From: Paracoccus sediminicola | Lineage (GTDB): Bacteria; Pseudomonadota; Alphaproteobacteria; Rhodobacterales; Rhodobacteraceae | Reading direction: 5' to 3' | NCBI RefSeq assembly: GCF_027912835.1 | Contig: NZ_CP115768.1 | Location: 3,092,501-3,156,500 of the forward strand | DNA length: 64,000 nt | Shown: one piece after another, positions 1 through 64,000 of the stretch | Position numbering within the stretch: position 1 is the stretch's first letter | Layout of the letters: each line of letters opens with the position of its first letter | Notes under the pieces: generated by a model | The model's input: only the letters and a program-made list of their open reading frames with translations | Databases searched by the model: none | Told to the model about the DNA's origin: nothing | Made by a program: the position numbers and the translations under genes

Positions 1-228
1 CAGCTCGTATCGTGCCGCCTGTTCGGGGCCGAGCCGTTCCGAAAGCCGGCGGTTCAACGCGAAGCTGTCGATGTCGTTGGCCTCTTGCAGGGCGACGCGG
101 CCCTGCAGGGCTGTGCCGCTGCCGCCGGGGCCGTAAGCCGGGGTCAGCGCACAGGCCGCGAGCGCCGCGATCCCGGCCAGCACCGCGACGCGTGACACGA
201 GGCGGCGGAGGGGGTCAGGCCACGACAT
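1..228 (-). CDS. lptE: LPS assembly lipoprotein LptE, 5' part
   Basis: Only the first 76 codons are in the window; the gene runs off the left edge. The ATG lies inside the last codons of leuS (14-nt overlap) and opens a short basic N-terminus, a hydrophobic stretch and a lipobox LAAC with the lipidated Cys at about residue 26, followed by Ala-Leu-Thr-Pro-Ala-Tyr. LptE lipoproteins sit in the outer membrane as the plug of the LptD translocon that delivers LPS to the surface. leuS followed directly by lptE (and usually holA) is a conserved order in alphaproteobacteria, and the overlap implies co-transcription and coupled translation. The identification rests on the lipobox and this position, since most of the protein is missing. 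Confidence 0.75.
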
Positions 229-2752
229 TGACGATCCGTCCCGGAACAACGATCAGCTTCTTCGGCGATGCCCCATCGAGGAATTTCTGCACGGTCTCAT
301 CTGCAAGGACGAGCGATTCGATGTCTTCCTTGGGCATGTCCTTGGCAACGCTGATCTCAGCCCGGCGCTTGCCGTTGATCTGGATCGGCATGGTCACCGT
401 GTCATCGACCAGCAAAGCGGGGTCGGCCTTGGGCCAGCCTGCATCCACCACCATGCCGGTGCCGCCGGATCTGGCCCAGATTTCTTCGGCCAGATGCGGG
501 ACCATCGGGGCCATCAGCTGCGCCATGATGCGCAGCACCTCGCGACGAGCCTCTCCACCGGCTTTGGATTTGCCGATGGCGTTGGCGAGTTCATAGAGCT
601 TCGCCACGGCCTTGTTGAACGCAAAGCTTTCGATGGATTTCGTCACATCGGCAATGGCGCGATGCGCGGCGCGGGTCAGGTCGGGATCGTCCCCGCCCTC
701 GGGTGCCTCATCGGCCAGCCGCCAGACGCGGGCAAGGAATTTATACGCCGCCTCGGCCCCGGCGCTTGTCCATTCCACGTCGCGTTCGGGCGGTGAATCG
801 GACAGCATGAACCAACGCGCCGTGTCGGCGCCGAAATTGGCAACGATATCCACCGGATCGACGACGTTCTTCTTGGATTTGGACATCTTGGCCGAGGGGA
901 TGATCTCGACCTCGGTGCCATCGGCCAGCTTGCCGTCGGTCACATCCTCGGGCAGGTGATAGACCGGGCGGCCCCTGGCGTCGGCGGTCTTGTAGATCTC
1001 ATGCGTGACCATGCCCTGCGTGAACAGCGCGTCGAAGGGTTCCTTCGCGTGTTGGGGCAAATGGCCGGTCTTGACCATCGCGCGGGCGAAGAAGCGGGAA
1101 TAGAGCAGATGCAGAATCGCATGCTCGATCCCGCCGATATACTGGTCGACATTCATCCAGTAATCCGCATCGGCGCGGTCGGTCGGTGTCGAGGCGTGGG
1201 GCGAAGTGAAACGCGCGTAATACCAGCTCGAATCGACGAACGTGTCCATCGTGTCGGTTTCGCGCGTGGCCGCGCCGCCGCATTGCGGGCAGGTCGCCTG
1301 ACGCCATGTGGGGTGACGGTCCAGCGGGTTGCCGGGCTGATCGAAGCTGACATCCTGCGGCAGCAGGACGGGCAGGTTCTCTTTCGCCTCGGGGACGGTG
1401 CCGCATTTGGCGCAATGCACGACCGGGATCGGGCATCCCCAGTAACGCTGGCGCGAGATGCCCCAGTCGCGCAGGCGATATTTGGTGACGCCCTCGCCAT
1501 AGCCCTGTTCCTCGGCATGGGCGATGGCGGCGGTCACGGCCTCCTCGCCGGTCTGCTCCGCCGCGCCCGAGAAGCCGCGCACATAGCTGACGGTTTCGGA
1601 TTTCAGCGGCACATAGGGGCCCTTTGCCACCATCGCATCGGCGGCGGCGAGATCCATGCCCTTCTCGCCAAAGGTGGCGCGAATCGGCAGGCCGTATTTG
1701 GTCGCGAATTCATGGTCGCGCTCGTCATGCGCGGGCGAACCGAAAATCGCGCCGGTGCCATAATCCATCAGCACGAAATTCGCGATCCAGATCGGCAGTT
1801 TCCAGTCGGGATCAAGCGGATGGGCGACGCTCAGCCCGGTGTCGAAGCCCATTTTCGGCGCGGTTTCAATGGCTTCCTCGGTGGTGCCGATGCGGCGGCA
1901 GTCCTCGATGAAGGCCCGGATCTCGGCATTGCCCTCGGCCAGATGGCGGGCCATCGGGTGATCCGGCGACAGCGCGATGAAGCTTGCGCCCATCAGCGTG
2001 TCGGGGCGGGTGGTGTAGACCTCGATCTCGTCGAAATCCTCGGGCGCATCGACGGTGTGGAAGCGGAATTGCAGGCCGCGCGATTTGCCGATCCAGTTGC
2101 GCTGCATCAGCCGAACCTTTTCCGGCCAGCCCTCCAGCCCGTCAATCGCCGAGAGCAGCTCTTCGGAGTAATCCGAGATGCGGAAGAACCACTGCGTCAG
2201 CTCTTTCCGCTCGACCGGCGCGCCCGAGCGCCAGCCCTTGCCGTCGATCACCTGTTCATTGGCCAGCACGGTCATGTCGACCGGGTCCCAGTTCACCTGA
2301 GCGGATTTGCGTGTGATCAGCCCGGCTTCGAGGAAATCGAGGAACAGCGCCTGTTGCTGCGCGACGTAATCGTCATCGCAGGTGGCGAATTCGCGGGACC
2401 AGTCGATCGACAGACCCAGCGGCTTCAACTGGTCCTTCATCGCTGCGATATTGCCATAGGTCCAGTCGCGCGGATGGCCGCCCTGTTCCATCGCGGCGTT
2501 TTCCGCCGGCATCCCGAACGCGTCCCAGCCCATCGGGTGCAGCACCGAAAAACCCTGCGCGCGCTTGAACCGCGCCACCACGTCGCCCATCGCATAGTTG
2601 CGGACATGGCCCATATGGATGCGCCCCGACGGGTAGGGGAACATCTCCAGCACATAGTATTTGGGCCGGTCGTCCCGCACGGCCTTGAAGCTGTCGGCCT
2701 GGCTCCAGGCGTCCTGCCAGTGCTTTTCGCTGGTTGCGGGATCGTAGGGCAT
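215..2752 (-). CDS. leuS: Leucyl-tRNA synthetase
   Basis: Cytoplasmic class Ia aminoacyl-tRNA synthetase of 845 residues, a normal bacterial length. It charges tRNA-Leu. The ATP-binding HIGH motif appears as HMGH at residues 46-49 after FPYPSGRI, the CP1 editing domain carries the TTRPDTLMG threonine-rich signature near residue 250, and the catalytic loop KMSKS is at about 622-626. Cys pairs near residues 450 and 490 belong to the zinc-binding insertion. The gene is second in a minus-strand run DUF3576 gene - leuS - lptE. The 66-nt gap before it holds a short CGGGC/GCCCG stem but no clear terminator. A long open frame on the opposite strand is only a GC-rich shadow. Confidence 0.98.
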
Positions 2753-2818
2753 GGGGTCTCCGGGCGTTGTAATGCCCGAAGGGTTTAACGCTCGCGGGCG
2801 TGAGAAGTAAGTCCCTAC

Positions 2819-3292
2819 TTACAGCCGCCCGTCGGCCACGCGGAGCTGGCGGGCACGGGTGAGGATCGCGTCCTCGACCGCGCGAACCGTGCCCGGCGCG
2901 ACCGCCGCGCCGCCGGCACCTTGAAGCGACAGTTTCAGCGAACGCGCGTCCAGGGCCGGGTCGGTGATCTGGATGGTGGCGCGATAGCTGCGCCCGCCGC
3001 CGGGGGGCGTGCCGTAGCCGGTGACGATCACCCCGGTGAAGGGATCGACCGATTGCACGGGCAGGAAATTCAGCACTTCGAGGCTCGCATTCCAGAGGTA
3101 TTTATTGACCGCGACGGCCTTGTTGGAATCGTTGTTATTGCCGAAGAGGTCCCAGATCGTGGATTGCCGCCGTTCTTGCGTCGGGTCGGTCTGTGCGTTC
3201 GACCCGCCGCCGAAGATGCCGCCGCCGCCACAGGCTGCCAGCGACGTGGTCAGGGCGAGTGTCGCGGCGCAGCGAAAGGCGAAACGGGTCAT
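2819..3292 (-). CDS. DUF3576 family lipoprotein
   Basis: A 157-residue exported lipoprotein of unknown function. The N-terminus is a signal sequence ending in LAAC (lipidated Cys at residue 21), followed by a Gly-rich, low-complexity linker. The remainder is the compact DUF3576 domain found in alphaproteobacteria directly before leuS, with the features WDLFGN, NKYLWNASLEVLNFLP and GVIVTGYGTPPG. Its position upstream of leuS and lptE suggests an envelope role, but that is inference. A perfect 6-bp inverted repeat (GTAAGT, CCCT loop, ACTTAC, 2807-2822) overlaps the stop codon and may mark mRNA processing before leuS. Confidence 0.85.
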   Translation of the reverse strand: MTRFAFRCAATLALTTSLAACGGGGIFGGGSNAQTDPTQERRQSTIWDLFGNNNDSNKAVAVNKYLWNASLEVLNFLPVQSVDPFTGVIVTGYGTPPGGGRSYRATIQITDPALDARSLKLSLQGAGGAAVAPGTVRAVEDAILTRARQLRVADGRL

Positions 3293-3552
3293 GGCACTGT
3301 CCTTTTATTGCAGCGGCCTTGCGGCCTTGCTGCTCATTAGCGCGGAAGAGGCGGGGCGGACAAGCTTTTCCCGAGCGCGACCCTGTGGCGGGCGATCACT
3401 CGGGTGTGACCAATTCGCACCACAAAACCGGCAATCCCGTAAAGTGAAAGGCGTTTTAATTGCATTGACGGAATGAACGAGCGACACATCAGTCATACCC
3501 AAGCGGCACTTATGCGGCCTTGGGGGAACACCGAGAGACAAGAGGGAACACC

Positions 3553-4605
3553 ATGAAAAAGGTTCTGTTTGCGACCACCGCGCTCGTCATGACCGCTGGC
3601 GTCGCCGCCGCAGAAGTCGCCGTGTCCGGCGACGGCCGTCTGGGCCTGCGCTATGAAAGCGACACCGGCTACACCGGCGACAACTCCTGGAACGTCGTCA
3701 ACCGCGTTCGCGTCAAGTTCAGCCTGACCGGCGAATCGCCGGCCGGCATCTCGTTCGGCGCCAACCTGCGTTCGGACCAGGCCGCTAACGCTGGCGACAA
3801 CAACTCCGCCACCTCGGGCGACATCTATGTGTCGGGTGCCTATGGCAAGCTGACCGCCGGCGATATCGACGGCGCTCTGGAACAAGCCGTTGGCGACCTG
3901 CCGGAAGTCGGCCTGTCGGGTCTCGACTACTGGAACGAGTTTGCCTACGCGACCTCGGAAGAGCTGTCCTACACCGCCGACCTGGACAATGACGGCATTG
4001 ATGAGACCTATGGCTCGGACGCTGGCCTGCTGTATGAATACAGCATCGGCAACGCCAATCTGTATGCTTCGTTCTCGGATGCCTTCTATGGCAACACCGA
4101 CGCTGAGCGTGATACGCAGTCCTGGGCTCTCGGTGTCGGCTACGACCTGGGCGGCTACACCTTCGGTATCGGTTACGAAAAGGCCGACTACACCGTCAAC
4201 CCGTTCATCATCGAAGACTCCGGCGTTTACTCGACCGTCGTCGGCCCGCTGGGCTTTGACGCCGACTCGGAGAGCTGGGGTATCTCGGGTGGGACCTCGA
4301 TCAGCGGCATCACCCTGAAGGGCGTTTGGCTGAGCACCTCGTCGGACAACGATGAGCTGGACTTCGACCAGTACGGTCTGGGCGCCGGCTATGAGATGTC
4401 GAATGGTGTCGCCGTGTCGGCCTTCTATCGCCGGAACGAGTTCGACAACATCGACGTCGACGGCCACGCCTTCGGTATCGGCGCTGCCTACGATCTGGGC
4501 GGTGGCGCGACCATCAAAGGTGGTATCGTTGACGCTTCGGTCGACAACGGCACCCAAGAGTACAACAACACCCTGGCTGACTTCGGTCTGTCCTTCAACT
4601 TCTGA
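3553..4605 (+). CDS. Rhodobacter-type general porin
   Basis: A 350-residue outer-membrane beta-barrel. The precursor begins MKKVLFATTALVMTAGVAAA, a clear Sec signal peptide cleaved before EVAVSGDGRLGLRY. The body is rich in alternating Tyr/Gly strands and acidic loops (for example the DLDNDGIDETYGSDAG loop) and ends in Phe-Asn-Phe, the terminal aromatic signal for BAM-dependent insertion. This matches the gram-negative porin family crystallised from Rhodobacter. I chose the ATG at 3553 over an in-frame start at 3520 because the signal peptide begins there, with an AGAGGGA ribosome site just upstream. Codon use is strongly biased towards highly expressed codons. It is followed by a strong terminator, so it is monocistronic, with 260 bp of upstream DNA for regulation. 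Confidence 0.93.
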   Translation: MKKVLFATTALVMTAGVAAAEVAVSGDGRLGLRYESDTGYTGDNSWNVVNRVRVKFSLTGESPAGISFGANLRSDQAANAGDNNSATSGDIYVSGAYGKLTAGDIDGALEQAVGDLPEVGLSGLDYWNEFAYATSEELSYTADLDNDGIDETYGSDAGLLYEYSIGNANLYASFSDAFYGNTDAERDTQSWALGVGYDLGGYTFGIGYEKADYTVNPFIIEDSGVYSTVVGPLGFDADSESWGISGGTSISGITLKGVWLSTSSDNDELDFDQYGLGAGYEMSNGVAVSAFYRRNEFDNIDVDGHAFGIGAAYDLGGGATIKGGIVDASVDNGTQEYNNTLADFGLSFNF

Positions 4606-4628
4606 TCCCAACCGATCAGACGTCACGG

Positions 4629-4656
4629 AAAGAGCGGGCCTTGCGCCCGCTCTTTT
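4629..4656 (+). terminator. Rho-independent terminator of the porin gene
   Basis: An 11-bp perfect stem (AAAGAGCGGGC paired with GCCCGCTCTTT) with a 5-nt CTTGC loop, followed by TCTTTT. It begins 24 nt after the porin stop codon. The downstream yggS ATG is only 21 nt beyond it, so yggS may depend on read-through or on a start site within the stem. Confidence 0.9.
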
Positions 4657-4676
4657 CTTTTGGAACTGTCGCGCCC

Positions 4677-5342
4677 ATGGGACTGCAAGAGATCAGACAA
4701 CGCATCGCTGCCGCGGAACGGGCGGCAGGGCGGCCAGAGGGCTCGGTCGAGCTGATCGCGGTCAGCAAGGTGCAGCCCGATGCGCGCGTCGAGACGGTGC
4801 TGGAACAGGGTCATCGCGTCTTTGGCGAGAATTACGTGCAAGAGGCGCAGGGCAAATGGCCCGGCTGGCGTCAGCGTTACGGCGGCGTCCGGCTGCATAT
4901 GATCGGGCCGCTGCAATCCAACAAGGCCAAGGCGGCGGCCGGGCTGTTCGATGCGATCCACACGCTGGACCGCATGTCGCTGGCGCGCAAGCTGGCCAAT
5001 GCGCTCGCCGCGCATGACGGCAATACGCCCGAGCTTTTCGTGCAGGTGAATACCGGGGACGAGCCGCAAAAGGCGGGCATCCTGCCCGACGAGCTGCCGG
5101 GTTTTCTGGATCAGATCCACGAATTGGGGCTGACCCCGCAGGGGCTGATGTGCATCCCCCCCGAGGCCGAAGAGGCGCGACCGCATTTCGTCATGCTCCG
5201 CGAACTCGCCGAGGCGGCGGGGCTGGATCGGCTGTCCATGGGGATGAGCGCGGATTTTGAGGCGGCGATTGCCGAGGGCGCGACCCATATTCGCGTCGGC
5301 AGTGCGATTTTCGGCGCGCGGGATTATTCCGACCGGGGCTGA
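4677..5342 (+). CDS. yggS: YggS family pyridoxal-phosphate homeostasis protein
   Basis: A 221-residue PLP-binding TIM barrel of the YggS/PLPBP family (fold III, like alanine racemase N-terminal domain) that buffers free PLP in the cytoplasm and has no known reaction of its own. The PLP lysine lies in ELIAVSKVQP, and the family signatures FGENYVQEA, HMIGPLQSNK, VNTGDEPQKAG and LSMGMSADFEAAIAEGATHIRVG are all present. The start at 4677 is preferred because a longer frame would begin inside the porin terminator. It faces the convergent L,D-transpeptidase-like gene at a distance of 5 nt. Confidence 0.95.
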   Translation: MGLQEIRQRIAAAERAAGRPEGSVELIAVSKVQPDARVETVLEQGHRVFGENYVQEAQGKWPGWRQRYGGVRLHMIGPLQSNKAKAAAGLFDAIHTLDRMSLARKLANALAAHDGNTPELFVQVNTGDEPQKAGILPDELPGFLDQIHELGLTPQGLMCIPPEAEEARPHFVMLRELAEAAGLDRLSMGMSADFEAAIAEGATHIRVGSAIFGARDYSDRG

Positions 5343-5347
5343 GCCCG

Positions 5348-5896
5348 TCAGATGCGGGTCTGCGGTGCGCTTTGGCGTGTAAACAGGTATTTGGGCACCG
5401 AAGATGGAACGATGAGCCTTGTCCCCGGCCTCGCGTGGCGGGCCAGCCAGATCAGATCCCGACGCGCAACGGCGATGCAGCCCGCAGTGACATAACCCGG
5501 CCGGCGCCATTGATGCAGGAAGATCGCCGAGCCTTTGCCGACTTTGGCATCGGGCCAGTTCCAATCCGTCGTCAGCACCAGATCGTAAAGCGGATCGGCG
5601 CGGCGCAGCCTTTCATGTGACGCGGCGAGCGGCAGGCGGGCATGACGGTTGTAAAGCGGATGGCCGCTTTCGTCGCACCAGAGATCGCCGGGACCGATGG
5701 GGCGCGCCCAGCGCGTCGGCGCGGGCAGGCGGTCCGGGCGATACCACAGCCCGGTGATGCAATGCAGCCCTGCCGGGGTGGCGCCGTCGCCTTCGCGCTT
5801 GTCGGTGGTGACTCCGCCGCGACCGATGCTGCAGGGCAGATGGCGACCCAGAAAGCGCAGGCCGCGCGGGGTCAGCACGATGTCGTCGGGACTCAT
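5348..5896 (-). CDS. L,D-transpeptidase catalytic (YkuD-fold) protein
   Basis: A 182-residue protein with the YkuD-type fold. The active-site block is IFLHQW followed about 14 residues later by TAGCIAV, which supplies the His and the nucleophilic Cys of L,D-transpeptidases. There is no signal peptide or transmembrane segment, so the protein looks cytoplasmic or uses another export route. This short, SignalP-less version is common in Rhodobacteraceae; its substrate is unknown and murein cross-linking should not be assumed. The stop of ribA and the start of this gene overlap (ribA ends at 5893, this gene starts at 5896 on the same strand), so it is translationally coupled to ribA. Confidence 0.85.
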   Translation of the reverse strand: MSPDDIVLTPRGLRFLGRHLPCSIGRGGVTTDKREGDGATPAGLHCITGLWYRPDRLPAPTRWARPIGPGDLWCDESGHPLYNRHARLPLAASHERLRRADPLYDLVLTTDWNWPDAKVGKGSAIFLHQWRRPGYVTAGCIAVARRDLIWLARHARPGTRLIVPSSVPKYLFTRQSAPQTRI

Positions 5897-6951
5897 AGCA
5901 GATGGCCGGATTTCTTGGCCTTGGTGGCGAGATAGCCGCGATTGAACCGATTCGGCGGCAGGATCAGCGGCACGCGGTCGACCACCTCGATGCCGTGCGA
6001 TTCCAGCATCGCGACCTTGCGCGGATTGTTCGTCATCAGCCTCACCCGCGCAAAGCCCATCGCGCGCAGCAACCCCGCGCCAATGCGGAAATCGCGTTCG
6101 TCATCTTCGAAGCCGAGGCGGTGATTGGCCTCGACCGTGTCGAACCCCTGATTTTGCAGGCCATAGGCGCGCATCTTGTTGGCGAGCCCGATGCCGCGCC
6201 CTTCCTGGTTGAGATAAAGCAGCACGCCAGATCCGGCCTCACCCATGCGCTGAAGCGCGGTGTGAAGCTGCGGGCCGCAATCGCATTTCAGGCTGCCCAG
6301 CACATCGCCGGTGAAACAGGCCGAGTGGAGCCGCACCAGAGGGATTCCGTCGCGGGGCGGGTCACCGATCTCGACGGCGTAATGTTCGGCGCCACCATCC
6401 TCGGGGCGGAAGATATGCAGGCGCGCGCTTTCGGAGGATTCGAGCGGCAGCCGCGCAGCCGCCACCGGATGCAGCAGCGATTCCTCTGCCAGAGCGGCAG
6501 TCAACGGGGCCGATACGAGATGCGAGAGTCCGGCGGGGGTCTCTGCCTCGACCATCAGCAGCGCGGGCAGGAGCTTTGCCGATTTCGCCAGCAGGATGGC
6601 GGCCAGATGCGGCGCGGCATCGCCACCGCGCAGGCTGGTGAAGGGACCCTTCATCGGGTTCATGAGATCGGCAGAGGGGTCGGCCACCGCGCGCAGCCAG
6701 TCGAGCCCGGCCCCATCCGGCAGCGCGATGCGGGCCAGATCGACGTCATAGGCGCGCGCCTTCAGCGTCTCGGCGCGCCGTGCGGTGATCGCCAGAACCG
6801 GGGTGCCGAGCGCGCACATGGCTGCCAGACGATCCGGGCGCAGCGTCTCGACCGCGGCGACGAGCCAGCCATCAATGCCGACCGCCAGCCCCATGCGCAG
6901 CTCGGCGCGGGCGCGGGAAATCCGTTCGGAGAGGGTCGGTAGCAGGCTCAT
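5893..6951 (-). CDS. ribA: GTP cyclohydrolase II
   Basis: Catalyses GTP to 2,5-diamino-6-ribosylamino-4-pyrimidinone 5'-phosphate, the first step of riboflavin synthesis. The catalytic domain occupies the C-terminal 200 residues of 352. The zinc cysteines lie in HSACFTGDVLGSLKCDCG, and LNQEGRGIGL, DTVEANHRLG and MTNNPRKV follow in canonical order. About 150 N-terminal residues form an extra domain typical of alphaproteobacterial RibA; it resembles a remnant of a DHBP synthase-like partner but has no recognisable catalytic motif. The ATG at 6951 (MSLLPTLSERISRARAELRM) is chosen because any longer frame would run antisense into cenR. The two genes diverge from a 124-bp region. It is the first gene of a two-gene unit with the YkuD-fold gene. 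Confidence 0.95.
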   Translation of the reverse strand: MSLLPTLSERISRARAELRMGLAVGIDGWLVAAVETLRPDRLAAMCALGTPVLAITARRAETLKARAYDVDLARIALPDGAGLDWLRAVADPSADLMNPMKGPFTSLRGGDAAPHLAAILLAKSAKLLPALLMVEAETPAGLSHLVSAPLTAALAEESLLHPVAAARLPLESSESARLHIFRPEDGGAEHYAVEIGDPPRDGIPLVRLHSACFTGDVLGSLKCDCGPQLHTALQRMGEAGSGVLLYLNQEGRGIGLANKMRAYGLQNQGFDTVEANHRLGFEDDERDFRIGAGLLRAMGFARVRLMTNNPRKVAMLESHGIEVVDRVPLILPPNRFNRGYLATKAKKSGHLL

Positions 6952-6952
6952 T

Positions 6953-6970
6953 CTGAAACAAACTGAAACA
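6953..6970. repeat. Phased direct repeat CTGAAACA between ribA and cenR
   Basis: Two perfect copies of CTGAAACA (6953-6960 and 6963-6970) are spaced exactly 10 bp apart, one helical turn. This is the usual architecture of OmpR/PhoB-family operators. The repeat sits directly before the ribA start codon and about 105 bp upstream of the cenR ATG. A role as a CenR autoregulatory site is inference. Confidence 0.4.
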
Positions 6971-7075
6971 TTTCTCGCCCCGGCGACAACAGCGCGTGAG
7001 GATCTCGCAACATCACTGGACGGGGCGTCCGGCGCAATACAGCTTGTGCGCGACAACGTTACTGGAGGCAAGAGC

Positions 7076-7762
7076 ATGGCCGGACTGAAGAAGATACTGC
7101 TGGTGGATGACGAGGAAGACCTGCGCGAGGCGCTGGCCGAGCAACTCGTCGCGACGGAGGAATTCGATGTGTTCGAGGCGGGCACGGGCGCCGAGGCGGT
7201 CGAGCGCTGCAAGGAGGCGATTTTCGATCTCGTGGTGCTGGATGTCGGCCTGCCCGATACGGATGGGCGCGAGCTGTGCAAGCGCCTGCGCAAGCAGGGC
7301 GTCAAATGCCCCGTCGTGATGCTGACCGGGCACGACACCGATGCCGACACGATCCTCGGGCTCGACAGCGGAGCGAATGATTATATCACCAAGCCGTTCA
7401 AGTTCCCGGTGCTGCTGGCCCGGCTGCGGGCGCAGCTTCGGACCCATGAGCAATCCGAGGACGCGATCTTCCAGCTTGGACCGTATACGTTCAAGCCGTC
7501 GATGAAGATGCTGATCGACGAGCGGGACCGGAAGATCCGACTGACCGAGAAAGAGACCAACATCCTCAAATATCTCTACCGTGCGCAGGATGGCGTGGTG
7601 GCGCGCGATGTGCTGCTGCACGAGGTCTGGGGCTATAATGCCGGGGTGACCACCCATACGCTGGAAACCCATATCTACCGGCTGCGCCAGAAGATCGAGC
7701 CGGACCCGTCCAATGCGCGGCTTCTGGTCACCGAAAGCGGCGGGTATCGGCTGGTGGCGTGA
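7076..7762 (+). CDS. cenR: OmpR-family response regulator, CenR-like
   Basis: A 228-residue two-component regulator. The receiver domain (residues 1-120) has the acidic pair D11-D12, the phospho-acceptor D56 in VVLDVGLPD, the Thr in VMLTGHD and the Lys in ITKPFK. The winged-helix DNA-binding domain (about 130-228) contains the EVWGYNAGVTTHTLETHIYRLRQKIE-type recognition region that is nearly invariant in Caulobacter/Rhodobacter CenR. CenR is essential in those organisms and governs envelope and division genes with kinase CenK. No kinase gene is adjacent, which fits the known separation of cenK and cenR. The ATG at 7076 follows an ACTGGAGGCAA ribosome site. A strong terminator follows. Confidence 0.88.
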   Translation: MAGLKKILLVDDEEDLREALAEQLVATEEFDVFEAGTGAEAVERCKEAIFDLVVLDVGLPDTDGRELCKRLRKQGVKCPVVMLTGHDTDADTILGLDSGANDYITKPFKFPVLLARLRAQLRTHEQSEDAIFQLGPYTFKPSMKMLIDERDRKIRLTEKETNILKYLYRAQDGVVARDVLLHEVWGYNAGVTTHTLETHIYRLRQKIEPDPSNARLLVTESGGYRLVA

Positions 7763-7861
7763 AAATTGTGACAGGGCGGGAACCGGCGCTATGTGTCGGG
7801 GTTATGTCCGCGAAGCCCAGTGGTTCGGGGATACGGCCACACCCTCCCTGTCTCGAACTGG

Positions 7862-7885
7862 CCCCGGCGCAAGCCGGGGTTTTTT
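7862..7885 (+). terminator. Rho-independent terminator of cenR
   Basis: A perfect 7-bp stem CCCCGGC/GCCGGGG with a GCAA tetraloop, followed by six T residues. It lies 100 nt after the cenR stop, just before the 3' end of the convergent Hint-domain gene. Confidence 0.92.
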
Positions 7886-7892
7886 CATGCGC

Positions 7893-9020
7893 TCAGCCGC
7901 GGGAGCCGCGCCGCGCGGCGCGCGGAGAAGGGGTAAAGGGTTCGGCGAGGGGCTTGGCGTTCTTGAGATGCCGCGCGACCAGCCTCTTGCTGCGCTTGCC
8001 CTCGGCAAAGACGGCAGCTGGCGGGGCCTCCCATCCGCGCAACAGATCGGGGAACAGCGCGTGGATTTCGTGCCGCGCTTCGTCGGTCATGTTCCGCAAG
8101 GCCTGAGTGCCAAGATAAAGCGTCTCGGCCAGAGCGCCGTCGGCGGTGACGATCTCGTGGCGGTCGCAGAGGAAATGCCAGTAATCGACGGGCGCGTCGG
8201 CAGTGATTTCCTCGACGCCATGCAGCGGCAGCAGCTTCCTCGCCGCGATCAGCACGGAATTCGCACCATACATGCGATGCACAATGGCCGAAGAGACAAG
8301 CATCCGATGCTGCGGAGACACGACCATGTCGCGCGCGGGAATCCCGGGACCCAGCGCGCTGCGGCGGATGCGGATCGGGCGCAGATTGGGTTTCGCGGCA
8401 AGCTCGGCGGGGCTGAGATGGCGGTGGCCGATCCAGCGGATGGGCTGGTCGCCATGGGTCAGTGTGGTGACCATGCTGCCTTCGGCCAGTGTCTCGACTG
8501 CGCGCGGGCCGTCCGGGGTGGCGATCATCGTGCCGGCGGTAAAGCAGACCACCCCGAGATAGACGTCATCGACAACTGCGTCGCGGCTAGTGCTGTTGCT
8601 GACACCGCCCGAGATGGTGACGCGGATCTCTGTCACACCCGCGGGAACGGTGAATTGGGTTGCCACCGGCGTATCCGCTGCTGAGCTGAGGCGGTAATCG
8701 GTGCCGGTGCTGTCCGTGCTCTGACCCTGCGCGATCACCGGACCGACATTGCCGTTGGCGTCCACGGCTTCGATCGTATAGCTGACATTGGCGCTGCCGC
8801 CGGACACACGGTTGACGGCGAAGCCGAAATCAAAGCTGAAATCGTAGCTTTTACCGGCTTCGACCGTCACGTTCTGCGCGATGCTGCCGCCGCTGTTCGA
8901 GCTTTTGTCGAAAACCGCAAGCTCCTGACTGCCCGCGTAGGTGCTGGCATCTCCCGTCGTCGTCCAGCCGGTCAGCGAGTTGCCGTCGAAATTCGGATTG
9001 ATGATGAGATTGGGGGGCAT
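7893..9020 (-). CDS. Hint (hedgehog/intein) domain protein with N-terminal jelly-roll
   Basis: A 375-residue protein in two parts. Residues 1-156 are a Thr/Ser/Gly-rich beta-sandwich beginning PNLIINPNFDGNSLTGW, like the carbohydrate-binding DUF642/choice-of-anchor folds. From C159 (VCFTAGTMIATPDG) begins a Hint_2 domain with PQHRMLV and the late HEIVTADGALAETLY segment usual in Rhodobacteraceae. Hint domains cleave the bond before their first Cys; here that would release the N-terminal module. There is no signal peptide. Such proteins are often secreted without one, by type I systems, but no exporter is nearby. The ATG at 9020 has an in-frame TGA two codons before it, so it is the first usable start, although no good ribosome site is visible. 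The biological role is unknown. Confidence 0.8.
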   Translation of the reverse strand: MPPNLIINPNFDGNSLTGWTTTGDASTYAGSQELAVFDKSSNSGGSIAQNVTVEAGKSYDFSFDFGFAVNRVSGGSANVSYTIEAVDANGNVGPVIAQGQSTDSTGTDYRLSSAADTPVATQFTVPAGVTEIRVTISGGVSNSTSRDAVVDDVYLGVVCFTAGTMIATPDGPRAVETLAEGSMVTTLTHGDQPIRWIGHRHLSPAELAAKPNLRPIRIRRSALGPGIPARDMVVSPQHRMLVSSAIVHRMYGANSVLIAARKLLPLHGVEEITADAPVDYWHFLCDRHEIVTADGALAETLYLGTQALRNMTDEARHEIHALFPDLLRGWEAPPAAVFAEGKRSKRLVARHLKNAKPLAEPFTPSPRAARRGSRG

Positions 9021-9436
9021 GGTCGGTCAGCGTCGTTGGCGCCACGTCGTCGGTGGCGTTCGGTGCGGGGCCGGCTCCGGCGAGGCTGCGACCGGGATGT
9101 CGGGCCAAGCGTTGCCGGGAATGCCGGGACGATCGATACTTGAGTATATCTAGGGGCGCTGAACAGTTCATTCTATGATCCGGCCTTTTATTTGCCGGGA
9201 ATTTTTCGGGCGCTGCGATGGAGGCTCGGCGCATTGCCCGCGACCGGAGAATGCGAAATTCCTCGCAGGGACTGGAATTGGTTAATTTTCCTCCCCCTCA
9301 CTCGCCGTGCAGTTGGCGCTGGCGCTGCATCGGTTGGGGAGGGTGTGTTGCATGTCTGCATCGCTCCGCCGCGTCGCAGCGCGGGGAAAACGGTGCCGAA
9401 TCGCTCGGGGTGGCGGGTTTGGATGTGATCCGGGTT
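9021..9436. other. 416-bp intergenic region, Hint gene to MFS gene
   Basis: No convincing gene. The part at 9130-9300 is more AT-rich than its surroundings. On the minus strand a TATACT -10-like hexamer (plus-strand 9143-9148) stands 17 bp from a weak -35 (9166-9171), giving a possible promoter for the Hint gene with a leader of about 115 nt. Open frames here are Arg-rich and lack family features. Confidence 0.4.
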
Positions 9437-10747
9437 TCAGCCGATGGCGCGGTCGCGGGTCTCGGTCTTCACCAGAAGCAGTGCTACAGCCGCCAGAACC
9501 AGCAGAGCCGCGAAGACCCCGATGGCGAAGCCGAAGCCCTTGGCAAAGGCGAAGGTCAGCAGCGTCGGCGCAAACAGCCCACCCAGACGCGCGATGGCCG
9601 AGGCGGTGCCCATGCCGGTGCCGCGCAAATTGGTCGGGTAGAGTTCCGGCGTGAAGGCGTAAAGCGCGCCCCAGCTTCCCAGCAGCGCGAAGCTCATCAG
9701 GATCAGCGAGATCGCCACCAGCCCCGGATTCAGCGACAGGGTGAACAGGAAGCAACCCGCCGCCGAAGCCAGCAGGAATCCCATCAGCGTGGCGCGGCGG
9801 CCCCAGCGTTCGACCCCGTAAGCGGCCAGCGCATAGCCGGGGATCTGGGCCAGCGCGAGGATCACGAGGAAGCCATAGCCGCGCACCCAGCCCATGCCTT
9901 CGCCGGCGAGCCAGCCCGGCACCCAGATGAACACGCCATAATAGCTGAGCGAGACGAGGAACCACACCGCCATGATACCGAATGTGCGTATCCGCAGACT
10001 GTCCGAGAGGATCGAGTTCGGCGCGCCTTCGGGCGGGGCGGCAAGCGTCAGTTCGGTATCGTGGGACAGCTTTGCCGCGCCATTTGTGACCAGCACGCGG
10101 TTGACGACGCGCCGCGCCTTGTCCTGCTGCCCGGTTTTCAGCAGATACATCGGCGATTCCGGCACCCAGATCCGCAGGAAGATGCCGATCAGCGCGGGCA
10201 GGGCGGCGATGAGAAAGATCCAGCGCCAGGGGGCCTCTGCGCCATATGAGGCCGCGAGCCAGGCGGTCAGCGCGACGACGATGGTGCCGACGGCCCAGAA
10301 GCCTTCCAGAAGCACCAGCCAGCGACCGCGATTCTTCGGCGGCAGGAACTCGGCCATCATGGCGTAATCGACGGGCAGCGTGCCGCCGACAGCGACGCCA
10401 GTCAGAAAGCGCAGCGCCAGCAACAGGGTGAAATCTCCGGCGAAGACCGAGGCGAGGCCGAACACCGCATCCGCGGCGACAGTCAGCAGCAGCACGTTGC
10501 GCCGCCCCAACCGGTCGGCCACGCGGCCAAAGACGAAGGCGCCGACGAACATGCCAAGGAAAAACAGCGTCCCGATCTGAAGCGCGACGGCCCGGTCCAG
10601 CCCGAAAGTGACCGCGACCGAGGGCGCTGCAAAGCCAACCGCGATGACCTGCATCGCATCGGCTGCCCAGACCAGACCGAAAATCGCCAGCAGTCGTTTC
10701 TGGAACCTGCCGGCACCGCCCTTGCTCAATGCCTCATCGATCGTCAT
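9437..10747 (-). CDS. MFS transporter, metabolite:H+ symporter type
   Basis: A 436-residue inner-membrane carrier with 12 predicted helices. The loop 2-3 motif appears as GRVADRLGRRNVLL, and after helix 4 there is LPVDYAMMAEFLPPKNRGRW, typical of the SV2/NiaP-like metabolite:proton symporters. The RWGRR motif follows helix 8. I start at 10747 (MTIDEALSKGGAGRFQKRLL), which is typical for this subfamily; an upstream in-frame codon would add 17 basic residues. The substrate cannot be told from sequence; aromatic acids or nicotinate are possibilities for this branch. It is transcribed divergently from xthA. Confidence 0.85.
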   Translation of the reverse strand: MTIDEALSKGGAGRFQKRLLAIFGLVWAADAMQVIAVGFAAPSVAVTFGLDRAVALQIGTLFFLGMFVGAFVFGRVADRLGRRNVLLLTVAADAVFGLASVFAGDFTLLLALRFLTGVAVGGTLPVDYAMMAEFLPPKNRGRWLVLLEGFWAVGTIVVALTAWLAASYGAEAPWRWIFLIAALPALIGIFLRIWVPESPMYLLKTGQQDKARRVVNRVLVTNGAAKLSHDTELTLAAPPEGAPNSILSDSLRIRTFGIMAVWFLVSLSYYGVFIWVPGWLAGEGMGWVRGYGFLVILALAQIPGYALAAYGVERWGRRATLMGFLLASAAGCFLFTLSLNPGLVAISLILMSFALLGSWGALYAFTPELYPTNLRGTGMGTASAIARLGGLFAPTLLTFAFAKGFGFAIGVFAALLVLAAVALLLVKTETRDRAIG

Positions 10748-10881
10748 TCGCCCGCCGTGCCTCTTCAGTCGCGATGGCCGGGTTCTATCGGCTAACACGT
10801 CTCAGGCAAAGGAAATTTATCCTGGTCTCGACAGTCAGGAACGCCGTCGTTACGGTCTGGCGCCCAACAGAAAGGTTGTCC

Positions 10882-11667
10882 ATGTTCACCATCGCCACCT
10901 GGAACATCAATTCGGTGCGGCTGCGGGCCGGGCTGGTCGAGCGCCTGCTGCGTGAAGAGGCCCCCGATATTCTCTGCCTTCAAGAGTGCAAATCCCCGGT
11001 CGACAAGATCCCGGTAGAGGGATTCCGCGCGCTCGGCTATGAGCATATGGTGGCGCGCGGGCAGAAGGGCTATAACGGCGTGGCGATCCTGTCCCGGCTT
11101 CCGCTGGAGGATGCGGGCGACCGGGATTACGCCCGAATGGGCCATGCCCGACACGTCGCGGCGCGGCTGGAAAACGGCGTGGTGATCCATAATTTCTATA
11201 TCCCGGCAGGGGGCGATATTCCCGACCGCGAGGTCAACGAGAAATTCGGCCAGAAGCTCGATTTCCTGACCGAGATGCGCGACGTGTTCCATGAGGAACG
11301 CCCGGAACGCTCGATCATGGTCGGGGATTTCAACATCGCCCCGCGCGAGGATGACGTCTGGTCGCATAAGCAGCTTCTGAAAGTGGTCAGCCACACCCCG
11401 ATCGAGGTCGAGCATCTCGGCGCGGCGCAGGACGCCGGGAAATGGGTGGATATCACCCGCAAGGATATCCCAGAAGGGCAGCTTTACAGCTGGTGGTCCT
11501 ATCGCAACCGCGACTGGGATTCGTCGGATCGCGGGCGGCGGCTGGATCATGTCTGGGCGACGCCCGATATCGCCAATGCCGGCCACGGCAGCCGTGTCCT
11601 GCGTCCGGTGCGCGGCTGGGAGAAGCCTTCGGATCATGTGCCGGTCCTTGCCAGCTTCGATCTGTAA
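10882..11667 (+). CDS. xthA: Exodeoxyribonuclease III
   Basis: A 261-residue AP endonuclease/3'-5' exonuclease of base excision repair. The Mg-binding and catalytic blocks are all present: WNINSVRLR, LQECKSP, GYNGVAILSR, GDFNIAPREDDVW, the RRLDHVWATP segment and the terminal SDHVPV. The start at 10882 gives the canonical MFTIATWNIN N-terminus. It appears to be a single-gene unit; the following thioredoxin gene begins 63 nt downstream. Confidence 0.96.
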   Translation: MFTIATWNINSVRLRAGLVERLLREEAPDILCLQECKSPVDKIPVEGFRALGYEHMVARGQKGYNGVAILSRLPLEDAGDRDYARMGHARHVAARLENGVVIHNFYIPAGGDIPDREVNEKFGQKLDFLTEMRDVFHEERPERSIMVGDFNIAPREDDVWSHKQLLKVVSHTPIEVEHLGAAQDAGKWVDITRKDIPEGQLYSWWSYRNRDWDSSDRGRRLDHVWATPDIANAGHGSRVLRPVRGWEKPSDHVPVLASFDL

Positions 11668-11730
11668 GCGCCCCTTTCACCGCGCGCTCTTACGCCCCAT
11701 ATTGTCGGCAAACATGGATTCGAGGTTGAA

Positions 11731-12648
11731 ATGGCAGAGATGCTGATCGGAGAGAACAGCGCCGCACCGGCTGAGGGCGACATCATCAAGGATGTGACCG
11801 AGGCCGATTTCATGAAGGAAGTCGTCGAGAAGTCGATGCAGGTCCCGGTGATCGTCGATTTCTGGGCGCCGTGGTGCGGGCCGTGCAAGACTCTGGGTCC
11901 CGCGCTCGAAGCCGAGGTTGCCAAAGCCAAGGGCCGCGTGGTCATGGCCAAGGTCAATGTCGATGAAAACCAGATGATCGCAAGCCAGCTTCGGGTGCAG
12001 TCCATCCCCACGGTCTATGCGTTCTGGCAGGGTCAGCCGGTCGATGCGTTTCAGGGCGCGCTGCCGCAATCCGAGCTCAAGAGCTTCATCGACAAGCTGA
12101 CCCAGCTTTCGGGCGATGATGGCGGTCTGGGCGAGGCCTTAGAAGCGGCCGAGGCGATGCTGGCCGAGGGCGCGCATGACGACGCCGCCGAGACGTTCCG
12201 GGCGATCATCGGCGAAGAGCCCGAGAACGCCGAGGCCTGGGGCGGGCTGATCCGCGCTCAGATGGCGGGCGGCAAGTCGGACGAGGCGGCGCAGACGCTG
12301 GGACAGGTGCCCGCGGCAATCGCCTCTGCCGGACCGGTCGAGGCGGCGCGGGCGCAGTTGCAACTGGCCGAACAGGCGGCGAGCGCGGGGCCGCTGGACG
12401 ATCTGAGTGCGAAGGTCGAGGCCGATCCCGCCGACCAGCAGGCGCGGTTCGACTATGCCACCGCGCTGCATGCGGCGGGCCATGTCGAAGCTGCGATTGA
12501 TCAGCTTCTGGAATCCTTCCGGCGCGACCGTGAATGGAATGACGGAGCCGCCAAGACCCAGCTCATCACCATTTTCGACGCGTTGAAACCGACCGATCCC
12601 ATCGCCCAGAAGGGCCGCCGCCGCCTGTCCAGCCTGATATTCGCATGA
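11731..12648 (+). CDS. Thioredoxin-TPR chaperone, YbbN/CnoX type
   Basis: A 305-residue cytoplasmic protein. A thioredoxin domain (about 18-125) has the active site WCGPC at 48-52, so unlike Escherichia coli CnoX it keeps a redox-competent CGPC. It is followed by helical TPR-like repeats to the C-terminus. YbbN/CnoX proteins hold oxidised clients and pass them to GroEL/DnaK. The gene overlaps the next one by four bases (ATGA), and that one overlaps the third, forming a tight operon of this chaperone, a Lon-N domain protein and Trm112, a conserved set in Rhodobacteraceae. Confidence 0.9.
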   Translation: MAEMLIGENSAAPAEGDIIKDVTEADFMKEVVEKSMQVPVIVDFWAPWCGPCKTLGPALEAEVAKAKGRVVMAKVNVDENQMIASQLRVQSIPTVYAFWQGQPVDAFQGALPQSELKSFIDKLTQLSGDDGGLGEALEAAEAMLAEGAHDDAAETFRAIIGEEPENAEAWGGLIRAQMAGGKSDEAAQTLGQVPAAIASAGPVEAARAQLQLAEQAASAGPLDDLSAKVEADPADQQARFDYATALHAAGHVEAAIDQLLESFRRDREWNDGAAKTQLITIFDALKPTDPIAQKGRRRLSSLIFA

Positions 12649-13283
12649 CGCGGCGCAGCTTTGATCTGCCCGCCACGATCCCGTTATTCGTCCTGCCCGG
12701 CGCCGTGCTCATGCCGCGCACGAGGCTGCCGCTGGATATTTTCGAGCCGCGTTATCTTCAGATGGTCGAGGACGCGCTGAAGACGCCGCATCGGCTGATC
12801 GGGATGATCCAGCCGCTCGACGAAGACGGCGAGACGCTGGCCGAGATCGGGTCTGCGGGCCGCGTGGTCGGGTTTTCGGAACAGGATGACGGGCGCTATC
12901 TGATCTCGCTCGGGCAGGTTCAGCGTTTTCGGTTGGCCGAGGCCGAACAGGGGTTTCATGCCTATCCGACCGGCCAGATCGACTGGTCGGGCTATGATGG
13001 CGACCGCGATGATGCCGAGGAAGATCCGGACTGGGACCGCGACCGTTTTCTCGGGCTGATGAAGCGCTATATGGACGCCAATGATCTTTCGACCGACTGG
13101 GAAGCAGCGGACGAGGCCGAGGCCGAGCTGCTGGTGAATTCGCTGGCCATGGCGCTGCCGCTGGAGGTGCAGGACAAGCAGGCCCTGCTGGAATCGGCAA
13201 CGCTGAGCGCCCGGCGCGAATTGCTGGAGGGGCTGCTGGAATACGAACTCCGCCACGGCGAAAACGATGAGGTGATGCAGTGA
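12645..13283 (+). CDS. Lon N-terminal substrate-binding domain protein
   Basis: A 212-residue stand-alone homologue of the N-terminal (PUA-like) domain of Lon protease, with no AAA+ or protease domain. Recognisable features are [32 protein letters not shown], the [10 protein letters not shown] turn and the C-terminal helical bundle ending EGLLEYEL. Function is unproven; it probably binds unfolded polypeptide. It is translationally coupled to the upstream thioredoxin-TPR gene (ATGA overlap) and the downstream Trm112 gene (GTGA overlap), which supports a shared proteostasis or ribosome-related role. Confidence 0.9.
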
Positions 13284-13501
13284 GCGATGCCGAGGACACG
13301 CGGCCCCGCGCTCCGGCCGAGGCGCCGGAATTCGACCGGCACATGCTTGAGGCTCTGGTCTGCCCGGCGACGCATTCGGCGCTGCGCTATGATGCCGAGC
13401 GGCAAGAGCTGGTCTCGCGCGCGGCGGGTCTGGCCTTTCCGATCCGCGCCGGAATTCCGATCATGCTGATCGACGAGGCGCGGCAGCTCAAGGCGGATTA
13501 A
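13280..13501 (+). CDS. Trm112 family protein
   Basis: A 73-residue protein starting at a GTG that overlaps the stop of the preceding gene. The core from about residue 23 reads [16 protein letters not shown] and later [17 protein letters not shown], the Trm112/YcaR zinc-ribbon-like family. Only one of the usual cysteines (VCP) is present, as in most bacterial members. Trm112 proteins activate partner methyltransferases in eukaryotes and archaea; the bacterial role is poorly defined. The last four bases overlap the 3' end of the convergent UbiH-like gene. Confidence 0.88.
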
Positions 13502-14718
13502 AGCGCCTTGCCCGCGAGCAGCCTCGGCACCGGATCGATATTGAGCCCCGCAGCGCTGCGCATGAAATGCCGACGCAGCGCCGGAACTGCGTTCACCGCA
13601 CCCATCCCGAGACCGCGCGCGGCGCGCAGCAGCGGATTGTCGTTGGAAAATAGCGTGTTGACGCCATCCATGCCCAGCGCGAGCGTCGTCGAGTCGAAGC
13701 TGCGCCAGCCCTGATAACGGTCGAGAACGGTGTCAAAGCCGATATCCTCTCCCCGGCGCGCGGCATCGGCCACGCATTCCGCCAACGCGCCCACGTCTCG
13801 CAGGCCGAGATTCAGCCCCTGACCGGCGATCGGATGCACGCCATGCGCCGCGTCGCCGATCAGAGCCACCCGCTCGGCGATGTAACGGTTGGAAAGCGAC
13901 AGGCTCAGCGGATAGGAGAATCGCGCCCCGGTCAGCGCGATTGCGCCGGTGATCTCGCGCAGATGCGGAGAGAGCACGGCGAGAAAATAGTCATCGTCCA
14001 GCGACGCGATGGCCTTGGCCTGGCTGTTCCCCAGGGACCAGACGATCGAGGACCGGTCTGAGGGCAGCGGCAGCACCGCCAGCGGGCCGCCGGGCAGAAA
14101 GACCTGATGCGCGGTGCCGTGATGGGGAAATTCCTGTTCCAGAGCGCAAACCAGCGCCGTCTGCCCGTAATCCCATCCGGATCGGGAAATTCCGGCCCGC
14201 CGAGCGACGCCAGAGGCGCGCCCATCCGCCCCGACCAGAAGCCGCGCGCGCAGCGTTCTGCCATCCGACAGCGTGATCTCGATCCCGCCTGGCATGGCCT
14301 GTTGTCCTGTCACCTTCGTTGCCGGGACATGCGTCAAACGTTCCTGCATCGCGTCCATCAGCGCGCGATAGAGGAAACGGTCTTCCAGCATCTGACCCAG
14401 CAGACCTTCCTCGATCTCGGCGGCGTCGAAGAAGAGCCCGAACGGTCCGGTCTCGCCGCCACGCCCCTGTCGGGCGACGACCTTGCGGATCGGCTGGGCC
14501 TGATCTGCGACGCGGTCCCAGACCCCGATCCCGCCAAGCAGCCTGACCGATGCAAGGGCCAGCGCATAGGCCCGGCCGTCAAAGCCCCTCTGTGCCCGAT
14601 CGCGTTCCGGCGCGGCGTCCACCACGGCCACATCAAGCCCGGCGCCTGCCAATGCCAGCCCGAGCGCGGGGCCATTCAGCCCGCCGCCAGCGATCACGAT
14701 ATCGAATTCGGTTCTCAT
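13498..14718 (-). CDS. UbiH/UbiF/Coq6 family FAD monooxygenase
   Basis: A 406-residue flavoprotein hydroxylase of ubiquinone biosynthesis type. The N-terminal Rossmann motif is [21 protein letters not shown], the middle DG motif reads [18 protein letters not shown], and the second FAD motif is [23 protein letters not shown], diagnostic of UbiH/Coq6. Alphaproteobacteria use one or more such proteins to hydroxylate different ring carbons, so regiospecificity cannot be told from sequence. The start at 14718 gives [13 protein letters not shown]; longer frames add sequence unlike the family. It is divergent from the amidase gene. Confidence 0.9.
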
Positions 14719-14823
14719 GCCGCGGAGTCTAAGCTGCCGCCCCGGTGGCGTCCATGCGGCAAAAGCGTGGACCTCCGCTGCGTCAACGATTAGCGTCAGG
14801 GCAGAATTTTGGGGGAGTTTGGA

Positions 14824-16152
14824 ATGGATTGGCTGACGAAACCCGCATGCGAGCAGGGACGGGCGATCATGGCGGGGCTGGTCTCGCCGGTCGATCTGAC
14901 CGACGCCTATCTTGACGCAGCGGAAAAACATCCCGACCGCGAGCTGATCTTTGCGCGCATGACCCCGGAACGCGCAAGATCCGAGGCAATCGCTGCCCAT
15001 GACCGCGCCAAGTCAGAGCAACGGCTGAGCCTGCTGGACGGGGTGCCGATCAGCTGGAAGGACAATGTGGACAGCGCCGGCGTGTTAACAGAAGCAGGCT
15101 CGGCGCTGCTGAAGGGACGTACACCGGAACGCGATGCCGAAATTCTGGCCAATGCCGACCTGTCGGGGCTGATCTGTCTTGGCAAGACCCATATGACCGA
15201 GCTGGCCTTTTCCGGGCTGGGGCTGAACCCGATGACCGCGACCCCGCCCAATGCGCTGGATCCGGCGCTGGCGCCGGGCGGGTCCAGCTCTGGCTCGGCG
15301 GTGTCGGTGGCGCTGGGTCTGGCAGCGGCGACGATCGGCTCGGATACGGGCGGCTCGATCCGAGCACCTTCGGCCTGGAACGGGCTGGTCGGCTTCAAGC
15401 CAAGCCACGGGGCGGTATCGTCGCGGGGCGTGGTGCCGCTTTGCCCGCGTTTTGATGTCGCCGGCCCGCTGGCCCGCACCGTCGAGGATTGCGCGGCGCT
15501 TTTTGCGGCGATCACATCCGCGCCTCCGGTCGATCTGGAGGGCGCGGAGGGGCGGCCGCTGAAGCTGATGGTGCTGGACGGCGTACCGTTCGAGGATGCG
15601 CGCGAAGCGCCGGTCGCCGCCTTCGAGGAGGCAGTTGAAGCGCTGGCCCGTGGCGGTGCCTCCATTTCGCGCGCGGCACCGGCCTGTGTGGCCGAGGCGA
15701 TGGCGCTGTCCCCGACGCTTTTCGCGCCCGAGGCTTATGGAATATGGAAGGCCCATATCGAAGAGGCGCCCGAGGCGATGTATCCGCCGATGCTGGCGCG
15801 GTTCCAGGCCGGGCGAGAGGTCTCGGCCCCGGATTTCGTCGCCGGGTGGGAAACGCTTCACCGGCTGCGCGCGGCCTGGGCCGAGAGCGTCGCAGGCTTC
15901 GATGCGGTGATCCTCCCGACCGTTCCGATCCTGCCGCCGGATCGCGAGAAACTGCTGGCGGATGCCGCGTTCTTTGCCTCGGAGAACCTGCTGACCCTGC
16001 GCAACACGCGGATCGGCAATCTGCTTGGGCTTCCCGCGGTGACTCTGCCGACCGCGCGCCCGGCCTGCGGGATCATGGCAATGGGTCCGGCGGGCGGGGA
16101 CCGGCGGCTTCTTCGGACCGCTCGCGCCATGGAAGCCGCGCTTTCCGGCTAG
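14824..16152 (+). CDS. Amidase signature family hydrolase
   Basis: A 442-residue amidase. The Ser-cisSer-Lys triad is visible: Lys in SWKDNVDSAG, the cis-Ser in GGSSSGSA, and the nucleophilic Ser in GSDTGGSIRAPSAWNGLVGFKPS. It is shorter than GatA and is not next to gatB or gatC, so it is likely a stand-alone amidase for a small amide rather than the tRNA amidotransferase subunit; the substrate is unknown. The start at 14824 follows a GGGGGAGT ribosome site. The aminotransferase gene follows after 78 nt on the same strand. Confidence 0.88.
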   Translation: MDWLTKPACEQGRAIMAGLVSPVDLTDAYLDAAEKHPDRELIFARMTPERARSEAIAAHDRAKSEQRLSLLDGVPISWKDNVDSAGVLTEAGSALLKGRTPERDAEILANADLSGLICLGKTHMTELAFSGLGLNPMTATPPNALDPALAPGGSSSGSAVSVALGLAAATIGSDTGGSIRAPSAWNGLVGFKPSHGAVSSRGVVPLCPRFDVAGPLARTVEDCAALFAAITSAPPVDLEGAEGRPLKLMVLDGVPFEDAREAPVAAFEEAVEALARGGASISRAAPACVAEAMALSPTLFAPEAYGIWKAHIEEAPEAMYPPMLARFQAGREVSAPDFVAGWETLHRLRAAWAESVAGFDAVILPTVPILPPDREKLLADAAFFASENLLTLRNTRIGNLLGLPAVTLPTARPACGIMAMGPAGGDRRLLRTARAMEAALSG

Positions 16153-16230
16153 ACTGACTGGACGGAACGACCGGCATTGGGTAATCTCAATGCATAACGG
16201 GGCGCTACGACCCCGATCTGAGAGGCAGTC

Positions 16231-17406
16231 ATGGCACATCCCGAGCGGTTTTCGAACCTGCCGGAATACGCATTTCCGCGCCTGCGCGCGCTGTTGTCGG
16301 GTATCGAACCCGGCGGCGACCCGATGGTGATGACCATCGGAGAGCCGCGTCATCCCTTGCCGGATTTCGTGGCGCCCGTCATGGCCGAGACCGTCGCCCA
16401 ATTCGGCAAATACCCTCCGAACGAGGGCACACCCGCGTTGCTCGAGGCGATTTCGGGCTGGATCGCGCGCCGCCACGCAATCGAGGTCGCGCCCGATCAG
16501 ATCACCAGTCTCAACGGAACGCGCGAGGGTCTGTTCAACGCGGCGCTGGCGCTCTGCCCGGAAAGGAAGAACGGACAGCAACCCGCGGTGCTGATCCCGA
16601 ATCCTTTCTATCAGGTCTATGCCGTCGCCGCCGCTGCGGTCGGCGCCGAGCCGGTCTTTGTCGCCGCCACCGCAGATAACGGGTTCCTGCCCGATTTTGC
16701 CGCCCTGCCGGATGCGACGCTGGATCGCACCGCCATCGCCTATATCTGCTCTCCCGCCAACCCGCAGGGCTCGGTGGCGGACGAGGACTATCTGGAGCGG
16801 CTGATTGCGCTGGCCGAAAAGCACGATTTCCTGATCTTCTCCGATGAATGCTATTCCGAGATCTATCGCGATACCCCGCCGCCCGGCGCTCTGGCCGTGG
16901 CAACGCGGATGGGCGCGGCGGATCGGGTGGTGATGTTCAACTCGCTTTCCAAACGCTCGAACCTGCCCGGGCTGCGCTCGGGCTTTGCAGCGGGGGCGCG
17001 GGCGCATATCGCCGAGCTGCGTCGCCTGCGCAGCTATTCCGGTGCGCCGATGCCGCTGCCCGCGCAGGCCGTAAGCGCGCATGCCTGGTCCGCGGAAACC
17101 CACGTCACCGAGAACCGCGAGCTGTATCATCGCAAATACGCTGTGGCTGACCGCGTGTTGGGCAATGTGCCGGGCTATCGCGGGCCGGAGGGCGGCTTCT
17201 TCCTGTGGCTTCCGGTCGAGGACGGCGAAGAGGCTGCCGTGACGCTGTGGCGCGAGGCCGGGATCCAGGTGCTGCCGGGCGCCTATCTCTCGCGTGAGGT
17301 GGCGGGAGAGAACCCGGGGCAGGCCTATATCCGCACGGCTCTGGTCGCGGCGGAGGACGAAACCGAACAGGCGCTCGAACGCCTGAAGCAGACATTATAC
17401 GAGTAG
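16231..17406 (+). CDS. Class I/II PLP aminotransferase
   Basis: A 391-residue fold-type I aminotransferase. PLP contacts are visible: SPANPQG, the SDECYSEIY block, the Schiff-base Lys in [16 protein letters not shown], and the substrate carboxylate Arg in YIRTAL near the C-terminus. The closest functional annotations for this subtype are N-succinyldiaminopimelate aminotransferase (DapC-like), but assignment within class I is uncertain. If DapC, it would act in lysine/peptidoglycan synthesis. It is separated from ftsK by 11 nt and probably co-transcribed with it. Confidence 0.88.
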
Positions 17407-17417
17407 GGGCAGGATTC

Positions 17418-20039
17418 ATGGCGAGCTGGCAGGCGAAACAACGCGATCCGCTGTTCGATCAGAGCACGCAAGCGGCGCTGGAACGGCGCGGCAAGGAGCT
17501 GGTCGGGGCGGGGCTGGTGGTGCTGGCCGCCGTGCTGGCGCTGATCCTCTATAGCTGGTCGCCCGACGATCCGAGCTTCCTCGCCGCCACCGATCAGTCG
17601 CCGGTCAATCTGCTGGGCCGCTTCGGGGCCTATATCGCCGCGCCGCTGATGATGATCGCCGGTTACAGCGCCTGGGGCCTGGTGTTGGGCGCGCTGGTCT
17701 GGGGCCTGCGGCTGATGCTGCACAAGGGCGAGGAACGGGTCATGCGCGCGGTGTTCCTGCCCATCGCCGTGGCCTTCGGTTCCGTCTATTGCGCCTCGCT
17801 CGTGCCGGCTGCCGACTGGCAGGAGAGCTATGGTCTGGGCGGTCATTTCGGCGACATGATGATGGGCGGGCTGATGACCATGCTGCCGCTTGGCGCTGCG
17901 GCCTCGCTGAAGCTGGCCGCGCTGCTGACGGCCGTGGCGGCGGTGCTGTTCTATGGCTTCGTGCTGGGCTTCGACCTGATCGAGGCGCGTCGCCTGATCC
18001 GCTGGCTGGGCACCGGGCTGGTCACCGCTTACGATGCGCTGTTGCGGCTTCTGGGCCGGGGCGCGGCCGGTGCGGTCGGGGCCGCGCGCGGTGTGAAAGC
18101 CCGGGCCGCCGACCGCAAGAGCCGCGCAGAGACCGAGGCCGAGCCGACCGGAGAATCCCGGCGCGGCCTGTTCCGCCGCCGCGCCTCTGCCGATGATTGG
18201 GAGAGCGATTCCGAACTGGTCGAAGCCGAAGCGCATGATGCCACCGCGCCCTCCGATGACGAGGTGCAGTCGCGGATCAGCGATGCCATATCCAAGCGCG
18301 GCAACAGCCTGCTCAGCTCGGTCACGCAGCGCCTGAACGCCAGCCGGCAGGAGGTCGCGCTCGAGGATCCGGCGGATGACGAGGCCGAGCCGGTCGAGCC
18401 TGCCGAGCCGCACCCCTTCGGCGCCGGCACGCCGCGTGTGGTTGTGCCGCCCGCGCACAAGACCGCCCAGCCTTCGCGCCAGGCACGGGCCGAGGCGCAG
18501 CCCACGCTCGGCTTCGACGAGGCCAGCGGCGACTATGAGAAGCCGCCTCTCTCGCTGTTGACCGCCGCGAGCACGATCGAGCGGCTTCAGCTTTCGGACG
18601 AGGCCTTGGCCGAAAACGCGCGGATGCTGGAAGCCGTGCTGGACGATTATGGCGTGAAAGGCCAGATCACCGCCGTTCATCCCGGCCCGGTGGTGACGCT
18701 GTATGAACTGGAACCCGCGCCGGGGCTGAAGGCCAGCCGCGTGATCGGGCTGTCGGATGACATCGCCCGGTCGATGTCGGCGCTGTCGGCGCGTGTGTCG
18801 ACCGTGCCGGGCCGGACCGTGATCGGGATCGAACTGCCCAATGCGCGGCGCGAAAAGGTGCTGCTGCGTGAAATCCTGTCGGCCAAATCCTATGGCGACG
18901 CGTCCTATCCGCTGCCGCTGGCGCTGGGCAAGGATATCGGCGGCGGTCCTGTTGTGTCCAATCTGGCGAAGATGCCTCACCTGCTGATCGCGGGGACGAC
19001 GGGTTCGGGCAAGTCGGTGGCGATCAACACCATGATCCTGTCGCTTCTCTATAAGCTGACGCCGGATGAGTGCCGGTTGATCATGATCGACCCGAAGATG
19101 CTGGAACTCTCGGTCTATGACGGCATCCCGCATCTGCTCTCGCCCGTCGTCACCGATCCGAAAAAGGCCGTCGTGGCGCTGAAATGGGTCGTCGCCGAGA
19201 TGGAGGAGCGCTACCGCAAGATGTCCAAGATGGGCGTCCGCAATATCGAGGGCTATAACGGCCGCGTCCGCGAGGCCTTGGCCAAGGACGAGATGTTCAA
19301 GCGCACCGTCCAGACCGGCTTCGACGAGGATACCGGCGAGCCGATCTTCGAAACCGAGGAATTCCAGCCCGAAACCTTCCCCTATATCGTCGTCATCGTC
19401 GACGAGATGGCCGATCTGATGATGGTCGCGGGCAAGGAGATCGAGGCCTGTATCCAGCGTCTCGCGCAGATGGCGCGGGCCTCCGGCATCCATCTGATCA
19501 TGGCCACGCAGCGCCCATCGGTCGATGTCATCACCGGCACGATCAAGGCGAACTTCCCGACCCGGATCAGCTTCCAGGTCACCTCGAAAATCGACAGCCG
19601 CACCATCCTGGGCGAACAGGGGGCCGAACAGCTTCTGGGGCAGGGTGACATGCTTTACATGGCCGGCGGCTCTCGCATCACCCGTGTCCATGGGCCTTTC
19701 GTCAGCGATGAGGAAGTCGAAGAGGTCGTGAACCACCTGAAGAGCTTCGGCCCGCCCAGCTATAAATCCGGCGTGGTGGACGGCCCCGAGGACGAGGTCG
19801 CGGGCGATATCGACGCGGTTCTGGGCCTCGGCAACTCGGCGGATGGGGATGATCAGCTTTACGATCAGGCGGTGATGATCGTGGCCAAGGATCGCAAATG
19901 CTCGACCAGCTACATCCAGCGCAAACTCGCCATCGGCTATAACAAGGCCGCCCGGATTGTCGAACAGATGGAGGATCAGGGCGTGGTCTCATCGGCAAAC
20001 CATGTCGGCAAGCGCGAGGTGCTGGTGCCGGAGATCTGA
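17418..20039 (+). CDS. ftsK: DNA translocase FtsK
   Basis: An 873-residue membrane-anchored, septum-located ATPase that pumps chromosome termini and activates XerCD at dif. The N-terminal ~190 residues hold four transmembrane helices, an acidic linker runs to about residue 360, then the alpha and beta motor domains with Walker A GTTGSGKS (about 526-533) and Walker [13 protein letters not shown], and the gamma winged helix at the C-terminus ([22 protein letters not shown]). The linker is much shorter than in E. coli, giving the 800-900 residue size usual in alphaproteobacteria. The gene probably follows the aminotransferase in one transcript. Confidence 0.97.
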
Positions 20040-20147
20040 TCCGTGCAAGGGGGCGGCCCGCCGCCTGTCCCGCGCATATCTGCCGATTTCCGCTCAAACC
20101 GTCATTTTTGACGTGGCGCAACGCGGCGGCAGTTGCGAAATAAGGGC

Positions 20148-20864
20148 ATGACTGTCTGGAACATCCATTTCCTCAACGCCCGTCACGGTCTGACCGGCGT
20201 GATGCCCGATATCCGCGCTGCCGCGCGCGAGGCGATTGGGCAGGCATCGGAACATGTCGCGCTGCCCGATTTCGATCTGGTCATCCGTTCGGGCGATGCC
20301 GTCATCACCGGCTGGGGGGCGGCGGGCGCGGCGCCCGGGCCAGGAGAGATTCGATTGACCGTGGACCCGCCGCGCTTCGATCGCGACAGCCTGATCCGCA
20401 TCCTTGTCCACGAATTGCACCACCTGCTGCGCTGGGACGGGCCCGGATATGGCAAATCGCTGGGCGAGGCGCTGGTCAGCGAAGGGTTGGCCGGACATTT
20501 CGTCTTGCAGGTCCTCGGCGGAAAGCCCGACCCCTGGGACGCCGTCACCCCAGCCGCCGGTCTGACGCGGCGCGCGCTCAACGAATGGTCGCGCCTTGGC
20601 TATGACCATTCGGAATGGTTCTTCGGCAGCGGCAAGAGCATCCGCCGTTGGGGCGGTTATGGGCTTGGGCATCGCATCGTTGCGCGTCATCTGGAAGATC
20701 ATGCGGGCACCGACGCGGTGACGCTGGCCCACGCCCCGGCGGATGCCTTTCGCAGCGCCATACGCATTCTTGCCAAGGACGACGCGGAACCTGCCGAAGC
20801 CGCCCCCTCGCCACCCGGCCCTGAGACGGCACCGCCCGCCGAACGCGCCCGCTCTTCATCCTGA
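20148..20864 (+). CDS. DUF2268-type putative zinc metalloprotease
   Basis: A 238-residue protein with the zinc motif HELHH at residues 88-92, followed by a Glu-rich helix (GEALVSEGLAGHF) that can supply the third ligand, and a downstream WFFGSG and GYGLGHRIV segment typical of DUF2268. No signal peptide is visible, so it is probably cytoplasmic. The last 35 residues are Pro/Ala/Glu-rich and disordered. The ATG at 20148 has an AAGGG site upstream. Target proteins are unknown; the position 108 nt after ftsK need not be functional. Confidence 0.75.
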   Translation: MTVWNIHFLNARHGLTGVMPDIRAAAREAIGQASEHVALPDFDLVIRSGDAVITGWGAAGAAPGPGEIRLTVDPPRFDRDSLIRILVHELHHLLRWDGPGYGKSLGEALVSEGLAGHFVLQVLGGKPDPWDAVTPAAGLTRRALNEWSRLGYDHSEWFFGSGKSIRRWGGYGLGHRIVARHLEDHAGTDAVTLAHAPADAFRSAIRILAKDDAEPAEAAPSPPGPETAPPAERARSSS

Positions 20865-20883
20865 CGGAAATATCCCGGGGGTG

Positions 20884-20900
20884 CGGGGGCAGCGCCCCCG
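20884..20900. terminator. GC hairpin between convergent genes
   Basis: A 7-bp stem CGGGGGC/GCCCCCG with an AGC loop between the metalloprotease-like gene and the Asd-like gene. There is no T-tract on either strand, so it may be a Rho-assisted or mRNA-end structure. GGGGGCNGCGCCCCC-type hairpins are common 3' elements in Rhodobacteraceae. Confidence 0.45.
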
Positions 20901-20910
20901 ATGCGGCGGC

Positions 20911-21933
20911 TCAGCCCTTTTGCAGATGCTCGCGGCCGAGGATCTCGGCGATCTGCACCGCGTTCAGCGCCGCGCCCTTGCGCAGATTATCGGCGACGAG
21001 CCACATATTCAGCCCGTTCTCAACCGTCGGGTCCTGCCGCAGCCGCGACACGAAGGTCGCGAAATCGCCGACCGTCTCGACCGGCGTGACATAGCCGCCA
21101 TCCTCGCGCTTATCGACCAGCAACAGACCGGGCGCCTCGCGCAGGATGTCGCGCGCCTCATCCTCGTCAAGAAAATCCTCGAACTCGACATTCACCGATT
21201 CCGCATCGCCGACAAAGACCGGCACCCGGACACAGGTCACCGACAGCCGGATCGCCGGGTCCAGAATCTTCTTGGTCTCGGCCATGATCTGCCACTCGGC
21301 GCGGCTGGAGCCGTCTTCCATGAAGGCGCCGACCTGCGGGATCACGTTGAACGCGATCTGCCGCGGGAACTGGTTCGGCTCGACCTCCTGACCCGGCACA
21401 TACATGCCCTTGGTCTGGTTCCACAGCTCGTCCATCTGAGCGTTCCCGGCCCCGGACACGGCCTGATAGGTCGACACCACCGTGCGGCGCACCCGTGCCC
21501 GGTCATGCAGCGGCTTCAGCGCGGCGACCAGGGCCGAACTGGCGGCATCGGGGCAGGATACGATCATCTTTTCGCGATAGCCGCCGATTGCCGCGGCGTT
21601 CACCTCGGGCGCAACCAGGGGCACGGAGGGGTCCATACGGAACGCCTCTGAACAATCGATTACGACGCAGCCCGCGGCGGCGGCGGATGGGGCGTGTTTA
21701 CGCGCCTCATCGCTCTCCATCGCGAACAGCGCCATGTCGAAACCTTCGAAGTCGAAATTCTCGACATCGCGGGTCTTGAGCGTTTCTTCGCCAAAACTGA
21801 CCTCGGTTCCCAATGAGCGGCGCGGCCCCAGCGCCACCACCTCATCGGCGGGGAATTCACGCTCGGCGAGAATGTTCAGGATCTCATGGCCGAGATTGCT
21901 CGTAGCTCCGGCGACGGCGATTCGATAGCCCAT
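20911..21933 (-). CDS. Aspartate-semialdehyde dehydrogenase homologue lacking catalytic residues
   Basis: A 340-residue full-length homologue of Asd with clear family hallmarks: Rossmann GATSNLG, VPLVAPEVN, STYQAVSGAG, IAFNVIPQVGAF, TCVRVPV and the C-terminal DNLRKGAALNAVQIAE. However, the catalytic Cys region, normally NPNC, reads CPDA (127-130), placing Ala130 at the nucleophile position, and the acid-base His of GHSE is Asp243 in GDAE. The glycine-rich loop also has Ser for Gly. The frame is intact, so this is not ordinary decay. It is unlikely to make aspartate semialdehyde; a true asd is expected elsewhere. A precedent for a non-catalytic relative is gammaproteobacterial Usg-1. A structural, regulatory or altered catalytic role is inference. 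It lies 105 nt downstream of livF on the same strand. Confidence 0.85.
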   Translation of the reverse strand: MGYRIAVAGATSNLGHEILNILAEREFPADEVVALGPRRSLGTEVSFGEETLKTRDVENFDFEGFDMALFAMESDEARKHAPSAAAAGCVVIDCSEAFRMDPSVPLVAPEVNAAAIGGYREKMIVSCPDAASSALVAALKPLHDRARVRRTVVSTYQAVSGAGNAQMDELWNQTKGMYVPGQEVEPNQFPRQIAFNVIPQVGAFMEDGSSRAEWQIMAETKKILDPAIRLSVTCVRVPVFVGDAESVNVEFEDFLDEDEARDILREAPGLLLVDKREDGGYVTPVETVGDFATFVSRLRQDPTVENGLNMWLVADNLRKGAALNAVQIAEILGREHLQKG

Positions 21934-22038
21934 CAGGAAAACTCCGTTGATTGAGCGGGGGATATAAGCGCCTGCTGCAACATGCGAAAGGGGGCAGGCC
22001 CGGTCTCTTCTGTGGCAAACCAGATTTGCGCGCGCCGC

Positions 22039-22723
<685 letters not shown>

Positions 22724-22731
<8 letters not shown>

Positions 22732-23440
22732 GATGCTGGCTTTTCAGCGCGGCGCGTGCCGCGTCGGGGGCGCCGTCAAAGACGATGCGCCCCCGATCCA
22801 TCAGGGCGATGCGGTCGGCAATGGCAAAGGCCAAATCCAGATCATGCTCGATCACCACCATGGCCGGTTCACGCGGCAGGCTGGCGATCAGCCTGTGCAG
22901 CTCTGCCGCGCCGCCCGGACCGATCCCCGCGGCAGGCTCGTCCAGCAGGATCAGCCGCGCATCGCCGCTGAGAGCCAATGCGAGATCCAGCCGCCGTCTC
23001 GTGCCGTGATCGGCCGCAGCGACGCGTTGTTCCAGATGGCGAAGCCCGACCAGATCGGCGACCCGCTCTGCCTCGGCGCGCAGCGCGTCATCGCGCAGCG
23101 GATCGCGGCGGGGGGCCGCATCGCCCCTGCGCGCGGCGGCGGCGATGACGAGGTTCTCCGCCAGAGTAAGGCTTTCGAAAAGGGAGGGATGCTGGAAGCC
23201 GCGCCCGATGCCAGCGCGCGCGCTCGCCGCGGCTCCGGCGGTGGTGATGTCGCGCCCGGCAAGACGGATGCGCCCCTCATCGGGCCGCAATTCTCCGCAG
23301 ATCAGCCGCATCAGCGTCGTCTTGCCCGCCCCGTTCGGCCCGAGGATCACCAGCCGCTCGCCCGCCGCGACATGAAGCGACAGTCCCGAGATCGCCTCGA
23401 CCGCGCCGAAGCTTTTGCTCAGACCTTCCAGCTCAAGCAT
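22724..23440 (-). CDS. livG: Branched-chain amino acid-type ABC transporter ATPase (LivG)
   Basis: A 238-residue ATPase subunit with Walker A GPNGAGKTT, FQHPSLFESLTLAENLV after the Q-loop, and Walker B LILLDEPAAG. The signature motif is the LivG-type degenerate one (HGTRRRLDLALAL instead of LSGGQ). The C-terminal helix typical of longer LivG proteins is shortened. The start overlaps livM by 8 nt. It forms the heterodimeric motor with LivF. Confidence 0.88.
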
Positions 23441-24362
23441 GACGCCGCGCCTCGAACTCTCCGTAGATTCCCCGACCCCCAGCCAGCACGACGAGGATCA
23501 GCAGCGCACCGATCACCAGATGCCAGTGATCCGTCCATCCGGCAGCCCAATGCTTCAGGAGCACAAAGCAAGCCGCGCCGATCACCGGGCCGGTCAACGT
23601 GCCGATCCCGCCGAGGATCAGCACCACCAGTGCCTCGCCCGAGGCAGTCCAGACCAGCAATTCAGGCGAGACGAACTGGATATGCTGCGCGGCAAGCACC
23701 CCCGCGACGCCCGCCAGCGCAGAGGACAGCGCAAAGGCCCCGATCCGGTAACGCGATGCCGAAATCCCCAGCGCGGCGGCGCGGTCGGGATTGTCGCGCA
23801 GCGCCTCGAGCATGCGCCCCGCGCGGCTGCGCAGAAACGCGGCGGTCAGGGCGAAAACCAGCACCAGCAGTGCCAGAGCATAAATCGCGAAGCCCAGCGG
23901 TGCGTCTGTTTCAAGCCCCGGCACAGCAGGGCGCGGCACACCGCCCAGCCCGTTATCGCCTCCCAAGGCGTCGCTGCGGAACACAAAGCTCCACGCCATC
24001 TGTCCGAAGGCGAGCGTCGCCATGATGAAAAAGATCCCCCGGGTGCGCATGCAGATCGCGCCCATCGCGCCGCCAAACAGCGCAGCCACTGCGATACCGC
24101 ACGCCGACGCGTTCCAGACGGGCAGCCCGGCCTGCGCGGCCAGCGCATAGCCATAGGCGCCAACCCCCATGATCGCGCCATGCGCCAGCGACACCATTCC
24201 GCCAAATCCCGCAGCAAGATCGAGCGCGATGACGAGGATCGCAAGCACCGCGATTTCGGCAACGATCTCGCGGGCGAAAAAGCCACCCGCCAGCGACCAT
24301 ATGGCCAGACCCGTTACGGTGGCGGCAAAGGCGCCGGCACGCATCGCGCTCAGCCGGAACAT
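23433..24362 (-). CDS. livM: Branched-chain amino acid-type ABC transporter permease (LivM)
   Basis: A 309-residue membrane protein with about 8-10 hydrophobic helices. Typical features are LAAGFGGMVSLAHGAIMGVGAYGYAL near the N-terminus and LVVLILGGIGTLTGPVIGA near the C-terminus, the LivM permease signature. Its ATG shares an A with the stop of livH (TGATG), so translation is coupled. It forms the transmembrane pore with LivH. Confidence 0.9.
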   Translation of the reverse strand: MFRLSAMRAGAFAATVTGLAIWSLAGGFFAREIVAEIAVLAILVIALDLAAGFGGMVSLAHGAIMGVGAYGYALAAQAGLPVWNASACGIAVAALFGGAMGAICMRTRGIFFIMATLAFGQMAWSFVFRSDALGGDNGLGGVPRPAVPGLETDAPLGFAIYALALLVLVFALTAAFLRSRAGRMLEALRDNPDRAAALGISASRYRIGAFALSSALAGVAGVLAAQHIQFVSPELLVWTASGEALVVLILGGIGTLTGPVIGAACFVLLKHWAAGWTDHWHLVIGALLILVVLAGGRGIYGEFEARRHA

Positions 24363-25228
24363 CAGCGCGCGCGCCCAGCGCTCAGCAACCCCTCGGGCCG
24401 CCAGATCAGCGCGGCGGCGAGGGCGGCATAGATCAGCACCGCACTCGCATCGGGCCAGAGCGCAGCGCCGAACACCTCGATCGCGGCGACGATCACCGCG
24501 CCCAGCATCGCGCCCGGGATCGATCCCAGCCCGCCAATTACCGTGACGATCAGGGCCGGGATCAGCGCGGTCACCGCCATGGAGGGGCTGACGGAGAGGA
24601 TCGGTGCGGCAATGACTCCGCCCAGCCCGGCAAGCGACGCGCCAAGGGTAAAGACAGCCAGGAAAAGCCTTTCGGTGCGGATGCCGATCGCACGGGCCAT
24701 ATCACGGTTTTCGACCGCAGCGCGGATCGCCGCGCCGAGATGGCTGCGGGTCATCCCGGCCCACAGGCTCAGCGCGACCGCGCCGCCCAGAAGGATAACG
24801 AACAGGCGATAGGACGGATATGCGGTGTCGAGAATTATGCGCGTCCCCGAGAGAGCCTTTGGCACGTCCAGCGTCAGCGGCACATCGCCCCAGATGATGC
24901 GGACCGCCTCGACGGCAAGGAAGACCAGCCCGAAGCTGACCAACACCTGCGGCATCGGTCCGGCCCCTGCGATCCGGCGCAGCAAACCCTGATGCAGCGC
25001 CGCGCCGATTGCGCCGATCGCCAGCGGCGCGACGATCAGCGCTGTCCAGAACCCGACGCCGCCAGCGATCGAAACCCCGATATAGGCGCCCAGCATATAC
25101 AGCGCGCCATGGGCAAGGTTCACGAACCCCATCAGTCCGAAGCTGACCGAGAGCCCGGCCGAAATCAGGAACAGCAGCGCCGCGTATTGCAGCGCGTTCA
25201 GCGCCTGAAGGGTCCAGAAAACCGACAC
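24362..25228 (-). CDS. livH: Branched-chain amino acid-type ABC transporter permease (LivH)
   Basis: A 288-residue hydrophobic permease starting with GTG immediately after the stop of the binding-protein gene (no spacer). Family marks are SFGLMGFVNLAHGALYMLGAYIG and VTVIGGLGSIPGAMLGAVIV. It pairs with LivM. The tight packing indicates that binding protein and permease are translated together. Confidence 0.9.
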   Translation of the reverse strand: MSVFWTLQALNALQYAALLFLISAGLSVSFGLMGFVNLAHGALYMLGAYIGVSIAGGVGFWTALIVAPLAIGAIGAALHQGLLRRIAGAGPMPQVLVSFGLVFLAVEAVRIIWGDVPLTLDVPKALSGTRIILDTAYPSYRLFVILLGGAVALSLWAGMTRSHLGAAIRAAVENRDMARAIGIRTERLFLAVFTLGASLAGLGGVIAAPILSVSPSMAVTALIPALIVTVIGGLGSIPGAMLGAVIVAAIEVFGAALWPDASAVLIYAALAAALIWRPEGLLSAGRAR

Positions 25229-26371
25229 TCAGCCCATCTCGCAACCATTCGGGGCGTCGCGCACCGCCTCGATCGTGTCGAGCAGGCGATGGGTCATTTC
25301 GCCGTCCTTGCTGACGGTTTCGAAGACATAGACATTCTGCACGATGTTATTGGTCGCCGAATCGATCTCCAACGGGCCGCGCGGGCCGGTATAGGCCACT
25401 TGCGGCAAAGCGCGGGCCAACTCCTCGCGCCCCGCGGCCCCGCTGTCGAGCGCGCCCAGAAGCAGCCGCCCCGCGTCATAACCGGCAACGACATATTCGG
25501 AAGGCAGGTCTCCGTCATGCGCGGCGCGATAGGCATCGACGAAGGCGGCGTTCTCGGGCGTGTCCAGCGAAGGCAGATAATGCAGCGCGCCGATCACGCC
25601 CTCCGCCGCCTCGCCCTGCGAGCGCAGGTAAAGCGGCGCGGTCAGGAAACCCACGGCGTATAGCGGCATCTGGTCGCGCAAACCGAAGCTGTCATATTGC
25701 TTCACGAAGCTGATCGCATCCGCACCGCCATAAAAGACGTAAAGCGCCTCGGCCCCGGATGCCTGCGCCTTTGCCAGATACGGTCCGAAATCCTCGGTCC
25801 GGCCGAACGGGGTGAAGTCGCCGCCGATCACCTCTCCGCCGCCAGCCTCGAACGCGTCCGAGAACGCCCCGATCATCTGCTGTCCCGCCGCATAATCCGG
25901 GGCGAGCGTATAGACAGAGCCTATCCCCTCGGCCGCCATCCACTCGCCCATCGGCCGGTTCAGCTGATCGTTCGAGAAGCTGACGCGGGTGATATAGGGC
26001 GAGCAATCCTTGCCGGTCGCGTCGCTGTTCCCCGCATTGGCGACGATCAGCGGCGTGCCCGAGCCGTCCACCACGTCGCGCACCGCCCCCAGCACCGCCG
26101 AGGACACCACGCCCACCAGCACATCCGCGCGGTCCTGCATGATCAGCTTGCGGGCGCGGGTCAGTCCGGTTTGCGGCTTCGCCTCGGTGTCCTCGCGCAG
26201 GATGGTGATGTCGTCCCGCCCGGCCCCGCCAATGGCCATGCGGAAGCCGTCCTCGATATCCTGACCGAGCGCCGCGTAATTGCCCGAGGCGGGCAGCAAC
26301 AGGCCGACTGTCGTGTCGGCAGCTGCGGGGCAGGCGAGGGCGATCAGGGCGGCGGCGAGGGCGTGTTTCAT
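25229..26371 (-). CDS. livK: ABC transporter periplasmic substrate-binding protein, LivK type
   Basis: A 380-residue periplasmic protein of the leucine-isoleucine-valine-binding (type I) fold. The signal peptide is MKHALAAALIALACPAAAD, and the mature N-terminus TTVGLLLPASGNYAALGQ is typical of HAAT-family receptors. The C-terminus includes DSATNNIVQNVYVF, common in members that bind other polar amino acids or amides, so leucine specificity is not assured. The start at 26371 is chosen because the signal peptide begins there; longer frames prepend unrelated sequence. It is the first gene of the operon and is separated by 70 nt from the SorC-type regulator, also minus-strand. Confidence 0.88.
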   Translation of the reverse strand: MKHALAAALIALACPAAADTTVGLLLPASGNYAALGQDIEDGFRMAIGGAGRDDITILREDTEAKPQTGLTRARKLIMQDRADVLVGVVSSAVLGAVRDVVDGSGTPLIVANAGNSDATGKDCSPYITRVSFSNDQLNRPMGEWMAAEGIGSVYTLAPDYAAGQQMIGAFSDAFEAGGGEVIGGDFTPFGRTEDFGPYLAKAQASGAEALYVFYGGADAISFVKQYDSFGLRDQMPLYAVGFLTAPLYLRSQGEAAEGVIGALHYLPSLDTPENAAFVDAYRAAHDGDLPSEYVVAGYDAGRLLLGALDSGAAGREELARALPQVAYTGPRGPLEIDSATNNIVQNVYVFETVSKDGEMTHRLLDTIEAVRDAPNGCEMG

Positions 26372-26441
26372 CGGTCGCTCCGTGGTCAGTGTCGAAGGGA
26401 AGGGATAAACGCCCGGCCCGGCCCGGCCAAGCGGAAAGGCG

Positions 26442-27383
26442 TCAGGCCGCGGTTTCGGGCTGGTCCAGCAGCCATCGCGCCATCGGCTCATCGGTGATCA
26501 GCCCGTTGACCAGCCCGCCGCGCAGCGCGCCCAGCGTGGCGGCCCGCTTATGCGCGCCCTGCACGGCAGCGACGATCAGCCGCCCCTCCGGGTCCGGCAT
26601 GCGGGCCGAGGCGACCCTTACATCGCGAGGCAGCAACCGGCCATGCGCGTCGAAGGCATGGCCCAGGATCTCTCCGACCCCGCCGGCCTCGGACAGCGCG
26701 GCAACTTCATCCGGGCTCAGGAACCCGTCAGCCATCAGCGGCGCGTTCGGGCCCAGATCGCCGATCCCGACAATTGCGGCCTCTGCCGCGGCGGCGAGCG
26801 CCATCACCCGCGTATTTCCGGGCTGGCGATGCAACGCGTCGCGTTCCTCGGACGAGGCGGCGATGACCGGAACCATCAGGGGGAAGCTGCTGGCGGTGAC
26901 GATCTCGGACAGCGAGAACAGGACGTTGTAATAGGCCGCCGAGCCATCCGGCGCGATATTCCCGGTCAGCGAGACGATATTATGCTGCGGGCAGTCCAGA
27001 TGCGACATCTGCAACACCCCCGAGCGCAGGGTCCGGCCGTTCCCGATGGCCAGCGTCATCGGAGCCTCTCGCGACAGAAGCGATTCGATCAGCTCGGCGA
27101 TCAGCATCGCGACACCGGCCTGACCGGTCAGCGCCGGGGCCACATCGGCGCGACGCAGCCCGAAGCGCTCGCGCAGCTTTGCGCCCAGGTCGAGACAATC
27201 GGCCAGCGGGTGGTCGATGCGGACCTTCACGATCCCCGCCGCCATGGCCTGCGCGGTCAGACGCTGCGCGCCCTGCCGCGAGATTCCCATCTCGCGGGCG
27301 ATTTCATCCTGCGTCATGCCGCCGACCCAGGACAGCCATGCCGCCCGCGCCGCCTGATCCAGCCTGTCGGAGTCTCGTGTCAT
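26442..27383 (-). CDS. SorC-family sugar-responsive regulator of the polyol operon
   Basis: A 313-residue regulator. Residues 10-60 form an HTH (GGMTQDEIAREMGISRQGAQRLTAQAM), and the rest is the SorC/DeoR-type sugar-binding domain with IGNGRTLRSG and VGIGDLG motifs. It diverges from the smoE operon by 129 bp, the standard arrangement for a local regulator; the Rhodobacter polyol operon also has a regulator called smoC, to which this may correspond. The effector is probably a polyol, a ketose or their phosphate (inference). The start at 27383 gives MTRDSDRLDQAARAAW; the longer open frame beyond it is antisense to smoE. Confidence 0.88.
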   Translation of the reverse strand: MTRDSDRLDQAARAAWLSWVGGMTQDEIAREMGISRQGAQRLTAQAMAAGIVKVRIDHPLADCLDLGAKLRERFGLRRADVAPALTGQAGVAMLIAELIESLLSREAPMTLAIGNGRTLRSGVLQMSHLDCPQHNIVSLTGNIAPDGSAAYYNVLFSLSEIVTASSFPLMVPVIAASSEERDALHRQPGNTRVMALAAAAEAAIVGIGDLGPNAPLMADGFLSPDEVAALSEAGGVGEILGHAFDAHGRLLPRDVRVASARMPDPEGRLIVAAVQGAHKRAATLGALRGGLVNGLITDEPMARWLLDQPETAA

Positions 27384-27440
27384 CGGGTTCCTTCCGGTGG
27401 ACCTACCTAGCGCGTTTTCGTCGCCACGACGAGTTTGGAT

Positions 27441-27469
27441 TTGACAAGATCCGCCAGTTGTGTGAGCAT
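27441..27469 (+). promoter_or_regulatory. Candidate smoE promoter
   Basis: A perfect -35 TTGACA (27441-27446) and a weak -10 GAGCAT (27464-27469) with a 17-bp spacer. The weak -10 overlaps the first TGAGCA repeat, as expected if a regulator acts there. Predicted start is near 27476, 37 nt before the smoE ATG. Confidence 0.45.
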
Positions 27470-27491
27470 TTGCCCATCGCATGAGCAATTG
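27463..27491. promoter_or_regulatory. Direct repeat TGAGCAWTTG, candidate SorC-type operator
   Basis: TGAGCATTTG (27463-27472) and TGAGCAATTG (27482-27491) differ at one base and are 19 bp apart, close to two helical turns. One copy overlaps the putative -10, the other the predicted transcript start. They lie between the divergent regulator and smoE. Binding by the regulator is inference. Confidence 0.5.
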
Positions 27492-27512
27492 TCGTGCACG
27501 GAGGAGGACAAT

Positions 27513-28823
27513 ATGACATATCAATTCCGCGCCCTGATGGGCGCCTGCGCCACCATGGCCCTCGCTGCCCCTGTCGCGGCCGAGACGCTGACCATCGCGA
27601 CCGTCAATAACGGCGACATGATTCGCATGCAGCAGATGACCGGCGACTTCACCGAGGCGAACCCGGATATCGAGCTGGAATGGGTCACGCTGGAGGAAAA
27701 CATCCTGCGCGAGCGGGTGACCACCGACATCGCAACCAATGGCGGCCAGTATGACGTGGTGACCATCGGCAATTACGAAGTGCCGATCTGGGCCGAAAGC
27801 GAGTGGCTGCTGGCTCTGGACGACCTGCCCGAAGGTTACGATGCCGACGACCTGCTGCCTGCCGTGCGCGACGGCCTGTCGGTCGATGGCACGCTTTATG
27901 CGGTGCCGTTCTACGCCGAATCGGCGATGGTGATGTATCGCACCGACCTGGCCGAACAGGCCGGGGTGACCATCAGCGCCGAGCCGAGCTGGACCGAGAT
28001 CCGCGCCGCCGCCGAGGCTATGACTGACAAGGACAACGAGGTCTACGGCATCTGCCTGCGCGGCAAGCCGGGCTGGGGCGAGAACATGGCCTTCATGACC
28101 GCTATGGCCAACAGCTATGGCGCACGCTGGTTCGACATGGAATGGACCCCGCAATTCGACAGCGAGGAATGGAGCGCTGCGCTGACCGATTATCTGGACA
28201 TGATGACCAATTACGGCCCGCCCGGCGCGTCCTCGAACGGTTTCAACGAGAATCTCTCTCTGTTCCAGCAGGGCAAATGCGGCATCTGGATCGACGCTTC
28301 GGTGGCGGCGAGCTTCGTGACCGATCCCGACGAGTCGCAGGTCGCGGACAGCGTCGGCTTCGCCAAGTTTCCGAACAAGGAAGGCGTCGACAATCATGGC
28401 AACTGGCTGTGGTCCTGGAACCTCGCCATCCCGGCCTCGTCGGACGCGCCGGATGCGGCGAAGAAATTCGTCGCCTGGGCGACCAGCAAGGACTACACCA
28501 ACATGATCGCCGAAGCGCAGGGCTGGCGCGCCGCACCTCCGGGCACCCGCAGCTCGCTTTATGAGAGCGCCGAGTATCAGGAGGCCGCGCCCTTCGCGGA
28601 AACCACCCTCGCCGCGATCGAGGCCGCCGACACCAAGTCGCCTTCTGTGCAGGAGGTGCCCTATACCGGCGGTCAGTTCGTCTCGATCCGCGAGTTCCAG
28701 GGCATCGGCACGGCTGTCGGCCAGCTTTTCGCTGCCGCGCTTGCCGGGCAGAGTTCGGCTGAAGAGGCGCTTGCCTCGGCCCAGTCGGACACAGAGCGCG
28801 AAATGCGACGCGCCCGTTACTGA
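27513..28823 (+). CDS. smoE: Polyol ABC transporter substrate-binding protein
   Basis: A 436-residue periplasmic receptor of the extracellular solute-binding family 1. The signal peptide is MTYQFRALMGACATMALAAPVAAE, and the mature protein starts TLTIATVNNGDM. Sorbitol/mannitol-type features include YDVVTIGNYEVPIWA and GKCGIWIDASVAASFV. It delivers polyols to SmoFG. The start at 27513 has an excellent GGAGGAGG site. It is the first gene of an eight-gene operon ending in xylB. A stem-loop after its stop may let it accumulate more mRNA than the permease genes. Confidence 0.93.
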   Translation: MTYQFRALMGACATMALAAPVAAETLTIATVNNGDMIRMQQMTGDFTEANPDIELEWVTLEENILRERVTTDIATNGGQYDVVTIGNYEVPIWAESEWLLALDDLPEGYDADDLLPAVRDGLSVDGTLYAVPFYAESAMVMYRTDLAEQAGVTISAEPSWTEIRAAAEAMTDKDNEVYGICLRGKPGWGENMAFMTAMANSYGARWFDMEWTPQFDSEEWSAALTDYLDMMTNYGPPGASSNGFNENLSLFQQGKCGIWIDASVAASFVTDPDESQVADSVGFAKFPNKEGVDNHGNWLWSWNLAIPASSDAPDAAKKFVAWATSKDYTNMIAEAQGWRAAPPGTRSSLYESAEYQEAAPFAETTLAAIEAADTKSPSVQEVPYTGGQFVSIREFQGIGTAVGQLFAAALAGQSSAEEALASAQSDTEREMRRARY

Positions 28824-28840
28824 TCCCCATCGCCCCTGCT

Positions 28841-28859
28841 GCCCGGTCTTGTGCCGGGC
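28841..28859 (+). other. Intercistronic stem-loop smoE-smoF
   Basis: GCCCGG/CCGGGC with a 7-nt loop in the 91-nt gap after smoE. There is no T-tract. Such structures after binding-protein genes block 3' exonucleases and raise the receptor:permease ratio. The function here is inferred from position. Confidence 0.55.
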
Positions 28860-28914
28860 GGCACCCGCTGGCTGAGACCGCGCGGCTTTCCCCGCGCCGA
28901 TCGGAGGACATGCC

Positions 28915-29787
28915 ATGGCCACGCGCCAGACTCAGGGCCTCGCCCGGCTCATGAACGCGCCCGCGATCATTCTGCTGCTGATCTGGATGATCGTCCCGCT
29001 GGGATTGACGCTGTTCTATTCGTTTCAGGATTTCCGCCTGCAATATTCGCCGACGCCCGAGGGATGGATCGGCTGGCTCAACTATGAATTCTTCGTCACC
29101 GATCCCGCATTCTGGGAAGCCATCGTCAACACGCTGGTCCTCGTGCTCGGCGTGCTGGTCATCACTGTCGGCGGCGGCATCCTGATCGCCATGCTGATCG
29201 ACAAGCCGATCTTCGGGCAGGGGATCGTGCGTATTCTGGTGATTTCGCCCTTCTTCGTCATGCCGCCGGTTGCGGCGCTGATCTGGAAGAACATGATCAT
29301 GCACCCCTCTTATGGCGTGCTGGCCGATGTGGCGCAGTTCCTCGGGGCCAGCCCGGTGGACTGGTTCGCGCAGTATCCGCTGTTTTCGATCATCCTGATC
29401 GTGGCCTGGCAATGGCTGCCCTTCGCGACGCTGATCCTGCTGACCTCGCTGCAATCTTTGGATGGCGAGCAGATGGAAGCGGCCGAGATGGACGGCGCAT
29501 CAGCGCTGAACCGCTTCCGCTATCTGACCTTGCCGCATATGTCGCGGGCGATCACCGTGGTCATCCTGATCCAGTCGATCTTCCTGCTCAGCATCTATGC
29601 CGAGATCCTGGTGACGACGGGTGGCGGGCCGGGCAATGCCTCGACCAACCTGACCTATCTGATCTATCGCGCCGCGCGGCTGGATTACGACGCGGGCATG
29701 GCCGCCGCCGGCGGGATCATCGCCGTCATCCTCGCCAATATCGTCGCCATCTTCCTTATGCGCGCCGTCGGCAAGAACCTGGACTGA
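28915..29787 (+). CDS. smoF: Polyol ABC transporter permease (MalF-like)
   Basis: A 290-residue inner-membrane permease with six predicted helices. The EAA loop that docks to the ATPase reads EAAEMDGASALNRFRYLTLPHM. The periplasmic loop after helix 1 is short, as usual for this subfamily. It pairs with SmoG. A GGAGGA site stands 8 nt before the start. Confidence 0.92.
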   Translation: MATRQTQGLARLMNAPAIILLLIWMIVPLGLTLFYSFQDFRLQYSPTPEGWIGWLNYEFFVTDPAFWEAIVNTLVLVLGVLVITVGGGILIAMLIDKPIFGQGIVRILVISPFFVMPPVAALIWKNMIMHPSYGVLADVAQFLGASPVDWFAQYPLFSIILIVAWQWLPFATLILLTSLQSLDGEQMEAAEMDGASALNRFRYLTLPHMSRAITVVILIQSIFLLSIYAEILVTTGGGPGNASTNLTYLIYRAARLDYDAGMAAAGGIIAVILANIVAIFLMRAVGKNLD

Positions 29788-29800
29788 GGGAGGAGAACTC

Positions 29801-30625
29801 ATGGCTCGTGCAGTCCCAACCCGCACCAAGGTCGGATGGACCATCGCCGCTTGGATCGTGGCGCTGCTGATCTTTTTCCCAATCCTCTACACCATCATCA
29901 CCAGCCTGAAGACCGAGCAGGAGGCGATTGCCGGGTTCGACCTGATCCCGTCCTTCACCTTCCAGAGCTATCAGGAGGTGCAGACCCAGAACGACTATGT
30001 CCGCCCCTTCATCAACTCGGTGGTGATCGCGGTCGGCTCGACGCTTCTGGCGCTGATCGTGGCGGTGCCCTCGGCCTGGGCGATGGCGTTTTCGCCCAGC
30101 AAGCACACCAAGAACATCCTGATGTGGATGCTGTCCACCAAGATGATGCCCGCCGTGGCGGTGCTGGTGCCGATCTATCTCATCTTTCTGCAGACGGGGC
30201 TGATGGACACAAGGATCGGGCTGGTCATCATCCTGATGCTGATGAACCTGCCGATCGTGGTCTGGATGCTCTACACCTATTTCCGCGAAATCCCCGGCGA
30301 GATCCTGGAGGCCGCGCGGATGGACGGTGCGACGCTGGGCCAGGAGATCGTGCATGTGCTCACGCCGATGGCGGTGCCGGGTATCGCCTCGACGGTGCTG
30401 CTGAACATCATCCTGGCATGGAACGAAGCGTTCTGGACGATCCAGCTCACCACCACGAATGCCGCGCCGCTGTCGGCCTTCATCGCATCCTTCTCCAGCC
30501 CGCAGGGTCTCTTCTGGGCAAAGCTCTCTGCCGCTTCGACCATGGCGATTGCGCCGATCCTGATCATGGGCTGGTTCAGCCAGAAACAACTCGTCCGTGG
30601 CCTGACCTTCGGCGCGGTGAAATAA
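29801..30625 (+). CDS. smoG: Polyol ABC transporter permease (MalG-like)
   Basis: A 274-residue permease with six predicted helices. The EAA loop is [21 protein letters not shown], and the C-terminus ends [12 protein letters not shown], the typical MalG-type tail. It begins 13 nt after smoF with a GGGAGGAG ribosome site. It pairs with SmoF and the SmoK dimer. Confidence 0.92.
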
Positions 30626-30638
30626 GGAGGAACGACAG

Positions 30639-31637
30639 ATGGGTTCCATCACGCTCAAGAATGTCCGCAAATCCTTCGGCGATGTCGAGGTCATCCCCGG
30701 TGTCGATCTTGAAATCAACGAGGGTGAGTTCGTCGTCTTCGTCGGTCCTTCTGGCTGCGGGAAATCCACCCTGCTGCGGCTCATCGCCGGGCTGGAGGAT
30801 GTGACCTCGGGTCAGATCCTGATCGACGGTCAGGACGTGACCCAGGCCGGTCCGGCCAGGCGCGGGCTGGCGATGGTGTTCCAGTCCTATGCGCTCTACC
30901 CGCATATGTCGGTGCGCAAGAACATCGCCTTTCCGCTGAAGATGGCAAAGATGCCCGAGGCCGAGCAGCAGGCCCGCGTCGAACGGGCCGCTAAGATCCT
31001 GAACCTTGACAGCTATCTGGACCGCAAGCCGGGCCAGCTTTCCGGCGGTCAGCGTCAGCGCGTCGCCATCGGGCGGGCCATCGTGCGCGAACCGGAAGCC
31101 TTCCTGTTCGATGAGCCGCTGTCGAATCTCGACGCCGCGCTGCGGGTCAATATGCGGGTAGAGATCAGCGATCTGCACAACAAGCTCGCCACGACGATGA
31201 TCTATGTCACCCACGATCAGGTCGAGGCGATGACCATGGCCGACAAGATCGTGGTGCTGCGCGCGGGCCGGATCGAACAGGTCGGCTCGCCGCTGGAACT
31301 CTATTCCAGCCCGGCCAACAAATTCGTCGGCGGCTTCATCGGCTCGCCCAACATGAACTTCATCGAGGGCGAGGCGGCCCAGCGCCATGGCGCGCATTCC
31401 ATCGGGGTGCGCCCCGAGCACTGGCAGATGTCGACCACTGACGGGGCGTTTGCCGGCACGGTCGGCGTGGCGGAACATCTCGGCTCGGACACGTTCCTGC
31501 ATGTCGATCTCGACAGCGGCGAACATGTCATCGCGCGGGCCGAGGGCGAGTTCCCGGTCAGCCATGGCGACCGGATCTGGCTCACCCCGGAAGAGGGCCG
31601 GATCTATCGCTTCGGTCAGGACGGTCTGGCTGCGTAG
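30639..31637 (+). CDS. smoK: Polyol ABC transporter ATP-binding protein (MalK-like)
   Basis: A 332-residue sugar-importer ATPase. Walker A is GPSGCGKST, signature [15 protein letters not shown], Walker [16 protein letters not shown], and the switch His is in THDQVEAMT. The C-terminal ~95 residues form the regulatory OB-fold domain (SIGVRPEHW region) but it is shorter than in E. coli MalK (371 residues), as usual for SmoK/UgpC-like proteins. An AAGGAGG ribosome site precedes the start. Confidence 0.94.
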
Positions 31638-31659
31638 GGCCGGGCAGGGGGGCATCGCG

Positions 31660-32424
31660 ATGCGTTTGCAGGGGAAGACAACACTGATCACCGGGGCCGC
31701 GCGCGGCATCGGCCGGGCCTTTGCGGAAGCCTATCTGCGCGAGGGCGCGACGGTGGCCATCGCCGATATCGATGCCGAGGGCGTTCGCGCCGCGGCCTCG
31801 GAAATCGGAGCGCTGCCGGTGGTGATGGATGTGACCGACCAGCCGGGCATCGAGGCCGGGGTGGCAGAGGCTGCGGCGCGGATGGGCGGGATCGACATCC
31901 TCATCAACAACGCCGCCCTGTTCGATCTGGCCCCGATCACCGGGATCACCCGCGACAGCTATGACCGGCTGTTCTCGGTCAATGTCGCGGGGACGCTGTT
32001 CACCATGCAGGCCGTCGCCTGCCACATGATCGACACCGGCCGACGCGGCACCATCATCAACATGGCCTCGCAGGCGGGCAGGCGCGGCGAGCCTCTGGTC
32101 GCGGTCTATTGCGCGACCAAGGCCGCCGTCATCAGCCTGACGCAATCCGCCGGGCTGAACCTGATCGCCCACGGCATCAACGTCAACGCCATCGCGCCCG
32201 GCGTGGTCGATGGCGCGCACTGGGACGGCGTGGATGCCAAATTCGCCGAATATGAAAACAAGCCCCGCGGCCAGAAGAAGGCCGAGGTCGGTTCCGCCGT
32301 CCCCTATGGCCGCATGGGCACCGCCGAAGATCTGACCGGCATGGCGATTTTCCTCGCCACGCCCGAAGCCGATTACATCGTCGCCCAGTGTTTCAATGTG
32401 GACGGCGGAAACTGGATGAGCTGA
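31660..32424 (+). CDS. smoS: Sorbitol dehydrogenase (SDR family)
   Basis: A 254-residue short-chain dehydrogenase. It shows the cofactor motif TGAARGIG, the acidic ADID after beta-2 that selects NAD, NNAALF, the catalytic Ser in NMASQAG and YCATK. The sequence closely follows the crystallised R. sphaeroides SmoS, including APGVVDGAHWDGVDAKFAEYENKPRG and the C-terminal YIVAQCFNVDGGNWMS. It oxidises D-glucitol to D-fructose (and galactitol in the known enzyme). I start at 31660 (MRLQGKTTLITG), 22 nt after smoK. Confidence 0.95.
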   Translation: MRLQGKTTLITGAARGIGRAFAEAYLREGATVAIADIDAEGVRAAASEIGALPVVMDVTDQPGIEAGVAEAAARMGGIDILINNAALFDLAPITGITRDSYDRLFSVNVAGTLFTMQAVACHMIDTGRRGTIINMASQAGRRGEPLVAVYCATKAAVISLTQSAGLNLIAHGINVNAIAPGVVDGAHWDGVDAKFAEYENKPRGQKKAEVGSAVPYGRMGTAEDLTGMAIFLATPEADYIVAQCFNVDGGNWMS

Positions 32425-32425
32425 G

Positions 32426-33883
32426 ATGAAACTGAACAGCGCCAACCTGCCCGATCTGCCCGTCGCTACCCCGTCTTACGACCGGGCGGCGCTCAGCGGC
32501 GGGATTCTCCATTTCGGTCTCGGCAATTTTCACCGTGCCCATCAGGCGGTCTATCTCGACCGGCTGATGAATGCCGGGGCGGGTCATGATTTCGCCATTA
32601 TCGGCGCCGGGGTCATGCCCGCCGACGCGGCCGCGCGCGATATTCTCGCGTCACAGGATTTTCTTTACACGGTCGTGGAGCAATCCGCCGAGGCATCCGA
32701 TCCCCGCGTCATCGGCGCGCTGATCGGCTATCTCGCCCCCGGAGACCCGGACGCAGTCATTGCGCGTCTCGTGGATCCGGACACGAAGATTGCAAGCCTG
32801 ACCATCACCGAGGGCGGATATTTCATCGACGCCGCAACCGGACATTTCAACCCCGCCCATCCCGCAATCGTGGCGGACGGACAGAACCCTGCATCTCCCG
32901 GCACGGTGTTCGGTCTGTTGGTCGCGGGGTTGAAGGCGCGGCGTGATGCGGGAATTCCTCCCTTCACCGTCATGTCATGTGACAACATTCCCCATAACGG
33001 CGTCATCGCACGCGAGGCCGTCGTCGAAACCGCCCGCCTCTCCGACCCGGAGCTGGCCGCGTGGATCGAGGGGCATGTTGCCTTCCCCAATGGCATGGTG
33101 GACCGCATCACGCCCGCCACCTCGGATCGCGAACGCGCTCTCATCCGGGAAATGGGGGTCGAGGATGGCAGCCCCGTCTTCTGCGAGGATTTCATTCAGT
33201 GGGTGCTCGAGGACAACTTCCCTGCCGGACGCCCGGCCCTGGAAGATGTCGGCGTCGAATTCGTTGAGGACGTCACCCCCTATGAGCTGATGAAGATCCG
33301 CATCCTCAATGGCGGCCATGCCGTGATGGCCTATCCCGCCGGGCTGATGGATATCCATTTCGTCCATGAGGCGATGGAAAACGAATTCGTGCGCGGGTTT
33401 CTGGACAAGATCGAACAGGAAGAGATCATCCCCGCCGTCCCGCCCGTGCCCAATACCGACCTTCAGGCCTATTTCGCCAAGGTCAAGAAACGCTGCGCCA
33501 ATCCCAAGATCGGCGACACCGTGCGCAGGCTGTGCCTCGACGGCTCGAATCGGCAGCCGAAATTCATCGTGCCGACCATCGCCGATCGCATCGCGGCGGG
33601 GCAGGGGATCGAGGGGCTGGCGCTCGAATCGGCGCTCTGGTGCCGCTATTGCGCCGGAACCACCGACTCGGGCGCCGAGATCGCACCCAACGACCCGAAC
33701 TGGGAACGCCTGACCAAAGCCGCGCAGGCGGCGCGCAATTCGCCCGGACACTGGCTCGGCATGTCCGAGATCTACGGCGATGTCGGCAAGAATCCCGTTT
33801 TCGCAGAGGCGTTTTCGCGCTGGCTGACCGCGCTCTGGGCTGACGGAACCGAGGCCACGCTGTGCCGTTACCTCGACACATGA
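32426..33883 (+). CDS. mtlK: Mannitol 2-dehydrogenase
   Basis: A 485-residue polyol-specific long-chain dehydrogenase. The N-terminal cofactor region begins GGILHFGLGNFHRAHQAVY, and the catalytic block is KIRILNGGHAVMAYPAG with the Lys-Asn-His arrangement of the family. It converts D-mannitol to D-fructose and, in the R. sphaeroides enzyme, D-arabitol to D-xylulose, which explains the xylulokinase at the end of the operon. The start follows the smoS stop by 1 nt, and the end overlaps the HAD gene by ATGA. Confidence 0.95.
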   Translation: MKLNSANLPDLPVATPSYDRAALSGGILHFGLGNFHRAHQAVYLDRLMNAGAGHDFAIIGAGVMPADAAARDILASQDFLYTVVEQSAEASDPRVIGALIGYLAPGDPDAVIARLVDPDTKIASLTITEGGYFIDAATGHFNPAHPAIVADGQNPASPGTVFGLLVAGLKARRDAGIPPFTVMSCDNIPHNGVIAREAVVETARLSDPELAAWIEGHVAFPNGMVDRITPATSDRERALIREMGVEDGSPVFCEDFIQWVLEDNFPAGRPALEDVGVEFVEDVTPYELMKIRILNGGHAVMAYPAGLMDIHFVHEAMENEFVRGFLDKIEQEEIIPAVPPVPNTDLQAYFAKVKKRCANPKIGDTVRRLCLDGSNRQPKFIVPTIADRIAAGQGIEGLALESALWCRYCAGTTDSGAEIAPNDPNWERLTKAAQAARNSPGHWLGMSEIYGDVGKNPVFAEAFSRWLTALWADGTEATLCRYLDT

Positions 33884-34548
33884 CGGCATTTATCTTTGAT
33901 TGCGACGGGGTGCTCGTCGATAGCGAAACCCTCTCGGTGACCGAGCTCGGGCGCAGCTTGCGGCTTGCCGGGGCGCGGATCACCGATGCCGAGATATTCA
34001 CCCGCATGATCGGCCGCCCCATCGCTGAAATCGTCAGCATCGTGGCGCGCGAACATGGCACCGACGCAACGCCGTTTCTGCCCGAATTTCGCACCCGGCT
34101 TGCCGCACGTTTCGAGGACGAGCTGAGGGCGCTGCCCGGCATGGCCGAGGCGCTGGCCAAGCTGCCGGGCGGACCAAAGGCGGTCGCGTCCTCGTCGACC
34201 CTGCCGCGGCTGGCGCAGACGCTGAAACTCACCGGGCTGTGGGACCATTTCGCCCCGCATGTCTATTCGGCGACCCAGGTGGCGCGCGGCAAACCCGCGC
34301 CGGACCTGTTCCTGTTCGCCGCCGAACGGCTGGGCGTGGCACCCCGCGACTGCATCGTGATCGAGGACAGCCCCGCCGGGATCGAGGCCGCTCAGGCCGC
34401 CGGGATGCGCGTCGTCGCGCTGACCGGCGGCAGCCATGCCGAGGCATCGGGGCTGGAGATCCGGGTGCGGGCGCTTTCTCCCGATGCGGTCATTGCGGCG
34501 GCAGAGGAATTGCCTGAAACTCTGCGTGGGATGATGACCACAGTCTGA
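33880..34548 (+). CDS. HAD-superfamily phosphatase (subfamily IA)
   Basis: A 222-residue cytoplasmic HAD hydrolase. Motif I is IFDCDGVLVDSE with both Asp residues, motif II the SSTLPRL segment, motif III Lys in ARGKPAPDLFL, and motif IV VIEDSPAGIEAAQAAGM. The cap is the alpha-helical beta-phosphoglucomutase/phosphoglycolate phosphatase type. Within the polyol operon it probably dephosphorylates a sugar or polyol phosphate side product; the substrate is unknown. It starts inside the mtlK stop (ATGA overlap). Confidence 0.9.
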   Translation: MTAFIFDCDGVLVDSETLSVTELGRSLRLAGARITDAEIFTRMIGRPIAEIVSIVAREHGTDATPFLPEFRTRLAARFEDELRALPGMAEALAKLPGGPKAVASSSTLPRLAQTLKLTGLWDHFAPHVYSATQVARGKPAPDLFLFAAERLGVAPRDCIVIEDSPAGIEAAQAAGMRVVALTGGSHAEASGLEIRVRALSPDAVIAAAEELPETLRGMMTTV

Positions 34549-34560
34549 GCAGGGGCGCGC

Positions 34561-35991
34561 ATGTATCTCGGGATCGACCTCGGCACTTCCGGGGTAAAGC
34601 TGTTGCTGATCGACGGAGATCAGCGCGTGACCGGCGTGGCGACCGGGCCTCTTTCAGTGTCGCGCCCGCAGACCGGCTGGTCCGAACAGGACCCCGCCGA
34701 CTGGCTGAAGGCGACGCGCGGCGCGATGGCCGATCTTGCCCGGAACCGCGATCTTTCCGCGGTGCGGGGCATCGGCCTTTCCGGCCAGATGCATGGCGCG
34801 GTGGTTCTCGACGACGCGCTGGACGTCATCCGCCCGGCGATCCTCTGGAACGATTCGCGCAGCTATGAGCAGGCGGCGCGACTGGATGCCGACCCCGATT
34901 TCCGCGCCATTTCCGGCAATATCGTCTTTCCCGGCTTCACCGCGCCCAAGCTGGTCTGGATGGCCGAACAGGAACCGGAACACTTCGCCCGCATCCGCAC
35001 CGTGCTGCTGCCCAAGGATTATCTGCGGCTCTGGCTCACCACCGAGCTTGTCTCCGAGATGTCGGATGCCGCCGGGACGAGCTGGCTCGATGTCGGGGCG
35101 CGGGCATGGTCCGACCGCCTGCTGGACAAGACCGGAATGCGCCGCGACCAGATGCCGGCGCTGATCGAGGGCAACGAGGTCTCGGGCCGTCTGCGTCCCG
35201 GCATCGCGGCCGAGCTGGGGCTGCCGCCCGGCATCCCCGTCGCAGGCGGGGCCGGCGACAATGCCGCCACCGCCATCGGGGCCGCCACCGTGATCGAGGG
35301 GCAGGGCTTTGTCTCGCTCGGCACTTCGGGCGTGCTCTTTGCCGCGACCGACCGTTATTCGCCGCGCCCCGAAAGCGCTGTCCACACCTTCTGTCACGCG
35401 CTGCCCGGGCGCTGGCAGCAGATGGGGGTGATCCTGTCAGCCTCCGCCGCGATGAGCTGGTGGTCCACCGTCTCGGGCCGCGAACCTGCCGATCTGACCG
35501 CCGAGCTCGGTCCCGATCTGCGCGCGCCGGGGCGGGTCAGCTTCCTGCCCTATCTCTCGGGCGAGCGCACCCCGCACAACAATGCCCGCGCCCGCGCCAG
35601 CTTCCACGGTCTTTCGGCGCGCAGCGACCGCGCGCAAATGACTCAGGCGGTGATGGAGGGCGTGGCCTTCGCCTTCGCCGACAGCCTCGCCGCTCTGCGC
35701 GAGGCGGGGGCCGACCCGCGATCTCTGCTGGCGCTTGGCGGCGGGGCGCGGTCGCAATACTGGCTGAAAGCGGTGGCGACCGCGCTCGATCTGCCGGTGC
35801 AGCTTCCTGAAAGCGGCGATTTCGGCGCCGCCTTCGGGGCCGCCCGGCTGGGGCTGATGGCGGCGACGGGCGCCGATCCGGCGGCCATCTGCACCCCGCC
35901 TGCCATCTCGGCCGAGATCCGGCCCGACCCCGCCCTGCGCGACGATTTCGCCGCCGCGCTGGAACGGTTCCGCGCCCTTTATCGCGGCTAG
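34561..35991 (+). CDS. xylB: Xylulokinase
   Basis: A 476-residue FGGY-family carbohydrate kinase. It shows GIDLGTSGVKLLLID, the GLSGQMHG signature specific to xylulokinases, NDSRS, the catalytic Asp in GGAGDNAATAIG, and C-terminal LALGGGARSQYWL. It phosphorylates D-xylulose to xylulose 5-phosphate for the pentose phosphate pathway, fitting arabitol or xylitol oxidation by the upstream dehydrogenases. It ends 7 nt before the convergent mur gene. Confidence 0.95.
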   Translation: MYLGIDLGTSGVKLLLIDGDQRVTGVATGPLSVSRPQTGWSEQDPADWLKATRGAMADLARNRDLSAVRGIGLSGQMHGAVVLDDALDVIRPAILWNDSRSYEQAARLDADPDFRAISGNIVFPGFTAPKLVWMAEQEPEHFARIRTVLLPKDYLRLWLTTELVSEMSDAAGTSWLDVGARAWSDRLLDKTGMRRDQMPALIEGNEVSGRLRPGIAAELGLPPGIPVAGGAGDNAATAIGAATVIEGQGFVSLGTSGVLFAATDRYSPRPESAVHTFCHALPGRWQQMGVILSASAAMSWWSTVSGREPADLTAELGPDLRAPGRVSFLPYLSGERTPHNNARARASFHGLSARSDRAQMTQAVMEGVAFAFADSLAALREAGADPRSLLALGGGARSQYWLKAVATALDLPVQLPESGDFGAAFGAARLGLMAATGADPAAICTPPAISAEIRPDPALRDDFAAALERFRALYRG

Positions 35992-35998
35992 GGGCTGC

Positions 35999-36421
35999 TC
36001 AGTCGCGGCGGATCTTGCGGGCGCGGATCAGCGTGTGCTGGCTGACGATTTCATATCCCAGGCGCATGGCAAGCTCGGCCCGAAGCCGGTTGATCTCATC
36101 GCTGGCCAGCTCGATCATCTCGCCCGTGTCGATATCGACGATATGGTCATGTTCGGCCACCGGCGCGATCTCATAGCGGGCCGGCTCGTTCTCGAAGGAC
36201 AGCTTGCGGATCAGACCGGCCTCTTCCAGCGTCGAAATGGTGCGATAGACCGTCGCCAGAGATACCGAATCATCGGCCTCGCGCGCACGGTTCAGAAGTT
36301 CGTCGGCATTGGGGTGATCGACGGCATCCATCAGGATCGACAGCAGCACCAGACGCTGCTGCGTCACGCGCAGCCCGGCCTCGCGCAGCGCCTTGGCGAA
36401 ATCAGTATTCTCTGCGCTCAT
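35999..36421 (-). CDS. mur: Fur-family regulator, manganese-responsive (Mur) type
   Basis: A 140-residue Fur-superfamily repressor. The N-terminal winged helix contains LRVTQQRLVLLSILMDA and SLATVYRTISTLEEAGLI. The dimerisation domain has the metal-site segment EHDHIVDIDTGEMIEL. The Cys pairs that bind structural zinc in many Fur proteins are absent, as in alphaproteobacterial Mur/Fur. It diverges from sitABCD with 139 bp between starts, the usual location of Mur, so control of manganese import is the most likely function (inference from context). Confidence 0.88.
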   Translation of the reverse strand: MSAENTDFAKALREAGLRVTQQRLVLLSILMDAVDHPNADELLNRAREADDSVSLATVYRTISTLEEAGLIRKLSFENEPARYEIAPVAEHDHIVDIDTGEMIELASDEINRLRAELAMRLGYEIVSQHTLIRARKIRRD

Positions 36422-36504
36422 GACCCTGTCCGCAATTGCCGTGTCCCCGGTCTAGCGGCTGCGCGGCGTTGTGACAAGGAGATGCGACTGCCTCTCATTT
36501 GCGC

Positions 36505-36533
36505 TTGACTATTGCGAATGAATTGCATTTACA
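36505..36533 (+). promoter_or_regulatory. sitA promoter with embedded Mur/Fur-like palindrome
   Basis: -35 TTGACT (36505-36510) and -10-like TTTACA (36528-36533) are 17 bp apart. Between them lies a 7-1-7 imperfect palindrome TGCGAAT-G-AATTGCA (36513-36527), with five of seven arm positions symmetrical. This is Fur-box geometry, with an operator that would occlude RNA polymerase. Binding by the adjacent Mur is inference. Confidence 0.55.
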
Positions 36534-36560
36534 GAAGCCAACGCAATCAGGGGAACCCGC

Positions 36561-37481
36561 ATGGCGCGACCGACCGCTTTGTCCAACTGGCTTGCCGCCG
36601 CGCTGCTGATGGCAGGGCAGGCGACGGCGCAACAGGCGGCGCAGGACAGTGACCGGCTGAAAGTGGTGACCACCTTCACCGTGCTGGCCGAGATGGCGCA
36701 GAACGTCGCGGGCGAGGCGGCGGATGTGGTCTCGATCACCAAGCCCGGCGCCGAGATCCACGGCTATCAGCCGACTCCGCGCGATTTCGTCCGCACCGAG
36801 GGCGCGGATCTGATCCTGCGCAACGGCATGAATCTGGAAATCTGGTTCGAGCAGTTCCTCGCCAATCTCGGCGACATCCCCTCGGTAACGCTGACCGACG
36901 GCATCACTCCGATCCCGGTCGCGCAGGGCGCCTATCAGGGCAATCCGAACCCGCATGCGTGGATGGGGATCGAGACCGGGCTGATCTATATCGACAATAT
37001 CGCTGCAGCGTTTGGCGATCACGACCCGGCCAATGCCGCGACCTATCTCGCCAATGCCGACGACTATAAGCAGCGCCTCCGGGCCGAGATCGGCCCGATC
37101 CGCGACCGCATTCTGGCGCTGCCCGAGGATCGCCGCTATCTGGTCACCTGCGAGGGCGCGTTTTCCTATCTCGCCCGCGATTTCGGCCTGCAAGAGCTTT
37201 ATCTCTGGCCGATGAACGCCGACCGCATGGGCACGCCCCAGCAGATCCGCAGCGTGATCGACGGGGTGCGCGACAATTCCATTCCCACCGTGTTCTGCGA
37301 AAGCACGGTCAACACCGCGCCCGCCCGCCAGATCGCCCGCGAAACCGGGACGCATTACGGGGGCGAGCTTTATGTGGACAGTCTCTCGGCCCCGGACGGG
37401 CCGGTCCCGACCTATCTCGACCTGTTGCGCGTCACTGCGGAAACCATCGCCGACGGGCTGGAAGACGGAGCCGGATCATGA
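36561..37481 (+). CDS. sitA: Manganese ABC transporter substrate-binding protein
   Basis: A 306-residue cluster A-I metal receptor. An N-terminal hydrophobic signal ends near GQATAQQ. The four expected metal ligands are present: His in [13 protein letters not shown], His in NPNPHAWM, Glu in TCEGAFSYL and Asp in YVDSLS. This His-His-Glu-Asp set favours Mn over Zn. It delivers Mn(II) to SitCD in the membrane. Its last four bases overlap sitB. It is likely repressed by Mur under Mn-replete conditions. Confidence 0.94.
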
Positions 37482-38392
37482 AGCATTACGACGACTCCCC
37501 AGAGGGCGGAATCAGCGCCCGTGACGTGACCGTCACCTATCGCAACGGCCATACCGCGCTGCGCCATGCCAGCTTCGCCATCCCGCGCGGCACGGTCACC
37601 GCGCTGGTCGGGGTAAACGGGGCGGGCAAATCGACGCTGTTCAAGGCGATCATGGGTTTTGTCCCAGAGGCCGCCGGAGAGATCCGCCTGCTGGGAATTC
37701 CCGTGCGCGAGGCGTTGAAACGCAATCTCGTGGCCTATGTCCCGCAATCCGAGGAGGTCGACTGGTCCTTCCCTGTGCTGGTCGAGGATGTGGTGATGAT
37801 GGGCCGCTATGGGAAGATGAATTTCCTGCGCATCCCGTCGAAGGCCGATCACATGGCCGTCGAGGCTGCGCTTGCTCGCGTCAACATGCAGGATTACCGC
37901 CACCGCCAGATCGGAGAGCTGTCCGGTGGCCAAAAGAAGCGCGTTTTCCTGGCGCGCGCGCTGGCGCAGGATGGGCAGGTCATCCTGCTGGACGAGCCCT
38001 TTACCGGCGTCGATGTGAAGACCGAGGAGCAGATCATCCGCCTGCTGGGCGAGCTGCGCGACGAAGGCCGGGTGATGCTGGTCTCGACCCATAATCTCGG
38101 CTCGGTGCCCGAGTTCTGCGACCGCGTGGTACTCATCAAGGGCACGGTGCTGGAATACGGCCCGACCGAGACCACCTTCACCCATGCCAATCTGGAAAAA
38201 GCGTTCGGCGGCGTGCTGCGGCATTTCACGCTGGGCGGAGACACGCTGCATGACGATGACGACGCCCGCGCGGTGACGATCTATTCCGACGATGAGCGCC
38301 CGCTGGTCCATTACGGCGAACAGATGCAGCGCCGCGACGAGGCCGCGAGCGACGCCGCGCGCCTCCGCGACGCTGAAGGCGGTTCAGAATGA
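37478..38392 (+). CDS. sitB: Manganese ABC transporter ATP-binding protein
   Basis: A 304-residue ATPase. Walker A is GVNGAGKST, signature [15 protein letters not shown], Walker [13 protein letters not shown] and switch His in STHNLGS. The region [29 protein letters not shown] is typical of Mn/Fe importers. The C-terminal ~55 residues are charged and extend beyond the core fold. It overlaps sitA and sitC by ATGA. Confidence 0.94.
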
Positions 38393-39246
38393 GCCTGCTG
38401 CTCGATCCCTTCACCTATGGCTTCATGCTCAGCGCCATGCTGGTCGCGGCACTGGTCGGCGCGGTCTGCGCGTTTCTCTCGGCCTATCTGATGCTCAAGG
38501 GCTGGTCGCTGATCGGGGATGCGCTGTCGCATTCCGTCGTGCCGGGCGTGGCGGGCGCCTATCTGCTGGGCCTCCCGCTGGCTGCCGGGGCTTTCCTGTC
38601 GGGCGGGCTGGCGGCGGGGGCGATGCTGTTCCTGTCGGATCGCTCGGGGCTGAAGGTCGACGTGGTGATCGGGCTGATCTTCACCGCGTTTTTCGGGCTT
38701 GGCCTGTTCATCGTCTCGATCAACCCGATCTCGGTCAACCTGCAAGCCATCACCATGGGCAACCTGTTGGCCGTCACCCCTGCCGAGACCCGGCAAATGG
38801 CCATCATCGGCATCGTCTCGCTGATCGTGCTGAGCGCGAAATGGCGGGACCTGATGGTGGTGTTCTTCGACGAAAGCCATGCACGTTCCATCGGGCTGCG
38901 CGCCGGGCTGCTGAAATTCCTATTCTTCGTGCTGCTCTCGGCCTGTATCGTGGCGGCGATGCAGACGGTCGGCGCATTTCTGGTCATCGCGCTTGTGGTG
39001 ACGCCGGGCGCCACCGCCTATCTGCTCTGCGACCGTTTTCCCCGGCTGATCCTGACTTCGGTCGCCATCGGCGCCGTGACCTGTTTCGTCGGCGCCTATG
39101 CGAGCTTTTTCCTGAACGGAGCCACCGGCGGCATCATCGTCGTGCTGCAAACGCTGATCTTCCTTGCCGCCTTCATCTGGGCGCCGAAACACGGGATGCT
39201 GGCCGCCCGCCGCCGCGCCGCCGCCGCGCTGGAGCCGATGCCATGA
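38389..39246 (+). CDS. sitC: Manganese ABC transporter permease SitC
   Basis: A 285-residue ABC-3 family permease with about eight hydrophobic helices. Typical motifs are [26 protein letters not shown] near residue 35-60, a conserved [18 protein letters not shown] segment and [14 protein letters not shown]. It overlaps sitB and sitD by four bases each. It forms a heterodimeric channel with SitD. Confidence 0.93.
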
Positions 39247-40076
39247 TCGAGACCCTGCTGCATCCTTTCGCCTTTCCCTTCATGAACAAGGCGTTCCTGA
39301 TCTGCCTGCTGGTCGCCCCGCCCACCGCGTTGCTGAGCTGTTTTCTGGTGCTGAAAGGCTGGGCGCTGATGGGCGATGCGGTCAGCCATGCCGTGCTGCC
39401 CGGTATCGTGTTGGCCTATCTGCTGGGTCTGCCGCTGATCCTCGGTGCCTTCGCGGCGGGCATGGTGACCTCGCTGGCCACCGGTTATCTGGCCGAGAAC
39501 AGCCGCGTGAAGCAGGACACGGTGATGGGTGTGGTGTTTTCGGGGATGTTCGGGCTGGGCATCGTCATGGTGGTGACGGTGCGCAGCAATATCGACCTCG
39601 ATCATATCCTGTTCGGCAATATGCTGGGCATCGGCGCCGCCGATCTGATCAATGCGGGCTGGATCTCTGCGCTGGTCTGCGCCGCGCTGCTGCTGAAATG
39701 GAAAGACCTGATGCTGCATGCTTTCGATCCGGCGCAGGCGCGGGCCTCCGGCCTGCCGGTGGGGCTTTTGCATTACGGGCTGCTGACCATCCTGTCGCTG
39801 AGCATCGTCGCCACGCTCAGCGCGACCGGGCTGATCCTCGCCGTCGGCCTGCTGATCGCGCCCGGCGCCATCGCCTTTCTGGTCACCCGCAGCTTCGGGC
39901 AGATGCTGGCGGTGTCGGTCGCGGTGAATGTCGCGGGGATGCTGCTTGGCACCTATGCCAGCTTCTATTTCGACAGCGCCCCGGCGGCGACCATCGTGCT
40001 GGTCCTGACCGCGATCTTTATCGCCGCCTTCCTGCGCCGCATCGCGCTGAACAAGCGCCGCGCCGCCACGGTTTGA
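39243..40076 (+). CDS. sitD: Manganese ABC transporter permease SitD
   Basis: A 277-residue ABC-3 permease, paralogous to SitC: LKGWALMGDAVSHAVLPGIVLAYLLG, NIDLDHILFGNMLGI and LLIAPGAIAFL. The start at 39243 lies in an ATGA overlap with sitC; a longer in-frame extension is antisense-like and Arg-rich. It is the last gene of the operon; no strong terminator follows in the next 60 nt. Confidence 0.93.
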   Translation: MIETLLHPFAFPFMNKAFLICLLVAPPTALLSCFLVLKGWALMGDAVSHAVLPGIVLAYLLGLPLILGAFAAGMVTSLATGYLAENSRVKQDTVMGVVFSGMFGLGIVMVVTVRSNIDLDHILFGNMLGIGAADLINAGWISALVCAALLLKWKDLMLHAFDPAQARASGLPVGLLHYGLLTILSLSIVATLSATGLILAVGLLIAPGAIAFLVTRSFGQMLAVSVAVNVAGMLLGTYASFYFDSAPAATIVLVLTAIFIAAFLRRIALNKRRAATV

Positions 40077-40133
40077 GTGCTCCCGGATCGGAGCAAGGCT
40101 CTACGCACAGAACGGATGTTCAGCGGATCTGAG

Positions 40134-40196
40134 CCATAAAACCCAAACCGGTCCGGCCACCGGCGTCGACCCACGGTCGGACACTGGCCTCTGTTG
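40134..40196. repeat. Intergenic repeat, copy A
   Basis: A 63-bp segment between sitD and the interrupted hydrolase. It starts CCATAAA and ends GGTCGGACACTGGC, CTCTGTTG, matching copy B (41740-41804) over its whole length with a few small gaps; the last 25 bp are about 85 percent alike. Both copies lie within 30 nt of the 3' end of a minus-strand gene and have the same orientation. Confidence 0.5.
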
Positions 40197-40222
40197 ACCC
40201 TCGAGGCGTTCGCCCATGATAT

Positions 40223-41083
40223 TCAAGGCCATTCTGCGGACGAGATCCGCCGTTTCAACAGAATCGGCAGCTCCGGCTGCGCCAAAATGTTCATGTGGGT
40301 CGTCTCGGGCAGCACGGCCAGCCACGCCTCCGGGATCGCTTGCCGCATATGAAGCGCATGATCCAGCCTCACGAAATCGTTGTCGCCCAGCAGGATCTGC
40401 TCCGGCGCCGGGATCGCGGCAAACTCCTCATCTGTCCACCCCCAGTCAGAGGCGACGAGGGCTCCGGTCTTGGCCATCATCTGATCAAACGCCGCGGCAC
40501 CGCCGGGGTTCATCTCGGCCATATCGGAGGCCATCCGCGCGAATTCCTCCTCGCTGGGCAGCAGCGCTGCGACCTCGGGCGATGGTTGATGCGTGGGATC
40601 GCGGTTCATCTCGACCAGATCGGGCAACATGCCACCGCCATTCTGGCTGGCCGAAATCGCCGTCAGCGAGGCAACACGCTCCGGCGCATTTACCGCCAGT
40701 TCCAGCCCCAGCATTCCGCCCATTGAGAATCCGATCACATGCGCACGTTCCATCTCCAGCGCGTCGAGAACGGCGAGCGTGTCGCTGCGCATCGTCTCCA
40801 GCGTGAATGGTCCTTCATGGATCGGGGTGTGGCCGTGCCCCTGCTGCTCTACCCCGATCACGGCGCGGTCCCCGGACAAGGCCGGGATCAGATCGCCGAA
40901 GCTGGACTGGATATTCATCGCCCCGCCATGCAGGACCAGCACCGGAACCGTATCCGCAGACAACGCGCCGTGAACTTCGTATTAGACCTCGTGCCCGCCA
41001 GTGCTGACCGTCTCGGCAAAAGCGGGCGGTGCCAGCGCGGCAACAGCCATCATCGTCATCAATTCTGTTCGCTTGACGTTCAT
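40223..41083 (-). pseudogene. Exported alpha/beta hydrolase interrupted by an in-frame TAA
   Basis: The gene starts at an ATG at 41083, with GAGGAGC upstream, and encodes a signal peptide MNVKRTELMTMMAVAALAPP ending near AFAET. After 33 codons (ending TGGHEV) a TAA at 40982-40984 stops translation. The same frame then continues YEVHGALSADTVPVLVLHGG and a complete alpha/beta hydrolase: nucleophile elbow GFSMGGM, later Asp in LLGDNDFV and His in LPETTHMN. The family usually has Tyr-Tyr-Glu where the sequence now reads stop-Tyr-Glu, so one base change of TAC or TAT explains it. The rest of the frame is intact, suggesting a recent mutation or a sequencing error. Re-initiation at the TTG at 40963 could give a cytoplasmic form. 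It lies 22 nt after the NTF2-like gene, same strand. Confidence 0.85.
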
Positions 41084-41105
41084 CGAGCGCGCTCCTCTGC
41101 ACGTG

Positions 41106-41549
41106 TCAATATATCTGCGCTTTGCCGCTGCCGGGCTCCAGATCCAGCGCCGCACGCTGGCTGTCATCCATGTAGAACGGGACCGAGTTGTGGTGATGGA
41201 CGATCTTCCAGCCGCGTGCCTCCCGCCGGAAGCTCCAGGTGGCTCGGGTCCAGAATCCGCCGTCCTCGCCATTTCGGCGAAATTTCGTATGCACGAAGCC
41301 CCAGGCCATCGCCATCTTACCCGAAACGGAGATGCTAAGACCGTGATAGCTGATCGTCGGCGGGCTGTCCCAGCCGTCGATCCATTCCTGCAAGCCATCC
41401 GCATCGGCCTTGACCTGCAAAGGCGGCGGAAGGTCGAACAGCACGGCATCGCTGCGATAGGCGCTCATCACCGCAGCCGCATCGCCTGCTGCATGATCCC
41501 GTGACTGGGCGTGCAAAAGTGCCTCTATCTCTGCATGGGACTGTTCCAT
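41106..41549 (-). CDS. SnoaL/NTF2-like (DUF4440-type) protein
   Basis: A 147-residue cone-fold protein. Features include the N-terminal helix EIEALLHAQSRDHAAGDAAAVMSAY, FDLPPPLQV, WGFVHTKFRR, TRATWSFRREARGWKIVHHHNSVPF. The pattern of a polar cavity with a Trp-x-Ile-x-His strand matches SgcJ/EcaC/SnoaL-like proteins, which range from isomerases to binding proteins. No signal peptide. The start at 41549 has a very strong AAGGAGGG site, and a perfect -35 TTGACA lies on the minus strand at 41588-41593, although its -10 is poor. It forms a likely two-gene unit with the interrupted hydrolase. Confidence 0.82.
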   Translation of the reverse strand: MEQSHAEIEALLHAQSRDHAAGDAAAVMSAYRSDAVLFDLPPPLQVKADADGLQEWIDGWDSPPTISYHGLSISVSGKMAMAWGFVHTKFRRNGEDGGFWTRATWSFRREARGWKIVHHHNSVPFYMDDSQRAALDLEPGSGKAQIY

Positions 41550-41668
41550 CGGAGACCCTCCTTGGCTTGTCTCTCGTAACTTCGTTCTGTCAATCAGACC
41601 CGACCTTACCCGCATCGGCGCGGACCATTCCGCCCGGCTCGGAACAAGGCGCGCAGCGCAGCCGGGCC

Positions 41669-41697
41669 AGCGTCCGACCGCCCCACGGGCGGACGCT
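41669..41697. repeat. Inverted repeat in the VOC-NTF2 spacer
   Basis: AGCGTCCG (41669-41676) pairs with CGGACGCT (41690-41697) around a 13-nt loop in the 270-bp spacer between the VOC and NTF2-like genes. There is no T-tract. The spacer contains no open frame with family features. Confidence 0.45.
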
Positions 41698-41739
41698 TCT
41701 CCGCCGCCGCGCAGCAAACAAGCCCTTAGCGGGGCTGCC

Positions 41740-41804
41740 CCATAAAGCGCCCCTGCGGCCCGGTCAGAAGCGTTTCCCCGCGGTCGGGCGCTGGCCCTCT
41801 GTTG
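41740..41804. repeat. Intergenic repeat, copy B
   Basis: A 65-bp relative of copy A (40134-40196), with the same CCATAAA start and the same GGTCGGGCGCTGGCCCTCTGTTG-type end (spaced over 22 bases). It begins 16 nt downstream of the VOC gene stop, on the 3' side, in the same orientation as copy A relative to its neighbouring gene. Confidence 0.5.
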
Positions 41805-41819
41805 CGCGTCAGAGCAGCA

Positions 41820-42629
41820 TTACGCCTCCGGCCCGACCACGGCGAAACCCGCCCCTTGCGGATCCTGCGCTACCGCGATCCAGGCCGGCCCCGGCACCTC
41901 GACCGGCCCGTGCAGCACCGTGCCGCCCGCCGACGCGATGTCCTCCACCTTCGCCGCCACGCTGCCATTCACCCCGAAATAGGGCAGCCATGACGGCACC
42001 GGCGCATTGCCCAGCCCCATGATCGCGCCGATATCCGCACCCTTCCGGCGGAAAAGCTGATATGTGCCCATCTCGCCCATATCCATCGCCTCGCCCTTCT
42101 CCCAGCCGAGCAGCCCGGCGTAGAAGGCGAAACCGGCTTCGGGGTCAGCGCTCATCAGCTCGTTCCAGTTGCCATGCCCGGCCCTGTTCTGGTCGAACGG
42201 GCTCGCGATCTCGCCCGCCTCGATCTTCGCCACCGTGTCGGCGGGCATCTCGCTCATATCGGGCGTCAGCACACCGAACCCCGCCCCCTGCGGATCGGCG
42301 AGGATGGCAAACCGGCCCGTGCCCGGAATATCCGCCGGTTCGCGATGCACCGTCGCGCCCTGCGAAACGGCGTCCTTGCAGAACGCATCGCAATCATCGA
42401 CGGCGAAATAGATCATCCACATCGGCGGCATGTCGCAGACATCCTCGGGCATCTCCATCAGCCCGGCCACCATCGCGTCGCCCATCTTCCCGAGATGATA
42501 GGCAAACCCCTCCATCCCCGAATCGACCACGTCCCAGCCGAGGACGCGCGCATAGAACGCCCCGGCATCGTTCAGCTTGCCCCGACTGGTGGTCAGCTCA
42601 TACCAGCAGGGATTTCCGTGAAAGCTCAT
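41820..42629 (-). CDS. Two-domain VOC (glyoxalase/bleomycin resistance-like) protein
   Basis: A 269-residue protein made of two VOC modules, about 3-130 and 140-267. Each begins with an Asp/Glu-rich strand and has a GxGFxVLTPD or GAGFAVVGPEA end: PCWYELTTSRGKLNDAGAFY in the first and NWNELMSADPEAGFAFYAGL in the second. Some metal ligands of classical glyoxalases are missing, so the reaction is unknown; the family includes 27-kDa antigen CFP30B-like proteins. It follows the DUF1428 gene after 23 nt and is probably co-transcribed under the divergent HxlR regulator. The start at 42629 is the first family-like Met. Confidence 0.88.
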   Translation of the reverse strand: MSFHGNPCWYELTTSRGKLNDAGAFYARVLGWDVVDSGMEGFAYHLGKMGDAMVAGLMEMPEDVCDMPPMWMIYFAVDDCDAFCKDAVSQGATVHREPADIPGTGRFAILADPQGAGFGVLTPDMSEMPADTVAKIEAGEIASPFDQNRAGHGNWNELMSADPEAGFAFYAGLLGWEKGEAMDMGEMGTYQLFRRKGADIGAIMGLGNAPVPSWLPYFGVNGSVAAKVEDIASAGGTVLHGPVEVPGPAWIAVAQDPQGAGFAVVGPEA

Positions 42630-42652
42630 CTGTCCGCTCCTTTTTCGGGGCC

Positions 42653-43378
42653 TCAGCCGGCCTCTGCGCTGTCGAAGATCTTCTCGAACCCGCCCCACAT
42701 CATGCGCATCCCGTCAAAGGGCATGTCGGAGGCATCGAAATCCTTCATCTCCTCCATCATCTGTTCGGCGGCCGCGTCGCAGGTGGCGCGGTCGGGCCAG
42801 GCGTTCCAGGAAAAGATGACCGCCTCGCCATCCTCGGCCTTCGTGGCGCGATACATGTCGGTCTTTTCACCGCGCGGCACGTCCACGCCCCAATTCTCGA
42901 CATTGGCCACGCAGCCCAGCCGTTCGAACATCGGCCAGGCGTCATCGGCCATCTTCACGTAAGCCTCGCGGTTCGCCTCGGGCACGGCTGCGAGGAAACC
43001 CTGCACATAGCCGGCCCCGTCAAGGCTGCCCTGTTCATAGATCGGCTCGAACCCGCCGAAAATCATCCGGCTGCCGTCAAAAGGCATCTCGCCCATCTCC
43101 TGACCGGCCTCACCCGACATCATCTTTGCCCAGGCGGCGTCAGCAGTGGCGCGGTCGGGCCATTCGATCCAGCTATAGGCGACGGTTTCGTCCGGCTTCG
43201 CCTGCACCGCGCTCAGCAGATCGGTGACCTTGCCCTTCTGCACATCGACGCCCCAGCCCTCGACCATGCGGGTCGCGCCCAGATCGCGAAAGATCGGCCA
43301 TGCCTTCTGCACATGCGCCATATAGGCTTCACGGTCTTTCGTCGGCACCGCCGCAATCATTCCATTGATAAAAGTCAT
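42653..43378 (-). CDS. Duplicated DUF1428 protein
   Basis: A 241-residue protein with two tandem DUF1428 modules, about 1-120 and 122-241. Each has the same landmarks: GFLAAVP or GMIAAVP, a GWGVDV or NWGVDV strand, SWIEWPDR or SWNAWPDR, and a terminal MPFDGxRMIFGGFE or MPFDGMRMMWGGFE. DUF1428 is a dimeric ferredoxin-like (ABM/EthD-like) fold usually found as a single domain; the fused copy would fold as an intramolecular dimer. Function unknown. It is the first gene downstream of the HxlR-controlled divergent region. Confidence 0.88.
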   Translation of the reverse strand: MTFINGMIAAVPTKDREAYMAHVQKAWPIFRDLGATRMVEGWGVDVQKGKVTDLLSAVQAKPDETVAYSWIEWPDRATADAAWAKMMSGEAGQEMGEMPFDGSRMIFGGFEPIYEQGSLDGAGYVQGFLAAVPEANREAYVKMADDAWPMFERLGCVANVENWGVDVPRGEKTDMYRATKAEDGEAVIFSWNAWPDRATCDAAAEQMMEEMKDFDASDMPFDGMRMMWGGFEKIFDSAEAG

Positions 43379-43427
43379 TTTTGTCCTGTCCCCAGAGAGT
43401 TTTCCCGAATCGCATCGTGCCAGTTGA

Positions 43428-43457
43428 AGTATTAAAAAGCAACTGTTAGTATTAAAA
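43428..43457. promoter_or_regulatory. Direct repeat AGTATTAAAA in the HxlR divergent region
   Basis: Two perfect copies of AGTATTAAAA (43428-43437 and 43448-43457) 20 bp apart, about two turns of the helix. The second copy touches the HxlR ATG at 43459. The AT-rich stretch stands out from the 65 percent GC surroundings. It is the best candidate for HxlR binding and autoregulation. Confidence 0.6.
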
Positions 43458-43458
43458 C

Positions 43459-44127
43459 ATGACTGAACACGGCAAATCACCGCGCCTCCGCTATGACGAT
43501 GGCTGCCTCGCCGCCCACGCGCTGAACCTGATCGGGGATCGCTGGGCATTGCTGGTGGTCCGTGAGCTGATGTTCGCCCCCAAGCGCTTCCAGATGGTTC
43601 GCGCCGGGCTGTCAGGGATCACCGCCAGCGTGCTGACAGGACGGCTCGGCCAGCTGCGCGAGGCAGGGGTCATCGCCCATGACGAGCGGCTTGGCCTCTA
43701 CAGCCTGACCCCGATGGGGCGCGGCCTTCTTCCGGTGCTCGAGGCGCTGTGCGAATGGGCGCTGATCACCCCCGGTCATGATCCGCGCCGCTTCATCTCG
43801 CCCTCGGCGCTGATGATCTCGATGGGGGTCAATCTGCGCCGCGACCGCCCGCCCGGGACCGAACTGCGCGGCGGCTTCGATTTCGGCAGCGAGGCGTTCG
43901 AGGCGCGGATCTCTGACAGCGGGCTGCGCGTTGATGCGGTGCAGCAGCCCAATGCGCCTTTCATCCTTACAGGGACCGGAAATGCGCTGGCCTTCACCGT
44001 CTATGGCCAGACGCCGCTGTCCGAAATGATCTCGCAAGGCACGGCGCAGGCGAGCGGCGATCTGATCGCCGCGCAACTCTTTATCGACCTGTTCAGCATC
44101 GCGCGTGACCCGGCGCGGATCGGTTGA
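43459..44127 (+). CDS. HxlR-family transcriptional regulator with C-terminal domain
   Basis: A 222-residue regulator. The winged helix covers about residues 10-105 (LNLIGDRWALLVVRELMFAPKRFQMVRAGLSGITASVLTGRLGQLREAGVI) in the HxlR pattern; the Cys at position 16 (DGCLAAHAL) is the typical redox/electrophile-sensing Cys. Residues 115-222 form an SCP2/sterol-carrier-like domain that may bind a hydrophobic ligand. It faces the DUF1428-VOC operon and is its likely repressor. HxlR proteins often respond to aldehydes, quinones or bleach, consistent with the detox-like neighbours, but the signal is inferred. Confidence 0.9.
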   Translation: MTEHGKSPRLRYDDGCLAAHALNLIGDRWALLVVRELMFAPKRFQMVRAGLSGITASVLTGRLGQLREAGVIAHDERLGLYSLTPMGRGLLPVLEALCEWALITPGHDPRRFISPSALMISMGVNLRRDRPPGTELRGGFDFGSEAFEARISDSGLRVDAVQQPNAPFILTGTGNALAFTVYGQTPLSEMISQGTAQASGDLIAAQLFIDLFSIARDPARIG

Positions 44128-44221
44128 TCTTTGCTTACCGCCCCGACATTTCCGTGATCCGATGAAACACTCGGGCGCGGTGCGGGTTGTCCCGGTCCAA
44201 GACATGGAAAGGACAATCGCC

Positions 44222-44719
44222 ATGAAAAATCTTTATCTGACTTCCGCGATGATTCTTGCGCTCGGCGGGGCTGCTGTCGCTCAGACAACGACCGAAGAAG
44301 CGCCTGCGGACGACATGACCCCGGCTGCCACCTCGGCGGAGGCTGCCGCCAGCGATCCCGGCGAGGCGATGCAGACCGGACTGCTGCGGGCCGAGGCGCT
44401 TGACGGGGCGGATATCTACACCGTGGACGTGACCGGCGCGACCACCTGGGACGACTCGATGGCCTATCAGGCCGTTGATGCCGATTGGGAAAAGATCGGT
44501 GAGGTCGAAGACCTCGTCCTGGACGTGAACGGCGACATCGTCGGCGCCATCGCAGAAGTTGGCGGCTTCCTCGGCCTCGGCGAGAAAGAAGTCATGCTGG
44601 ACCCCTCCGAGGTCTCCATCGTGATGACCGAAGACCAGATCGCCGTCGTCTCGGCGCTGAGCCAGGAAGAGCTGGAGCAGCGCGAGGAAGTGGCCGAAGA
44701 GATCCGCGACGAGGACTGA
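44222..44719 (+). CDS. Exported PRC-barrel domain protein
   Basis: A 165-residue protein with a Sec signal peptide MKNLYLTSAMILALGGAAVAQ, an Ala/Thr/Glu-rich segment to about residue 50, and one PRC-barrel module (about 85-150: DWEKIGEVEDLVLDVNGDIVGAIAEVGGFLGLGEKEVML). It ends in an acidic helix. Such periplasmic proteins are abundant in Rhodobacteraceae and of unknown function. The ATG at 44222 follows a GGAAAGGA site. It is monocistronic, with a terminator after it. Confidence 0.85.
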   Translation: MKNLYLTSAMILALGGAAVAQTTTEEAPADDMTPAATSAEAAASDPGEAMQTGLLRAEALDGADIYTVDVTGATTWDDSMAYQAVDADWEKIGEVEDLVLDVNGDIVGAIAEVGGFLGLGEKEVMLDPSEVSIVMTEDQIAVVSALSQEELEQREEVAEEIRDED

Positions 44720-44740
44720 TCCTTCGCCTCTTGCCGTTGC

Positions 44741-44765
44741 AACGCCCCGGCTGGACCGGGGCGTT
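44741..44765 (+). terminator. Terminator of the PRC-barrel gene
   Basis: A perfect 10-bp stem AACGCCCCGG/CCGGGGCGTT with a CTGGA loop, 22 nt after the stop. The following sequence is only CGCATTT, so it is a stem with a weak T-tract. Confidence 0.8.
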
Positions 44766-44847
44766 CGCATTTGAAAGCCCGGCGCGGATGCGATATTTCT
44801 GCGCCGGGCGGATCGCCCACCGACAGTTGCGATACAGGGATGCCGTG

Positions 44848-45990
44848 ATGACGAAAGCCGATACCGTCTGGGACAACCCCGCCGAAATCATCCGCAACAC
44901 GCAGCCCGAAAACCCGGTCATGGCCTTCGCGCCAAGCGTGTTGCAGGACACGGCGCGGCGGTTTCTCGACGGCTTCCCCGGGCTGGTCACCTATGCGGTG
45001 AAATCCAATCCCGAAGAGAGCGTCATCGAAAATCTCGTGCAGGCCGGGATCAGCGGCTTCGACGTGGCCTCACCGGCTGAAATCGACCTGATCGGCCGCC
45101 TCGCCCCCGATGCGGCGCGGCATTACCACAACCCGGTCCGCGCCCGGGCCGAGATTGCCCATGCAGTTCAGGCCGGCGTCAGGGCGTGGTCGGTGGACAG
45201 CAGTTCCGAACTCGACAAGCTGATCGAGATGGTGCCCTCCGAGAATTGCGAGATCTCGCCGCGCTTCAAGCTGCCGGTGGCGGGCGCGATCTATGATTTC
45301 GGATCGAAATTCGGCGCCTCGCCCGAACACGCAGCCGAGCTTCTGGCGCGGGTGGCGAAGGCAGGTTTCATCCCCTCGCTCACCTTCCATCCCGGCACGC
45401 AATGCACCGATCCCGGCGCGTGGGAACATTACATCCGCACCGCCCGCGACATATGCGAGATGGCCGGGGTGACGGCGCGGCGGCTGAATGTCGGAGGCGG
45501 CTTCCCCTCGCATCGGGTCAACGGGGTCGAGCCCGCGCTCGAAGACATCTTCACCCTCATCTCCGACACCACCGCCGAGGCGTTCGGCGCCGATGCGCCC
45601 CATCTCGTCTGCGAACCGGGGCGCGGCATCTGCGCCGATGCGTTCTCGCTGATTACCCGCGTCAAGGCGGTCCGCGATGGCGGGCATGTGTTCCTGAATG
45701 ACGGGGTCTATGGCGGGCTGGCCGAATTGCCCATCGTCGGCAATATCGACCGGATCCAGCTTCTCGCCGCCGACGGCACCCCGCGCGGCGGCGATGAGAC
45801 CGGGCGGGTCATTTTCGGCCCGACCTGCGACTCCGTCGACCGGCTTCCCGGCGAGCTGACCCTTCCCGGCGACGTGGCCGAGGGCGACTATCTGATTTTC
45901 CACGGCGCCGGCGCCTATTCGGTTGTGACCAATACCCGCTTCAACGGCTTCGGAGAGATGGCCCGCGCCACGGTCCGCAACCTCGGTTGA
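44848..45990 (+). CDS. Ornithine/lysine decarboxylase-like group IV PLP enzyme
   Basis: A 380-residue alanine-racemase-fold decarboxylase. The PLP Lys lies in TYAVKSNPEE, with HPGTQC, NVGGGFPSHR, CEPGRGICADAF and the C-terminal catalytic Cys in GPTCDSVDRLPG. These match eukaryote-type ornithine decarboxylase, which in alphaproteobacteria also acts on lysine. It makes putrescine (or cadaverine). The start at 44848 is chosen because the preceding frame runs through the terminator of the PRC gene. An inverted repeat with a 19-nt loop (45994-46030) lies after the stop without a T-tract. Confidence 0.92.
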   Translation: MTKADTVWDNPAEIIRNTQPENPVMAFAPSVLQDTARRFLDGFPGLVTYAVKSNPEESVIENLVQAGISGFDVASPAEIDLIGRLAPDAARHYHNPVRARAEIAHAVQAGVRAWSVDSSSELDKLIEMVPSENCEISPRFKLPVAGAIYDFGSKFGASPEHAAELLARVAKAGFIPSLTFHPGTQCTDPGAWEHYIRTARDICEMAGVTARRLNVGGGFPSHRVNGVEPALEDIFTLISDTTAEAFGADAPHLVCEPGRGICADAFSLITRVKAVRDGGHVFLNDGVYGGLAELPIVGNIDRIQLLAADGTPRGGDETGRVIFGPTCDSVDRLPGELTLPGDVAEGDYLIFHGAGAYSVVTNTRFNGFGEMARATVRNLG

Positions 45991-46193
45991 CCCCGCCCCG
46001 CGTGCCGCGCTTTCGCACCGTCGCGGGGCGCGGCCAGGCTCGTCCGGTGTCGGGGCTGGGAACGGGCGGTGACGCCGATTTCCGGCGGCTGTTACGGCGC
46101 TAAAGATTAACCGCTCACATGGTTTTCACGCACATGGAACCGAGTTTCCGTGCGATTCATTTCCTTTGAAGTAATCGGTGCTACGCTGTTGTC

Positions 46194-47258
46194 ATGGATC
46201 GCCCACCCGTCACCCATATCGTGCTGATCGACGGCACTTTCGCCTCTCTGATGGAAGGCCGACACTCGAATATCGGAAATATTTACAGGATGTTGCGACC
46301 CATGCGCGGTGCCTCCCTCCGGGTGCGCTACGCCGCCGGGCAACAGCTCGAAGCGTGGGGCAGCTTGCTGGGAATCGCCATGGGTCACGGCATGGGCGCG
46401 CGCATCCGCGACAGCTATGGCTGGCTCGCTTCGGGCTACCGGCCCGGCGACCGGATCTTCCTGCTCGGCTATTCGCGCGGTGCCTTCGCCGTCCGCTCCC
46501 TCGCCGCAATGATCGGCCGAGTCGGGCTCCTCCGCCATGACGCAGCCACGTCGCGCAATATACGCTCGGTCTGGCGCATGTATCGCGACGGGGGCGACGG
46601 TGGTCTGCGCGCCGATTTCCGCAGCCGCTTCTGCCATGATACGGCCCCGATCGAGATGGTCGGGGTTTTCGACACAGTCATGGCGCTGGGCATCCGTCTG
46701 CCGCTGTTCTGGATGCTGACCGAACCGCGCTTCCGCTTTCACGACCAGCATCTCGGCCATGATGTGCGCCGCGGCGTGCAGGCGCTGGCGCTGAACGAAA
46801 ATCGTGCCGCCTATCGGCCGATCCTGTGGAACAGCGCCGAGCATCCGCCGGGCGCCATCACACAGATGTGGTTCCGCGGCTTCCATTCCGATATCGGCGG
46901 CCAGCTCTGGCGGAACGATGCCGCGCGTCCGCTGGCCAATATCCCTCTGGTCTGGATGCTGGAACAGGCGGAAGAGGCGGGGATGCCACTGCCCGAAGGC
47001 TGGCGTTGCTGGTTCCGCCGCGACGCCGACGCGCCGCCGGTCGGCAATTGGCGTGGCTGGGGCAAGGCCTTCCTGGCCCGCGGTCCCCGTGTGGCAGGGC
47101 TGGATGAAAGCGAGGCGCTGCATGTCTCGGTCGCGCGCCCCTATGACGGTCCGGCGGTGCTGGCAGGCCATCTCGCGCCGCTGGCCGAAGATGTCGGGGG
47201 CCGCCGCGCCAAGCGACGCGACCGCTACCTGCGCCGCGCCGGACAAACCCATCACTGA
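46194..47258 (+). CDS. DUF2235 domain alpha/beta hydrolase-like protein
   Basis: A 354-residue protein of the DUF2235 family (T6SS phospholipase effector-like domain family, here stand-alone). An N-terminal HIVLIDGTFASLMEGRHSN resembles the FDGT start of the family, the nucleophile elbow is LLGYSRGAF, and VGVFDTVMALG and FHSDIGG supply the Asp/His regions. No signal peptide, VgrG or PAAR genes are nearby, so an effector role is not supported; intracellular versions are of unknown function. The start has no visible ribosome site. It is convergent with metF across a 361-bp spacer. Confidence 0.85.
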   Translation: MDRPPVTHIVLIDGTFASLMEGRHSNIGNIYRMLRPMRGASLRVRYAAGQQLEAWGSLLGIAMGHGMGARIRDSYGWLASGYRPGDRIFLLGYSRGAFAVRSLAAMIGRVGLLRHDAATSRNIRSVWRMYRDGGDGGLRADFRSRFCHDTAPIEMVGVFDTVMALGIRLPLFWMLTEPRFRFHDQHLGHDVRRGVQALALNENRAAYRPILWNSAEHPPGAITQMWFRGFHSDIGGQLWRNDAARPLANIPLVWMLEQAEEAGMPLPEGWRCWFRRDADAPPVGNWRGWGKAFLARGPRVAGLDESEALHVSVARPYDGPAVLAGHLAPLAEDVGGRRAKRRDRYLRRAGQTHH

Positions 47259-47619
47259 CCATGAGCGGAAGCCGGGATACCGCGCGACCGGCCCAACTGG
47301 GCGCGGGCAGGGCGCCCGGATCGGCGAGCCGTTTGCCGGACGAAATGACCGCGAACCCACTGGCCGAGAGGGATGAGCTGCATCCGCGCCCGACATCCGC
47401 GCGGGTCAATCGTCATGCGCGATCCGGAGAAAGAAGCACCGAGGTTATCATTGGCTAAACGCGCCGCGCTTTCTGGGCATCGCGCGTTTCGTCCGCCATG
47501 ACCTAACATCGCCTCTGCGTCGCCCAGACGGCGCGGCGACCCGACCCAGGCGCGGCTTTCAGGCCAGATCCCGCGCCAGTTGGAAGCACTTCCCCGACGG
47601 GCTCAGGCGGCGAGCGGGC
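47259..47619. other. 361-bp spacer between DUF2235 gene and metF
   Basis: No confident gene. A 65-codon frame begins at an ATG (47261) 2 nt after the DUF2235 stop, and an 85-codon minus-strand frame (47252-47509) crosses the spacer and contains SAARLANDNLGASF. Both are Arg/Ala-rich, lack ribosome sites and match no family I know. The minus-strand frame would gain a more natural start (MADETRDAQKARR) with a one-base shift, so it could be a decayed small gene. Confidence 0.35.
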
Positions 47620-47631
47620 TCAGGCGGCGAG
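47598..47631. repeat. 17-bp tandem duplication at the metF 3' end
   Basis: CGGGCTCAGGCGGCGAG occurs twice in immediate succession (47598-47614 and 47615-47631). The second copy contains the metF stop codon, so the last few codons plus stop are repeated just downstream of the gene. It is a slipped-strand type duplication. Confidence 0.9.
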
Positions 47632-48477
47632 GCCGTTCGCCGTGACACCCAGTTCGCGGCAGACGGCGAGCGTCAGGTCGGGCTTGTTCAGCGTGTAGAA
47701 ATGCAGATGCCCGACGCCATCATCAAGCAGATCGCGGCAGAGCTTGACGCAAAGCTCCTCGGCCAGGGCCTGCTCGCCCTCGGGCCCGGCTTCTTCGAAC
47801 GCCTCGACCGCCCAATCCGGCACCGAGGTGCCGCAGCTCTCGGCGAATTTGCGTGCGCCCTTCCAGCTCTGGATCGGCAGGATACCGGGCAGCACCGGCG
47901 CGTCGATTCCTGCGGCGGCGCAGGCATCGCGAAAACGGAAGAACGTTTCGGCGTCGAAAAAGAACTGGGTGATTGCCGAAGACGCGCCCGCCTCGATCTT
48001 GCGCTTGAGGAAGGACACATCGGCCGCGTTGGAGCCGCCGGAATCCGGATGCGGCTCGGGATAGGCGCCGGCGCGAATGGTCATGTCGCCGCGCGCAGCG
48101 ATCGCCTCGATCAGTTCGACAGACGACGCGAAACCATCGGGATGCGCCTCCCATCGCTGCTGCCCCTTTGGGGCATCGCCGCGCAGCGCCACGATTTCCC
48201 GCACGCCGGACTCGGCATAGGCATCCACGATCTCCATCGTTTCGGCGCGGCTGGCATCGACGCAGGTCAGATGCGCCGCGACATTCAGCCCGTAATGGTT
48301 CGACAGCGCCGTCACCGCCTCATGGGTCAGCTTGCGCGTTGTCCCGCCCGCGCCATAGGTCACCGACACGAAATCCGGATGCAGCGGCGACAGGGCGCGC
48401 GCCGTGTCCCACAGCCGGAAGGAGGCATCCAGATTGCGCGGAGGAAAGAACTCGAAACTGACAGCGGGCGTATTCAT
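47620..48477 (-). CDS. metF: Methylenetetrahydrofolate reductase
   Basis: A 285-residue FAD-dependent TIM barrel that reduces 5,10-methylene-THF to 5-methyl-THF for methionine synthesis. SFEFFPPRN carries the catalytic Glu, VTYGAGG, HLTC and ALRGD are all present, with QFFFDAETFF and LPGILPI later. The start at 48477 gives MNTPAVSFEFFPP. It is divergent from metR with 84 bp between starts, the classic MetR-regulated arrangement. Confidence 0.96.
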   Translation of the reverse strand: MNTPAVSFEFFPPRNLDASFRLWDTARALSPLHPDFVSVTYGAGGTTRKLTHEAVTALSNHYGLNVAAHLTCVDASRAETMEIVDAYAESGVREIVALRGDAPKGQQRWEAHPDGFASSVELIEAIAARGDMTIRAGAYPEPHPDSGGSNAADVSFLKRKIEAGASSAITQFFFDAETFFRFRDACAAAGIDAPVLPGILPIQSWKGARKFAESCGTSVPDWAVEAFEEAGPEGEQALAEELCVKLCRDLLDDGVGHLHFYTLNKPDLTLAVCRELGVTANGLAA

Positions 48478-48522
48478 TATGGGATTCCTTTTTCTCGCGC
48501 TCTTGTGCCACGCGCGGCGGCG

Positions 48523-48535
48523 TGAGACAAATTCA
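48523..48535. promoter_or_regulatory. Candidate LysR-type site in the metF-metR region
   Basis: TGAGACAAATTCA is a 13-bp T-N11-A dyad with TGA/TCA ends, the MetR-like LTTR pattern, located between the divergent metF and metR genes. It is a weak match and other ATTCAT/ATGAAA pairs lie nearby. Confidence 0.3.
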
Positions 48536-48561
48536 TAATCCGCATGATTTTCATGAGAGCG

Positions 48562-49473
48562 ATGCATCTAGAGCTGCGCCATCTTCGCACCGTCCGCGCC
48601 ATCCATGAACAGGGCGGGCTCGCCCGCGCGGCTGAAATGCTGAACATCACCCAGTCGGCGCTGTCCCATCAGGTCAAGGCGCTGGAGGATCAGGTCGGGG
48701 TCGAGTTGTTCGTGCGCCGCGCGCGTCCGATGCGGCTTTCGGCGGCGGGAATGCGGCTCTTGCGGCTGGCAGAGCAGGTTATCCCGCTGATCGAGGCTGC
48801 CGAGGCCGAGCTGCGCGGGGTGGAGGCGGGCCGGGTGGGCCAGTTGCATATCGCCCTGGAATGCCATGCTTGTTTCGACTGGCTTCTGCCGGTGCTCGAC
48901 CAGTTTCGCCGGACATTCCCCGAGGTCGATCTGGATATTCGCCAGCGCCTCGCCTTTGCCGCGCTGCCCGCTCTCCAGCGGGAAGAGGTGGATCTGGTCG
49001 TCTCGATGGACCCCGAGGATCTGGCGGGGATCCGGTTCGAGGGGCTGTTCGACTATGCGCCGACGCTGGTTGTTTCCGCCGGGCATTCGCTGGTCGCAAA
49101 AGGCTTTGCCACGCCCGGGGATCTCGCCGATGAAAGCCTGATCGTCTATCCGATGGACCGCGAACGGCTGGATGTGTTTTCGCAATTCCTCTCTCCCGCC
49201 GGGGTCGAGCCGCGCGAGATACGGCAGGTGGAGCTGACCGATGTGGCGCTGATGCTGGTCGCGGCGGGGCGCGGTGTCGCGGTGATGCCCGACTGGGTGT
49301 TGCGCCGCCATGCCGGCAACCCCGAGCTGGCGTTTCTGCGGCTCGGCCCCGAGGGGATGCGGCGGCGGGTCTATGCGGCGGCGCGCGAGGGCGATCTCGC
49401 GCAGCCCTATATGCAGCATTTCCTGCGCCTCGCCCGGACAGAGGGGGTGCGGGTCAAGCGGCCGCTGACCTGA
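48562..49473 (+). CDS. metR: LysR-family regulator MetR
   Basis: A 303-residue LTTR. The HTH (residues 1-60) reads LELRHLRTVRAIHEQGGLARAAEMLNITQSALSHQVKALEDQVG, followed by a MetR-type effector domain with ALECHACFDWLLPVLDQF and GRGVAVMPDWVL. MetR activates methionine genes with homocysteine as co-effector. I choose the ATG at 48562 because homologues begin MHLExRHLR; upstream in-frame ATGs at 48544 and 48553 would add only a few residues. It is divergent from metF. Confidence 0.92.
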   Translation: MHLELRHLRTVRAIHEQGGLARAAEMLNITQSALSHQVKALEDQVGVELFVRRARPMRLSAAGMRLLRLAEQVIPLIEAAEAELRGVEAGRVGQLHIALECHACFDWLLPVLDQFRRTFPEVDLDIRQRLAFAALPALQREEVDLVVSMDPEDLAGIRFEGLFDYAPTLVVSAGHSLVAKGFATPGDLADESLIVYPMDRERLDVFSQFLSPAGVEPREIRQVELTDVALMLVAAGRGVAVMPDWVLRRHAGNPELAFLRLGPEGMRRRVYAAAREGDLAQPYMQHFLRLARTEGVRVKRPLT

Positions 49474-49564
49474 ACGGGGCGGCGCGGGCAATTGCAGCCT
49501 ATGGCTTCCCTTTGCAAGCCAATCGCCCTAAACCCCCGCCAAACCGAGTTGCAGGAGCTGCGCG

Positions 49565-50353
49565 ATGCCGAGCGCCAATATGAACGTGATGATCAAGGCT
49601 GCCCGCAAGGCGGGGCGCGGCCTGGTCAAGGATTTCCGCGAGGTCGAAAATCTCCAGGTCAGCGTGAAGGGTGCAGGCGATTTCGTCAGCCGCGCCGACC
49701 GCGAGGCCGAAAAGATCATCAAGGAAGAGCTGCGCGGCGCGCGTCCAAATTACGGCTGGGTCGGCGAGGAAAGCCCGGCCGAGGCGGGTGAGGACCCGAC
49801 CCGCCGCTGGATCGTCGATCCGCTGGACGGGACCACGAATTTCCTGCACGGCCTGCCGCATTGGGCGGTCTCGATCGCGCTGGAACATAAGGGAGAGATC
49901 GTTGCCGCGGTGGTGTTCGATGCCGCCAAGGATGAGCTGTACACGGCCGAAAAGGGTGGTGGCGCCTGGATGAACGGCCAGCGCCTGCGCGTGTCGGGAA
50001 GGCGGCAGATGATCGAATCGATCTTCGCCACCGGTGTTCCCTTCGGCGGGCGCGGCACGCTGCCCGCGACGCTGAAGGATCTGGCCCGGCTGATGCCGCT
50101 GACCGCCGGGGTGCGGCGCTTTGGCGCGGCCTCGCTGGATCTGGCCTATGTCGCGGCGGGCCGGTTCGACGGCTATTGGGAGCGCGGCGTGCAGCCCTGG
50201 GACGTGGCGGCGGGCATCCTGCTGGTCAAGGAAGCCGGCGGTTTCGTCGAGGCGATCCGTGGCGAGGGTCCGGTGGTCGATGCGGGGAATATCGTATGCG
50301 CCAACGCTCAGCTCTTCAGCCAGTTCGCCGAGATCGTGCGGAGCCGGGACTGA
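49565..50353 (+). CDS. suhB: Inositol monophosphatase family protein SuhB
   Basis: A 262-residue Mg-dependent phosphatase. Metal-binding motifs are GEES, WIVDPLDGTTNFLHG and QPWDVAAG. Besides hydrolysing inositol phosphate, SuhB joins the ribosomal RNA antitermination complex in E. coli; which role dominates here is unknown. The start has a GCAGGAG site. Its stop shares an A with the ATG of ybgC (TGATG), beginning the ybgC-tol-pal unit, as in many alphaproteobacteria. Confidence 0.93.
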   Translation: MPSANMNVMIKAARKAGRGLVKDFREVENLQVSVKGAGDFVSRADREAEKIIKEELRGARPNYGWVGEESPAEAGEDPTRRWIVDPLDGTTNFLHGLPHWAVSIALEHKGEIVAAVVFDAAKDELYTAEKGGGAWMNGQRLRVSGRRQMIESIFATGVPFGGRGTLPATLKDLARLMPLTAGVRRFGAASLDLAYVAAGRFDGYWERGVQPWDVAAGILLVKEAGGFVEAIRGEGPVVDAGNIVCANAQLFSQFAEIVRSRD

Positions 50354-50742
50354 TGCATCGCTGGCCGGTCCGGGTCTATTACGAAGACACCGACCTGGCG
50401 GGGATCGTCTATTACGCCAATTATCTGAAATTCATCGAGCGCGCCCGCACCGAGTGGATCCGCGAGATGGGCATCGACCAGTCGGCGCTGAAGGCGACGG
50501 ACGGGCTGGTCTTTGCCGTGCGCCGTGTCGAGGCGGATTACCTGGCGCCCGCGCTGTTCGACGATGCGCTGATCGTGACCACCGCTGCCGAGCGGATCAC
50601 CCCGGCAAGGATCGAGCTTGTGCAGCAGGTTCTGCGCGATGATGCGGTGCTTTTTTCGGCCAAGGTGACGCTGGCCTGTCTCGGCCCCGATATGCGCCCG
50701 CGCCGTCTGCCCGGCGAACTCGCGCAACTCATGCGAAGTTGA
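50353..50742 (+). CDS. ybgC: Tol-Pal associated acyl-CoA thioesterase YbgC
   Basis: A 129-residue single hotdog-fold thioesterase. The active-site block is YYEDTDLAGIVYYANYLKFIERARTE with the catalytic Asp of TDLAG, followed by VRRVEADYLAPA. YbgC acts on short-chain acyl-CoA or on the acyl carrier protein and is co-inherited with tolQRA. The start is coupled to suhB. The following gap (85 nt) contains weak -35 TTGGTC (50754) and -10 TAGAAG (50778), so tolQ may also have its own promoter. Confidence 0.93.
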   Translation: MHRWPVRVYYEDTDLAGIVYYANYLKFIERARTEWIREMGIDQSALKATDGLVFAVRRVEADYLAPALFDDALIVTTAAERITPARIELVQQVLRDDAVLFSAKVTLACLGPDMRPRRLPGELAQLMRS

Positions 50743-50827
50743 ACGGCATTTCGTTGGTCGCCGCCTGCGAGTTCTGCTAGAAGGCCCGCCAAAGGCTGGA
50801 AACCGGCCGCGGAGCTACGGGCAGATC

Positions 50828-51502
<675 letters not shown>

Positions 51503-51505
51503 GCC

Positions 51506-51955
51506 ATGCAGGTGCAGTCGCGCAACCGGCCCGGACGCCGCGGACGCAGCCGCCGCCAGCCCATGGCCGAGATCAACGTCACGCCTTTCGTCGACGTGAT
51601 GCTGGTGCTGCTGGTGATCTTCATGGTGGCCGCGCCCCTTCTGACCGTGGGCGTGCCGCTGCAACTGCCCGACAGTGCCGCCAATGCCGTCGCTGCCGAG
51701 CCGCAAGAGCCGCTGACCGTGTCGGTGCCGGCCGAGGGGCCGCTGATGCTCATGGAAGACAGCGTGGCGGAAGATCAGCTTGTCACCCGGCTGCGCGAAA
51801 TGGCCGAAGGGCGTCAATCGACCAAGATCTTCCTGCGCGCGGACGGTTCGATTCCCTATGCCCGCGTCGTTCAGGTGATGGGTGCGCTGAACGCAGCCGG
51901 GTTCAACGATATCGTGCTGGTGACCGACACTGGCGGGCCGCGGATGGACGGCTGA
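51506..51955 (+). CDS. tolR: Tol-Pal protein TolR
   Basis: A 149-residue ExbD/TolR protein. Its single transmembrane helix follows AEINVTPFVDVMLVLLVIFM and contains the essential proton-relay Asp (VTPFVD). The periplasmic domain ends with a beta-strand DGSIPYARVVQVMGALNAAGF. The basic N-terminus RNRPGRRGRSRRQ is positive-inside. It overlaps neither neighbour (gaps of 3 and 4 nt). Confidence 0.95.
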   Translation: MQVQSRNRPGRRGRSRRQPMAEINVTPFVDVMLVLLVIFMVAAPLLTVGVPLQLPDSAANAVAAEPQEPLTVSVPAEGPLMLMEDSVAEDQLVTRLREMAEGRQSTKIFLRADGSIPYARVVQVMGALNAAGFNDIVLVTDTGGPRMDG

Positions 51956-51959
51956 TCCG

Positions 51960-53732
51960 ATGCTGGATCCTCATGAGATCGACCGCGAGCACAGGCGGGA
52001 CCGGGCAGAGCGCGTCGGTTTCTGGGTGTCTGGCGTCACCCATACCGGGCTGGTGCTGTGGGCGGCGATCGGCGGCGCGCTGTTCGCCGCGCGAGAGAAC
52101 CCGCCGCAGCAGGTCACCGAGGTGGTGACGATCTCGGCCGAGGATTTCGAAGAGCTGGCCGCGCGGTCGCGTGGTGCTGGCCCGGTCGGTCAGGCCGATG
52201 GCGAGGCGCCCGAGCAGCCCGAGGCGCCCGGCGACACCACCGCGCCCGAGGGGCCGGATCTGGCGCTGGATGTGCCTCAGCCTGACAGCACCGCGACGAC
52301 CCTGCCGGAGCCCGCGACCACGGCCGAACCTGCGCCGGATCTGAGCGAGGTCGAAAACCAGACCCCGCCGGTCGATGTGGCAACGCTCGCGCCCGAACCC
52401 GCGCAGCCTGATGATGCTGCGGATTCAGCGCCGGAGACGCCCGAGGCCGAGACCGCCCCCGAGACCGAGGCTCCGGCCCGTCCCGATGCTCCCGCGGTGA
52501 CCGAGCAACCCGAAGCGCCGCCCGTGTCGGAGCTGGCGCTGACCCGGTCTTTGCCTCCGCCGGACCGTCCCGAGGGGCTTCGAGAGGCGGTGCTCGCGGC
52601 CCGTGAAGCCGCCGAGGCCGAGGCAGAGGCGCGCGCCGAAGCAGAGGCCCAGGCGGAGGCGCAGCGTCTTGCCGAGGCCGAAGAGCGGGCCGAGGCGGAG
52701 CGTCAAGCCGCCGCAGCCGAAGCCGAACGGCGGGAGCAGGAGCGACTGGCCTCGGAAGCAGCCGCGCGGGAAGCCGAAGAGCGTCGTCTCGCCGAGGAGC
52801 GCGCCCGCCAAGAGGCCGAGCGGCAGGCGGCAGCCGAAGCCGCCGAAGCCGAGCGCCTTGCCGCCGAGCGGGCCGAACAGGAACGTCTTGCCGCAGAGGC
52901 GCGCCGCCGCGAGGAAGAGCGGCTGGAAGAGGAACGCCGCCGCGCCGAGGCCGAGCGTCAGGCAGAACAAGAACGCCGTGCGGAAGAAGCGCGCCGAGCC
53001 GAAGAAGAACGCCGTCGTCAGGCCGAGGCCGCACGCCGCGAGGAAGCGGAGAGGGAAGCGGAAAGGATCGCCCGCGAAGCCCGCGAGCGCGAAGCCGAGG
53101 CAGCGCGCGCCCGCGCCGAAGCTGAACTCGCCCGCGAGGACGATCTCGCAGAACGCCTCGCCGAGATTGAACGGCTTCAACGCGAGGCGGCGAATGCGCA
53201 GGAGGCCACGCCGAGCCCCGTGGATGGGAACGCTCCGGAGGGCACGGGCGAAGGCGGCGGCTCGGATGTGCTGACAGATGCGCTGAACGAGGCGGGTGCC
53301 TCGGCGATTCAGGCGGATGTGCTGGACGATGCGCTCGCCGATGCAATGGGCGAGACGCGACCCTCGGAAATCGAGCGCGGCGAATCGGTGGAGATCGCCT
53401 CGGTGCCGATGACCGAAGCCGAAAAAGACGGGTTCCGCGACGCGGTCCAGAGCTGTTGGACACCGGATAACCTGTCCCTCGACGCCGCTGCGATGCGCGT
53501 CGTGGTCGGTTTCGAGATGGACCGCGATGGGATGCCCGATCCCGACAGCTTCCGCATCGTTGACAATCCGCAACCCGATCCGGACCGGGACCGCGCCTTT
53601 GAGGCAGCGCGTCGCGCCGTGATCCGCTGCGCCGCCGAGCAGGGCGGCTATGATCTGCCCGAAGACAAATATTACGAGTGGGACGATGTCGAGATGACAT
53701 TCACCCCGGATGGTGTCGAAGGGTTCGAATGA
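51960..53732 (+). CDS. tolA: Tol-Pal linker protein TolA, extended
   Basis: A 590-residue protein spanning the periplasm. A transmembrane helix lies at about 19-43, an Ala/Pro/Glu-rich linker to about 205, a very long highly charged coiled-coil (about 206-415, repeated Glu-Arg-Ala-Glu-type heptads), then an Ala/Gly linker and a globular C-terminal domain (about 455-590) with Cys pairs in AVQSCWTP and VIRCAAEQ. E. coli TolA has 421 residues, so this version is longer mainly in the linker and coil. The reading frame overlaps tolB by ATGA. Long antisense frames here are artefacts of repetitive GC-rich sequence. Confidence 0.93.
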   Translation: MLDPHEIDREHRRDRAERVGFWVSGVTHTGLVLWAAIGGALFAARENPPQQVTEVVTISAEDFEELAARSRGAGPVGQADGEAPEQPEAPGDTTAPEGPDLALDVPQPDSTATTLPEPATTAEPAPDLSEVENQTPPVDVATLAPEPAQPDDAADSAPETPEAETAPETEAPARPDAPAVTEQPEAPPVSELALTRSLPPPDRPEGLREAVLAAREAAEAEAEARAEAEAQAEAQRLAEAEERAEAERQAAAAEAERREQERLASEAAAREAEERRLAEERARQEAERQAAAEAAEAERLAAERAEQERLAAEARRREEERLEEERRRAEAERQAEQERRAEEARRAEEERRRQAEAARREEAEREAERIAREAREREAEAARARAEAELAREDDLAERLAEIERLQREAANAQEATPSPVDGNAPEGTGEGGGSDVLTDALNEAGASAIQADVLDDALADAMGETRPSEIERGESVEIASVPMTEAEKDGFRDAVQSCWTPDNLSLDAAAMRVVVGFEMDRDGMPDPDSFRIVDNPQPDPDRDRAFEAARRAVIRCAAEQGGYDLPEDKYYEWDDVEMTFTPDGVEGFE

Positions 53733-55063
53733 CGGGTTTCCTGCGCAAATTGGTGGCGCTAGCCACTCTGGGTCTGGCGTCCTTCCTGACCCTGCCGCAG
53801 AACGCGGCGGCACAGGACGAGCCGCTGCGCATCGAAATCACCGAGGGTGTGTCCCGCCCGATGCCGGTGGCGCTGCGCATCGAGGGCGGCCCGACCGCCG
53901 GGGATCTGGCACAGGACATCGCCTCGGTCGTCGCCGCAGATCTGCGCGGCACCGGGCTGTTCGAGATCGCCACGCCCGAGGATGCACCCGAAACGAGCTT
54001 TAACGCCGCCATCGATTATGTCGGCTGGAAGGCGACCGAGGTCGAGGCCTTGGTGACAGCCGTGATCCGGATCGAGGAGGACGCGCTTTCCGTCCGGTTC
54101 CGTCTGTTCGACGTGTTTGCCGGACAGCCGCTCGGTGACGGCATCCAGTTCGAGGCGCCGCGCGAGGGGTGGCGGCGGATGGCGCATAAGCTTGCCGATC
54201 AGGTCTATACGCGGCTCACCGGAGAGGCGCCCTATTTCGACAGCCGCATCGCCTTTATCGGCGAAAGCGGCCCGGCGACGCGGCGGATCAAGCGCGTCGG
54301 CGTGATGGATTATGACGGCGCCGGGGTGAAATGGCTGACCGGAAAGGATGATCTGGCTCTGTCTCCGCGATTCTCGCCTGATGGGCAGACGGTGCTTTAC
54401 ACCAGCTTTGCCGCCGGGATGCCGCAGATCATGGCCTTGGATATCGACACTGTGGATGCCACGCCGCTGACGAACGACCCTCAGGCCATGAGCTTTGCGC
54501 CGCGCTATTCGCCTGACGGACGCTGGATCGCCTTCTCGCGCGAGACCGGGGGCAATACCGATATCTGGATCATGGACGTGTCCAATCCGCGATTCGTGAA
54601 GCGGCTGACCAACGGCCCGGCGATCGACACCGCGCCGTCATGGTCACCCGATGGGCAGCGCATCGTCTTTGAAAGCGATCGCTCCGGCAACTCGCAGCTT
54701 TACGTGATGCGCGCCGACGGAGCCGAGGTAACGCGGATCAGCTTTGGCAATGGCGGCGGGGGATATGGCGAGCCGGCCTGGTCTCCGCGCGGAGATCGGA
54801 TCGCCTTCACCCGCAGCGGCAAGACCGGCTCGGCCATCGGCGTGATGCGCCCCGACGGCTCGGGCGAGCGTCTGCTGACCGAGGGCGAAACCGACAGCGG
54901 TCCGAGCTGGGCACCGAACGGGCGTGTGTTGATCTTCACACGCTCTGGCGGCGAAGACGCGACGCCGAGGTTGCATTCTGTAGACATAACGGGGCGAAAC
55001 ATGCGACCTGTGGCGCTGAATGACGCGGCATCCGACCCTGCCTGGGGTCCGCTGCTGCCGTGA
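53729..55063 (+). CDS. tolB: Tol-Pal periplasmic beta-propeller TolB
   Basis: A 444-residue protein with signal peptide MTGFLRKLVALATLGLASFL ending near NAAAQDEP. The N-terminal domain (residues 30-160) is followed by a six-bladed propeller with repeated SPDG/FSPDGQ turns: ALSPRFSPDGQTVLYTS, FAPRYSPDGRWIAFSR, DTAPSWSPDGQRIVFES. TolB binds Pal and releases it on TolA pulling. The ATG at 53729 is in the tolA stop overlap. The pal gene follows after 20 nt. Confidence 0.96.
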   Translation: MTGFLRKLVALATLGLASFLTLPQNAAAQDEPLRIEITEGVSRPMPVALRIEGGPTAGDLAQDIASVVAADLRGTGLFEIATPEDAPETSFNAAIDYVGWKATEVEALVTAVIRIEEDALSVRFRLFDVFAGQPLGDGIQFEAPREGWRRMAHKLADQVYTRLTGEAPYFDSRIAFIGESGPATRRIKRVGVMDYDGAGVKWLTGKDDLALSPRFSPDGQTVLYTSFAAGMPQIMALDIDTVDATPLTNDPQAMSFAPRYSPDGRWIAFSRETGGNTDIWIMDVSNPRFVKRLTNGPAIDTAPSWSPDGQRIVFESDRSGNSQLYVMRADGAEVTRISFGNGGGGYGEPAWSPRGDRIAFTRSGKTGSAIGVMRPDGSGERLLTEGETDSGPSWAPNGRVLIFTRSGGEDATPRLHSVDITGRNMRPVALNDAASDPAWGPLLP

Positions 55064-55083
55064 ACAGTCCGAGGAACAGACAG

Positions 55084-55647
55084 ATGCGAGTGACCTTGAC
55101 GACGATCGCTGCCGTGGCGGTGCTGTCGGCGTGCGATATGCCCGGTGACCGGCAGATCGTCTCTGCACCCGTGACCGACAACTATGTGACGGGGCCTGGT
55201 GGCGTGGCCGTCTATCGGGGCGATGTGAATGTGGCCGGGCAGCGTCTGCCGGGCGATCCGGTGCCGGTCGCGCCCGACCCGGGGACCGAATTCGCGGCGG
55301 TGGGCGACACGGTGTATTTCGAAGAAACTCAGGCCACCTTATCCGACGATGCCCGTCAGACGCTGACCCGCCAGGCGGCGTGGCTGGCGCAGAACCAGGG
55401 CGCGCGGGCCACGGTCGAAGGCCATGCCGACGAACCCGGCACCAGTGAATTCAACCTCGCCCTCGGCGCGCGGCGCGCGACCTCGGTCCGCGAATACCTC
55501 GTGTCGAAAGGTGTCGAGGCCGGGCGGATCAGCACCGTATCCTATGGCAAGGAACGTCCGGCATCGATCTGCGCGTCCGAGGCATCTTGCCTGGCGCGAA
55601 ACCGCCGCGCCGTGACCGTCGTCCAGCAGAGCCAAGCAGGCGTCTGA
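55084..55647 (+). CDS. pal: Peptidoglycan-associated lipoprotein Pal
   Basis: A 187-residue outer-membrane lipoprotein. The signal ends with the lipobox LSAC (Cys17). After a short linker comes an OmpA-C domain with YFEETQATLSDDARQTL, the meso-DAP-binding NLALGARRATSVREYLVSKGV and GKERPASICASEASCLARNRRAV. I choose ATG 55084 over the overlapping GTG 55060 because it has a GAGGAA site and gives a typical signal peptide; the GTG would add eight residues. Its stop overlaps cpoB (TGATG). Confidence 0.95.
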   Translation: MRVTLTTIAAVAVLSACDMPGDRQIVSAPVTDNYVTGPGGVAVYRGDVNVAGQRLPGDPVPVAPDPGTEFAAVGDTVYFEETQATLSDDARQTLTRQAAWLAQNQGARATVEGHADEPGTSEFNLALGARRATSVREYLVSKGVEAGRISTVSYGKERPASICASEASCLARNRRAVTVVQQSQAGV

Positions 55648-56675
55648 TGCGCAGCCTGGCTATCGCGGCCTTGATGTCGGGGCTGGCCTTGCCGCTCATC
55701 GCGCAGGAGGTCAAGATGCCCGGCGCGACCGCGCTGGATGATCCGGCCCTGATCGAAGGGCTGGAGGCTGTGCCCGACAACGTCGAGCTGGCGGGAGAGG
55801 TGGCAGAGGCGAACGCGGCCGCCCGCCCGGACGTTGATCCCGCAACCCTGGCCGACATGCAGGAGGATCTGCGCGCGGTCGCCGCCGATCTGCAATCGCT
55901 GAGAGCAGAGTTGATTGCTTCTGGGGCGCAGGGGTTTTCCGCCGCGGGCGGCGACAGCGCGATTGACCGGATGAACGCGCTCGAAGCGCGCATCGCCATT
56001 CTGACCGAGCAGACCGAACTTCTGTCGAACCGCATCCGCAAGGTCGTCGCGGATGGTTCGAACCGGGTGGGCGATATCGAGTTCCGCCTGTGCGAGCTGG
56101 ATGAAAATTGCGATCTGGGCGCGCTGATGACGCGCGAACTGGGTCGGCAGGCCACGGGTGAGGCGCTTCTCGGGCAGGTGCCGCCGCCGGCGGATCTGCC
56201 CTCGGACATCAGCACCGCCACGCTGCCGCCGCCCGAGGAGCCGTCGGGCAATGGCACGCCTCCGACCGAAGAAGAGGCGCGCGAGATCGCTGCGGCGCGC
56301 GCGGCCATCGACGAGGGTGCATGGGCAGCGGCGAGCGAACAGCTTGACCATTTGGTTCAGGCTCATGCCGGCGGCCCGTTGACTGCCGAGGCGCTGTTTC
56401 TGCTGGGCGTCGCCCGGCAGGAGGGCGGCGCAACGGAACAGGCCGCCGAGGCCTGGCTGCGGGCTTTTTCCGCCGAGCCGGATGGGGCTTTCGCGCCGCG
56501 CAGCCTGATCGCGCTGTCGCGGGCCGTGGCGCAGATTGGCGATGCCAGCGATGCCTGTCCGTATCTGGGCGAGTTGACGCGCCGTTTTCCCGACGCGCCC
56601 GAAGCCACGGATGCCGCGACCCTCGAAGCGGACGCGGGCTGCGAGGATTTTGCGCCCTCGGACCGGGACGGGTGA
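55647..56675 (+). CDS. cpoB: Cell-division coordinator CpoB (YbgF)
   Basis: A 342-residue periplasmic protein. Signal peptide MRSLAIAALMSGLALPLIAQ, an N-terminal coiled coil (about 65-140) for trimerisation, a linker, then a C-terminal TPR region (about 215-335) with EEEAREIAAARAAIDEG and LFLLGVARQEGGATEQAAEAW. CpoB links TolA to peptidoglycan synthesis by PBP1B. It overlaps pal at the start and tilS at the end. Confidence 0.92.
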   Translation: MRSLAIAALMSGLALPLIAQEVKMPGATALDDPALIEGLEAVPDNVELAGEVAEANAAARPDVDPATLADMQEDLRAVAADLQSLRAELIASGAQGFSAAGGDSAIDRMNALEARIAILTEQTELLSNRIRKVVADGSNRVGDIEFRLCELDENCDLGALMTRELGRQATGEALLGQVPPPADLPSDISTATLPPPEEPSGNGTPPTEEEAREIAAARAAIDEGAWAAASEQLDHLVQAHAGGPLTAEALFLLGVARQEGGATEQAAEAWLRAFSAEPDGAFAPRSLIALSRAVAQIGDASDACPYLGELTRRFPDAPEATDAATLEADAGCEDFAPSDRDG

Positions 56676-57901
56676 CGGCTGTTCCCGAAACGGTCACGCT
56701 TCGCGCCTTCGCGGCGCTGGACCAACTGAGCGCGGGGGCGTCGCATCTGGGCATCGCGCTGTCGGGCGGCGGTGATTCGGTGGCGCTGCTTCGGCTTGCC
56801 TCAGATTGGGCCGCGCGCTCGGGTGTCCGGCTGAGTGCGGCGACGGTCGATCACGGGCTGCGCCCCGAATCGGCTCGGGAGGCCGGGTTTGCGGGGCAAA
56901 GCGCGGCAACGCTGGGAATCGCGCATGAGGTTCTGCCCTGGCGCGATTTCACGCATGACGGCAATCTCATGGCCAATGCCCGCGCGGCGCGGCTGCGGCT
57001 GCTTGGCGCATGGGCGCGCAGGCAGGGCATTGCTGCGGTGGCGCTTGGCCACACCCGGGACGATGTCGCCGAAACCCTGCTGATGCGATTGTCGCGCGGG
57101 GCGGGGATTGACGGGCTGGCGGCAATGTCGGCGCGACGCGAGGCGGAGGGGATGCTGTGGCTGCGCCCATTGCTGGAAATCGGCCGTGAAGAGCTGCGCG
57201 ACTGGCTGAGACACCAGGGCGCAACCTGGATCGAGGACCCCAGCAACGAGAATCTGAGCTTTGAACGCGCGCGAATCCGCCGAGCGATGGCGACGCTCGG
57301 CTTGGATCCAGCGCAGCTGGCGCAATCGGCGGGGCATCTCGCCACGGCGCGCGCGGCGCTTGATGCGGCGATGGCGCCGCTGCTGGCGGGTGCCGAGGCA
57401 CAGGCGGGCGCGCTGCGGCTCGACCGGGCCGCGTTCGATGCGGCGGCGATGGAGCTGCGGCGGCGGCTGATCGTCGCGGCGGTGCGATTCGTCACCGGCG
57501 CTGCCTATCCTCCGCGCCGCGCTGGGGTCGAGAATGCGCTGAAATCTCTGGAGAACGGCGCGCGGGTCACACTGGATGGCGCGGTGCTTGACCCGGGACG
57601 CATCCTGCTGATCCATCGCGAGCCCGCCGCCGCGCTGCGCGGCGTGCTGAGCGGCGATCTCTGGGATGATCGCTGGCGGATCGGCGGGCTGCAACCGGGC
57701 GATTCCGTGACTGCAGCTGGCGATGATCTGTCCGGCGCGGATTGGCGCAGCGCCGGTCACACCCATCTCGAGGCGCAGGCGATGCCCGCCGTCATGCGCG
57801 GCGAGATGCGCGTCCTGCCCGCCCTTGCCCCGCAACAGGGGGTGTCGGCAGAGCCTCTCCGCAACATGACGGATTTCCGCCGAATCCTGCTTGGCCATTG
57901 A
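56672..57901 (+). CDS. tilS: tRNA(Ile)-lysidine synthase TilS
   Basis: A 409-residue ATP-PPase-fold enzyme that modifies C34 of tRNA-Ile(CAU) to lysidine, so AUA is read as Ile. The PP-loop is [12 protein letters not shown], and [39 protein letters not shown] follow in the usual order; the C-terminal substrate-binding domain is present. It starts at a GTG inside the cpoB stop (GTGA). Its 3' end overlaps a heat-shock-like promoter for ftsH. Confidence 0.92.
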
Positions 57902-57925
57902 ACCCCGGCTGCGAATCCCTATTTT
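57897..57925 (+). promoter_or_regulatory. Candidate RpoH (sigma-32) promoter for ftsH
   Basis: ATTGAA (57897-57902), a 14-bp spacer and CCCTATTTT (57917-57925) match the sigma-32 pattern CTTGAA N13-14 CCCCATNT at 5 of 6 and 7 of 8 informative positions. The -35 overlaps the tilS stop. The predicted start is near 57932, 34 nt ahead of the ftsH start codon. FtsH is heat-induced by this factor in E. coli. Confidence 0.55.
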
Positions 57926-57965
57926 CTCGGCAAAGCATTTTCCAAATCCCGTCGGAGGAAGCCCT

Positions 57966-59867
57966 TTGGGTAACGCACGCAACATCGCCTTCTGGGTCGT
58001 CCTGTTCCTGATGATCCTGATGCTGTTCAACCTGTTCAGCGACGGCGCGTCGCAGATGAACAGCAGGCAGATCAGCTATTCCAACTTCATCGAGCGGGTG
58101 GAAAACGATCAGGTCGCGACGGTGACGATCGACGGCGAGGATATTTTCCTGACCACCAGCGATGGCGGACAGTTCTCGACCGTGCGCCCCCAGGGCGAAG
58201 AAATCGCGGGCGATCTGATCGCCAAGAATGTCGAGGTTCGGGTCGAGCCGCAGCAGCAATCCGGCTTCATGTCGTTTCTCGGCGTGTGGCTGCCCTTCAT
58301 CCTCCTGATCGGGGTCTGGATCTTCTTCATGAACCGCATGCAGGGCGGGGGCAAAGGCGGCGCGATGGGCTTCGGCAAGTCGCGCGCGAAGCTGCTGACC
58401 GAGAAGCACGGCCGGGTCACCTTCGATGACGTGGCCGGTATCGACGAGGCCAAGGAAGAGCTGGAAGAGATCGTCGAGTTCCTGCGCAACCCGCAGAAAT
58501 TCAGCCGCCTTGGCGGCAAGATCCCCAAAGGCGCGCTTCTGGTCGGTCCTCCGGGCACGGGTAAGACCCTGCTCGCCCGCGCCATCGCCGGTGAGGCAGG
58601 CGTGCCGTTCTTCACCATCTCGGGCTCGGATTTCGTTGAAATGTTCGTCGGTGTCGGTGCGAGCCGCGTCCGCGACATGTTCGAGCAGGCCAAGAAATCC
58701 GCCCCCTGCATCGTTTTCATCGACGAGATCGACGCGGTGGGCCGTGCGCGTGGTGTCGGTATCGGCGGCGGCAATGACGAACGCGAGCAGACGCTGAACC
58801 AGCTGCTTGTCGAGATGGACGGTTTCGACGCGAATGACGGCGTCATCATCATTGCTGCGACGAACCGCAAGGATGTGCTCGATCCCGCTTTGCTGCGGCC
58901 GGGGCGCTTTGACCGGAACATCCATGTGCCCAACCCGGACATCAAGGGCCGCGAAAAGATCCTTGGCGTTCACGCCAAGAAGGTCCCGCAGGGCCCTGAT
59001 GTCGATCTGCGCATCATTGCGCGCGGCACTCCCGGTTTTTCGGGGGCGGATCTGATGAACCTGGTGAATGAAGCCGCGCTGACCGCTGCGCGGATCGGGC
59101 GGCGTTTCGTGACCATGGAAGATTTCGAGAACGCCAAGGACAAGGTGATGCTGGGGGTAGAACGCCGGTCCATGGTGCTTACGCCCGAACAAAAGGAAAA
59201 GACCGCCTATCACGAAGCCGGTCATGCCATCGTCGGTCTTTCGCTGCCGAAATGCGATCCGGTCTACAAGGCGACGATCATCCCGCGCGGCGGCGCGCTT
59301 GGCATGGTGGTCAGCCTGCCCGAGATGGACCGGTTGAACTTCCACAAGGACGAGGCCAAGCAGAAGCTGACCATGACCATGGCCGGCAAGGCGGCCGAGA
59401 TCATCAAATACGGCGAAGAGGGTGTCTCGAACGGTCCTGCCGGCGATATCCAACAGGCCAGCCAGCTGGCCCGCGCCATGGTAATGCGCTGGGGCATGTC
59501 TGATAAGGTCGGCAATATCGACTATGCCGAAGCGCATGAGGGCTATTCGGGCAACACCGGCGGCTTTTCTGTGTCAGCGGCCACCAAGGAGCTGATCGAG
59601 CAGGAGGTCCATGACCTGATTGAGCAGGGCTATGAAGAGGCCCGCCAGATTCTCATCGACAAGGAAGAAGAATTCGAACGCCTTGCCCAGGGTTTGCTGG
59701 AATACGAGACGCTGACCGGCGAAGAGATCGGCAAGGTGATCCGCGGCGAATCGCTCGGCGGGGATGACGACACCCCATCCTCAGGTATCCCGCAAGTCAG
59801 CTCGGTGTCCAAGGCGGGCCGCCCACAGGATGGCGGCGGCGCGCCCGCGCCGGTGCCGCAAGCCTGA
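57966..59867 (+). CDS. ftsH: ATP-dependent zinc metalloprotease FtsH
   Basis: A 633-residue membrane AAA+ protease. Helix 1 ([20 protein letters not shown]) and helix 2 (near residue 105-125) flank a periplasmic loop. The AAA domain has Walker A GPPGTGKT (about 194-201), Walker [13 protein letters not shown] and the [13 protein letters not shown]; the zinc motif HEAGH is at about 416-420. The most likely start is the TTG at 57966, because GGAGGA lies 6 nt upstream and homologues begin [10 protein letters not shown]; a longer in-frame start would fall in tilS. The Pro/Gly-rich tail is disordered. A bidirectional terminator follows. Confidence 0.95.
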
Positions 59868-59890
59868 TTTCCATGCAGGTTTGAGATCCC

Positions 59891-59916
59891 AAAGCCTCGG
59901 CTCTGCCGGGGCTTTT
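59891..59916 (+). terminator. Terminator of ftsH, usable from both strands
   Basis: AAAGCCTCGGC pairs with GCCGGGGCTTT (one T-G wobble) around a TCT loop, followed by one more T. The reverse strand also ends AAGGCTTTGGG, so it may terminate the small minus-strand gene at 59957-60037 as well. Confidence 0.85.
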
Positions 59917-59956
59917 CCATATCCGCCTCCGCCGCCCGATTCCGGGGCGGATAGGT

Positions 59957-60037
59957 TCAGATCACCATAAGGACGGCTGTGCCCGCAATCAGGGCAAGCC
60001 CAAATCCGAGATTGATGATGACGCCAAGCTTTTCCAT
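59957..60037 (-). CDS. 26-residue putative membrane peptide
   Basis: An ATG with AAAGGA at the usual distance (6 nt spacer) opens a 26-codon frame. The peptide is MEKLGVIINLGFGLALIAGT followed by AVLMVI: a charged N-terminus (Glu, Lys) and one long hydrophobic helix, as in known small inner-membrane proteins. It lies convergent to ftsH across a shared terminator, in a stretch with no other gene. No name or function can be assigned. Confidence rests on the ribosome site, the membrane profile and the fit to the gap. Confidence 0.55.
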   Translation of the reverse strand: MEKLGVIINLGFGLALIAGTAVLMVI

Positions 60038-60190
60038 AGCGCGTCCTTTCACTGCGGCGTCTGGCCGCTCGCATGGGTAAAACGCGGACCACCGCCCCGC
60101 GTTCCGTCACGTCAATGTGTGGTGCTGCGCTGCGGCATTTTCGCAACGCCGGGCCTTGCGCGCGCGCCGTCCTGCGGGCATGAGTTGGGA

Positions 60191-60514
60191 ATGACCCATG
60201 ACGACATCCCCGACATGACCGCGCTGCGCCTGCGCATTGACGAGCTGGATGCGCGACTCATCGCTTTGCTGGCCGAGCGAAGCGCGCTGATCGACCGCGC
60301 AGCGCGGATCAAGGCGCGGGACGGGTTGCCCGCACGGATCGAAGCGCGGGTCGAGGAGGTCGCCGGTCTCGCTCGCAGCCGGGCGCGTGAGGCAGGGCTG
60401 GACCCGAATCTGGCCGAGCGGATCTGGCGGTTGATGATGGAGCATTTCATCGCCCAGGAAGAGCGGTATCTGCGCGACGGCGCGGCAGGCGCCGCAAGCT
60501 CGGTCGAGGGCTGA
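60191..60514 (+). CDS. Chorismate mutase (AroQ type)
   Basis: A 107-residue monofunctional mutase. The three-helix AroQ fold is recognisable: LRLRIDELDARLIALLAERSALI, then ARIKARDGLPARIEARVEEV with the catalytic Lys, and LAERIWRLMMEHFIAQEERYL. It converts chorismate to prephenate for Phe/Tyr synthesis. The ATG at 60191 is chosen; longer frames begin in a non-coding spacer. It is followed by folD after 78 nt. Confidence 0.88.
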   Translation: MTHDDIPDMTALRLRIDELDARLIALLAERSALIDRAARIKARDGLPARIEARVEEVAGLARSRAREAGLDPNLAERIWRLMMEHFIAQEERYLRDGAAGAASSVEG

Positions 60515-60592
60515 GCGGCGCAACTTCCGGTGGATATTGTCGCGAGGATCGACTAATCCGACGCCCGAAGACAGGCGGCTTTCGGAGCGAAG

Positions 60593-61471
60593 ATGACGGC
60601 GACGCGGATTGACGGCAAAGGATTTGCGGCACAGATGCGCGGCCGGATCGCGGATCAGGTCGCCGCGCTCAAGCAAGAGCACGGCATCACCCCCGGCCTC
60701 GCGGTGGTGCTGGTGGGCGATGACCCGGCAAGCCAGATCTATGTCCGCTCGAAGCATCGACAGACGGTGGAAGCGGGGATGCAGAGCTTCGAGCACCGGC
60801 TGCCATCCGATGCCTCGCAATCCGAGCTTCTGGCGTTGATCGGGCGACTGAACGCCGATGAGCAGGTGCACGGTATCCTTGTCCAGCTCCCGCTTCCGCC
60901 GCATATCGACGAATCCGAGATCATCAACGCTATCGCCGTGCGCAAGGATGTGGACGGCTTCACCGTCGCCAATGCCGGGCGGCTGGCGACCGGGCAGCGG
61001 GCGATGGTGCCCTGTACGCCGCTTGGCTGCCTGATGCTGCTGCGCGATCGGCTGGGGGATCTGTCCGGCAAGGACGCGGTGGTGATCGGGCGCTCGAACA
61101 TCGTCGGCAAACCGATGGCAGCGCTGCTGACGGCAGAGAATGCGACCGTGACCGTGGCCCATTCCCGCACGCGAGACCTGCCCGAGGTGGTCCGCCGCGC
61201 CGATATCGTCGTGGCAGCGGTGGGACTTCCGGGCATGGTGAAAGGCGACTGGATCAAGCCCGGCGCAACGGTGATCGACGTAGGCATCAACCGCACCGGG
61301 GACGGGCTGGTTGGCGATGTGGATTACGACAGCGCCGCACAGGTCGCGGATGCGATCACCCCGGTTCCGGGCGGTGTCGGGCCGATGACCATCGCCTGCC
61401 TGCTGGCCAACACGCTCACCGCCTGCTGCCGGATGAACGGGCTTGGCGATCCCGAAGGGTTGACGCTTTAG
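60593..61471 (+). CDS. folD: Methylenetetrahydrofolate dehydrogenase/cyclohydrolase FolD
   Basis: A 292-residue bifunctional enzyme of one-carbon metabolism. [13 protein letters not shown] holds the catalytic Lys, [10 protein letters not shown] and RKDVDGF the folate site, and [14 protein letters not shown] the NADP-binding loop, with [18 protein letters not shown] near the end. It interconverts methylene-, methenyl- and formyl-THF and supplies MetF in the same window with its substrate. Confidence 0.96.
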
Positions 61472-61483
61472 GGTTGGGGCCGC

Positions 61484-61657
61484 TCAGAAATCGACGCAGC
61501 GGCCCTTGTTTTCGTAATCGCCATAGCGGACCGCCTCGGGCCCGTCGCGGCCTCCGAGTTCCGTTGGCAGATCGAGCGGCCTGGCCTTGCGGCGGCGCTC
61601 TTCGGCCTCGGCGAGCGCGCGCTGCGCTGCGGGCGGCAATTCGCGATTCTCGGTCAT
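61484..61657 (-). CDS. DUF1674 (SdhAF4-like) protein
   Basis: A 57-residue small gene on the minus strand, ending 12 nt from the folD stop. Sequence landmarks are MTENRELPPAAQRALAEAEE, then RRKARPLDLPTELGGRDGPE and the C-terminal RYGDYENKGRCVDF, which is the DUF1674 consensus (GGxxGPEPxRYGDWExKGRCxDF). Eukaryotic SDHAF4 and alphaproteobacterial relatives help assemble flavinylated SdhA of succinate dehydrogenase. No sdh genes are nearby. The next gene on the plus strand starts 54 nt beyond its 5' end. Confidence 0.85.
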   Translation of the reverse strand: MTENRELPPAAQRALAEAEERRRKARPLDLPTELGGRDGPEAVRYGDYENKGRCVDF

Positions 61658-61711
61658 GGCAGACGGCCCTTCATTGCGGTAACACGACGAAATCTAGGGA
61701 AAGGGCCGGGT

Positions 61712-62977
61712 TTGAACAAGGCAAAGCCACAGCCGCCGCGACAGGATGCCGCCCGCAAGGGCGCATTGCGGCTGATTGCGGGGGTGCGGGATGGCGTGGC
61801 CCTGACCGAACAGTCGGGCGCATTGGCCCGACTGGCCCCGCATGAGCGGGCGCGGGCGCAGCGTCTGGCGCTTGGCGTGCTGCGCAATATCGACCGGGCT
61901 GACACGTTGCTGGCTCAGCATCTGTCGAAAAAGCCGCGTCCCGAAGTGCTCGACGTGCTGCGGCTTGGGGCGGTCGAATTGCTGGAGATGGGCGAGGCAC
62001 CCCACGGCGTGGTAAACGCGGCGGTTGGTCTGATGCGCAGCAAAGGTCCGAAGGGCCGGGCAGCCGCGGCCATGGTCAACGCGGTGCTGCGCAAAATCTC
62101 GGCGCAGGGCGCGGAATGGGCGACGCTGCCTCCCGAAGAGATGCCCGACTGGCTGCGCGGCCCGGTCATCGCCGCCTGGGGGGAGGATGTGGCGCTATCC
62201 ATCGAAACCGCCCATCAGAACGGCGCTCCGGTCGATCTGACATCGAAGCCGCAGGCCGAAGCGCCGGGCGAGGCATTGCCGACCGGATCATCCCGCCTGC
62301 GCGATGCCGGTCAGATCAGCGCGCTGCCGGGATATGTGGACGGGAACTGGTGGGTGCAGGATGCTGCCGCTGCCCTGGCCGTGCGTTGGCTGGAGCCGAA
62401 GCAGGGTGAGCGGATCGTGGATCTCTGCGCGGCGCCGGGCGGCAAGACATTGCAGATCGCCGCGGCAGGGGCAGAGGTCACGGCGGTCGATATTTCAGAG
62501 GCCCGGCTCGTGCGGCTGCGCGAAAATCTCGACCGCTGCGGATTGCGCGCCGAGGTGGTCGCGGCGGACGCGCTCGACTGGTCCCCGACCGCTCCGCCCG
62601 ACGCGATCCTTCTGGACGCGCCGTGCTCTGCCACCGGGACGATCCGGCGGCATCCCGACCTGCCGCTGATTCGCGACGGTTCGGCCATTCCCGCGCTTGC
62701 CTCATTGCAGGAGCGGCTGATCGACCGCGCTCTCGGGATGTTGAAGCCGGGCGGGCGGCTGGTTTTCGCCACCTGCTCGCTGCTGACCGCCGAGGGCGAG
62801 GATCAGCTTGCCGCCGCGCTGCGTCGGCACCCCGGTCTTGCTGTAGAAACGCCGGATCTTCCCGGCATCGCGGCGGGCTGGATCACCGAGGGCGGGGGGC
62901 TGCGGTTGCGCGCCGATTACTGGCCTGAGCTTGGCGGGATGGACGGGTTCTTCATCGCCCGCTTGCGCAAGCCCTGA
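61712..62977 (+). CDS. rsmB: 16S rRNA m5C methyltransferase, RsmB/NOL1/NOP2/Sun family
   Basis: A 421-residue SAM enzyme. The N-terminal NusB-like domain (about 15-140) is followed by the Rossmann methyltransferase. The SAM motif is VDLCAAPGGKTLQIAA, and the two catalytic Cys lie in DAPCSATGTIRRHPDL and FATCSLLTAEGEDQ. The start is a TTG (61712) with an AGGGAAAGGG site; no in-frame ATG gives the typical N-terminus. It is followed by the heparinase-like gene after 21 nt, the conserved Rhodobacteraceae order. Confidence 0.92.
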   Translation: MNKAKPQPPRQDAARKGALRLIAGVRDGVALTEQSGALARLAPHERARAQRLALGVLRNIDRADTLLAQHLSKKPRPEVLDVLRLGAVELLEMGEAPHGVVNAAVGLMRSKGPKGRAAAAMVNAVLRKISAQGAEWATLPPEEMPDWLRGPVIAAWGEDVALSIETAHQNGAPVDLTSKPQAEAPGEALPTGSSRLRDAGQISALPGYVDGNWWVQDAAAALAVRWLEPKQGERIVDLCAAPGGKTLQIAAAGAEVTAVDISEARLVRLRENLDRCGLRAEVVAADALDWSPTAPPDAILLDAPCSATGTIRRHPDLPLIRDGSAIPALASLQERLIDRALGMLKPGGRLVFATCSLLTAEGEDQLAAALRRHPGLAVETPDLPGIAAGWITEGGGLRLRADYWPELGGMDGFFIARLRKP

Positions 62978-62998
62978 ACGCGCCGGTAAGTTCGCGCC

Positions 62999-64000
62999 AT
63001 GAATGATGCCCCGCGCCCTCATGGTTTCGTCAAGCGACCCGAGCCCCGCAGTCTCGGATCTGCGACGCGCGGCCAGCAGATGATCGAGGGCGTGCTGCCT
63101 CTGACCGGCGGCGTTGTCGAAGGCGATCCGTTTCGCGGCGCCGGTGCGGAGGATGTCGATGCGGCCGAATTGCACGGGTTCGGCTGGCTCGACGATCTGG
63201 CGGCGGTCGGCAGCGCCAGGGCGCGAGATCTGGCGCAGAGCAGGGTGTTGGGCTGGATCGCCGCGCATCGCCGCGTCCCCGAGATCAGCCACGATGTCGT
63301 CTGGCGCGCCGATGTGACAGGCCGCCGCGTGCTGCGCTGGCTGTTTCATGCCGGCCAGATCATGCCCGGGCTAGACCGAGACGGCGCGCAGCCGCTTTTC
63401 GACAGCCTGCACGCCCAGCTCGGTTATCTTGAGCGGGCCGATATCCCCGCCGGCCTTCCTCGGATCGAGGCGCTGGGGGGCAGGGCGATCGCGGCGATGC
63501 GTCTGAAGGGAGCAGAGGATCGCGTGGCCCCGGCGCTCGACGCGCTCGCCGCGGATATGGAGCCGAGCATCCGGAAGGGTGTGCTGCGCAGCCGCTGCCC
63601 CGAGGCGCTGCTGTCCTGTCTGTCGCTGCTCGGTTGGGTCAAGGCCACCGCTGCCGAGACGGGGCATGCGCTGCCTCAGCCGGTCACCGAGACGATAGAA
63701 GACATTGCGCCGATCCTGCGGGCGCTGCGCCATGCCGATGGCGGTATGCCCCGCTATCACGGCGGCGGGCGCGGCCCGTCAGGACGTCTCGATCATAGCC
63801 TGCGCGCTGCCTCGCGCGGGGGCGAGATCGCACCGGGTCACCCGATGGGGTTTGCGCGGCTGGCGCGGTCGCGTGCCACGGTGGTGCTGGATGCCGCCGC
63901 GCCGCCCGCCGGACCGGCGGCAGCGCAAGCCCATGCCTCGACACTCGGTCTCGAGTTCACCTCGGCCCGTCATCCAATGGTGGTGAATTGCGGCTCGGGA
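62999..64000 (+). CDS. Heparinase II/III family protein, 5' part
   Basis: An open frame from the ATG at 62999 to the window edge (334 codons, C-terminus missing). It has no signal peptide. The N-terminal alpha-toroid domain includes HGFGWLDDLAAVG, RVLGWIAAHRRVP, WRADVTGRRVLRWLFHAG and LRHADGGMPRYHGGGRG; the C-terminal beta-domain starts with ATVVLDAAAPPAG and HASTLGLEF (with the conserved HAS). Homologues directly follow rsmB in many Rhodobacteraceae. The substrate is unknown; the name reflects fold, not heparin cleavage. Confidence 0.88.
   Translation, partial: MNDAPRPHGFVKRPEPRSLGSATRGQQMIEGVLPLTGGVVEGDPFRGAGAEDVDAAELHGFGWLDDLAAVGSARARDLAQSRVLGWIAAHRRVPEISHDVVWRADVTGRRVLRWLFHAGQIMPGLDRDGAQPLFDSLHAQLGYLERADIPAGLPRIEALGGRAIAAMRLKGAEDRVAPALDALAADMEPSIRKGVLRSRCPEALLSCLSLLGWVKATAAETGHALPQPVTETIEDIAPILRALRHADGGMPRYHGGGRGPSGRLDHSLRAASRGGEIAPGHPMGFARLARSRATVVLDAAAPPAGPAAAQAHASTLGLEFTSARHPMVVNCGSG

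Follow-up and report, generated by a model that had tools for sequence, protein, structure and literature searches.

A degenerate resident aspartate-semialdehyde dehydrogenase of Paracoccus, probably kept as a conserved pseudoenzyme after displacement by an imported gamma-type enzyme

Aspartate-semialdehyde dehydrogenase (Asd) is essential in most bacteria and has been studied as a drug target. The described systems closest to the gene studied here are the asd_B enzymes (TIGR01296, PRK14874), the gamma-type enzymes (TIGR01745) and Usg of E. coli (b2319), an asd_B relative that lacks the catalytic Cys and coexists with a gamma-type Asd. The Usg homologue of P. aeruginosa is PDB 2hjs. One Salmonella paper (PMC6358828) mentions Usg, truA and semialdehyde dehydrogenase. 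In the open-access literature, no paper was found that links Usg-1 with Asd or the USG-1 protein with semialdehyde, and none that joins aspartate semialdehyde dehydrogenase with pseudoenzyme, or Asd with paralog and catalytic cysteine. Searches on Paracoccus with Asd, and on semialdehyde dehydrogenase with pseudoenzyme, gave nothing relevant by title and the start of the abstract, and none of the listed matches on gene displacement used the word pseudoenzyme. The open-access literature, a scope outside which most subscription papers lie, thus yielded no description of the displacement and pseudoenzyme case in Paracoccus.

The window analyzed here is a 64,000-nucleotide stretch of Paracoccus sediminicola DNA. 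It encodes an Asd homologue (hereafter the window Asd) with altered motifs:

20911..21933, minus strand: degenerate alpha-type Asd of the asd_B family, 340 amino acids, without the catalytic Cys and His (ORF, translation and family matches)
21889..21909, minus strand, codons 9-15: nucleotide loop GATSNLG, with Ser at the Gly12 position (translation)
21532..21555, minus strand, codons 127-134: CPDAASSA in place of the NPNCSTAQ of intact relatives, with Ala130 for the nucleophilic Cys (translation and alignments)
21196..21210, minus strand, codons 242-246: GDAES in place of the GH[SA]E[SA] of intact relatives, with Asp243 for the acid-base His (translation and alignments)

The reading frame begins with ATG and runs through 340 codons to a stop without any internal stop. 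Both Pfam domains (PF01118 and PF02774) score above their cut-offs, the dimerization domain spanning residues 139-319 according to Pfam. The gene also belongs to the asd_B family by TIGR01296 (369.7 bits against a cut-off of 324.2) and PRK14874 (416.9 against 223). The window Asd therefore shares the fold, the length, both domains and most structural residues with asd_B enzymes, and it groups with the intact resident Asd of other Paracoccus in a tree. Unlike those enzymes, it has neither the catalytic Cys of NPNC nor the acid-base His of GH[SA]E, its nucleotide loop is changed and its genome holds a second Asd. An AlphaFold model (mean pLDDT 81, weak at 159-201) retrieved Asd structures first in a structure search, with 2hjs at rank 21; the model agrees with an Asd fold and is silent on function. 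Two NCBIfam equivalog profiles label the window Asd a working Asd, with scores above cut-off. Automatic annotation will misname this protein and probably its relatives likewise, and naming a presumably dead Asd in this way would mislead metabolic models and predictions of essential genes.

The preliminary description of this locus had reported a complete frame with CPDA, GDAE and the GATSNLG loop, all of which were borne out by the ORF and translation, by the profiles and by the alignments. Aligned to three solved Asd sequences, the window Asd is free of gaps at both motifs, and Ala130 and Asp243 occupy the Cys and His positions. Asn127, Asn129, Cys130, Ser131 and His243 are invariant across 106 intact homologues of the genus, so the motif changes are not ordinary variation. 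A register shift that would make Cys127 the nucleophile was considered and is excluded, because the motif alignments contain no gap and Cys127 aligns to the first Asn of NPNC, three residues from the Cys position. Among the best 80 of 566 relatives, similar motifs appear in Paracoccus isoporae (CPDA and GDAE) and Paracoccus sp. S1E-3 (SPDG and GDAE); the remaining 78 have NPNCST with GHSE or GHAE. These two records possibly represent the same species as some of the genus genomes described below and were kept out of the count of 16 species. A sequencing error or a decaying pseudogene is ruled out by the complete frames and low dN/dS of 16 species, and likewise by the similar motifs of the two named records.

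Usg-1 had been put forward as a precedent for such a protein, and it holds as an analogy in that Usg also lacks the Cys; the details differ. Both proteins have PD for PN in the nucleophile motif (VPDS in E. coli Usg, CPDA in the window Asd). However, E. coli Usg keeps the His (GHAQ) and has lost the equivalents of Gln157, Arg99 and Arg236, while the reverse is true of the window Asd. E. coli usg adjoins truA; in contrast, the window gene sits between an ABC transporter operon and a DUF2268 gene, and truA is not adjacent. The window Asd scores under the NCBIfam cut-offs of PRK08040 (238.6 against 273) and PRK05671 (259.9 against 284), which we take to be Usg-like subfamilies. Based on these scores, on an identity of 66-86% between the degenerate proteins and other members of the genus, and on their grouping with Paracoccus enzymes in a tree built without Usg, Usg-1 and the degenerate Asd of Paracoccus are most likely alike in kind and separate in origin.

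The P. sediminicola genome (3.53 Mb, 99.99% complete) encodes one other member of the dimerization-domain family, at C1:2743022-2744140. This protein is an asd_gamma of the E. coli type (TIGR01745, 556 bits against a cut-off of 402.9, with E. coli as the positive control), and its motifs GGNC and RCHSQ are intact. It is only about 23% identical to the window Asd over the aligned part, i.e. it belongs to a distant subfamily, and it is the presumed supplier of the activity that the window Asd, without Cys and His, would have lost. A search for a second asd with NPNC and GHSE had been proposed. A second gene is indeed present, but it is of another subfamily; since the genome holds another Asd with intact motifs, the result favors the pseudoenzyme reading. 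In two alphaproteobacterial genomes of about 1.2 Mb (G613 and G887), a gamma-type Asd is the sole asd_B or asd_gamma match, which indicates that such an enzyme can suffice.

A profile search found asd_gamma above its cut-off in 20 of 125 genomes of the genus, and in all 20 the Cys, His, Gln and Glu-Thr-Asn-Lys motifs of this enzyme are intact. The resident Asd could be read in 123 of the 125. Its match is split in G031 and ends at residue 267 in G163, representing either assembly errors or real breaks. NPNC is kept in all 103 genomes that lack gamma-Asd, with GHSE in 95 and GHAE in eight. The resident gene is also retained in every genome that carries gamma-Asd; however, 16 of these 20 have lost both Cys and His, while four (G021, G024, G104 and G160) have two intact enzymes. 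The link between gamma-Asd and degeneration is strong (Fisher p 1e-16, with genomes taken as independent of kinship). The 16 degenerate genes form two clades, A with 12 members, including the window Asd, and B with four. The Cys position holds Ala in six of them, Gly in six, Pro in two and Thr in two. The His position holds Asp throughout clade A and Gln throughout clade B, and Gly12, present without exception in the 106 intact genes, has been replaced by Ser, Thr or Asp in 12 of the 16. Beyond the genus, asd_gamma was found in three of 393 further genomes in a sample of the family, all with an intact resident Asd, and in two of 384 other genomes of the class sample, where it is itself the only asd_B match. 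As three other genera and 4/20 genomes within the genus keep an intact resident Asd, displacement is not a constant outcome.

In all 20 carriers, asd_gamma is flanked by recQ and a thioesterase-like gene, with an extra gene in some. When recQ was sought in 21 genomes it was found in 20, the exception (G041) lying outside the 17 no-gamma Paracoccus whose region was read; in all 17, recQ and the thioesterase-like gene are 433-541 bases apart without asd_gamma between them. This common site points to one insertion of asd_gamma.

All 16 degenerate genes are open, encoding 340 amino acids in 15 genomes and 339 in G049. Selection was estimated from medians of pairwise NG86 dN/dS over pairs with dS < 1.2; the pairs are non-independent and the method is approximate at these distances, but the medians of the degenerate genes (0.178 in clade A, 63 of 66 pairs; 0.151 in clade B, 6/6 pairs) lie close to those of the resident Asd in two-enzyme genomes (0.138, 6/6 pairs) and in no-gamma genomes (0.153, all 5151 pairs), and to that of the clade-A asd_gamma (0.157, 31 of 66 pairs, counting only pairs of equal length). 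The degenerate Asd is thus under purifying selection approximately equal to that of a working enzyme. Neither the broken frame nor the neutral dN/dS of a pseudogene was seen in any of the 16, with dN/dS at 0.15-0.18; what is found instead is the combination expected of a conserved pseudoenzyme, namely an intact gene, purifying selection and the absence of catalytic residues.

The constraint is not evenly distributed along the protein. Among 219 sites that are invariant in intact genes (with at most one exception), 123 are unchanged in all 16 degenerate genes. We compared mean pairwise identities within clade A with those of intact genes (a sample of 40 of 102), over stretches picked after viewing the alignment. 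The catalytic and nucleotide loops differ markedly, at 82 vs 97% for residues 1-15, 52 vs 95% for 71-78, 65 vs 100% for 94-101, 59 vs 100% for 127-135 and 54 vs 93% for 157-165. In contrast, three segments are held, at 89 vs 88% for 166-200, 87 vs 89% for 247-290 and 91 vs 81% for 291-305. Other stretches of the dimerization domain are relaxed in clade A (136-156, 80 vs 98%; 201-217, 74 vs 85%), as is the C-terminal part (306-340, 81 vs 96%). Over larger units, identities are 83 vs 89% for the dimerization domain (139-319), 74 vs 86% for the N-terminal residues 1-126 and 78 vs 89% for the whole protein. Clade B is 62-87% identical at the same five loop stretches, against 93-100% in intact genes, and 99% identical at 166-200. 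These identities indicate that constraint has gone from the catalytic and nucleotide loops and remains in parts of the dimerization domain. Part of the pocket is nevertheless kept: Gln157, Glu219, Lys221, Arg38 and Ser40 are present in all 16 degenerate genes, Arg236 in 14 and Arg99 in all 12 of clade A and none of the four of clade B. Of these, Gln157, Glu219, Lys221, Arg236 and Arg99 are presumably substrate-site residues of Asd. Such retention is more in keeping with binding than with a novel oxidoreductase.

Whether the catalytic residues were lost once or several times is answered differently by different genes. The majority residue is changed at 30 of the 219 sites in clade A and at 32 in clade B; 19 changed sites are common to both, against 4.4 expected if the changes were independent, and 10 of them have the same majority residue. 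Both degenerate clades come together (100/98) in a tree of the resident gene with outgroups and motif columns dropped, and again (98/93) in a DNA tree from which further functional columns had been removed. In the matching protein tree, one degenerate clade was neither shown nor rejected (p-AU 0.595). A grouping of clade B with the intact gene of G021 was not rejected (p-AU 0.097 for protein, 0.285 for DNA), and one of clade A with G155 was weakly rejected (0.033 and 0.031). Conversely, one degenerate clade is rejected by rpoB (p-AU 0.0039, with 10 of 12 clade-A and three of four clade-B genomes included) and by five genes of the recQ region (p-AU 1e-7). The rpoB tree contained 30 genomes, of 35 with an rpoB match among 38 sought. 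Nor do rpoB (p-AU 6.6e-5) or the recQ-region genes (p-AU 2e-39) group the gamma genomes, and if these markers follow the species, asd_gamma was lost from some lineages or exchanged. G049 stands apart from the other clade-B genomes in the recQ-region tree without asd_gamma, joins them in the tree of recQ plus asd_gamma (100/99), and in the rpoB tree lies with the other clade-B genomes and G021, a single clade of the three clade-B genomes being neither shown nor rejected there (p-AU 0.43). The degenerate Asd may therefore have arisen either once, followed by gene exchange, or through parallel losses, at least two in number. The intact resident enzymes of G021, G024 and G160 fall in one group with the degenerate proteins (96/95). 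Arg211 occurs in all four two-enzyme and in 13 of the 16 degenerate resident genes, compared with none of 102 without gamma-Asd, and Pro190 is common to all four and all 16. Such sharing among species that rpoB does not group hints at exchange of genes or at coupled histories of two loci that are not linked.

Based on these observations, it is probable that an imported gamma-Asd displaced the resident enzyme, which was kept as a conserved, non-catalytic pseudoenzyme with a probable role in binding. In such a scenario, a gamma-type gene would have been inserted in Paracoccus genomes between recQ and the thioesterase-like gene and would now supply aspartate semialdehyde for lysine and DAP, threonine and methionine. 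The resident alpha-type Asd, thereby freed from catalysis, would then have shed its nucleophile and its acid-base His in 16 species, together with several nearby invariant residues, while its fold, its length and parts of its dimerization domain stayed under purifying selection. The degenerate protein would most likely persist as a dimer with a non-catalytic role in binding or as a scaffold, and the partner or ligand contact that it retains was probably one that the active enzyme already had. We infer from the sequences that gamma-Asd carries the whole flux and that the degenerate protein lacks Asd activity, is dimeric and acts by binding, not catalysis. The pseudoenzyme suggestion of the preliminary description is thus strongly supported at the sequence level by the second, intact Asd, by purifying selection and by the loss of Cys and His across 16 species, a conservation that it had asked to be checked.

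The kept pocket residues are a point against a non-catalytic pseudoenzyme, as an altered role in catalysis or one in ligand sensing would be compatible with them too. If the protein catalyzed a novel reaction with NADP(H) and the remaining pocket residues but without Cys and His, this would account for the five residues present in 16/16 genes, for Arg236 in 14/16 and for the uniform Asp243 of clade A and Gln243 of clade B. However, few parts change faster than the loops of the pocket and of the nucleotide site, with Gly12 lost in 12/16 and Arg99 lost in clade B, and position 130 varies among Ala, Gly, Thr and Pro within a stretch (127-135) that has dropped to 59% identity in clade A from 100% in intact genes. 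The nucleotide and substrate loops being relaxed as well, a new reaction, which had also been proposed earlier, is less likely, and we consider it improbable. Residual Asd activity through an altered active site could draw on the same remaining pocket. With the nucleophile and the acid-base residue both gone in 16/16, and with degeneration seen in the genus only where another Asd is present, we give it next to no weight.

Two further explanations concern why the gene is still there. It could be on its way to loss, with selection acting only against toxic misfolding, or persist by inertia; the greater variability of clade A (78 vs 89% mean identity in intact genes) and the long branch of G121 in the resident-Asd tree would agree with this. 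It is nevertheless quite unlikely given 16 open frames of 339-340 amino acids, the low dN/dS, no loss of the gene in 20 gamma genomes and the segments in which conservation equals or exceeds that of intact genes. The earlier idea that the degenerate protein regulates the true Asd in hetero-oligomers can draw on its occurrence, within the genus, only alongside gamma-Asd and on its conserved dimerization-domain segments. The working Asd is, however, of a different subfamily with about 23% identity, and four genomes have both enzymes intact, so that mixed oligomers appear very unlikely.

As a broader and more tentative reading, alpha-type Asd may have a hidden second, non-catalytic function in its dimerization domain that was exposed by the imported replacement, which would re-run the path of Usg-1 independently. 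We regard this as possible but doubtful. If it is true, the resident protein could shed its catalytic core and yet not be deleted, with the two-enzyme species still alive, and the 19 shared changed sites would reflect parallel selection for the hidden function and not common descent. This one genus offers a natural experiment in which species have the old enzyme, both, or the new enzyme with a disarmed old one, so that the catalytic role of a core enzyme can be told apart from any non-catalytic one. Paracoccus is thus a tractable system for asking what Usg-1-like proteins do.

The preliminary description had also named two neighbors of the window gene, and both are real:

22039..26491, minus strand: five-gene Urt/Liv-type ABC transporter operon, directly upstream of the window Asd across a 105-base gap (NCBIfam and Pfam scans)
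16231..17406, plus strand: DapC-like aminotransferase (TIGR03538, 398.5 bits, under the cut-off of 474.6; PF00155)

The ABC operon lies beside the resident Asd in nine of 12 clade-A genomes and in none of the eight other gamma genomes, and is therefore probably an incidental neighbor. A glycosyltransferase-like gene, named by its look and not by a profile, adjoins the resident asd in 68 of 123 genomes, including all four of clade B and three of the four two-enzyme genomes. Since it does so in none of the 12 clade-A genomes, the clade-A gene has probably moved, which makes a functional partnership of the degenerate Asd with the ABC operon or the DapC-like gene improbable. No conserved operon partner of the degenerate Asd was found; clade B and many intact species have one site in common, and the clade-A gene lies elsewhere. 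Remnants of an old asd were absent within about 1.5 kb of a frequent neighbor of intact asd in five of five clade-A genomes, and equally in the no-gamma control G155, where the resident gene is on another contig, so this result says little. Finally, a 302-amino acid antisense ORF (20743-21651, plus strand) overlaps the window Asd and has matches in all 20 gamma genomes; it is probably a by-product of high G+C, because dN/dS is low in the asd frame.
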